Made by a program: the position numbers and the translations under genes. A stretch of DNA of 39,622 nt from Bacteroidales bacterium (GTDB lineage: Bacteria > Bacteroidota > Bacteroidia > Bacteroidales > PUMT01). Positions 1 to 39,622 of the stretch are shown in pieces (positions within the stretch are counted from its first letter, which is position 1; each line of letters begins with the position of its first letter). The notes beneath the pieces were generated by a model that saw only the letters and a list, made by a program, of their open reading frames with translations, did no database searches and had not been told where the DNA came from. The stretch lies in contig SLOE01000071.1 in NCBI GenBank assembly GCA_007132715.1, forward strand, positions 1 to 39,622. The letters are read 5' to 3'.

Positions 1-1
1 A

Positions 2-982
2 CATGCAGTGACATGCGGCAACGGCACCGACGCCCTCCAGATAGCGCTAATGGCGCTCGGCCTGAAGCCGGGCGATGAGGTCATCACCACACCTTTCACC
101 TTTATTGCAACGGTTGAAGCCATAGCTTTACTCGGACTTAAGCCGGTGTTTGCCGATGTCTGCCCCCGTTGCTTCAACATCGATGCAAGGGCCGTCGAAA
201 AGGCCGTCACCAGTAAGACAAAGGTCATACTGCCGGTGCATCTTTACGGACAGTGTGCCAACATGGACGCTATAATGGAGATAGCAGGCAAACATAATAT
301 ATATGTAATTGAAGATGCGGCACAGTCGCTCGGCAGCGAGTACACGTTTGAAAACGGACTGGTAAAGAAAGCCGGCACGATAGGGCATATAGGCTGCACC
401 AGCTTCTTCCCCTCCAAGAACCTCGGCTGCTTCGGCGACGGGGGTGCGATCCTGACCAATAATCCGGATCTTGCGGCAAAGATGAAGGCCATAACCCACC
501 ACGGCTCAACGGTTAAGTACTACCACGACATGGTGGGTGTCAACTCGCGGCTTGACACCCTGCAGGCGGCAATCCTCGATGTGAAGCTGAAGTACCTGGA
601 CAAATTCAACGAGGAAAGAATAGAGGCTGCCGGTTATTATGACAGGGCGCTCGGCGACATTGGCAACCTGATCCTCCCGAAAAAGGTCAGGCAGTCCACC
701 CACATATTCCACGCCTACACGGTAAGGACACCGGGTCGTTACAGGGACAAACTGCGTGAATTCCTGTCCGGGCACGGCATCCCGACCATGATATACTATC
801 CCCTGCCGATGCACCTGCAGAAGGGATACTCAGGATACGGTTACCGGGAAGGTGACTTCCCGGTTGCAGAGGAGCTTTGTTCAACCGTTCTGTCACTTCC
901 CATGCACACTGAGCTTAAGAAGGATCAGCTTGAGTACATCAGCACCGCAGTTCACGACTTTTTCAAAAACAATGCAGGATGA
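2..982 (+). CDS. DegT/DnrJ/EryC1/StrS-family PLP aminotransferase (WbpE-like), 5' end truncated by window
   Basis: Frame open from base 2 (HAVTCGNGTDALQIAL...); TCGNGTDAL, EDAAQSLGSEY and SFFPSKNLGCFGDGGA (PLP lysine) motifs; followed by WbpD/WbpB/WbpA-like genes. The GTG at 8 is unlikely to be the real start. Confidence 0.9.
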   Translation, partial: HAVTCGNGTDALQIALMALGLKPGDEVITTPFTFIATVEAIALLGLKPVFADVCPRCFNIDARAVEKAVTSKTKVILPVHLYGQCANMDAIMEIAGKHNIYVIEDAAQSLGSEYTFENGLVKKAGTIGHIGCTSFFPSKNLGCFGDGGAILTNNPDLAAKMKAITHHGSTVKYYHDMVGVNSRLDTLQAAILDVKLKYLDKFNEERIEAAGYYDRALGDIGNLILPKKVRQSTHIFHAYTVRTPGRYRDKLREFLSGHGIPTMIYYPLPMHLQKGYSGYGYREGDFPVAEELCSTVLSLPMHTELKKDQLEYISTAVHDFFKNNAG

Positions 983-1566
983 GCGAAGAGAACGAGGGCT
1001 ACCAGGCTCATGAAACGGCCGTAATTGACGAGGGATGCAAAATTGGAAAGGGTACACGGATATGGCACTTTTCGCATATCATGCCCGGCTGCACCATTGG
1101 CGAAAACTGCAACCTGGGGCAGAACGTGGTGGTTTCGCCCGGTGTTGTGCTTGGACGTAACGTGAAGGTGCAGAACAATGTATCGATATACACAGGGGTG
1201 AGATGTGAGGATGATGTCTTCCTGGGACCCTCCATGGTGTTTACCAACATTGTTAATCCAAGGAGCGCCGTTGTGAGAAAAGAGCAGTACGTCAAAACAC
1301 TGGTGGGAAGGGGGGCAAGCATTGGTGCCAACGCCACCATTGTCTGCGGCAACGATATAGGCCGCTACTCCTTTATAGGCGCCGGCGCAGTGATAACCAG
1401 GGAGGTCAGACCATATGCCCTTGTCGTGGGCAACCCGGCAAGGCAGGTCGGATGGATGAGTGAGTATGGCCACAGGCTAGATTTTGACAAAGAGGGCTTT
1501 GCTACATGCCCTGAAGGCGGAGAGAAATACAGGCTGGAAAACGGGGAAGTGAAAAAGCTGGAATGA
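979..1566 (+). CDS. Left-handed beta-helix N-acetyltransferase (WbpD/WlbB-like)
   Basis: Hexapeptide repeats (IGKGTRIWHFSHIMPGCTIGENCNLGQNVVVSPGVVLGRNVKVQNNVSIYTGV); 4-nt overlap with the aminotransferase. Confidence 0.88.
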   Translation: MSEENEGYQAHETAVIDEGCKIGKGTRIWHFSHIMPGCTIGENCNLGQNVVVSPGVVLGRNVKVQNNVSIYTGVRCEDDVFLGPSMVFTNIVNPRSAVVRKEQYVKTLVGRGASIGANATIVCGNDIGRYSFIGAGAVITREVRPYALVVGNPARQVGWMSEYGHRLDFDKEGFATCPEGGEKYRLENGEVKKLE

Positions 1567-1724
1567 TCAGATCAGGCTTTGTAAAGCTGACTGTCATGCC
1601 GGTTGATAGCAGCTGATTGCAGGCATCCCCCTGAAATGGCAAACCCTGCTTACGGCAGTGACCGGGGATTAACAGATCGATTCGAAGCGGCAAGACTGAA
1701 GATGATGGAGTAACAATACAGAGT

Positions 1725-2687
1725 ATGTCAATGAAGCAAAAGAATTTCGCACTCATAGGTGTCGCCGGCTACATTGCCGTCAGGCACCTTCAGGCCATAA
1801 AGGAGACCGGCAACAGGCTGCTGGCCTCACTTGATCCTTTCGACAGCGTGGGGACTATTGACGGCTACTTTCCGGAGGCCGACTTTTTTGTTGAGTTCGA
1901 GAGGTTCGACAGGCACATAGACAAGCTTAAACGTACAGGCACCCATGTCGACTACGTGAGCATATGCTCGCCGAACTACCTCCATGACTCCCATATCAGG
2001 TTCGCCATGCGCCAGGGGGCAGATGCTATCTGCGAGAAGCCGGTTGTGCTCAACCCGTGGAACCTCGACGCACTGGGAGAGATCGAAAAGGAGACCGGGA
2101 AAAAGATCTACAACATCCTGCAGCTCAGGCTCCACCCTTCAATCATTGAATTGCGTGAAAAGATCATGCAGGAGCCGGCCGGCAAGATCCACGATATTGA
2201 TCTTTCCTATATAACAAGCCGCGGCAACTGGTACCATATCTCATGGAAGGGAGATATGCAGAAGTCCGGCGGAGTAGCAACCAATATCGGTGTGCACTTC
2301 TTCGATATGCTCACCTGGATATTCGGGCCGGTGCGGGAGAATATAGTCCATCTGTCCGACAGCCGCCGCGCAGCGGGGTATATCACACTCGAAAAGGCAA
2401 GGGTGAGATGGCTGCTCAGTATCGATTATGATGACCTGCCCAACCAGGTAAAGGAGCGGGGACAAAGGACGTACAGGTCAATAACCATTGACGGCGATGA
2501 GATTGAGTTCAGCGACGGTTTTACCGACCTCCATACCAAAACATACACGGAGATATTGGCCGGGAGGGGATGGGGACTTGAAGAGGCGCGAAGGTCAATC
2601 GAAACAGTCTATACCATAAGGAACTCAGCCCCGGTCGGACTGAAGGGGGAGTATCACCCGCACCTGAAAAGAATTGCCGGCACCTGA
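1725..2687 (+). CDS. Gfo/Idh/MocA-family oxidoreductase (WbpB/WlbA-like UDP-N-acetyl-2-amino-2-deoxyglucuronate dehydrogenase)
   Basis: N-terminal Rossmann (NFALIGVAGYIAVRHLQAIKETG), CEKPVVLNPWNLD, GGVATNIGVHFFDMLTWIFG motifs; cluster context. Confidence 0.88.
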   Translation: MSMKQKNFALIGVAGYIAVRHLQAIKETGNRLLASLDPFDSVGTIDGYFPEADFFVEFERFDRHIDKLKRTGTHVDYVSICSPNYLHDSHIRFAMRQGADAICEKPVVLNPWNLDALGEIEKETGKKIYNILQLRLHPSIIELREKIMQEPAGKIHDIDLSYITSRGNWYHISWKGDMQKSGGVATNIGVHFFDMLTWIFGPVRENIVHLSDSRRAAGYITLEKARVRWLLSIDYDDLPNQVKERGQRTYRSITIDGDEIEFSDGFTDLHTKTYTEILAGRGWGLEEARRSIETVYTIRNSAPVGLKGEYHPHLKRIAGT

Positions 2688-2782
2688 GTAAGGATGCTGG
2701 CACCTGGGTAATAATCACGGCACCCGGGGCAGCAGCCCGGAAGAGACAACTATAAACAAACACATATAATCAAATAATTAAA

Positions 2783-4087
2783 ATGTACGAACAACTTATA
2801 AAAAAGGAGAAGAAGATATCGCTGATCGGACTTGGTTATGTAGGCCTCCCGATAGCTCTTGAATTTGCACGAAAGGTGCCGGTAATCGGATTTGACATCA
2901 AACCCGACCGTATTGAAATGATGCAAAAGGGGATTGACCCGAGCAGGGAGCTTGAACCGGAAGCCTTTGAGGGATGCGACATTGTGTTCACCTCCGAGTC
3001 CGGCGACCTGAAAGCGGCAGATTTCCACATCGTGGCTGTGCCAACCCCTATCGACGAGCACAACCTGCCCGACCTGACACCCGTCCTGAAGGCATCGGAG
3101 ACCGTAGGCAGGGTTCTCAAAAAGGGTGATTACGTTGTCTATGAATCGACCGTTTACCCGGGTTGCACTGAAGAGGACTGCGTGCCGGTGCTGGAGGAGC
3201 TGAGCGGACTGAAGTACGGGATCGATTTCAAGGTGGGGTTCTCACCCGAAAGAATTAATCCCGGCGACAAGGAGCATACTCTTACAAAGATCGTAAAGGT
3301 GGTAAGCGGCAATGATGCAGAGGCTCTTGAGAATATAGCAAAGACATATGAGCTGATCATAGAGGCCGGTGTGCACCGTGCCAGCTCGATCAAGGTGGCC
3401 GAGGCGGCCAAGATCATTGAGAACACCCAGCGCGATATCAATATCGCCTTCATGAACGAACTGGCGATGATATTCAACAGGATGAATATCAACACCCACG
3501 AGGTGCTGGAAGCGGCCGGCACAAAGTGGAACTTCCTGAGGTTTTATCCCGGACTGGTCGGGGGACATTGCATAGGGGTCGATCCTTACTACTTAACACA
3601 TAAGGCCAGGGAGTTGGGCTACCATGCGCAAATAATAACGGCGGGACGCTATATAAATGACTCCATGGGGAGGTACGTCGCCAGGCAGACCATCAAAAAG
3701 ATCAGTTCGCTGGGGAAAAATACCATGCAGTCGCACATACTGATAATGGGAGTAACCTTCAAGGAGAACGTGAGCGACATAAGGAACTCGAAGGTCGCTG
3801 ATGTCTATAACGAGCTTAAGGCATACGGCGTAAAGCATATCGACGTGGTAGACCCTTATGCCTCAACGAAAGAGGTTGAAGAGGAGTATGGATTTACCCT
3901 GAAGGAGGAGCCAGGAAAGGACTATGATGCGGTGATAGTGGCGGTGAACCATAAGGAGTATATGGGGTTGTCGGCGGACTGGTTCAGGTCGGTCACCAAT
4001 ACCAATGCGCTGCTTGTTGACGTTAAAAGCATCTACAGGGACCAATTTAAAAACGGACGGGACGGGCTCCGCTACTGGAGCCTTTAA
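2783..4087 (+). CDS. Nucleotide-sugar dehydrogenase (WbpA/TviB-type UDP-HexNAc 6-dehydrogenase)
   Basis: ISLIGLGYVGLPIALEFA, STVYPGCTEE, FSPERINPGD, GLVGGHCIGVDPYYL, MGVTFKENVSDIRNSK motifs. Confidence 0.93.
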   Translation: MYEQLIKKEKKISLIGLGYVGLPIALEFARKVPVIGFDIKPDRIEMMQKGIDPSRELEPEAFEGCDIVFTSESGDLKAADFHIVAVPTPIDEHNLPDLTPVLKASETVGRVLKKGDYVVYESTVYPGCTEEDCVPVLEELSGLKYGIDFKVGFSPERINPGDKEHTLTKIVKVVSGNDAEALENIAKTYELIIEAGVHRASSIKVAEAAKIIENTQRDINIAFMNELAMIFNRMNINTHEVLEAAGTKWNFLRFYPGLVGGHCIGVDPYYLTHKARELGYHAQIITAGRYINDSMGRYVARQTIKKISSLGKNTMQSHILIMGVTFKENVSDIRNSKVADVYNELKAYGVKHIDVVDPYASTKEVEEEYGFTLKEEPGKDYDAVIVAVNHKEYMGLSADWFRSVTNTNALLVDVKSIYRDQFKNGRDGLRYWSL

Positions 4088-4115
4088 AATCCCCCCTGCC
4101 AAACACCGGGAAACC

Positions 4116-5150
4116 ATGCATAATATTCTTGTTACCGGCGGCACAGGTTACATAGGTTCACACACTGCCGTCGAGCTTATTGAGGAGGGTTTCAACGTAC
4201 TCATTGCCGATAACCTTTCAAATTCAGATGTCTCAGTGCTTGACGGCATCGAAAGGATCACCGGGGTAAGGCCCCTGTTTGAAAAGATCGATCTTTGCGA
4301 CAAGTCATTGCTGAAAGATTACTTCAACAGGAACCCCGGGATTGATGCTGTGATTCATTTCGCTGCGGCCAAGGCCGTTGGCGAATCGGTCGAAAAACCC
4401 CTTATGTACTATCATAACAACCTTGTCTCGCTTATAAACCTGCTTGAGGAGATGGAAAGGCACAGCCCCGGCATCCTTGTCTTCTCCTCCTCCTGTACCG
4501 TTTACGGACAGCCCGACAAACTCCCGGTTACGGAGGAAGCACCGGTAAAAAAGGCCGAATCACCCTACGGCAATACCAAGAAGATATCCGAAGATATGAT
4601 TGCCGACACAGTAAAGGCCTCGGGGCACCTCAGGGCAATATCACTCCGGTACTTCAACCCCATCGGGGCCCATCACACGGCTCTGATAGGAGAGCTGCCC
4701 AGGGGAGTGCCCGACAACCTGGTTCCCTTTATCACACAAACGGCAGCAGGCTTACGTGAGGAGCTGAAGGTGTTCGGCAACGACTACGGCACGCCCGACG
4801 GTTCATGCATAAGAGATTACCTGCATGTGACCGACCTTGCCAGGGCGCATGCTACATCGATAAAACGGCTCCTGCACGGCAAAAACCGTCAGGATTACGA
4901 GGTTTTCAACCTGGGAACGGGCAGGGGTGTTTCGGTGCTGGAAATGATACGTACATTTGAAAAGGTGAGCGGCATTAAGCTGAAGTACAGGATCACAGGC
5001 CGGCGGGCCGGCGACATCGAGCAGGTGTGGGCCGACACCTCCCTGGCCAACAAAGAGCTGGGCTGGAAAGCCGAAAGCAGCCTTGAAGAAACGCTGGCCT
5101 CTGCATGGAAATGGGAGCAGTACTACAGGAAGATTAAAGATAATAAGTGA
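4116..5150 (+). CDS. galE: UDP-glucose 4-epimerase
   Basis: MHNILVTGGTGYIGSHTAVELIEEGFNVLIADNLSNS, SSSCTVYGQP, SPYGNTK, YFNPIGAH; ATG at 4116 preferred over the longer ORF start. Confidence 0.92.
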   Translation: MHNILVTGGTGYIGSHTAVELIEEGFNVLIADNLSNSDVSVLDGIERITGVRPLFEKIDLCDKSLLKDYFNRNPGIDAVIHFAAAKAVGESVEKPLMYYHNNLVSLINLLEEMERHSPGILVFSSSCTVYGQPDKLPVTEEAPVKKAESPYGNTKKISEDMIADTVKASGHLRAISLRYFNPIGAHHTALIGELPRGVPDNLVPFITQTAAGLREELKVFGNDYGTPDGSCIRDYLHVTDLARAHATSIKRLLHGKNRQDYEVFNLGTGRGVSVLEMIRTFEKVSGIKLKYRITGRRAGDIEQVWADTSLANKELGWKAESSLEETLASAWKWEQYYRKIKDNK

Positions 5151-5154
5151 AACA

Positions 5155-5180
5155 GCAACAGGCCTGAATATACCTGTTGC
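5155..5180 (+). terminator. Hairpin just after galE stop (terminator-like, no clear T-tract)
   Basis: Perfect 8-bp arms GCAACAGG (5155-5162) / CCTGTTGC (5173-5180), 10-nt loop, 4 nt after the stop codon. Confidence 0.4.
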
Positions 5181-5294
5181 GCCGGTGTATCTGCAACTGA
5201 CGATAAATTGTGAAGCAGCACCAGATCGCCTGGCTAAAAACGGATAAGCTTTAATAATGGGTAAAGTAATTCTGAAATAAACTATCACCATAAA

Positions 5295-6350
5295 ATGCAA
5301 AAAACTATTTTGATAACAGGAGGAGCAGGTTTCATCGGCTCGCACGTGGTAAGGCGGTTTGTCAAAAATTACCCCGGCTACCGTATTGTGAACCTCGACA
5401 AGCTAACCTATGCCGGTAACCTGGAGAACCTTTCCGATATTGAGAATGAGCCAAACTACAGCTTTATAAAGGGCGATATTGCCGATCAGTCATTCATCGA
5501 TGAGCTCTTCTCCAGGCACAGTTTTGACGGGGTGATACACCTTGCTGCCGAATCGCATGTGGACAGGTCCATCAGCGGCCCCATGGAATTCATAACGGCC
5601 AACATTATTGGAACCGTTAATCTCCTGAACGCTTTCAGAGACCATTCAAAAGGGAGGTATGACGGCAAGCTGTTCTACCATATCTCTACCGATGAGGTGT
5701 ACGGTTCGCTCGGCAGCGAGGGACTGTTCACAGAAGAGACTCCTTACGATCCGCGCAGCCCCTATTCGGCATCCAAGGCAAGCTCCGACCATATGGTCCG
5801 GTCCTGGCACCACACGTATGGCATCCCGGTGGTCATATCGAACTGCTCGAACAATTACGGACCCAACCAGTTTCCCGAAAAGCTTATACCTTTGGCTATT
5901 AACAACATGCGGACAAGCAAGCCTGTGCCTGTTTATGGAAAGGGTGAGAATGTAAGGGACTGGCTCTATGTTGAGGATCACGCAGTGGCCATTGACCTTA
6001 TTTTTCACAGGGGACTGACGGGCGAGACCTACAATGTGGGCGGCAATAACGAGTGGCGCAATTTAGACCTTGTAAAGCTGCTGTGCGGAATAATGGACAG
6101 GCAGCTGGACCGCAAGCCCGGCACTTCGGAAAAGCTGATAACCTTTGTGAAGGACAGGGCCGGCCATGACAAGCGCTATGCCATCGACAACTCAAAGATC
6201 AGCGGCGAACTGGGCTGGAAACCCTCTGTCTCGTTCGAAGAGGGACTGGATCGCACGGTCAGGTGGTACCTTGAAAATGAAGGGTGGCTGAACAGGGTTC
6301 TGAGCGGCGGTTACAGGGATTACTACCATAAACAGTATGCCGACCGGTAA
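5295..6350 (+). CDS. rfbB: dTDP-glucose 4,6-dehydratase
   Basis: ILITGGAGFIGSHVVRRF, NLDKLTYAGNLENL, HLAAESHVDRSI, STDEVYGSLG, YSASKASSDHMVRSW, NCSNNYGPNQFPEKLIPL. Confidence 0.95.
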   Translation: MQKTILITGGAGFIGSHVVRRFVKNYPGYRIVNLDKLTYAGNLENLSDIENEPNYSFIKGDIADQSFIDELFSRHSFDGVIHLAAESHVDRSISGPMEFITANIIGTVNLLNAFRDHSKGRYDGKLFYHISTDEVYGSLGSEGLFTEETPYDPRSPYSASKASSDHMVRSWHHTYGIPVVISNCSNNYGPNQFPEKLIPLAINNMRTSKPVPVYGKGENVRDWLYVEDHAVAIDLIFHRGLTGETYNVGGNNEWRNLDLVKLLCGIMDRQLDRKPGTSEKLITFVKDRAGHDKRYAIDNSKISGELGWKPSVSFEEGLDRTVRWYLENEGWLNRVLSGGYRDYYHKQYADR

Positions 6351-6423
6351 AGGTTCGTGCGCTCCCGCAAAAACCGGATATGCCTGGCGGCAAACTGTGT
6401 AGCCGACAATTCCGCACATCTGA

Positions 6424-7761
6424 TCAGTGCCTTGTGTATTTGATCTCGAGCCACGGTCCGCCAGCGGAATGAAGGCTGTTGGTCAGTACGGCCCTCTGCG
6501 GGTTGGTGCCTCCTTCCCTGACGCTCAGATAAAGATAATCCCTTTCCCTGTTGCCCTTGACATAGTTCTGGAACCAGTTTGTGACCTTCATCACAAAAGC
6601 GCCCTTCTCCTCATCGAAATTCCCGCCGAAGTAGGCATCGCCAAGGCCGAAATCAGGTACGCCGGCAAGCATCCCCTCTTCGCTCATTTCGAAAAGTGCC
6701 ACCCTACCCGGCAGGGAAAAATATTCGTTATAAGAGTCCTCCTTCACGGGGATATAAATTGTTGCCGAGGTTATGCTGACAGGCATCGAATCCCGCCAGG
6801 CATAAAGGTTGTCAAATTCAAGTCTGGATATCATACCCCCTCCTCCCTGGATGTAATACAGAGAATCACCGGTATCTGTCACCCCTATCCTGTCGCTGAA
6901 CACCGCATTTTCGTAATCCTGGCTAAGTATGTTGATCCTGTTTGCCCCTTCATTGATTATGAAATCATACCTGAAGTTTGTCTCGACCGTATCGGGAGTA
7001 TTCTCATTCCTGTAGAAAAGCGACAGTTTTGAACCAGTGTGGTTAAGGTTTATGGTGTAGACGGAGCCCCTGGCGTTCTCATCATCAAGTGCGACATCCA
7101 CGTAAAGACCCTTGAAATATCTTAAAAAGGCGCTGAGGGACAGGACAGACGAATCGGGCGCAAAAAGCAGCTTATCCTGTACACGCTGGTTGGTCAGATG
7201 AAATGATATCAGGGTGTCACCGGCCGGCACGCCTATCTTATGCCTGGCAAGAGGCTCATCGTTATATACCACAGGAAGCGGATCGAAATTTGAATAATAG
7301 CTTGCGGTATAATCTATATCCTCACTAAGTTCCCAGACAGTTATCTCCTGCTCTTCTGTTCCCCGTCCGTATGAACCTGTAACAACCAGGTAAAGCACCA
7401 GGGAGTCAAAAACGGGCAAGTCGCCGAAATCAATCTGGTCCCATACCCCGATCTGTGTAATAAACGAAGCATTCATCCTGCCGAAGACGGGGTCGTTCAA
7501 AACACCGAGTAACGATCGCGGGTGATCGATGGCAAGTATTGAATCCCGCTTCCATACCGATGTTGAAATATCACTGTCCTCTATGGTCCTTAGATTGAAC
7601 CGGTCAGAGGGAGGTTGCACCTCCAGTCCGACAAAGCTCGATTCCTCGCAGGAAATGAAAAAGGCGAAAGACACGGCAAAAACAAGTAATAGGGTGATCT
7701 TCCTGAGTATATATGATTCAATCTTTCCGGTTTTCCGGGTAATAGGGTTAATTGGCGACAT
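6424..7761 (-). CDS. DUF4270-like lipoprotein
   Basis: Hydrophobic N-terminus with lipobox (FAFFISCEESS), beta-rich body, position next to the GT5 half-protein and panC/panD as commonly seen in Bacteroidota. Confidence 0.7.
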   Translation of the reverse strand: MSPINPITRKTGKIESYILRKITLLLVFAVSFAFFISCEESSFVGLEVQPPSDRFNLRTIEDSDISTSVWKRDSILAIDHPRSLLGVLNDPVFGRMNASFITQIGVWDQIDFGDLPVFDSLVLYLVVTGSYGRGTEEQEITVWELSEDIDYTASYYSNFDPLPVVYNDEPLARHKIGVPAGDTLISFHLTNQRVQDKLLFAPDSSVLSLSAFLRYFKGLYVDVALDDENARGSVYTINLNHTGSKLSLFYRNENTPDTVETNFRYDFIINEGANRINILSQDYENAVFSDRIGVTDTGDSLYYIQGGGGMISRLEFDNLYAWRDSMPVSITSATIYIPVKEDSYNEYFSLPGRVALFEMSEEGMLAGVPDFGLGDAYFGGNFDEEKGAFVMKVTNWFQNYVKGNRERDYLYLSVREGGTNPQRAVLTNSLHSAGGPWLEIKYTRH

Positions 7762-8575
7762 TGAAGGATCCGTTTAATAAATTATCATAAAAGTCCGAGT
7801 AAAGATCAACGTAATCCCCGGCCGGTTGGTATTCAAGAACCGGTTTTTTTTCCTTTGCAACATGATCTTTAAGGCCTGGATCAACATCGGCGGATCCTAA
7901 GATGATGCCATCGGCATGGTTGATGGCAAGTTTGGACAGATTTATATAATCTGGTGGATTCAGCAGGCTGACATGCTTGTCGGTGATGCCTTCAAGCATA
8001 AGCTTCTTTTTGAAGGCCTTGTTCAGGTTCCCTGTAAAGCTGTCATTATAGAGTGAATAAATGATCCTTGACCTCTGGAAAAGGGGCTCTTCACTGTATG
8101 CCTTTTTCAGATATAACGGGACAAGTGCTGAGAACCAGCCATGACAGTGAACTATGTCGGGTGGCCATCGCAGCTTCTTAACGGTCTCCAGAACGCCCCT
8201 GGCAAAAAATATCAGCCGTTCGTCATTATCCTCAAAATAGACACCTTGCTCATCGGCAAGCGTGCTCTTTCTCTGGAAATAATCTTCGTTGTCAATAAAG
8301 TAAACCTGCATTCTGGCACATTGAATGGAGGCTACCTTAATGATGAGGGGGTGATCTGTGTCGTCTATTATCAGGTTCATGCCGGAAAGCCGAATAACTT
8401 CGTGCAGCTGGTTCCGTCTCTCATTTACGCAGCCGAATCTCGGCATGAATGTCCTTATCTCCCGTCCCCTCTCCTGAACTCCCTGCGGAAGATTTCTCCC
8501 AATAACAGACATTTCCGTTTCCGGGAGATAAGGGCTTATCTCCTGGGAAATGTAAAGAACCTTGATCTTTTCCAT
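7748..8575 (-). CDS. Glycogen/starch synthase N-terminal (GT5) domain protein, about 275 aa
   Basis: MEKIKVLYISQEISPYLPETEMSVIGRNLPQGVQERGREIRTFMPRFG; DIVHCHGWFSALVPLYLK; start at 8575 gives the canonical N-terminus. Confidence 0.8.
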   Translation of the reverse strand: MEKIKVLYISQEISPYLPETEMSVIGRNLPQGVQERGREIRTFMPRFGCVNERRNQLHEVIRLSGMNLIIDDTDHPLIIKVASIQCARMQVYFIDNEDYFQRKSTLADEQGVYFEDNDERLIFFARGVLETVKKLRWPPDIVHCHGWFSALVPLYLKKAYSEEPLFQRSRIIYSLYNDSFTGNLNKAFKKKLMLEGITDKHVSLLNPPDYINLSKLAINHADGIILGSADVDPGLKDHVAKEKKPVLEYQPAGDYVDLYSDFYDNLLNGSFNVAN

Positions 8576-8799
8576 CGGGCCACCTGTGTGTTTAACTTTC
8601 TGTTGCACACCGCCATCCTTAAACAGTTGCCGGTAAACGGATGCGCGGGGTGTATCCTGGCTTGTTTCGACTTGCAAAGATAATAAAAATATTCGATAAC
8701 TTAACAGGTTACTGCATACCGCGGATGGTGCATTAGCAGGCAGGTCCATGCTTGGATTAATTGACCACAGTATGGATTATCCCGGTACTTTTGGCAAAA

Positions 8800-8831
8800 T
8801 TTCGGACGAACCTGAATATTGACTAACTTCG
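8800..8831 (+). promoter_or_regulatory. Putative Bacteroidota-type promoter for panC
   Basis: TTTCG (8800-8804), 19-nt spacer, TAACTTCG (8824-8831), near the TTTG/TAnnTTTG consensus. Confidence 0.25.
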
Positions 8832-8861
8832 CATCAGCGATCAAAATCAGTACTCTCTGAC

Positions 8862-9719
8862 ATGTTTGTTGCCAAGACAATTCAAGAAATCCGCCGGTTC
8901 CTTGCCCCTGCCAGGAGAGAAGGAAAGGGTATCGGACTGGTGCCGACCATGGGTGCACTGCACAGCGGGCACCTTTCCCTTGTGGATTGCTGCATGAGCG
9001 AGAACGATATTACCGTGGCCTCTGTTTTTGTCAATCCGGCACAATTCAATGACCCAACCGATCTCGAAAAATACCCGCGCAATCCCGCCAGAGATATGGA
9101 ACTTCTCTCTGCTGCCGGCTGTGATATAATGTTCATGCCGGATGTGAAAACAATCTATCCCCGGCCGGACCGCCGCACCTTTGACTTCGGTGAACTTGGC
9201 AATATAATGGAAGGAAAGTTCAGACCCGGCCATTTCAACGGCGTGGCACAGGTGGTAAGCAGACTCCTTTCAATTATCAGGCCCCAAAGGGCCTATTTCG
9301 GAGAGAAGGATATCCAGCAGCTGGCAGTAGTCCGAAGAATGACATTAATGCTGGGTTTGCCGGTAGAGATAAGGCCCTGCAAAACGATAAGAGAAGAGAA
9401 CGGGCTTGCAATGAGCTCCCGCAATGAGCTGCTTACACCGAAGCAACGGGAAAATGCGGGACTGATATACAGTACACTGAGGGAGGCTGCAGAAATGAAA
9501 GGAAAGGAGCCAGGTGAGCTAAAAATATTTGTGACAAAAAAAATCAACAGCAACCCCCTGCTTGAAGTGGAATATTTTGAGATCGTAAGAAGTACCGACC
9601 TCCGTCCCGTAGAAAGCCGGGCCGGTCTGGATGAAGACCTGATTGGCTGCATAGCAGTACGCACCGGATCAGTCCGTTTGATCGATAATGTTTTTTTTCC
9701 TAATTTTGACCCGTTATGA
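8862..9719 (+). CDS. panC: Pantothenate synthetase
   Basis: [63 protein letters not shown]. Confidence 0.97.
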
Positions 9720-10069
9720 TGATAGAGATCCTTAAATCGAAAATCCACCGGGTCTGTGTTACAGAGGCCGACCTTAACTACGTAGGCAGTATCACTATAG
9801 ATGAAGATCTTATGGATGCCGCCGGGCTTGTTGAAAATGAGAAGGTACAGGTAGTGAACATCAATAACGGTGAACGCCTTGAGACATATGTCATAAAAGG
9901 CGGGAGAGGCAGCGGACAGATCGGGATGAACGGGCCTGCAGCCAGGAAAGTGGCAATTGGCGATATAATCATTATTATAGCCTATGCAATGATTGAAGCC
10001 GGCGAGGCAGCCACATTCAAGCCCAGGTTAATTTTTCCCGACACCCTTACTAATAAACTTATCACCTGA
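9716..10069 (+). CDS. panD: Aspartate 1-decarboxylase
   Basis: [28 protein letters not shown] (Gly-Ser self-cleavage site), [17 protein letters not shown]; overlaps panC by 4 nt. Confidence 0.97.
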
Positions 10070-10072
10070 CCG

Positions 10073-11098
10073 TTGAGGCAAGCCCTTTTCAAAACCGCAA
10101 GGATCCTCCTGTTTTTTTCAGCCGGGATCTTCCTCCTTGTTTTGGCATTCAGGGATATAAGTCTGCAGGAACTCATTGAAGGATTGAGATCTGCCAATTA
10201 CCTCTGGGTACTCCTGTCACTCACTTTTGCATCGGCAGCCTTTATCAGCAGGACCTGCAGATGGATAATGCTGATCGAACCCCTGGGGTACAAACCCTCG
10301 GTTAAGAACACCTTCTATGCGCTGATGACAGGATACCTTGCCAACTTTATACTGCCGCGCCTCGGAGAGATAACCCGTTGCGGATCGCTGAACCGGACCG
10401 ACAGAATACCTGCCGACGCACTTCTGGGTACAGTAATAACAGAAAGAATTGCAGATCTTTTAATGCTCCTGCTGCTTGCTCTTGCGGTACTGCTTATCCA
10501 GATCGAATTCTTCGGCGACTTCTTCTTTAACAATATTGTCATTCCCCTTCATGGAAAAGCGTCGTCGATGCTGGACCTCTCCTGGCAATTCTACCTGTTT
10601 GCAGGTTCTTTCTTTGTGCTCCTGATAATTATATACCTTATTCTTGCCTCACGTCTTCGCCGGTTCAGCCTTTTTGCCAGGTCCGAAAAGATAGTCCGGC
10701 AGGTGGTTACAGGGATGATATCAGTATTCCGGATGGACAGGACAGGGGCATTCATCCTGCATACCCTGTTTATCTGGCTGATGTATTACCTTATGACCTG
10801 GGCTCTCTTTATGGCGCTGCCGGCAACGGCAGATCTCGGGACCGCAGCGGTGCTCTTCGTACTTGTGATCGGAGGCTTTGGAATGGCTGCCCCCGTCCAG
10901 GCAGGAATAGGTGCATATCACTGGATAGTCAGTGTAGGACTGGGCCTGTATGATATTTCAAGGGAAGAGGGGCTGGTCTTTGCAACTCTCTCTCATGAAT
11001 CACAGGCTCTGCTGATGATTGTGCTGGGCACCTTTTCGCTTTACATGGTTTATACAATAGCGCGAAAAAAAACAGTGACATGGACAGAACAGCGATAA
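10073..11098 (+). CDS. Lysylphosphatidylglycerol synthase TM-domain-like (UPF0104/YbhN-type) membrane protein
   Basis: Multiple TM segments, SRTCRWIMLIEPLGYKPSVKNTFYALMTGYLANFILPRLGEITRC motif; TTG start. Confidence 0.82.
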   Translation: MRQALFKTARILLFFSAGIFLLVLAFRDISLQELIEGLRSANYLWVLLSLTFASAAFISRTCRWIMLIEPLGYKPSVKNTFYALMTGYLANFILPRLGEITRCGSLNRTDRIPADALLGTVITERIADLLMLLLLALAVLLIQIEFFGDFFFNNIVIPLHGKASSMLDLSWQFYLFAGSFFVLLIIIYLILASRLRRFSLFARSEKIVRQVVTGMISVFRMDRTGAFILHTLFIWLMYYLMTWALFMALPATADLGTAAVLFVLVIGGFGMAAPVQAGIGAYHWIVSVGLGLYDISREEGLVFATLSHESQALLMIVLGTFSLYMVYTIARKKTVTWTEQR

Positions 11099-11568
11099 TA
11101 AAGTCCGCTATCCTGTCGGGCAAGGCCCTTGACAGGAAGCTTGCATACTGGAGATTCAAGGGTTACAGTATAGTATTCACCAACGGATGTTTTGACATTA
11201 TCCACAGGGGGCATGCCGAATATCTTGCCAGGGCCGCCGGAATGGGTGACGTATTGGTGGTGGGACTGAACACCGACCGGTCAGTGGGCGCCATCAAGGG
11301 TCCCGGACGGCCGCTGCAGGATGAGGAAAGCCGCTCTTTCCTGCTTGCATCCCTGTCATTTGTGTCGGCCGTGGTGCTGTTCGATGAAGACACGCCCATT
11401 GAGCTGATTCGCAGGGTAAAGCCAGCCGTGCTGGTGAAGGGCAGCGATTACAGCCGCGAAGAGATCGTTGGCCACGATATCGTGGCCGGATGGGGAGGCC
11501 GGGTCGAAACCATAAGCCTGGTTGAAGGCTATTCAACATCATCAATAATAGGCAGGATCAGCGGGTAG
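11080..11568 (+). CDS. rfaE2: RfaE2/HldE-C-like heptose-1-phosphate adenylyltransferase (cytidylyltransferase superfamily)
   Basis: VFTNGCFDIIHRGHAEYLARAAGMGDVLVVGLNTDRSVGAIKGPGRPL; VLVKGSDYSREEIVG. Confidence 0.88.
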   Translation: MDRTAIIKSAILSGKALDRKLAYWRFKGYSIVFTNGCFDIIHRGHAEYLARAAGMGDVLVVGLNTDRSVGAIKGPGRPLQDEESRSFLLASLSFVSAVVLFDEDTPIELIRRVKPAVLVKGSDYSREEIVGHDIVAGWGGRVETISLVEGYSTSSIIGRISG

Positions 11569-11595
11569 AATTATATAAACTACAACCATACCGTT

Positions 11596-12957
11596 ATGGC
11601 GAAAACAAAAACGACATATTTCTGCCGGAACTGCGGTGCTGAGTCGCCAAAATGGATAGGACGATGCCCCTCCTGTGCAGAATGGAACACCTATGTTGAA
11701 GAGGTTGTAACAGGGAAAACCGGCAGACCGGCAACGAAAAGAAAAAGTTCTGCCCCGCCGGTCCTCGTATCTGAGATAAAGGCTGAAGAGCAACCGCGGG
11801 TAAACACCCACAGCACTGAGCTTAACCGCGTGCTCGGCGGAGGTATAGTGCCGGGCTCGGTAATACTTATAGGCGGAGAACCCGGCATCGGCAAGTCAAC
11901 CCTGGCCCTGCAGATCGCACTCCAGATGCCGCAGATAACCACCCTTTACATTTCAGGCGAGGAGAGCAGCAGTCAGATCAAGCTGAGAGCCGACAGGCTT
12001 GGTCCGGGTAAAGGAAAATGCTATATCCTCTGCGAAACCAACCTCGAGGCGGTATTTGAGCAGCTTGAGAAGGTGGGACCCGGACTGGCAATTGTTGATT
12101 CCATACAGACGATGCAGTCTGATCTGCTGGACTCCCCGGCAGGCAGCGTATCGCAGATCAAGGAATGTGCGGCTGCACTGCTCAGGTATGCCAAGGAAAC
12201 AGGCACCCCGGTTGCACTCATCGGGCACATCACCAAGGAAGGTGGTCTTGCGGGCCCAAAGGTCCTCGAACACATTGTCGATGTTGTACTGCAGTTCGAG
12301 GGGGACCATAATCATCTCTACAGGGTGCTCCGTGCATCCAAAAACCGGTTCGGATCGACATCCGACCTGGGCCTTTACGAGATGAATGAAAGCGGACTTG
12401 CAGAGGTGAAAAACCCGTCTGAAATACTGATCAGCAGGCACGAAGACGACATGAGCGGCATTGCTATATCGGCCATGGTCGACGGGCACAGGCCTTTCCT
12501 CATCGAGATGCAGGCTCTGGTCAGCACAGCCGCCTACGGAACGCCCCAACGCTCCTCAACTGGATTTGACCTGCGGAGGCTCAGCATGCTGCTTGCCGTC
12601 CTCGAAAAGAGGGCCGGATTCAGGCTATCAGCCAAGGACGTATTCCTGAATGTTGCAGGGGGGCTTCGGGTGACCGACCCGGCGGCCGACCTGGCCGTGA
12701 TTGCAGCCATACTCTCATCCGACACCGACCTTCCGGTAAGACAGGATATATGCCTTGCAGGCGAAGTCGGACTTTCAGGTGAGATCCGTCCCGTCAGCCG
12801 GCTCGACCAGAGAATTACAGAGGCTGCGAAGATGGGTTTCAAAAAGATAATCATCTCTTCAGCCGGCAAGGTATCTCCCGCCGGCAGGAACGACATTGAC
12901 ATAGTGCGTGCCGGAAAAGTGGAACAGGTATTCAGAATGCTGTTCAGGCGCAAATAA
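11596..12957 (+). CDS. radA: DNA repair protein RadA
   Basis: Zn finger YFCRNCGAESPKWIGRCPSC, Walker A GGEPGIGKSTL, KNRFGSTSDLGLYEM (KNRFG motif). Confidence 0.97.
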   Translation: MAKTKTTYFCRNCGAESPKWIGRCPSCAEWNTYVEEVVTGKTGRPATKRKSSAPPVLVSEIKAEEQPRVNTHSTELNRVLGGGIVPGSVILIGGEPGIGKSTLALQIALQMPQITTLYISGEESSSQIKLRADRLGPGKGKCYILCETNLEAVFEQLEKVGPGLAIVDSIQTMQSDLLDSPAGSVSQIKECAAALLRYAKETGTPVALIGHITKEGGLAGPKVLEHIVDVVLQFEGDHNHLYRVLRASKNRFGSTSDLGLYEMNESGLAEVKNPSEILISRHEDDMSGIAISAMVDGHRPFLIEMQALVSTAAYGTPQRSSTGFDLRRLSMLLAVLEKRAGFRLSAKDVFLNVAGGLRVTDPAADLAVIAAILSSDTDLPVRQDICLAGEVGLSGEIRPVSRLDQRITEAAKMGFKKIIISSAGKVSPAGRNDIDIVRAGKVEQVFRMLFRRK

Positions 12958-13055
12958 GAACCTACCGGGGCGGCTACCGCAAATGAGAGCCTCCCGGGAC
13001 AGTTGCCATGAATTTTTCGCAGGAGCCTGCCCACCCGGTTGACCAGGCAGACCGG

Positions 13056-15419
13056 CTAGTAGTAAAAATCGTCGTAACGCGTTACCGGAGTTGAACGGAA
13101 CACCCTGTTGCAATCGAGGTTTATGCTGAACCCGGGTGGCACTTCAAACTCATCTTCCTGCGTTATCCCGAGCGATTCGTCGGCGTAAACCTTCTCCATG
13201 AACATGGCGAATATGGGCAGTGCCATGTTGGCACCCTGTCCCATTGATATATTATTGAACCTTATACCACGGTCCTCTCCCCCGGTCCACGCCCCGGCAA
13301 CAAGCTGCGGCACAATTCCTATGAACCAGCCGTCGGAGAAACGCTGGGTGGTGCCGGTCTTGCCCGCCATTTCGCCGCTGAACCCGTACCTGAATCTCAG
13401 TCTGCGGCCGGTGCCTTCATTGACAACCGACTGGAGCAAGTTGATCATAAGGTAGGCCGCCTCCTCCGATATAGCCTCCTCAACACGGGGCTGGAATTCG
13501 GCTATCACATTACCGTGCCGGTCCTCTATGCGCGTCACCATGACCGGAAAATTATATATACCCTGGTTTGCATAGGTGGAAAACGCCGAGACCATCTCGT
13601 AAAGGGTAATGTCTGATGTACCCATGAACACCGACTGCACCGGGTCGATGGGGCTGTGTACTCCCATCTTCCTGGCCACATCAATGACCGCCGGAGGATT
13701 GAACCGTTTCATAAGCCAGGCGGATATCTGGTTGACAGAGTTTGCCAGCCCCCATTTCAAAGTGACCATCTGTCCGTCATAATCAGTTGGTCCTGAATTC
13801 CTGGGGGTCCAGACCGAGTCATTTACCACGAATGACTGGGGTATGTTAGGAATCATTTCACAGGGCTCGTGACCCTCCTGCATGGCCAGTGTATAGAGGA
13901 ACGGCTTGAATATGGAGCCGACCTGGTTCCTGCCAAGGCTTACATGGTCATATTTGAAATGGGTATAATCGGGACCACCCACATATGCCCTTACATGACC
14001 CCTGGAAGGGTCCATCGCCATAAAACCCGACCGGAGGAATTTTTTGTAATACCAAATGGAATCGATCGGCGTCATTATGGTGTCTATCTCCCCTTCCCAT
14101 GAAAATATGCTCATCCTGGCAGGTGTATTGAATATCTTCATGATTGAATCATGGGGCACCCCTGCCCAGTTAAGCCGCCGGTACCTTTCAGTGTTCCTCA
14201 TGGTACGTTCAATATTCGCTTCCACCTGCTCAGGGGCAAGGTCATCCGAAAAGGGGTTTCTCTCATAGCTCCTGCGGATCACGTCGAAATCCTTCTGCAG
14301 GTCTTTCCCAAGGTGCTCTTCGAGCGCCTCCTCGGCATACCTCTGCATACGTGAATCAATGGTTGTAAAGATCCGCAGTCCGTCACGGTAGAGGTTATAG
14401 TTGGTACCGTCAGGTTTGTAGTTCTTGTTCACCCACCCGTAAAGCGGGTTGTTGGCCCATTCAATCGAATCCATCCTGAACCTGTCATAGAAAAGGTAGC
14501 TCTCGCGCCTTGGCTCATTTGCCCTCAGAATGGTTCGCAGCCTCTCCCTGAAGTGCCGTGCAGGTCCCACTGTATGGTCCTGCACCAGGTAATTAAGCTG
14601 TATCGGCAGCGCCGCAAGTGAATCAAACTCGCTGGTGGAAATGAAATCGTACCGGTGGAGTTGCCTGAGAACCACATTCCGCCGGTTGAGGGCGCGTTCG
14701 GGGTTGCGGACCGGGCTGTACCAGGTGGGCGCCTTGAGAACCCCTATCAGCAGGGCAGCCTCTTCAACCATAAGCGAGTCGGGTGTCGTATTGAAAAACG
14801 TGCGGGCGGCTGTTTTGATGCCGTAGGAATGACTGCCGAAGTCAACGGTATTGAGGTACATTACGATGATCTCATCCTTGGTGTAGTTCCTCTCCAGCTT
14901 GACAGCAGTTACCCACTCCTTGAACTTGGTGATACCCAGGTTTACCTTTCTGCTTATCCCGAAGCGGTATGATGTGGTATCGCGGGGGAACAGGTTCTTT
15001 GCCAGCTGCTGTGTGATGGTACTTCCGCCTCCCGCATCCTGCCTGAGCAGAATTGATTTTATCCCCACACGTGCAAGTCCCCGCGCATCGACCCCGGCAT
15101 GCCTGCGAAACCTGATATCCTCAGTGGCAAGAAGCGAATTCACAATATTCTCCGACAGCTCGTCAAATTCGACATATATCCGGTTTTGCAGGTAGTAGTT
15201 GCCAAGCAGCTCCCCATCGGCCGAAAAGACCTGTGAGGCTATGTTGTTCTGCGGATTCTCCAGATCCTCGAACGTGGGCATGAACCCCATTCTGCCCGCG
15301 GCAATAAGGGTGAATATTGTTACCAGCGTAATAAAAGGCACCAGGAACAATCCCCAGAGCACCGCCAGGTAGAGCCTGAACCTTTTTTTATCAGTTTTGT
15401 TCTTATCTTGTTTTTCCAT
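13056..15419 (-). CDS. Penicillin-binding protein 1A, bifunctional transglycosylase/transpeptidase
   Basis: GT51 motif EDIRFRRHAGVDARGLARV, GGGSTITQQLAKNLF; transpeptidase QVGSIFKPFLY (SxxK region) and AGKTGTTQRFSDGWFIG. Confidence 0.94.
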   Translation of the reverse strand: MEKQDKNKTDKKRFRLYLAVLWGLFLVPFITLVTIFTLIAAGRMGFMPTFEDLENPQNNIASQVFSADGELLGNYYLQNRIYVEFDELSENIVNSLLATEDIRFRRHAGVDARGLARVGIKSILLRQDAGGGSTITQQLAKNLFPRDTTSYRFGISRKVNLGITKFKEWVTAVKLERNYTKDEIIVMYLNTVDFGSHSYGIKTAARTFFNTTPDSLMVEEAALLIGVLKAPTWYSPVRNPERALNRRNVVLRQLHRYDFISTSEFDSLAALPIQLNYLVQDHTVGPARHFRERLRTILRANEPRRESYLFYDRFRMDSIEWANNPLYGWVNKNYKPDGTNYNLYRDGLRIFTTIDSRMQRYAEEALEEHLGKDLQKDFDVIRRSYERNPFSDDLAPEQVEANIERTMRNTERYRRLNWAGVPHDSIMKIFNTPARMSIFSWEGEIDTIMTPIDSIWYYKKFLRSGFMAMDPSRGHVRAYVGGPDYTHFKYDHVSLGRNQVGSIFKPFLYTLAMQEGHEPCEMIPNIPQSFVVNDSVWTPRNSGPTDYDGQMVTLKWGLANSVNQISAWLMKRFNPPAVIDVARKMGVHSPIDPVQSVFMGTSDITLYEMVSAFSTYANQGIYNFPVMVTRIEDRHGNVIAEFQPRVEEAISEEAAYLMINLLQSVVNEGTGRRLRFRYGFSGEMAGKTGTTQRFSDGWFIGIVPQLVAGAWTGGEDRGIRFNNISMGQGANMALPIFAMFMEKVYADESLGITQEDEFEVPPGFSINLDCNRVFRSTPVTRYDDFYY

Positions 15420-15530
15420 AATATTAGAGGCAACTGTGATCCCCTGCCGCCGGCCGGGGGTTAACGGGCCTTTGGATAATGCTGTATATATCAGTCAGGG
15501 TACAAAAATAGTAAATAATATTCACTAAAA

Positions 15531-15563
15531 TTTTGACGTTACAAAGCCAAATGCTTTACTTTG
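15531..15563 (+). promoter_or_regulatory. Putative Bacteroidota-type promoter for topA
   Basis: TTTTG (15531-15535), 20-nt spacer, TTACTTTG (15556-15563), close to the TTTG / TAnnTTTG consensus; 35 nt before the topA ATG. Confidence 0.45.
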
Positions 15564-15597
15564 TGCGGTTTTATTATGTTTTTTTAAGTGTAACAAA

Positions 15598-17922
15598 ATG
15601 GCAGCCAATCTGGTAATAGTTGAATCACCCGCGAAGGCGAAAACCATAGAGAAGTTTCTGGGAAAAGATTTCTCGGTAAAGTCGAGTTTCGGACATATAC
15701 GGGATCTTTCCAAAAAAAACTTCGGTATCGATATTGAAAACGGATTCGAACCCCAATACATTATACCCGACGAAAAAAAGAAAGTGGTTACCGAGCTCCG
15801 TCAAAGCGCAGCCAAAGCAAGTACGGTATGGCTGGCATCTGACGAGGACAGGGAAGGGGAAGCGATAGCCTGGCACCTTATGGAGGTATTGGGGCTGAAA
15901 CCTGAGAAGGTAAAGCGAATAGTATTCCACGAGATAACAAAAGAAGCCATCCTCAAAGCCATCGAAAATCCCAGGCCGGTAAAGATGGAGCTCGTAAATG
16001 CGCAGCAGGCCAGGAGAGTGCTCGACCGGCTGGTGGGCTTCGAGCTTTCACCCGTGTTGTGGAAAAAGGTGAAGCCTGCTCTCTCTGCAGGGAGGGTGCA
16101 GTCGGTGGCCGTTCGCCTGCTTGTAGAGCGCGAACGGGAGATCCTTGCCTTCAAACAATCATCCTCATACAGGATTACCGCCCTCTTTGAAGTTGCCGGA
16201 GCAGGCAGCGAGACCTCAAAATTCAGGGCCGAACTGCCCAAAAGGTTCCGCACCAATAAAGAGGCGATGGAATTCCTTGAAAAGTGCAGGGAAGCTGTAT
16301 ATACCATAACCGATATCAGCACAAAACCGCTGAAGAAATCACCATCCCCTCCTTTCACTACCTCCACGCTCCAGCAGGAGGCCGGAAGGAAGCTGGGCTT
16401 TTCGGTGTCTCAGACCATGACACTGGCGCAAAGGCTTTACGAGGCAGGAAAGATAACTTATATGAGGACCGACTCCGTTAACCTGTCCGCCTCTGCCCTT
16501 GCATCAGCGGCCGGTGTCATTAAATCGGAGTATGGAGATAGATACCTGAAAATACGCAAGTACAAGACAAAAACAAGGGGGGCCCAGGAGGCCCATGAAG
16601 CCATCAGGCCTACCTACCTTGAAAAAAGGAATGAGGGCGCCAACAGTGCAGAGCAAAGACTGTACGAGCTGATATGGAAAAGAACGGTGGCTTCTCAGAT
16701 GAGCGACGCTCAGTTTGAAAAAACAAATGTTACTGTAGATATATCCACCGCAACCGATAATTTTACCGCAAGCGGAGAGGTGCTCAAGTTTGAAGGGTTT
16801 TTAAGGGTATATGTCGAATCGACCGACGATGAGCAGGAAGAGAACGGGGCTTCATTACTGCCTCCACTGAAAAAGGGTGATAACCCGAATGCCCTGGAAA
16901 TAACGGCAACCGAGCGGTTCACCCAGCATCCGCCAAGATACACCGAAGCAAGCCTCGTCCGTAAGCTCGAGGAGCTGGGCATAGGCCGCCCCTCAACCTA
17001 CGCCCCCACTATTTCGACCATCCAGAACAGGGGTTATGTCGTAAAGGAGGACAGGCAGGGCAGAGAGCGCAGCTACAACATATTAAGTATGGATTCCTCC
17101 GGAAATATAAGCCAGAATAAACGCACCGAGACGGCGGGCAGGGAAAAGGCCAAACTTTTCCCGAATGATATCGGCATGGTGGTCAACGATTTTCTGGTAG
17201 ACAATTTCAAAGACATACTGGACTACAATTTTACAGCCACCGTTGAGCAGGAGTTTGACCATATAGCAGAGGGAAAACTCTCATGGCCTGAGATGATAGG
17301 CAAATTTTACGCCCCATTCCACAAAAAAGTGGAACATACCCTTGAAACGACTGAAAGGCGGCAGGGTGAACGGTTGCTGGGAGTTGACCCCCAAAGTGGT
17401 AAGAACGTTTATGTAAAGATCGGCAGGTTCGGTCCCATGGCACAGATCGGCGAGACCGGCGACGATGAGAAACCAAGGTTTGCCTCGCTGAGGAAGGAAC
17501 AACGGCTGGAGACCATCACGCTTGAGGAGGCGCTTGAATTGTTTACGCTTCCGCGGAAGCTCGGGAAATACGAAGATAAGGAGGTTGTATCAGGCATCGG
17601 GCGCTTCGGTCCCTATATCAGGCATGACAACAAGTTCGTATCGCTTAAAAAAGATATTGACAGTCCCTGGTCCGTTGATCTTGACAGGGCGGTCGAGCTT
17701 ATAGAAGAGAAGAGAAAGGCTGATCGCGAGAAGATAATAAGAATATTTGACGAGCCTGAAGGCCTGTCAATCCTGAACGGCAGGTGGGGACCCTATATAT
17801 CTTACGAAAAGAAGAACTACCGTATTCCCAAAAACATTGACCCGGCCGGCCTTGACAGTGAGGCTTGTATGAAGATTATTAAAAACCAGAGTGATAAGGC
17901 CACCAAAAAGAAAAAAAAATAA
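15598..17922 (+). CDS. topA: DNA topoisomerase I
   Basis: MAANLVIVESPAKAKTIEKFLG, TWLASDEDREGEAIAWHL-type Toprim motif, GKITYMRTDSVNLS active-site tyrosine region, C-terminal topo repeats. Confidence 0.97.
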   Translation: MAANLVIVESPAKAKTIEKFLGKDFSVKSSFGHIRDLSKKNFGIDIENGFEPQYIIPDEKKKVVTELRQSAAKASTVWLASDEDREGEAIAWHLMEVLGLKPEKVKRIVFHEITKEAILKAIENPRPVKMELVNAQQARRVLDRLVGFELSPVLWKKVKPALSAGRVQSVAVRLLVEREREILAFKQSSSYRITALFEVAGAGSETSKFRAELPKRFRTNKEAMEFLEKCREAVYTITDISTKPLKKSPSPPFTTSTLQQEAGRKLGFSVSQTMTLAQRLYEAGKITYMRTDSVNLSASALASAAGVIKSEYGDRYLKIRKYKTKTRGAQEAHEAIRPTYLEKRNEGANSAEQRLYELIWKRTVASQMSDAQFEKTNVTVDISTATDNFTASGEVLKFEGFLRVYVESTDDEQEENGASLLPPLKKGDNPNALEITATERFTQHPPRYTEASLVRKLEELGIGRPSTYAPTISTIQNRGYVVKEDRQGRERSYNILSMDSSGNISQNKRTETAGREKAKLFPNDIGMVVNDFLVDNFKDILDYNFTATVEQEFDHIAEGKLSWPEMIGKFYAPFHKKVEHTLETTERRQGERLLGVDPQSGKNVYVKIGRFGPMAQIGETGDDEKPRFASLRKEQRLETITLEEALELFTLPRKLGKYEDKEVVSGIGRFGPYIRHDNKFVSLKKDIDSPWSVDLDRAVELIEEKRKADREKIIRIFDEPEGLSILNGRWGPYISYEKKNYRIPKNIDPAGLDSEACMKIIKNQSDKATKKKKK

Positions 17923-17928
17923 ACTGAC

Positions 17929-19089
17929 ATGGAACTGGCCGATTATTTTGATCCCGTCGTTGAAATAGAAGACTACAGGCTTGGCGAGAGCAGCGTTTTC
18001 GGAACCGGAATACAGGCAAACAGGCCCGGGGGAAAATTCCCCGGATGGGATAAAGCCGATATAGCGATAATAGGCATCTCCGAATACCGCGGCAGTCACC
18101 GCGACAACTGCAGCAAGGCTGCCGACCGGGCAAGGGAATGCCTCTACAACCTCTCCAGGCCGTCTGAAAAGATGAAGATAGCCGACCTTGGCAACCTCAG
18201 ATCAGGCAAGACCTATAATGACAGCCTCGCGGCAGTAGCCGATATCGCTTCAGCCCTTACAGCAGAAAAGACCATTCCCCTGCTGATCGGGGGATCGTCC
18301 GACATAGCAGTGGCGCTGTTCAGGGCATTCGAGAAGAACAAAAAGGTGATCAACCTTACTTCGGTCGACAGCCGGCCCGGCATGGCGTCCGACCATTTTC
18401 CCGATGCACCTCCCGTTCAGTCCTGGCTGGCCGGTATAATTTCGTCAAAGTCAAAGTACCTGTTCAACTATACCAGCATAGGATACCAGTCCTACTTCAC
18501 CGGTGCCCTGGAGAAAAGGCTTCTCGATGACCTTATGTTTGACGGGATGCGACTCGGACTGGTACGGGCGAACCTGAAAGAGGCCGAGCCGGTGATCCGC
18601 GACACCGACCTGCTGGTAATGAGCATGTCGGCAGTCCGCCAGGCCGATGCTCCCGCGGCACTGTTCCCTTCACCAAACGGGTTACATGGTGAGGAGATAT
18701 GCCAGCTTGCCTGGTATGCAGGTAAAAGCGAAAAGCTCTCGGCCCTGGCAATAACGAACTGGTTCGGCGGCTACGACGTTAGGGACCATACCGCACGGCA
18801 GGCAGCACAGATGGCCTGGTATTTCGCAGACGGATTTTACAGGAGGGATGGCGAATACCCGTTCACCCCCTCGGCCGACTGCACCAAATTCATTGTCAAC
18901 CTTACAGATACCGGTAGCGAAATAGTATTTTATAAAAGCAACAAAAGCGACCGGTGGTGGATGGAGGTGCCGTCGTCAAAACTGCCCAAAAGCCTTATGG
19001 TCGCCTGCTCATACGAGGATTACCAGCGGGCCTGCCACCAGGAGGTGCCCGAAAGGTGGTGGCAGAACTTCAGGAAGGTTAACCACTGA
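17929..19089 (+). CDS. Arginase/agmatinase/formimidoylglutamase-family protein with degenerate metal site
   Basis: Ureohydrolase-like layout (IAIIGISEYRGS, IADLGNLRSGKTYNDS, PLLIGGSSDIAVALFRAF); position after topA. Confidence 0.72.
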   Translation: MELADYFDPVVEIEDYRLGESSVFGTGIQANRPGGKFPGWDKADIAIIGISEYRGSHRDNCSKAADRARECLYNLSRPSEKMKIADLGNLRSGKTYNDSLAAVADIASALTAEKTIPLLIGGSSDIAVALFRAFEKNKKVINLTSVDSRPGMASDHFPDAPPVQSWLAGIISSKSKYLFNYTSIGYQSYFTGALEKRLLDDLMFDGMRLGLVRANLKEAEPVIRDTDLLVMSMSAVRQADAPAALFPSPNGLHGEEICQLAWYAGKSEKLSALAITNWFGGYDVRDHTARQAAQMAWYFADGFYRRDGEYPFTPSADCTKFIVNLTDTGSEIVFYKSNKSDRWWMEVPSSKLPKSLMVACSYEDYQRACHQEVPERWWQNFRKVNH

Positions 19090-19285
19090 TTTGAATAAAC
19101 TTCATCAATACGGTCCGCATATACAGTAATGCAGGAAGCCAGTATACGCGAATGATTCGCAACCGGGGCCCCGGGAAAAAGCAAATTTGTAAAAATATCC
19201 TGATTTTTTTCCCTTCTGAGGAAACATTATCTGCATCACTTCAGTATAAGTATCAACATTCAGAAATGCCGGGCTATGTTAATTA

Positions 19286-19314
19286 TTTGTGTGAAATAGT
19301 TTTTTTTATTTTCT
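19286..19314 (+). promoter_or_regulatory. Putative Bacteroidota-type promoter for the PorP/SprF-like gene
   Basis: TTTG (19286-19289), 17-nt spacer, TATTTTCT (19307-19314). Confidence 0.25.
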
Positions 19315-19368
19315 TTACAATCAACATTTAAAAAACTGAACATTTCTTAACAGAGGCATCCGGCAGGT

Positions 19369-20316
19369 ATGAAGAGAATTTTTGGTCTGATCATTTTTAT
19401 TTTGACGGCATCCCCGGGCAACGCGCAACAGGATCCGCAGTTCAGCCAGAGTATGTTTAATATTATGATGTTCAATCCCGGATACGTAGGCAGCAAGAAT
19501 GCGATCTGTGCAACGGCAGTCAACCGGCAGCAGTGGGTCGGATTCGGCGACGGTGCGCCGGTTTCATCGCTCTTTACTGTCAATTCGCCTTTCAGGCTTT
19601 TCGGGGCCGACCACGGGGCGGGGCTCCATATACTTAATGACGAGGCAGGTTTTGAGACCAACCTGAGCATCAACGCCTCCTATGCCCTGAGAATGAACCT
19701 GGGCAACGGCAAGCTGGGTATAGGGTTCGGACTGGGAGTTATAAATACATCGCTTGACGCGGACTGGTTTGTGCCGGCCGGCGATGATTTCACCACTCCT
19801 TCGGCCGACCCTTCAATCCCTGCAGGTAACGAGACAGTATTGACAGTTGATTTTTCCGGGGGACTGTTCTACTATGACGGCGATCTTTACGTTGGTATCT
19901 CCTCGACACACATAAACGAGCCGGCGGTTGAGTATACCCAAAGCGCCCGTCCGTTCAAGAGCAGGCACTACTACCTTACCGCAGGGTACAGCCTGCCGAT
20001 GAGGAACCCCTCAGTCAGCGCACTCCCGGCCGTTCTTCTGCAGACCGACGGGGCGATAGCCCAGCTTAACATAGGGGCCATAATTGACTACGAAAGCAGG
20101 CTGTGGGGAGGTCTTTTTTACCGTCATGGTGCTGCAATAGTCGGAATAGCAGGGATCGAGCTGTTCAATGGCATAAACATAGGTTATTCATACGATTTTT
20201 CAACAACAGCAATAATGAGACACAACAAGGGTTCTCATGAATTCATGCTGAGATACTGTTTCGACCTTGATATGGACAGGACACCACAAAGGTACAGAAG
20301 CATAAGAATTTTGTAG
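19369..20316 (+). CDS. PorP/SprF-family type IX secretion system membrane protein
   Basis: Signal peptide then QQDPQFSQSMFNIMMFNPGYVGSKNAICATAVNRQQWVGF; RPFKSRHYYLTAGYSLPM; lies upstream of gldKLMN. Confidence 0.92.
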   Translation: MKRIFGLIIFILTASPGNAQQDPQFSQSMFNIMMFNPGYVGSKNAICATAVNRQQWVGFGDGAPVSSLFTVNSPFRLFGADHGAGLHILNDEAGFETNLSINASYALRMNLGNGKLGIGFGLGVINTSLDADWFVPAGDDFTTPSADPSIPAGNETVLTVDFSGGLFYYDGDLYVGISSTHINEPAVEYTQSARPFKSRHYYLTAGYSLPMRNPSVSALPAVLLQTDGAIAQLNIGAIIDYESRLWGGLFYRHGAAIVGIAGIELFNGINIGYSYDFSTTAIMRHNKGSHEFMLRYCFDLDMDRTPQRYRSIRIL

Positions 20317-20468
20317 AAAAAGATTAATTAGTGTTGGATAATTAAAAAAAAAAGAGAAATTTGCATAAGATGAGTTTTCTGACCATTCTTTAAATTGTTA
20401 AACACGAAAAGGTTCGTCAGCAAGACAATCCAGTATGCGACTAATATAATAAGTAAAATATAAGTAAG

Positions 20469-21806
20469 ATGAAGCGATTCTTTTTTCTATTAGTTCTTGC
20501 CGCGGTGATCTTTACAGGGTGCGGCAGAGCCCCGAGCGGGGAGCTTGTCGGGGTAGAGGGCAGGCAGAGATGGCACGAGCCCGATCCATACGGCATGGTT
20601 TTCATACCCCAGGGGCATTTTATGATGGGTCCGAATGATGAAGACATCATGTTCTCACAGAATGCCTTTTCAAGGACCATATCGGTAGATGCATTCTGGA
20701 TGGACGAAACCGAGATCACGAACAATAAGTACCGTCAGTTTGTCTATTATGTAAGGGACTCTATGATGAGAAGAATGCTTGGTGATTACGGTTTTGACGA
20801 CTTCCTTATAATGGAGGATGATCTGGGCAATGAGATAGATCCTCCCAGGCTTAACTGGCGTCCCCGTATAGATATGAGGGACCCCGAAGTTGTTGAGGCG
20901 CTCGAGGAGATGTACTACCCGGAGCAGGAACGTTTCTACAGGAGGAAAGAGATCGATACCAGGAGGCTGATCTATGAATATTTCTGGGTTGACTACCAGC
21001 AGGCAGCCCGCAGGTCCAACCGCTGGAACCCTGAAACACAGCAATACGAAGGAGTGATTTACAATCAGCTTGGAGAAGAGGTCCCGATCGTCGACCGTTC
21101 ATCCTTCGTGCTGCGCGACCAGGTAAATGTATACCCCGATACGCTGGTCTGGATCCACGACTTTACATATTCATACAACGAGCCAATGGCCAATATGTAT
21201 TTCTGGCACCCGTCATACGACAACTATCCTGTTGTTGGTGTAACCTGGAAGCAGGCTCAGGCTTTCAGCATCTGGCGCACCAACTACCTCAACGAGCATC
21301 TGGCACGCCGGGGACAGGGCTTTGTCCAGAACTACAGGCTCCCCCTCGAATCTGAGTGGGAATATGCTGCCCGCGGAGGAATTCCCCTGTCAATGTACCC
21401 ATGGGGAGGCCCCTACACCAGGAACATGGAGGGTTGCTTCCTTGCCAACTTCAAGCCGATGCGTGGCAACTACACCGACGACGGCTGGCTCTATACAGCA
21501 CCGGTTGCTGCATTCGAGCCCAACGATTACGGGCTTTACGATATGGCGGGTAACGTTGCTGAATGGACTGAAAATGCCTATGACGAATCATTTTATACAT
21601 TTTCGCATGACATGAACCCCAACTATACCTACAATGCCCTCCCGCAGGATCCGCCTGTGATGAAAAGGAAGGTGATCAGGGGAGGTTCCTGGAAGGATGT
21701 GGCATATTACCTGCAGGTGAGCACACGCACCTACGAGTACCAGGACACTGCCAAATCATATGTAGGGTTCAGGAATGTGCGTTCATACCTCGGGCATTCG
21801 AGATAA
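20469..21806 (+). CDS. gldK: T9SS/gliding lipoprotein GldK (PorK), SUMF1/FGE-sulfatase-like fold
   Basis: Lipobox FTGCGRAPSG; MVFIPQGHFMMGPNDED, WMDETEITNNKYRQFV, YPVVGVTWKQAQAFS, RLPLESEWEYAARGG, VIRGGSWKD. Confidence 0.95.
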   Translation: MKRFFFLLVLAAVIFTGCGRAPSGELVGVEGRQRWHEPDPYGMVFIPQGHFMMGPNDEDIMFSQNAFSRTISVDAFWMDETEITNNKYRQFVYYVRDSMMRRMLGDYGFDDFLIMEDDLGNEIDPPRLNWRPRIDMRDPEVVEALEEMYYPEQERFYRRKEIDTRRLIYEYFWVDYQQAARRSNRWNPETQQYEGVIYNQLGEEVPIVDRSSFVLRDQVNVYPDTLVWIHDFTYSYNEPMANMYFWHPSYDNYPVVGVTWKQAQAFSIWRTNYLNEHLARRGQGFVQNYRLPLESEWEYAARGGIPLSMYPWGGPYTRNMEGCFLANFKPMRGNYTDDGWLYTAPVAAFEPNDYGLYDMAGNVAEWTENAYDESFYTFSHDMNPNYTYNALPQDPPVMKRKVIRGGSWKDVAYYLQVSTRTYEYQDTAKSYVGFRNVRSYLGHSR

Positions 21807-21970
21807 AAGGTCCGGGATATTGAGGTAACAAGAAATATTTTTGAATAACACCGATAATAAAAACTGAAGATTTAAGTTGATAAATTGAGCCATGTAACAG
21901 TTTCCGAAAAATATCATGATGATTGCATGGCAAGTTACATGTGGTAGTAACTAAATTAAAATTAAACCAG

Positions 21971-22936
21971 ATGAAATTTTCTGAATTAATTCACAGCTCG
22001 GGATGGAAAGCCTTCATGGCAAAGATGTATGGTATTGGTGCCTCCGTGGTTATTCTGGGAGCACTGTTCAAGATCCAGCACTGGCCCGGAGCAGGTCCAA
22101 TGCTTACAATCGGACTCGGAGCGGAAGCCATGATATTCTTCCTGTCAGCTTTCGAGCCGCTGCACGAAGAGGTTGACTGGACGCTTGTTTATCCCGAACT
22201 CGCCGGAATGAGCGAAGATCCTGATGAATTTGATGCCATTCCCCAGAGAAGGGGAAGGGCGGCAGAAGGTCCCGCCGGAGGAGGCGGAAGCACTGCCGCA
22301 CTTGCAAAGTTTGACCAGATGCTGGAAAGCGCGCAGATCACACCCGACCTGTTCGAAAGGCTTGGGCAGGGATTGAAGAACCTGAACGCTACCACGGCAA
22401 AGTTGTCAGACATTTCAGATGCCACGATGGCAACCAATGAGTATGTGTCAAACGTGAAGAATGCTGCCATTTCGGTAAATTCACTCACCGAATCTCTCGA
22501 CGGCTCCTCCCGCAATCTTAAAGGCAAGGTGGATATCCTTTCAGAATCTTATCAGAAGAACTCAGATCTGATCGAGAATTCAACAAATCAGCTTGTAGGC
22601 TCCTACGACCTGCTCAAGGAATCCATCAATACAGAGCACACAACAATAATGGAGGGGAACAAGACGATCGGCGAAAAACTCGGGGTCATAAACAAGAACC
22701 TGTCCGCCCTGAACGCAGTGTATGAGTTGCAGCTCCAGAATAACAATGAGCACCTTAAGGATTCACAGAAACTCTATACTGATTTCGGCAAGATCACCGA
22801 CAACCTCAAATCGTCGGTAGAAGAGACTGAAAAATACAAGGAAGAGATAGGCAAGCTGAGCCAGAACCTGGCCGACCTCAATTCAGTTTACGGAAACATG
22901 CTGTCGGCAATGAGCGTTGTGAGCAGAAAAAAGTAA
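21971..22936 (+). CDS. gldL: T9SS/gliding motor protein GldL (PorL)
   Basis: Two N-terminal TM helices (AKMYGIGASVVILGALFKIQHWPGAGPMLTIGLGAEAMIFFLSAFEP) and coiled-coil C-terminus; ATG at 21971 gives the canonical N-terminus. Confidence 0.94.
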   Translation: MKFSELIHSSGWKAFMAKMYGIGASVVILGALFKIQHWPGAGPMLTIGLGAEAMIFFLSAFEPLHEEVDWTLVYPELAGMSEDPDEFDAIPQRRGRAAEGPAGGGGSTAALAKFDQMLESAQITPDLFERLGQGLKNLNATTAKLSDISDATMATNEYVSNVKNAAISVNSLTESLDGSSRNLKGKVDILSESYQKNSDLIENSTNQLVGSYDLLKESINTEHTTIMEGNKTIGEKLGVINKNLSALNAVYELQLQNNNEHLKDSQKLYTDFGKITDNLKSSVEETEKYKEEIGKLSQNLADLNSVYGNMLSAMSVVSRKK

Positions 22937-22960
22937 CCAAAACCCTAAACAATCACCGTT

Positions 22961-24583
22961 ATGGCTGGTGGAAAAGAAACCCCGAGACAGAAACTGATAG
23001 GTATGATGTACCTGGTGCTTATGGCAATGCTGGCACTGAATGTATCAGTTGAGGTTCTTGACGCTTTTGTTGTTGTTGATGAGGGACTTACCAAAACCAC
23101 CGAGAACTTCACGCAGCAAAATGAGGCCATATACCGCGAGTTTGCCAGGCGCATGGCCGAAAACCCGGTGCGGGTAAGACCCTGGAAAGAACAGGCTGAC
23201 GAGGTTAAGGCCAGAGCAGACGGACTCTATGACGAGATACAGGAGCTGAAACATGAGATAGTATTCAGGGCCGAGGGAACCAATACAGATGCAATAGATG
23301 ATGACGGCAGGATAATAGGAGCAAATATAAGGGCCAAGGAGAGCACCAATCCGCCAGCCCAGGTGATGCTGTTTCCCGAGGGTAATATGGTGGCCACGCA
23401 ACTCAAGAATTCAATAGCCGATTTCAGAGAATTTCTCACAGGTATAGCCGACCCGAGGGACGAGGGGATAATCCAGGCGATTGAAACATCCCTTGATACA
23501 TCCGACCCCCCTGCAAGGGAAGGAGCAACAGTGAGCTGGGAAAGACACCACTTCTATTATATGCCGACAATTGCAGCCATTACCCTGATGTCAAAAATGC
23601 AGGCCGATGTAAGGAATGCCGAGGCAGACATGATAACTTACCTCCTGAACCAGGTCGATGCCGGTTCTTTCATGTTCAACGCTCTTGAAGCCACAGTCAT
23701 ACCACGGTCCAACTATGTGTTCAGGGGCGACGATTTTGAAGCCAGCGTATTCATTGCAGCCTTCGATACCACCCAGGCCCCCGAAATACTGGTAGGCCAG
23801 TACCGGGAGATTGAGCTTGAAGACGGATCGATCGATTATGAGATGATAGGGAGCGCCGACCCCCTTCCTGTTGAACATGGTAAGGGTATATACCGTACAA
23901 GGCCCACCGCTCTGGGAGAACAGAGGTGGGGCGGACTGATACGGTTGCGCGCACCGGACGGGTCATTCATCAGCAGGCCATTCGAAAGTGAATATACCGT
24001 TGCTGAGTCCCATCTTATCGTATCACCAACAGCAATGAACGTGTTCTACACAGCTATTGACAACCCGGTTGAGATCTCGGTTCCCGGACTGGGTGCCGAC
24101 CAGATCACAGCATCCATTAACAATGGTATACTGAGGCGAGTCCGCGGAAGCGAGTATGTCGTGGTGCCTGCACGTACAGGAACCGCGCAGGTCAGCGTAA
24201 CCGCAACCATTGACGGGGTGACCAGAAGTATGGGATCAAGGAACTTCCGTGTAAGGTCGGTTCCTCCGCCGGTCGCCACGGTGGCCGGGCAGGAAAGGGG
24301 AATAATCGCGCGTGGTGTTCTCCTGGCACAGACAGGGGTGCTGGCCGAGATGAGGGATTTCGACTTTGACCTCACCTACACGGTGACCCGGTTCACTATC
24401 TCAACATCAATTGGAGGCTTCCTGAGGGAAGAACCATCGACTAGCAACCGTATTACCGATGGCCAGCGGGAGCTGATACGTTCAGCTTCAAGGGGCTCCA
24501 GGGTATTCTTTGACAACATCAGGGCCGTTGGCCCGGGCGGTGAAGAGAGGCCGTTGCCTACAATCAGCTTCACCCTTGATTAA
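22961..24583 (+). CDS. gldM: T9SS/gliding protein GldM (PorM)
   Basis: MAGGKETPRQKLIGMMYLVLMAMLALNVSVEVLDAF; position in gldKLMN order. Confidence 0.95.
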   Translation: MAGGKETPRQKLIGMMYLVLMAMLALNVSVEVLDAFVVVDEGLTKTTENFTQQNEAIYREFARRMAENPVRVRPWKEQADEVKARADGLYDEIQELKHEIVFRAEGTNTDAIDDDGRIIGANIRAKESTNPPAQVMLFPEGNMVATQLKNSIADFREFLTGIADPRDEGIIQAIETSLDTSDPPAREGATVSWERHHFYYMPTIAAITLMSKMQADVRNAEADMITYLLNQVDAGSFMFNALEATVIPRSNYVFRGDDFEASVFIAAFDTTQAPEILVGQYREIELEDGSIDYEMIGSADPLPVEHGKGIYRTRPTALGEQRWGGLIRLRAPDGSFISRPFESEYTVAESHLIVSPTAMNVFYTAIDNPVEISVPGLGADQITASINNGILRRVRGSEYVVVPARTGTAQVSVTATIDGVTRSMGSRNFRVRSVPPPVATVAGQERGIIARGVLLAQTGVLAEMRDFDFDLTYTVTRFTISTSIGGFLREEPSTSNRITDGQRELIRSASRGSRVFFDNIRAVGPGGEERPLPTISFTLD

Positions 24584-24618
24584 CAGATTATTAAACAGAC
24601 AACACATAAATCAGTGCA

Positions 24619-25476
24619 ATGAAGAAGCTAGTTATAGTATTATTGATCGGAGCAGGAATTTTCATGCCGGGAGGCTTTAAGCTCGACGCCCAGGACCTGA
24701 CTCTGGGAAGCATCTATGAGAAGGAGAACGTACCCTACCGCAGGCCGGTGCCGCTGCCGTTCCTTAGGGAGGCCGATGTGGTATGGTCCAAGATGTTATG
24801 GAGGATGGTCGATCTTCGCGAAAAGGTGAACCACCCGCTGTACTTCCCGACCGAACCGTTCGGTCCGCGGATGAGCCTTATAAACGTACTTATGACCGGA
24901 TTAGAAAATGAAGAGATCACTGCTTACACCGACGAGCAGTTCCAGGTACCCCGTGAACTTGAAGATATAGAACGGATGCTCGGCGGGGAGGCAACTCTCC
25001 AGACAGTGGTTGACGTTGACACCGGAGAGGAAATAACCGTAGAGGTACCGGGAGAGGTACGTACCGATGAGGTTTTCAGATATCTTGTCCTGGAGCAATG
25101 GTACTTTGACAGGCAGCGTTCACGATTTGATTCCAGGATAATCGGCCTCTGCCCTATACGTGTTTACCAGAGAAGGGCTGATGACGGCGAACTGACCGAC
25201 GAACAGATCATGGTTGACGTATTCTGGGTTTATTACCCTGAGATACGCGAACTACTTGCCCGTCACGAGGTCTTTTTCGGTAACAACGACCTGGCCAGCC
25301 TCTCCTTCGACGACCTGTTCCTTCAAAGGCGCTTCTCCGGTTTCATCTACAGAGAATCAAATGTGTACGACAACAGGAGGATAGAAGACTACACTATGGG
25401 AAGGGACGCCCTTTATGAGGCTGGCCGGATCCACAACACGATATTCGATTTTGAACAGGATCTATGGGAATACTAG
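24619..25476 (+). CDS. gldN: T9SS/gliding protein GldN (PorN)
   Basis: Signal peptide, SIYEKENVPYRRPVPLPFLREADVVWSKMLWRMVDLREKVNHPLYFP; position after gldM. Confidence 0.95.
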   Translation: MKKLVIVLLIGAGIFMPGGFKLDAQDLTLGSIYEKENVPYRRPVPLPFLREADVVWSKMLWRMVDLREKVNHPLYFPTEPFGPRMSLINVLMTGLENEEITAYTDEQFQVPRELEDIERMLGGEATLQTVVDVDTGEEITVEVPGEVRTDEVFRYLVLEQWYFDRQRSRFDSRIIGLCPIRVYQRRADDGELTDEQIMVDVFWVYYPEIRELLARHEVFFGNNDLASLSFDDLFLQRRFSGFIYRESNVYDNRRIEDYTMGRDALYEAGRIHNTIFDFEQDLWEY

Positions 25477-25489
25477 GCCATTCCCTGAT

Positions 25490-26581
25490 CTACAGGTATT
25501 CCTCCCCTTTCTCAATTTTGACATCATTTACAAAGTGCTTGATTCTCTGCTCATCCTCCTTCCGGCAAACAAGGAGTATATTGCCCGACTCCACGACAAT
25601 AAACTCATCCAGCCCGTGCAACACAACGATCTTATCATCAGGAAAATTGATTATTGAATTCCTTACGTCGTAGGCAAATACATTTTTGCCCTTCAGCATG
25701 TTCCCGTTTACATCATGGTCAGTGTGTTCGTAAAGTGACCCCCAGGTGCCCAGGTCAGACCAGCCAAAATCGGAGTAAAAAACATAGACATCATCAGCCT
25801 TCTCCATAATGCCATAGTCGACCGAAATATTGGTGCAGACCGAATAAATATCAGTAACGTATTTCTCCTCATCAGGTTTTCCGTAAACACTCATGTCGGC
25901 TGCAAAAAGTGCATCCATCTCGGGCAGATGTTTTGCGAATGCTTCCATGACAGCCTTCAGCGACCAGATAAAGATGCCCGAGTTCCAGTAAAATTCACCA
26001 CTCTCGTAAAAAACCCTTGCAAGCTCGATATCAGGTTTTTCGGTAAATGTCTTCACCTTCCTGAAATTGTCGGGCCGGCCGGGCACCTCCTTCATCGAGG
26101 CCTGTATATATCCGTACCCTGTCTCCGGCCTGTTTGGCTTGATGCCAAGGGTAAGAAGGATTTTCTCCGATGATGCAGCTTCAAGCGCCTTCTTTATCTC
26201 ACTCAGGAACACATCCTGTTTCAGAATAAGATGGTCGGCAGGTGAAACAACAACAACAGCATCCGGATTCATCAGGCTTATTTTGTAATTTGCATAGGCA
26301 ATACATGGAGCGGTATTCTTCCGCATAGGTTCAAGAAGCACCTGCTCAGGTTTGATATCAGGCAACTGCTCAAACACAAAATCCCGGTAACTTATATTGG
26401 TAACTACAATGATATTCTCGGGCAGGAATATTTCCCTGAAACGGTCATACGTTGATTGCAGGAGGGTTCTTCCGGTCCCCAGTATATCCAGAAACTGTTT
26501 GGGTTTGGAGATCTTGCTCAGTGGCCAGAATCTGCTTCCGATCCCGCCGGCCATGATGACACAATAATGATTTTTATCCAT
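25490..26581 (-). CDS. manC: Mannose-1-phosphate guanylyltransferase
   Basis: CVIMAGGIGSRFWPLSKISKPKQFLDILG, VVVSPADHLI, TFTEKPDIELA, WNSGIFIW, DFGWSDLGTWGSLYEH. Confidence 0.94.
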   Translation of the reverse strand: MDKNHYCVIMAGGIGSRFWPLSKISKPKQFLDILGTGRTLLQSTYDRFREIFLPENIIVVTNISYRDFVFEQLPDIKPEQVLLEPMRKNTAPCIAYANYKISLMNPDAVVVVSPADHLILKQDVFLSEIKKALEAASSEKILLTLGIKPNRPETGYGYIQASMKEVPGRPDNFRKVKTFTEKPDIELARVFYESGEFYWNSGIFIWSLKAVMEAFAKHLPEMDALFAADMSVYGKPDEEKYVTDIYSVCTNISVDYGIMEKADDVYVFYSDFGWSDLGTWGSLYEHTDHDVNGNMLKGKNVFAYDVRNSIINFPDDKIVVLHGLDEFIVVESGNILLVCRKEDEQRIKHFVNDVKIEKGEEYL

Positions 26582-26755
26582 TACAAGAAGTTTAATTCAA
26601 CTAATTTACCGGTCAACCTGGCCGGAATAATGACACCCCGCTGCAGGGTACGGCAAAATTAACAAAAACCGCTTTAAAAAGGTCAATTATGTTGCCGTTC
26701 TTCATCAAACATGTCTGACGGCCAGCAGCCATTATGCATATTGTCCAAATAATAC

Positions 26756-26763
26756 TATTTTTG
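26756..26763 (+). promoter_or_regulatory. Putative -7 promoter element upstream of the mlaE-like operon
   Basis: TATTTTTG, exact match to TAnnTTTG; -33 element not convincing. Confidence 0.25.
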
Positions 26764-26830
26764 CAGAGTTCAGTGGCCCGTACGTTTTCCCAAAGGCGGG
26801 TCCGTAACTGCAACCCTCATTTACTTGCCA

Positions 26831-27571
26831 ATGAACCTCTTGGAGCACATCGGAAAGTACACTCTTCTGGTAAAAAGGTCATTCAGCCGGCCTGAAAGCC
26901 ATAAAGTATACTACAAGCGACTGGTTACCGAAATGGAACTGCTGGGCATCAACTCCACAGGCATTGTAGCTATCATCTCCTTCTTCATGGGCGCAGTGAT
27001 CACAATACAAACTGCATACAATACCGAGAGCCCGCTGTTTCCAGCCTACCTGATCGGACTGGCGGCCAGGGATGCAATCATCCTGGAGTTTTCAAGTACA
27101 ATTGTGGCCCTCATACTTGCCGGGAAGGTGGGCTCCAACATCGCCAGTGAGATAGGTACGATGAGGGTTACCGAACAGATCGATGCACTGGAGATAATGG
27201 GTGTAAACTCAGCTGCATATCTCATACTGCCAAAAATAATGGCACTTATAATCCTGGCCCCTTTCCTGTCAATGCTCAGTATGGTCGTGGGCGTTATCGG
27301 TGGCTGGATAGCAGGTACCACCGTAGGCGTTGTTACCACTCCCGATTACATATACGGAATTCAGTATGTGTTCATCCCTTACTATATTGTCTATTCGCTC
27401 ATCAAGTCGGTCGTGTTCGCATTCATAATCACCACCGTCTCCTCCTACCACGGTTACTACACCCGCGGAGGCGCCCTGGAAGTTGGTCGCTCCAGCACCC
27501 TTGCCGTGGTTCACAGCAGCGTGGTTATTTTGTTGTTCAACCTTATTCTCACCCAGCTTCTCCTCTCATGA
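26831..27571 (+). CDS. MlaE/YrbE-family ABC transporter permease
   Basis: ELLGINSTGIVAIISFFMGAVITIQTAYN, LILAGKVGSNIASEIGTMRVTEQIDALEIMGVNSAAYLILPKIMA. Confidence 0.93.
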   Translation: MNLLEHIGKYTLLVKRSFSRPESHKVYYKRLVTEMELLGINSTGIVAIISFFMGAVITIQTAYNTESPLFPAYLIGLAARDAIILEFSSTIVALILAGKVGSNIASEIGTMRVTEQIDALEIMGVNSAAYLILPKIMALIILAPFLSMLSMVVGVIGGWIAGTTVGVVTTPDYIYGIQYVFIPYYIVYSLIKSVVFAFIITTVSSYHGYYTRGGALEVGRSSTLAVVHSSVVILLFNLILTQLLLS

Positions 27572-28326
27572 TCGAAGTAACCCATATCAACAAGTCATTC
27601 GACGGCCAGCCTGTGCTCAATGATATCTCTGTCTCCTTCGAGCAGGGAAAGACTAACCTTATCATCGGCAGGAGCGGTTCGGGCAAAACTGTGCTGCTGA
27701 AATGCATCGTCGGACTCCTGGAGACCGATAGCGGAAATATCTTTTACAGCGGCCAGTGCTTCACCTCAATGAACCGCAAGGAAAAACAGAAGATCAGGCA
27801 GGGGTTCGGGATGCTTTTCCAGGGTGCCGCACTTTTTGATTCACTTAACGTCGAAGAGAACGTCCGCTTCAAGCTTGATATGTTCACCACCATGACTCCT
27901 AAGGAGAAGAGCGAAAGGGTGGATTTCTGCCTCAAAAGGGTTAACCTGGCGGGCAAAAACAGGCTCTACCCCGCCGAGCTCAGCGGCGGCATGAAGAAAC
28001 GCGTTGCCATAGCCCGTGCTATTGTGTTGAACCCCAGATATCTCTTTTGCGATGAGCCTAACAGCGGACTTGACCCGCAGACTGCCATCATGATTGACAA
28101 GCTTATCAGCGAAATTACCAAAGAGTTCAACATGACCACCCTGGTAAACACCCATGACCTGAATTCTGTGATGGAAATAGGCGAAAAGGTAGTCTATATT
28201 CATGAAGGCAACCTCTGGTGGGAAGGCACAAGCGAAGAGATACTGGAAACGGATAACCCCGAACTGAATGATTTTGTCTTCGCTACCAAAATTGTCAAAC
28301 AGTTGAAAAAGCTGGACGATATCTGA
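27568..28326 (+). CDS. MlaF-like ABC transporter ATP-binding protein
   Basis: Walker A GRSGSGKTVLL, signature ELSGGMKKRVAIARAI, Walker B YLFCDEPNSGLDP; ATGA overlap with permease. Confidence 0.94.
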   Translation: MIEVTHINKSFDGQPVLNDISVSFEQGKTNLIIGRSGSGKTVLLKCIVGLLETDSGNIFYSGQCFTSMNRKEKQKIRQGFGMLFQGAALFDSLNVEENVRFKLDMFTTMTPKEKSERVDFCLKRVNLAGKNRLYPAELSGGMKKRVAIARAIVLNPRYLFCDEPNSGLDPQTAIMIDKLISEITKEFNMTTLVNTHDLNSVMEIGEKVVYIHEGNLWWEGTSEEILETDNPELNDFVFATKIVKQLKKLDDI

Positions 28327-28330
28327 TGCC

Positions 28331-28966
28331 ATGGCCGGTCCCCGTATTTTTATTATTACTGGTGCCAAAGGTGGAGGGAAAAGCAGCTTTGCCGCCGCCC
28401 TTGCAAAAATTCTTGCCGGGAAAAATTGTAAAGCAGGCGGACTTATTGCCCCTGGCAGGGTGGAAGGAGGAATTCGTTCAGGCTTCAGCCTGGCATACCC
28501 TGACGGCAGCATCATCATGCCTTTGGCGACCAGGACCACATCTCCACGAACCGGCAACGGGCCAACTGATGGAAGCATCATAATGCCCCTACCAGTCGGC
28601 ATTGCCTCTCCACGAACCGGCACCGGGCCAACTGCCGGCAGCTTCGTTTTCATTCCCGAAGCCATAGAAAAAGGTCTCTCAATAATTCAGAAAGCTGTAA
28701 AAGAGAGATGCGATGTCATCTTCCTCGATGAGGTGGGAGCAGCCGAAATGGAAGGGAGAATCTGGGCCGCAGCTCTCAGCAGCATGCTCGATAGTCACAC
28801 CGGCATCACCGTGCTTGTCACCTCCCGCAGAAATCTAACCTCTGTAATGAAGCACTGGGACCTGGTGCCGGCCGGTATTTTTGATATTGACAACATAACT
28901 CCTGCGAAGGCTGCAGAAGCAATCATCAGCCACATAAAATCAACCGGCAATTATGGAAAAGGCTGA
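28331..28966 (+). CDS. THEP1-like nucleoside-triphosphatase / P-loop NTPase
   Basis: P-loop IFIITGAKGGGKSSF, GGLIAPG, RSGFSL, DVIFLDEVGAAEMEGRIWAAAL (DEIGxxE-like motif). Confidence 0.75.
   Translation: MAGPRIFIITGAKGGGKSSFAAALAKILAGKNCKAGGLIAPGRVEGGIRSGFSLAYPDGSIIMPLATRTTSPRTGNGPTDGSIIMPLPVGIASPRTGTGPTAGSFVFIPEAIEKGLSIIQKAVKERCDVIFLDEVGAAEMEGRIWAAALSSMLDSHTGITVLVTSRRNLTSVMKHWDLVPAGIFDIDNITPAKAAEAIISHIKSTGNYGKG
28502..28633 (+). repeat. In-frame 66-bp tandem duplication (two diverged copies) inside the NTPase gene
   Basis: Copy 1 28502-28567 and copy 2 28568-28633, 49/66 identical by hand count; encodes DGSIIMPLATRTTSPRTGNGPT / DGSIIMPLPVGIASPRTGTGPT. Confidence 0.9.
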
Positions 28967-30254
28967 AGCAGGAACTCCCCGGGTCACAGGTATAAGAATT
29001 GAGGGGATATGGCTCAAAGCCGCAGTAAGCGGGGGACTGTGGGCATCGGTTGAGATCATCCTGGGCAGCTTCCTGCACAACCTGCGCGTTCCCATGGCCG
29101 GATCCATACTCGCCTCATTCGGTATAATCCTGATGATAGCATTCCACCGGGTATGGCCTGAACGGGGACTGATATGGAGGGCCGGACTGATCTGCGCCCT
29201 TATGAAGTCCGTCTCTCCTAGTGCCGTTATACTGGGGCCTATGACCGGCATCATGCTGGAAGCTCTCCTGCTCGAGGCGGGTATTGCGCTTATCGGGAAA
29301 AACATTGCAGGTTATATGGCAGCCGGAGCACTGGCACTTTTCAGCGCACTGCTCCATAAGCTGTTCAGCCTTTTGCTCCTTTATGGCCTGAATATTCTCA
29401 CCATCTATCTCAACCTTTTCCATTTCGCCTCCCGTCAGATCAATATCCAGGAGGCGGACCCCTGGCAACTGATCACTGCCGTAGGGGTTTTGTATCTCCT
29501 GTTCGGAGCCCTCGCAGCACTGGCTGGGTACTTTGTGGGAGGCCGGGCAGCCAGATCGGCCGGACCGGCAAATCCCAAACCGGCAAATCCCAAACCCGCA
29601 CATCCCGGAACAGCTCAAGCCGAAACGGCACACCAGACAGTGCCATTGGCGGTAAGCCAGGGCAAGGCAACCCCTCCGGACATATTCACTCCTTCGTCAA
29701 CCAGGTTTTCCCTTAGCCTTTTCATCCTTCACCTGGTTGCAATACCGGTCGGACTGATGCTTGTGAATTTCTCACACCGCGGGTTTGCATACCCGCTCAT
29801 TGCAGCCTACAGTATATTCTGCCTGCTCCGGTACAGGAACATCATCAGGAGATTCAGAAAGCCCCTTTTCTGGTTCCAGTTGCTTGTGATCGTCCTGCTG
29901 GCCTCGGTCTTCCTTGACGGATTCGATCCGGAAACGGCCACAATAAACTGGGGAGGCGTGCTCAATGGGGTTGACATGAACATCAGGGCCATCCTGGTTG
30001 TGACAGGTTTTTCGGCACTCAGCACCGAGCTGAGGAACCCGCTTATAACAGCCTTCCTGGTCAGGAAAGGGTTAAGGCAGCTATATATGGCAATATCACT
30101 GGCGTTTGGCGCACTGCCTGCAATGATGGAAGAGATATCCCGCCCTGGCCGGTTCTTTACCAGCCCCTTCTCCTCTCTCAGGGAGATGGTGGCAAAAGCT
30201 CCGTTATGGCTTGAAAATATTGGAGAAGACATGAACCGCCGGCAGAATGACTGA
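28953..30254 (+). CDS. Two-domain polytopic membrane protein; N-half ECF S-component-like, C-half EcfT/CbiQ-like (tentative)
   Basis: Two hydrophobic blocks separated by a Pro/Ala linker (PANPKPANPKPAHPGTAQAETAH); C-half DMNIRAILVVTGFSALSTELRNPLITAFLVRKGLRQLYMAISLAFGALPAMMEEI resembles the EcfT core. Confidence 0.5.
   Translation: MEKAEAGTPRVTGIRIEGIWLKAAVSGGLWASVEIILGSFLHNLRVPMAGSILASFGIILMIAFHRVWPERGLIWRAGLICALMKSVSPSAVILGPMTGIMLEALLLEAGIALIGKNIAGYMAAGALALFSALLHKLFSLLLLYGLNILTIYLNLFHFASRQINIQEADPWQLITAVGVLYLLFGALAALAGYFVGGRAARSAGPANPKPANPKPAHPGTAQAETAHQTVPLAVSQGKATPPDIFTPSSTRFSLSLFILHLVAIPVGLMLVNFSHRGFAYPLIAAYSIFCLLRYRNIIRRFRKPLFWFQLLVIVLLASVFLDGFDPETATINWGGVLNGVDMNIRAILVVTGFSALSTELRNPLITAFLVRKGLRQLYMAISLAFGALPAMMEEISRPGRFFTSPFSSLREMVAKAPLWLENIGEDMNRRQND
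29565..29609 (+). repeat. 15-bp tandem repeat (two exact copies plus a diverged third) encoding a PANPK/PAHPG linker
   Basis: ccggcaaatcccaaa x2 then cccgcacatcccgga. Confidence 0.85.
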
Positions 30255-30421
30255 ATAATCTGCCTGACCCGGGCGACTGCCGCACTGACCTCTCAAATCC
30301 GTTGTTGATTATTGATAAACCCGTCCGAAAAATCAGTCATAACAGTCAAAAGTTAGTTGCTATTTCTTATTTTAGCAGTCAGCTTAAACCGGCGAAATTA
30401 TTCTGTTAAAAAACGTACCCC

Positions 30422-33193
30422 ATGATGAGACTGATCATCTTCCCCGCTCTGTTTCTCTTTTTTCTTGCAGGCCTGGTCAAAGGAAACGGACTGATGCCCG
30501 AAAGGCTGCTTTGCGAGAACATCGAGAACCCCATGGTAATCGACGTTGCCAATCCCCGGCTGTCGTGGATCAACACCCCTGCAGAAGGAGAACGCGGACA
30601 ACAGCAGACGGCCTGGGAGGTAAGGGTTGCAGGCTCAAGTGAGAAACTCCTGGCAGGGAGGGCCGACCTGTGGAACAGCGGTAAGGTGGAATCCTCCCGG
30701 TCGTTCAACATCCCCTACGAAGGCAGACCCCTCCGTTCGCGCGAGGACTGCTGGTGGCAGGTGAGGGTATGGGATGCCAACGGGGAGGTTTCGCCCTGGT
30801 CCGAGCCGGCCTTCTGGAGCATGGGCCTTCTGGATGAAGGAGAGTGGCAGGCGACATGGATTGGCGCCCCCTGGCAGGATGAGGAAGCCCTTCCCCGCCC
30901 GCCATGGCCGGGAAGGTTCTATTTCTATGGCGACGAAGAAAAATCGGAGGAACTTCCCCCGCCCGCTCCGATGCTCAGGAAAACATTTACGGTCGCCAAA
31001 GAGGTGGCCTCGGCACGCGCATATGTCACCGGACTCGGCTTCTTCGAGTTCTACCTCAACGGCAGCAAGGTGGGCGACGATGTGCTGGTGCCCAATGTAA
31101 CGCTTTACGACGAGCGTGATGACCTCGGCCCCATAGGGGTTATGCTGGATGGTACCTTCAGGGAATACAGGGTGATGTACCTGGCCTACGACATAACAGA
31201 ACACCTGCGCCGGGGAGAGAACGCTGCAGGTGCAATGCTCGGAAACGGGTTTTACAATCCCGCCAATTACTGGTCGGGCGGCTACGGCACTCCCCGCTTC
31301 ATCGGTCAGATATACATAACATATACCGACGGCACCGAAGATGTCATCGTTACCGATACAACCTGGAAAGCGGCAAAGGGCCCGGTGGTAATGGATCTGC
31401 TCTATGACGGCGAACACTATGATGCCCGGTATGAGCAGTCCGGCTGGTCCGGTCCCGGTTTTGATGACTCACACTGGGAATATGCGGCCGCCAGGAGGAC
31501 CCCCAGGGGCCATATGAAGGCACATATGTCGCCAACCGACAAGGTGATGGAGGTACTGGAGCCCCGGGAAACCATCCTGCTGGGTGATGGCCACTACCGC
31601 CTGGATTTCGGCGAGGAGATCTCGGGGTGGCTGCACCTGCACGATATCACAGGCAGCGAGGGACATACTATAGAGATCAATTACATCAGCGAATCGATGA
31701 TGGGCGACAACACCTTTACCATGAAGGGCGGCACACCCGAATCCTACGCGCCAAGGTTCACCTGGTTCGTCTTCAGGGAGGTGGAGATCAAAAACTGGCC
31801 CGGGGAGCTTAAAGAGGGCCAGGTAACCGCCGAAGCCGTCTATTCAGATGTTGAGACCACCGGCGAGTTCGAGACTTCCAACCCGCTGTTCAATACCATA
31901 AACACGATATGGTGGAGGTCGCAGACCGACAACATGCACGGCGGGATTGTAAGCGACTGCCCGCACCGTGAGCGCAACCCCTATAACGGCGACGGACAGG
32001 TTGCGGCAGTCACCGTCATCCACAATTTTGACGTCAGGGCGTTTTACACCAAGTGGATCCAGGATATGCTGGGCTCGCAGAACCCCGAGAACGGCTACGT
32101 GCCAAACTGCTCGCCCTGGCAGCCCGGTTGCGGAGGAGGAGTGGCATGGGGTGCGGCCCTCATCATCATGCCGTGGGAATATTATCTCCATTACGGCGAT
32201 ATTGACATGCTCCACAATAATTACCCGGGTATGAAAGGGTACATCGACTATATGCTGACGTGGACCGACAGTGAGGGGATAATGCATTCACAGGCACCCG
32301 ACCCTGAAGATCCCAACAGGTGGATCAACCTTGGCGACTGGGTGGCGCCATTCGAGCTGCCTCCCGACGACATGGTACACACCTTCTACCTCTGGAGGTG
32401 CGCCGACCTGACTGCGCGCACTGCAACGGCGCTGGGCAGAAGAGATGAAGCCCGTCACTACGCCGGTCTTGCCGAACGTACCCGCAATGCTTTTCATAAC
32501 AGGTTCTATGACAGTGAAAACAAAACATACGGGCCTTACGGCGGAAACATCTTTGCACTGAAGATGGGTGTGCCCGCCAACCGGCTCGAAGGGGTGATAG
32601 CCTCCCTGAAAGCCGATATTGAAGCAAACGACGGTCACCTCGATACCGGTATCTTCGGCACACAGTTCTTCTTCGACGTGCTTACCGAAAACGGACTGCA
32701 TGACCTTGCATACGAAGCGATGAACAAGCGCACCTTCCCCTCCTTCGGCTGGTGGATCGAGCAGGGCGCAACCACCACCTGGGAGCGCTGGGACGGTGAA
32801 AATTCCCGTAACCATCCGATGTTCGGCGGCGGTATCTCCTGGTTCTACCGCACGCTTGCCGGCATGAGAGCCGATGAGCAGAACCCGGGCTACCGGCATA
32901 TTATCTTCCGCCCCAACCCGGCACAGGATCTGTCGCACGTCTCATACTCAAACCTCACACCCTACGGCAGGGCCGGGGTACTCTGGGAACAGTCCGCCAA
33001 CAGCTTCACCATGGAAGTGACCGTTCCCGCCGGCAGCCATGCAACCGTTTACATGCCGCTATACGGAGATGGCCGGGTGACGGAGGCAAGGGAAGAGATA
33101 GATCGGTCGCCCCATATCCGCCTTCTCAGAAATGAGGGAGACTACGCAGTACTCGAAGTGGTGCAGGGCAGCTACAAATTTACATCCCGATAA
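30422..33193 (+). CDS. GH78-family alpha-L-rhamnosidase, secreted
   Basis: Signal peptide; LLCENIENPMVIDVANPRLSWI, WNSGKVESSRS, SDCPHRERNPYNGDGQ, ATTTWERWDG, GGISWFYRTLAGM. Confidence 0.92.
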   Translation: MMRLIIFPALFLFFLAGLVKGNGLMPERLLCENIENPMVIDVANPRLSWINTPAEGERGQQQTAWEVRVAGSSEKLLAGRADLWNSGKVESSRSFNIPYEGRPLRSREDCWWQVRVWDANGEVSPWSEPAFWSMGLLDEGEWQATWIGAPWQDEEALPRPPWPGRFYFYGDEEKSEELPPPAPMLRKTFTVAKEVASARAYVTGLGFFEFYLNGSKVGDDVLVPNVTLYDERDDLGPIGVMLDGTFREYRVMYLAYDITEHLRRGENAAGAMLGNGFYNPANYWSGGYGTPRFIGQIYITYTDGTEDVIVTDTTWKAAKGPVVMDLLYDGEHYDARYEQSGWSGPGFDDSHWEYAAARRTPRGHMKAHMSPTDKVMEVLEPRETILLGDGHYRLDFGEEISGWLHLHDITGSEGHTIEINYISESMMGDNTFTMKGGTPESYAPRFTWFVFREVEIKNWPGELKEGQVTAEAVYSDVETTGEFETSNPLFNTINTIWWRSQTDNMHGGIVSDCPHRERNPYNGDGQVAAVTVIHNFDVRAFYTKWIQDMLGSQNPENGYVPNCSPWQPGCGGGVAWGAALIIMPWEYYLHYGDIDMLHNNYPGMKGYIDYMLTWTDSEGIMHSQAPDPEDPNRWINLGDWVAPFELPPDDMVHTFYLWRCADLTARTATALGRRDEARHYAGLAERTRNAFHNRFYDSENKTYGPYGGNIFALKMGVPANRLEGVIASLKADIEANDGHLDTGIFGTQFFFDVLTENGLHDLAYEAMNKRTFPSFGWWIEQGATTTWERWDGENSRNHPMFGGGISWFYRTLAGMRADEQNPGYRHIIFRPNPAQDLSHVSYSNLTPYGRAGVLWEQSANSFTMEVTVPAGSHATVYMPLYGDGRVTEAREEIDRSPHIRLLRNEGDYAVLEVVQGSYKFTSR

Positions 33194-33430
33194 CCACTAA
33201 TTTATATCCGGTCTGATTATAAATTATAGTTGCTGCATATCAATATATTGGTATTCATATATTTCTATTTATGTATATCCTAATTCAAATACAGCTTTGG
33301 TTTTCAGTTTTTTAAGCTTATGTTTCCCAACAATGTGTTAAATGCTCAAATTGTTCGCAAAACCACGAATAATAACTGAAAATTACTATTTTAGCATCGT
33401 TTTCAGGAAAGTTAAACCAACAGCGTATTA

Positions 33431-35674
33431 ATGAAGAGCAGAAGGGAGTTTATCAAGATCTCGGCACTGGGACTTGGAGGCTTTGCACTTGCAGGGGGAG
33501 CAGGTATGGCCCTGCGCACCGCTCTCAACCAGGGCATGCCCGGGGCTGCCGAACTTACCCCCGACCTAACCAGGACACCCACCTACTGCGAAGTATGTTT
33601 CTGGAGATGCGCAGGCTGGGTATACAAGGATGAGCAGGGCAGGTTGTGGAAGATTACCGGCAACGATGATGACCCCTTGTGCCACGGCCGGCTTTGTCCC
33701 CGCGGAACCGGGGGAGTCGGAATGTACTACGACGAGGACAGGCTCAGGACTCCGCTGATGCGTACCATGGAAAACGGAAAGCAGACCTACAGGGAAGCCT
33801 CATGGGAAGAAGCCCTTGACTTTATTGCACGAAGGCTGAAAGAGATAGCTGCTGAGCACGGTCCCGAATGTATCGCGCTGTTCACTCACGGATCCGGCGG
33901 CGAATATTTCAGCACACTGCTGCAGGCAATGGGTTCGACCTCTGTTGCAGCACCCTCATATTCACAGTGCAGGGGGCCCCGCGAAGTGGCCTTCATAACA
34001 ACTTATGGACAGGGACTTGAATCACCGGAAATAACCGATATCCGCGACACCCGCTGCCTCGTACTGATAGGCTCACACCTGGGAGAGAACATGCACAACA
34101 CCCAGGTCCAGGAAATGTCTGATGCCCTTGCCAAAGGAGCGACCATCATTACCGTTGATCCCCGCTTCTCGGTGGTTGCGGGTAAATCCAAATACTGGCT
34201 GCCGATCAAGCCGGCAACCGACCTTGCTCTTCTTCTTGCATGGATACATGTGATAATTGAAGAGGAGCTATACGACAAGGAGTATGTCGAACGTCACACC
34301 TACGGTTTTGAGCAGCTAAGGACCCACGTAAGGAGCTTCACACCGGAATGGGCGTACGGAATAACTACCATCGAGCCCGCTACCACCAGGCGTACCGCAC
34401 GCGAAATGGCAGCAGCATCACCCGCTGTGATTATTCATCCCGGACGCCATGTTACCTGGTACGGTGATGACACACAACGGCTCAGGGCAGTGGCAATACT
34501 GAATGCCCTGCTTGGAAGCTGGGGACGCAGGGGAGGCTTCTACATGCCCGACAGGGTGCAGGTGCCGCAGTACCCCCGGCCGCCGTTCCCCGAACCCGCC
34601 CGCACATGGAGGGAGGCATTCCCCGACAGGTATCCGCTCGCCGACCTGGCCCTGGCCTCCGGCATATGTGAAGCGTCAATACCCGGTGCAACACCCGAGT
34701 GCAACTTCAAGGCATGGATAGTCAACGGCACCAACCTGCTGATGACCTTGCCGGATCAGGAACAGACCAAAGAGGCGCTCCGCAGCCTCGACCTGGTCGT
34801 GGTGGTAGATACCATGCCCGCCGAGATAACGGGGTGGGCAGATGTGGTGCTGCCGGAATGCACCTATCTCGAAAGGTACGATATAATAAGAAACTCGCCT
34901 GCACGGAATCCCAACATTGCCCTCAGGGCGCCGGCCACCGGGCCTCTGTACAACACCAAACCTGCCTATTGGATGGCCAAAGAGCTTGCCGTACGTATGG
35001 GGCTCGGCGATTACTTTGCGTGGGAAAGCATTGAGGAGATGCTTGACTGGCAATTCAAAGAGCTCGGCACATCCCTGGAAGAGATGATGCGCACAGGTGT
35101 AAAGAATTATCCCAGGAACTTTGACGACATCTACTTTGCCGATGGCCGGGATATCGAATTCTTTACCAACACCGGCAAGATCGAGCTCTGGTCCACCACC
35201 ATGGAGGCAGCAGGATTCGACCCGCTGCCGGTTTACACACCTCACGAGGAGCCTTCTGAAGGTTATTACCGCCTCAATTACGGAAGGGCTCCCATGCACA
35301 CATTTGCGCGCACCGCCAACAATCCGAATCTGGCCGACCTGATGGAAGAGAACGACCTGTGGGTCAACCCTGTTGTAGCAGGGCTTTGGGGACTCAAAAC
35401 GGGGGATTATGTGAGACTGCAAAACCAGGACGGCATCGTGAGCACTTTTTCTATCAAGGTAAGGGTAACCGAAAGGATAAGGTGGGATTCGGTATATATG
35501 GTCCACGGCTTCGGTCACGCCGATCGCAGGCTTGGAAGAGCCTATGGCCGGGGAATAAACGACACAGAGCTTATGAGCCGGGTGCACTACGATCCCATAA
35601 TGGGCGGCACCGGCATGCGCGGTAATTTTGTAACCTTCATTCTGGATGATACAGGGAAGGAGGCACGCTCATGA
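33431..35674 (+). CDS. Molybdopterin oxidoreductase catalytic subunit, PsrA/PhsA-like (polysulfide/thiosulfate reductase type)
   Basis: Tat signal SRREFIKISALGLGGFALAGG; 4Fe-4S ligands CEVCFWRC...LCPRG; SYSQCRGPREVAF as the likely Mo-ligand Cys; followed by FeS and NrfD-like subunits. Confidence 0.88.
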   Translation: MKSRREFIKISALGLGGFALAGGAGMALRTALNQGMPGAAELTPDLTRTPTYCEVCFWRCAGWVYKDEQGRLWKITGNDDDPLCHGRLCPRGTGGVGMYYDEDRLRTPLMRTMENGKQTYREASWEEALDFIARRLKEIAAEHGPECIALFTHGSGGEYFSTLLQAMGSTSVAAPSYSQCRGPREVAFITTYGQGLESPEITDIRDTRCLVLIGSHLGENMHNTQVQEMSDALAKGATIITVDPRFSVVAGKSKYWLPIKPATDLALLLAWIHVIIEEELYDKEYVERHTYGFEQLRTHVRSFTPEWAYGITTIEPATTRRTAREMAAASPAVIIHPGRHVTWYGDDTQRLRAVAILNALLGSWGRRGGFYMPDRVQVPQYPRPPFPEPARTWREAFPDRYPLADLALASGICEASIPGATPECNFKAWIVNGTNLLMTLPDQEQTKEALRSLDLVVVVDTMPAEITGWADVVLPECTYLERYDIIRNSPARNPNIALRAPATGPLYNTKPAYWMAKELAVRMGLGDYFAWESIEEMLDWQFKELGTSLEEMMRTGVKNYPRNFDDIYFADGRDIEFFTNTGKIELWSTTMEAAGFDPLPVYTPHEEPSEGYYRLNYGRAPMHTFARTANNPNLADLMEENDLWVNPVVAGLWGLKTGDYVRLQNQDGIVSTFSIKVRVTERIRWDSVYMVHGFGHADRRLGRAYGRGINDTELMSRVHYDPIMGGTGMRGNFVTFILDDTGKEARS

Positions 35675-36204
35675 GATACGCCATGGTAATTGACACAAAG
35701 AAATGCGTGGGCTGCAGCGACTGTGTGGTGGCCTGCCAGACAGAGAACAAGGTACCCATAGGCTATGCACGCGACTGGGTGGTGGAGGTTACCACGGGTA
35801 CCTATCCCCACCTGCAGATGGAAATACGCTCCGAACGCTGCAACCAGTGTGAGAACGCACCCTGTGTACGATGCTGTCCGACCGGGTCAAGCCACTACTC
35901 AACCGGAGGTATAGTGCTGGTAAAGCCGAGACGGTGCATAGGATGCGGTGCATGTATAACATCATGCCCCTACGACGCAAGATTTCCCCACCCCAAAGGT
36001 CATGTCGACAAGTGCACCTTCTGCGACCACAGGATAAAAGAGGGTAACCAGCCGGCCTGTGTTGAAGTTTGCCCCACCAGGTGCATGTACTTCGGCAACC
36101 TGGATGACCCGGGAAGCGAAGTTTCAAAGCTGCTGAGGCAGAGAAGATATAAAACACTTATACCGGAGGCAGGAACAAAACCTCATCTCTATTTTCTGAC
36201 ATGA
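35671..36204 (+). CDS. 4Fe-4S ferredoxin-type electron transfer subunit (PsrB/DmsB-like)
   Basis: Repeated Cys motifs CVGCSDCVVAC, CNQCENAPCVRCCPTG, CIGCGACITSCPYDAR, CTFCDHR...CVEVCPTRC. Confidence 0.94.
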   Translation: MRYAMVIDTKKCVGCSDCVVACQTENKVPIGYARDWVVEVTTGTYPHLQMEIRSERCNQCENAPCVRCCPTGSSHYSTGGIVLVKPRRCIGCGACITSCPYDARFPHPKGHVDKCTFCDHRIKEGNQPACVEVCPTRCMYFGNLDDPGSEVSKLLRQRRYKTLIPEAGTKPHLYFLT

Positions 36205-36223
36205 CAATACTGAATTACCGGAT

Positions 36224-37165
36224 ATGAGAGAAGAAGTGATAATAAGCGGACGCATGAACCCCATGATAGATCCGCAACTGAACATCTGGCACTGGCACAT
36301 TCCCCTCTACCTCTTTCTTGGGGGACTGGCGGCGGGCATTCTTTTCTTTGCCGCCCTCTATACCATCCAGGGTAAGGAAAAGCTGTATCCAGCCGCAGTT
36401 AAGAGAGCTCCGTTCATCACCCCTTTCATACTGGTGATCGGACTGCTGGCGCTGCTCCTGGACCTCAACAACAAGCCCTACTTCTGGCAGCTCTACACCA
36501 CACTGAGGCTTGAATCGCCCATGTCCTGGGGAGCATGGACCCTCATGGTGGTAACACCCATCTCGTTCATCTGGTGCGCCCTCAACATAAGGGAGATATT
36601 CCCCTCATTCGACTGGAAATACAGATGGATCAAACGGCTTGAGTCTTTCTTTACAAAGTACAAAATAGCAATGTCGTGGGTGCTGCTGATCTTCTCGGTC
36701 ATCCTCGGCATATATACCGGAATACTTTTCTCGGCATTCAACGCCAGGCCCCTGTGGAACACATCCATCCTCGGTCCGCTCTTCCTTGCCTCGGGCCTGT
36801 CGACAGGTGCAGCATACATAATGCTGGTATCCCGTTCCCACGCCGAAAGGGTCATGTTCTCCAAAATAGACATAGTGCTTATAGGCATTGAGCTGTTTTT
36901 GATCATACATATGTTCATGGGGTTTCTGGCAAGCACCCAGGTGCAGATAGATGCAGCAGGCCTGTTTTTAGGGGGACCGTACACGGTAGTTTTCTGGGTG
37001 TTCGTGGTGTTCCTCGGAATGGTACTGCCGGCCATCCTTGAAGTACTTGAGCTCAACAAATTCCGGGTACCGGTGCTGATACCGGGATTACTGGTGCTTT
37101 TCGGGGGATTGATGTTCAGGTTTGTGATTGCTTACGCGGGACAGGCAAGCAGATGGCTGTACTGA
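36224..37165 (+). CDS. NrfD/PsrC-like integral membrane quinone-interacting subunit
   Basis: HWHIPLYLFLGGLAAGILFFAALY, LLLDLNNKPYFWQLYTTLRLESPMSWGAWTL. Confidence 0.92.
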   Translation: MREEVIISGRMNPMIDPQLNIWHWHIPLYLFLGGLAAGILFFAALYTIQGKEKLYPAAVKRAPFITPFILVIGLLALLLDLNNKPYFWQLYTTLRLESPMSWGAWTLMVVTPISFIWCALNIREIFPSFDWKYRWIKRLESFFTKYKIAMSWVLLIFSVILGIYTGILFSAFNARPLWNTSILGPLFLASGLSTGAAYIMLVSRSHAERVMFSKIDIVLIGIELFLIIHMFMGFLASTQVQIDAAGLFLGGPYTVVFWVFVVFLGMVLPAILEVLELNKFRVPVLIPGLLVLFGGLMFRFVIAYAGQASRWLY

Positions 37166-37264
37166 TACCGTTGGCCTGTGTTTACGCCGTTAGCTGCAGG
37201 TTCGTGACACTGGCAGCCTCATATGGAGGAAAAACAAGAGTGAATTTTAAAACTGATAATAACC

Positions 37265-37777
37265 ATGCGAAACAAGTATCTTAATCCTTACATCGGCGGG
37301 GTGTTGCTGGGACTGGTTCTGCTGGCGGCAAACTTCGTTTCTGGACGGGGACTTGGTGCCACTGGTGCACTCAGAGACACCATAGCAACAGGAGTAAAGG
37401 CAGTAGCTCCCTCCCACTACCATAACGCCGCCTATTACAGCGACAACTATGCCATGCGTACGGAGCGACCAATGAACTCATGGCTTGTCTACCAGATGCT
37501 CGGGCTTATCACCGGGGGCTTCCTGTCAGGCATAATTGCCGGAAGGACAAAGCTGACCACAGAACGTCCCTCCTGGGTCTCTTCGCGCAGGCGGCTCTTC
37601 TTTGCGCTGGCCGGGGGAATTCTTTTCGGCTACGGCTCACAGATCGGCCGGGGCTGCACCTCAGGCTCGGCATTGAGCGGAATGGCGGTGCTCTCGTTTG
37701 GGGGATTTATCACCATGATGGCAATATTCGGCACCGCCTTTGCCCTGGCATGGTTCTTCAGGAAAAACTGGATATAA
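37265..37777 (+). CDS. YeeE/YedE-family (sulfur/thiosulfate transport) half-protein 1
   Basis: YIGGVLLGLVLLAANFVSGRGLGATGAL, GGILFGYGSQIGRGCTSGSALSGMAVLSFGGF. Confidence 0.9.
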   Translation: MRNKYLNPYIGGVLLGLVLLAANFVSGRGLGATGALRDTIATGVKAVAPSHYHNAAYYSDNYAMRTERPMNSWLVYQMLGLITGGFLSGIIAGRTKLTTERPSWVSSRRRLFFALAGGILFGYGSQIGRGCTSGSALSGMAVLSFGGFITMMAIFGTAFALAWFFRKNWI

Positions 37778-37847
37778 GAGCAGCAACATCGTGTAGTCCG
37801 CCAAAACGCGCTTCATTAAACCGCGGGCGGAATAACCCGGGATGTAA

Positions 37848-37870
37848 CCCGGCACTGCAATAAAGCCGGG
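37848..37870 (+). other. Small hairpin between the two YeeE-like genes
   Basis: CCCGGC (37848-37853) / GCCGGG (37865-37870), 11-nt loop. Confidence 0.35.
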
Positions 37871-37916
37871 GAAAGCAGGCAAATGAATTTAAACTGAACA
37901 GTAACAAATCAATAAC

Positions 37917-38507
37917 ATGGGACCACTGATAGTATATGACGCAATTAGCAGCAACACCAACCTTCTGCTGGCATTTTTCATCGGCATAGGATTTGGTTTC
38001 GTGCTTGAGCAAAGCGGTTTCTCCTCAAGCCGCAAGCTGGCCGGTATGTTCTATGGCTACGACACCACCGTGCTGAAGGTATTTTTCACCGCGGCCATAG
38101 TTGCAATGACCGGACTCCTGTTTTTCAGCCTTTTCGGGTGGATGAACCTCGATGTGGTTTACGTTAACCCCACCTACCTCACCTCGGCAATAGCCGGCGG
38201 TGTTATCATGGGTGCGGGGTTCATTCTCGGAGGGTTCTGCCCCGGAACAAGCTTCTGCGCCGCAGCTATAGGGAAGATTGACGCGTTTGTCTTTATAGGG
38301 GGCCTCTTTATAGGAATATTTATCTTTACCGAAGGTTACCCCCTTTGGGAAGGTTTTCACAATGCAGGTTTCATGGGGTCACCACGCGTAAACGAAATGA
38401 TCGGGCTGTCGCAGGGGGTATTCGCATTTCTGCTGATACTGGCAGCCTTCGGTATGTTCTGGGCAGGCGAATGGGCCGAAAGGAAATTTGCAGGCAACTA
38501 CAGATAG
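37917..38507 (+). CDS. YeeE/YedE-family (sulfur/thiosulfate transport) half-protein 2
   Basis: FFIGIGFGFVLEQSGFSSSRKLAGMFYGYDTTVLKVFFTA, GGVIMGAGFILGGFCPGTSFCAAAIGKIDAFVFIGG. Confidence 0.9.
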   Translation: MGPLIVYDAISSNTNLLLAFFIGIGFGFVLEQSGFSSSRKLAGMFYGYDTTVLKVFFTAAIVAMTGLLFFSLFGWMNLDVVYVNPTYLTSAIAGGVIMGAGFILGGFCPGTSFCAAAIGKIDAFVFIGGLFIGIFIFTEGYPLWEGFHNAGFMGSPRVNEMIGLSQGVFAFLLILAAFGMFWAGEWAERKFAGNYR

Positions 38508-38681
38508 TGAATACAGCAACGGCCAGAGGCTTCCCGGCAACAAGGCGCCGCAGGTAACGCCGCTGTCTAAATGTTGAACAATCTGGCTGTTTAATACGTT
38601 AAATAAACTATAATTTTGTCAACACCGCCGGTAACACATTCAGGAACCAATCCTGTAACCGGCAATCAAAATATCAACGTC

Positions 38682-39311
38682 ATGCAAAAGATCAATCCAA
38701 GAATTCTGCTTGCGATAATACTGATACCAATGGGACTTATAATTGCGATGGTCCCGGAAGATACGACCGGCAGCCGTAAGGTCTCAACCGAACAGATCCT
38801 GCAGGAGATCTCATCCGGCAGCCAGTTCGTTTCGCCTGATGAGGTGGCAGGTATGATAGTTGAGAACAACCCTGTCCTTCAGCTCATTGACGTGCGAAGC
38901 AGCAATGAATTTGAAAACTTCAGCCTCCCGGGCGCGGTCAATATTCCGCTTACAGACATACTGTCGGCCGAATGGAGAGATATTCTCGACCAGGATGTAA
39001 GGATCAACGTATTTTACTCCAACGGCTCAGTCCATGCAAACGAAGCATGGCTCCTGACCCGCCAGCAGGGATACAGGAACAACTATGTACTGCAGGGCGG
39101 ACTGAATTACTGGATGGAGGCGATAGTAAACCCCGATCCGCCTTCCAACTTAAGTCCCGATGAAGAATTCGCGAGGTACGATTTCAGGAGGGCCGTCAAC
39201 AGTGCCCTTGGAGGTGAAACGGTGGAACGCACCGTTGAGGCTCCGCCCCCTCCGCCAATGCCGTCGATCAGGCCCCGTGAACGTGCAACGGTGGTACAGG
39301 GAGGTTGCTGA
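38682..39311 (+). CDS. Membrane-anchored rhodanese-fold protein lacking catalytic-loop Cys, with C-terminal Gly-Gly-Cys
   Basis: N-terminal TM (ILLAIILIPMGLIIAMV); LQLIDVRSSNEFENFSLPGAVNIPL; INVFYSNGSVHANEAWLLTRQQGYRNNYVLQGGLNYW; PPPPPMPSIRPRERATVVQGGC terminus; ATG at 38682 preferred over the longer ORF start. Confidence 0.85.
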   Translation: MQKINPRILLAIILIPMGLIIAMVPEDTTGSRKVSTEQILQEISSGSQFVSPDEVAGMIVENNPVLQLIDVRSSNEFENFSLPGAVNIPLTDILSAEWRDILDQDVRINVFYSNGSVHANEAWLLTRQQGYRNNYVLQGGLNYWMEAIVNPDPPSNLSPDEEFARYDFRRAVNSALGGETVERTVEAPPPPPMPSIRPRERATVVQGGC

Positions 39312-39427
39312 ACACCCTGCCCGGTAACAGAATATCGCGGGTCCACATTTAACATGTATGCGTTAGGCAAAATGCCCCTGGTGGTAAAGGGAGGTTGCTG
39401 AACACCCTGCCCGGTAACATAATGTCG
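39290..39427 (+). repeat. 48-bp direct repeat pair, offset 90 bp, at the 3' end of the rhodanese gene
   Basis: ggtggta(c/a)agggaggttgctgaacaccctgcccggtaaca(g/t)aat(a/g)tcg at 39290-39337 and 39380-39427; 3 mismatches, 32-bp exact core. Confidence 0.95.
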
Positions 39428-39463
39428 TAAGCCCAACCTGCAGGGAAATGATGCAGGAGAGGG

Positions 39464-39622
39464 TCAGTACCCGAAAGAGCGCCCCTCGGCCTTGTCAACC
39501 ACGAGTTTGAATGTCTGCACATTGTTCACGGCAGGGGCATTGTATTTGTAATCATCCCGGCCGGTGTACTTTTTCATGATGATATTAAGGGACCTGACCT
39601 TTTCATCGTAATCCTCTATCAT
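39464..39622 (-). CDS. C-terminal fragment of a pyridoxamine 5'-phosphate oxidase-family (NimA-like) FMN-binding protein, truncated by window
   Basis: Reverse-strand reading MIEDYDEKVRSLNIIMKKYTGRDDYKYNAPAVNNVQTFKLVVDKAEGRSFGY*; 'IIMKKYTG...V...KLVVDKAEGR' resembles the family C-terminus. Confidence 0.5.
   Translation of the reverse strand: MIEDYDEKVRSLNIIMKKYTGRDDYKYNAPAVNNVQTFKLVVDKAEGRSFGY

Follow-up and report, generated by a model that had tools for sequence, protein, structure and literature searches.

A membrane-anchored rhodanese-fold protein with a conserved C-terminal Gly-Gly-Cys arm beside a split YeeE-type channel in Bacteroidota: a candidate sulfane-sulfur carrier

The window analysed here, a stretch of 39,622 nucleotides from a Bacteroidales bacterium, carries genes for a molybdopterin enzyme of the polysulfide/thiosulfate reductase type, the two halves of a YeeE-type channel and a small rhodanese-fold protein (Table 1). 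The first-pass annotation, made from the sequence alone, had placed the rhodanese gene behind two YeeE halves and a PsrABC-like operon, and Pfam bears this out, finding two Sulf_transp half-proteins preceded by molybdopterin, FeS and NrfD genes. Cys131 of PmpA and Cys108 of PmpB are invariant (40/40 sequences each), a second PmpB cysteine, Cys114, is near-conserved (37/40), and Cys180 of PsrA is conserved in 40/40. The context of the PmpA and PmpB cysteines fits the pair that has been equated with Cys293 and Cys91 of TsuA (PMC11582611).

Table 1. Features of the sulfur locus, in window positions
Feature	Position	Strand	Basis
PsrA/PhsA-like molybdopterin catalytic subunit, N-terminal RR motif (MKSRREFIK)	33431..35674	+	PF00384; NCBIfam
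PsrB-like 4Fe-4S subunit	35671..36204	+	PF13247 and others; NrfC/TtrB-like in NCBIfam
PsrC/NrfD-like quinol-interacting membrane subunit	36224..37165	+	PF03916, E 3e-48
PmpA, C-terminal half of YeeE/TsuA-type channel	37265..37777	+	PF04143 positions 174-309; Cys131 40/40
PmpB, N-terminal half of YeeE/TsuA-type sulfur channel	37917..38507	+	PF04143 positions 4-156; Cys108 40/40
Membrane-anchored rhodanese-fold protein with C-terminal GGC arm, 209 aa	38682..39311	+	Translation, Pfam, AF2, family comparison
N-terminal transmembrane anchor, residues 6-23	38697..38750	+	AF2 helix; hydrophobic segment in 130 family members
Rhodanese domain, residues 51-146	38832..39119	+	PF00581, E 9e-15; Foldseek
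Remnant catalytic loop Y-S-N-G-S, Ser113 at Cys position	39015..39029	+	Direct reading, alignment
Flexible Pro-rich C-terminal arm, residues 176-209	39207..39308	+	AF2: no secondary structure, mean pLDDT about 55-71
Terminal Gly-Gly-Cys codons, sole Cys is residue 209	39300..39308	+	GGC invariance in family alignments
Copy 1 of 48-bp direct repeat, covering last codons and downstream DNA	39290..39337	+	
Copy 2 of 48-bp repeat (94%), encoding stray VVKGGC-stop outside gene	39380..39427	+	

The open reading frame list starts the rhodanese frame 66 bp further upstream, at a TTG, but the alignment to relatives begins at the Met encoded at 38682. The rhodanese domain is the sole Pfam match of the protein, with no SoxY domain, DsrC fold or TusA-like fold detected by Pfam, and a Foldseek search with the AF2 model (mean pLDDT 88.6, domain about 95) returned rhodaneses as the top matches. 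No NCBIfam model scored above its cut-off, and what relatives the protein has in the PDB and NCBIfam are rhodaneses of the generic kind. The fold is thus that of PF00581 by both Pfam and structure comparison, and the catalytic loop cysteine of that family is missing, the loop reading NVFYSNGSVHANEAW with Ser113 in its place. The only cysteine of the protein is its last residue, at the tip of a tail of about 34 residues that ends in PPPPPMPSIRPRERATVVQGGC and is unstructured in the AF2 model from about residue 176. Translation and Pfam therefore agree with the first reading of this gene as a rhodanese fold with a Cys-less loop and a sole, terminal cysteine in a GGC tail.

The same reading had proposed an N-terminal anchor and a domain probably outside the membrane. 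The AF2 helix supports the anchor, and the rhodanese domain is predicted to lie outside the cytoplasmic membrane because positive charge is greater on the N side of the anchor than on its C side in 89 family members (smaller in 22), and because, in a PmpB-rhodanese fusion that we examined, a basic linker follows the last hydrophobic segment of PmpB and precedes another hydrophobic segment. The AF2 model of the fusion was of too low quality in the membrane region (mean pLDDT 63.7) to place the domain.

As the 3' end of the gene lies within a 48-bp direct repeat, of which no further copy was found elsewhere in the genome, the tail might be an artefact of a frameshift or of the repeat. Relatives from other MAGs, with 76 to 92% identity, have the same Cys-less loop and end in PVVQGGC, PVVTGGC or AVVQGGC; two near relatives, both Bacteroidales MAGs, bear the label CSSed, which we take to be Cock Soda Lake sediment. 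The agreement of these ends rejects a frameshift or sequencing error, which had been named in advance as a possible refutation, and an origin of the tail from the repeat is rejected as well, because GGC is kept in relatives with unrelated 3' DNA. The same ending recurs in more than 100 homologues, and at L042, the one apparent exception of this type, a frameshift conceals a GGCS end, so that we give the artefact a negligible chance. Nor is the terminal GGC of the tailed rhodaneses a matter of chance: in one complete genome a search for GGC followed by TAA or TGA finds 21 sites, of which just two lie at the end of an ORF of 100 aa or more, namely the two tailed rhodaneses. The loop-cysteine loss and terminal cysteine seen at 38682-39311 are thereby confirmed as a real and conserved property of the family. 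Downstream of the gene, in the second repeat copy, a stray mini-frame at 39354-39401 reads MYALGKMPLVVKGGC before a stop, and at L004 a decayed echo resembling PVIQGGRR lies downstream of the tailed gene; both may be what remains of a duplicated tail or of another tailed gene.

Rhodanese matches, many of them full length, were found in 175 of 295 genomes searched within the order, and 120 neighbourhoods collected across Bacteroidota, the one phylum sampled and represented by many MAGs, were annotated with profiles. A rhodanese beside this subfamily of PmpA/PmpB halves, or fused to PmpB, almost always has a terminal or penultimate cysteine (about 120 loci), the endings being mostly GGC, with EGC, MGC and GGLC as well; EGC and MGC are frequent in other Bacteroidota classes. 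Among 30 aligned divergent members, 25 to 76% identical to the window protein, GGC is invariant along with D70, R72, G139 and G140, and the rhodanese body is variable; from the conserved Y-x-F-R motif to the C-terminal end, relatives have 34 to 52 residues. In the first set of loci, 128/140 rhodanese copies end in GGC or GGCx, with the cysteine last or next to last. The remaining 12 comprise (i) four EGC/GSC variants, (ii) the out-of-operon double rhodaneses L117 and L122, (iii) a contig end (L095) and the frameshift at L042, and (iv) the seemingly tailless second copies L089, L091 and L104 and the PmpB fusion L121. The tailless second copies at L089, L091, L117 and L125 and the tailless fusion at L121 were counted against a carrier role. 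PmpB-rhodanese fusions end in GGC or GGCx in 20/20 aligned cases, with Cys108 of PmpB invariant there. Two fusions (L284, 3168-4376; L285, 2101-3312) end in GGLCG and GGLCS, with the cysteine one step off the Gly pair, and a rhodanese adjoining PmpAB at L187 ends in EDLRFQC, a terminal cysteine without glycines. All further ORFs of 150 aa or more that bear a tail in the first set encode rhodanese-domain proteins, according to Pfam (PF00581) for those checked with it and, for the rest, to a match with a double-rhodanese profile derived from sequences of this same type. A search of a plasmid collection returned distant PmpB-like matches only, and literature searches, conducted in open papers, yielded no description of a GGC-tailed rhodanese.

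The residue at the position of the loop cysteine is less uniform. In 126 GGC-tailed single rhodaneses it is Ser in 79, Gly in 23, Ala in 11, Cys in 6, Tyr in 4, His in 2 and Thr in 1; none of the PmpB-rhodanese fusions has a loop cysteine, and a few second copies retain both the loop cysteine and the tail. Among the sampled proteins the tail is the constant, and loss of the loop cysteine is the rule for the small ones without being strict. The first-pass annotation had foreseen both features conserved together beside YeeE, and this is supported, with the refinement that a few second copies and the tailed double rhodaneses keep the loop cysteine along with the tail.

Some operons add a tailed double rhodanese that is plausibly catalytic, the loop cysteine being kept in 38/39 domains of such proteins. 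Tailed double rhodaneses with intact loop cysteines were observed at L074, L075, L083, L084, L089, L090, L094, L097, L100, L102, L105, L110, L114-L116, L118, L120, L123 and L124. Double rhodaneses away from the operon are tailless at L051, L117, L122, L125 and L160, as are those directly beside it at L078-L080, L082, L088 and L119. On the double-rhodanese tree the tail needs 8 changes, at least 5 of them forced by well-supported branches, which rejects a single origin; the tail appears to have been gained or lost several times on these proteins.

Genes are commonly arranged as PsrA-PsrB-PsrC-PmpA-PmpB-rhodanese, an operon encoding a single tailed rhodanese in the group to which the window belongs and two or three, divergent from each other, in other families; in many loci the rhodanese is fused to PmpB. 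When loci were chosen by PmpB alone, a tailed rhodanese adjoined or was fused to it in 28/30; of the remaining two, one lies at a contig end and the other is the frameshift already described. No tailed rhodanese accompanies three more distant PmpAB pairs of the classical kind, and the PmpAB tied to the tailed rhodaneses form a distinct subfamily. Psr with PmpAB is the most common locus type; PmpAB with tailed rhodaneses and no Psr occurs in about 40 loci, as judged within the fetched stretch and with some limited by contig ends. Conversely, a 99% complete genome (G601, locus L161) has PsrABC and two GGC-tailed rhodaneses, and no Sulf_transp protein was detected in it. Strict dependence of the tail on the Mo enzyme is rejected by the many Psr-less loci, and strict dependence on PmpAB is not supported, given the genome of L161. 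An arm that can serve both partners would agree with neither of them being strictly needed. In view of the Psr-less loci and L161, the hand-over between Mo enzyme and channel suggested in the first-pass annotation is one possible arrangement, with the Mo enzyme not a required part, and that interpretation as a whole is partly supported. At L050 (G139), the PsrA, PsrB, PsrC and PmpB frames are all broken and the tailed rhodanese is intact, which reflects either poor assembly or a decaying operon.

Where a locus encodes at least two tailed rhodaneses (50 loci), tails of the same locus agree at 4.3 of the eight residues that precede GGC, versus 1.7 for tails of different loci. The pairing of each first listed copy with the second gave 238 versus a null of 93 ± 8, a value reached in 0 of 10,000 permutations; as these treat loci as independent, the count is no formal probability. 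The rhodanese domains themselves show no within-locus excess (27% identity within versus 31% between). Codons match at 339 of 699 identical tail positions, with 332 expected from codon usage, so gene conversion or other recent DNA copying is not supported as the source of the likeness, although conversion so old that the codons have become saturated may still account for it. Since recent copying would make the codons identical, the likeness is kept at the protein level, which points to co-adaptation of the tails to a partner common to all arms of the cell; it could instead mark a sorting tag. Tail charge did not correlate with the charge of PmpA loops in the four PmpA regions computed.

We consider it probable that the window protein is a periplasmic, membrane-tethered carrier of sulfane sulfur that works by a swinging arm on a degenerate rhodanese, a reading we favor because of the SoxY, DsrC and Sud-like precedents and the proposed delivery of sulfur by SoxYZ to SoxT. 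It is supported by the conserved tail, the lost loop cysteine, the linkage to the operon, the fusions to PmpB and the co-variation of tails among paralogues. The persulfide on the terminal cysteine, its donors and acceptors, and the direction of flow are what we infer, and they can be pictured as follows: (i) the anchor would keep the domain beside the PmpAB channel, and in some lineages the domain is fused to PmpB; (ii) the rhodanese core, its loop-cysteine chemistry gone, would now serve as a scaffold or docking domain; (iii) the terminal Gly-Gly-Cys on the flexible arm, which at about 34 residues could reach well beyond the domain, would take up sulfane sulfur as Cys-S-Sn from polysulfide, thiosulfate or, where present, the double rhodanese with its loop cysteine; and (iv) the arm would offer this sulfur to the PmpAB pore, whose halves each keep one invariant cysteine, and, where PsrA is present, may offer it to the Mo site of that enzyme as well.

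The main rival to such a carrier is a docking or gating peptide, in which arm and cysteine plug the mouth of PmpAB or bring the complex together through a disulfide, and no sulfur is carried. The co-variation of paralogue tails fits a common binding site, and so does the occurrence of tails with one PmpAB subfamily, their lack beside classical PmpAB and their retention in PmpB fusions; however, tails persist in a genome that has Psr and lacks a Sulf_transp protein, and a near-absolute terminal or penultimate cysteine on the tailed proteins suits chemistry better than binding alone, which leaves this alternative rather unlikely in our judgment. Less likely again, and improbable overall, is that the tail is a signal for processing or sorting, for instance through lipidation or another modification at the cysteine, in the manner of other tags at the C-termini of bacterial surface proteins. 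A short terminal motif on a variable linker, with a common style in each genome and a modular gain and loss on double rhodaneses, is what such a signal might look like, but these proteins already have an N-terminal anchor or a membrane-protein fusion, no other protein in the complete genome has the ending (ORFs of at least 100 aa, GGC plus TAA/TGA), and where other ORFs of 150 aa or more in the loci carry a tail, they match rhodanese models.

Inactive rhodaneses are common, and with PDB and NCBIfam relatives that are generic, the protein might be an ordinary degenerate rhodanese whose terminal cysteine assists in redox chemistry or metal binding and takes no part in transfer. We hold this to be very unlikely, since a protein that had lost its function would not keep GGC at the end of a rapidly evolving linker in one class after another, and co-variation among the tails of paralogues would not follow from such a loss either.

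Taken more broadly, the sulfur-carrying arm may represent an undescribed class of extracytoplasmic sulfur carrier in Bacteroidota, a proposal on which we are evenly divided: the active site would have moved from the loop to a terminal cysteine on a mobile arm, the divergent rhodaneses of an operon (two dead-loop arms and a catalytic tailed double rhodanese) would share one co-adapted arm serving a split YeeE channel as well as a Mo enzyme of the Psr type, and the whole would be a convergent counterpart of SoxY. The family would then give a compact, testable answer to how sulfane sulfur is presented to YeeE/PmpAB from outside the membrane, one that would concern a major phylum, soda-lake bacteria among them. 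If true, a SoxY-like arm has evolved on a rhodanese body, and many rhodaneses so far matched by generic rhodanese models only would acquire a functional meaning. The within-genome co-variation of tails, as a sequence signal of a common partner, can guide experiments.

Several known systems share single features with the window protein. The channel halves resemble PmpA/PmpB (YedE1/YedE2), described as split YeeE halves with one conserved cysteine each (PMC11582611), and TsuA/SoxT, in that two half-length Sulf_transp neighbours each keep one conserved cysteine; the subfamily of the window differs in being tied to tailed rhodaneses, which the three classical Pmp pairs lack. TsuB/YeeD, the cytoplasmic TusA-like partner of TsuA (PMC11582611), is a single-Cys protein paired with a YeeE channel, whereas the window protein is a rhodanese without a TusA-like fold by Pfam and is predicted on the outer face. 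As in PsrABC/PhsABC, Mo catalytic, FeS and NrfD subunits are encoded in one operon, here directly upstream of PmpAB and the rhodanese, but the best NCBIfam model for the PsrA-like protein, PhsA, scores 467 bits, below its 694 cut-off, and a polysulfide or thiosulfate substrate is putative. Sud is a soluble dimer that works through its loop cysteine. This periplasmic, rhodanese-fold protein of Wolinella succinogenes, thought to carry polysulfide for PsrABC (PMC2628731), is a distant PDB relative (1qxn, E 4e-5) and shares with the window protein the fold, the occurrence with PsrABC and the periplasmic location, which for the latter is predicted from charge bias; the window protein differs in its Ser at the loop position, its membrane anchor and its cysteine on the tail.

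The mobile arm of DsrC, which is persulfurated at the penultimate cysteine of a flexible C-terminus (PMC3397948), had been offered as the analogy in the first-pass annotation, and for a flexible C-terminus with a near-terminal cysteine, as in DsrC/TusE, it is apt; however, DsrC is cytoplasmic, has its own fold and serves DsrAB, and Pfam detects no DsrC-type domain in the window protein. SoxY, extracytoplasmic and carrying sulfur intermediates on a C-terminal GGCGG arm (PMC6067878), is the closer parallel, and a hand-over of sulfur from SoxYZ to SoxT has been proposed for YeeE-like transporters (PMC11582611). SoxY and the family of the window protein both place Gly-Gly-Cys on a C-terminal arm, although this family ends in GGC or GGCx, with the cysteine last or next to last (GGC, GGCS, GGCG), and not in GGCGG, and SoxY has its own fold, a SoxZ partner and a place in Sox thiosulfate oxidation, unlike a membrane-anchored rhodanese. 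By the features tested, the window protein is a rhodanese by fold and not a SoxY, DsrC, TusA or Sud, and it is by analogy that we liken its probable manner of working to SoxY and DsrC.
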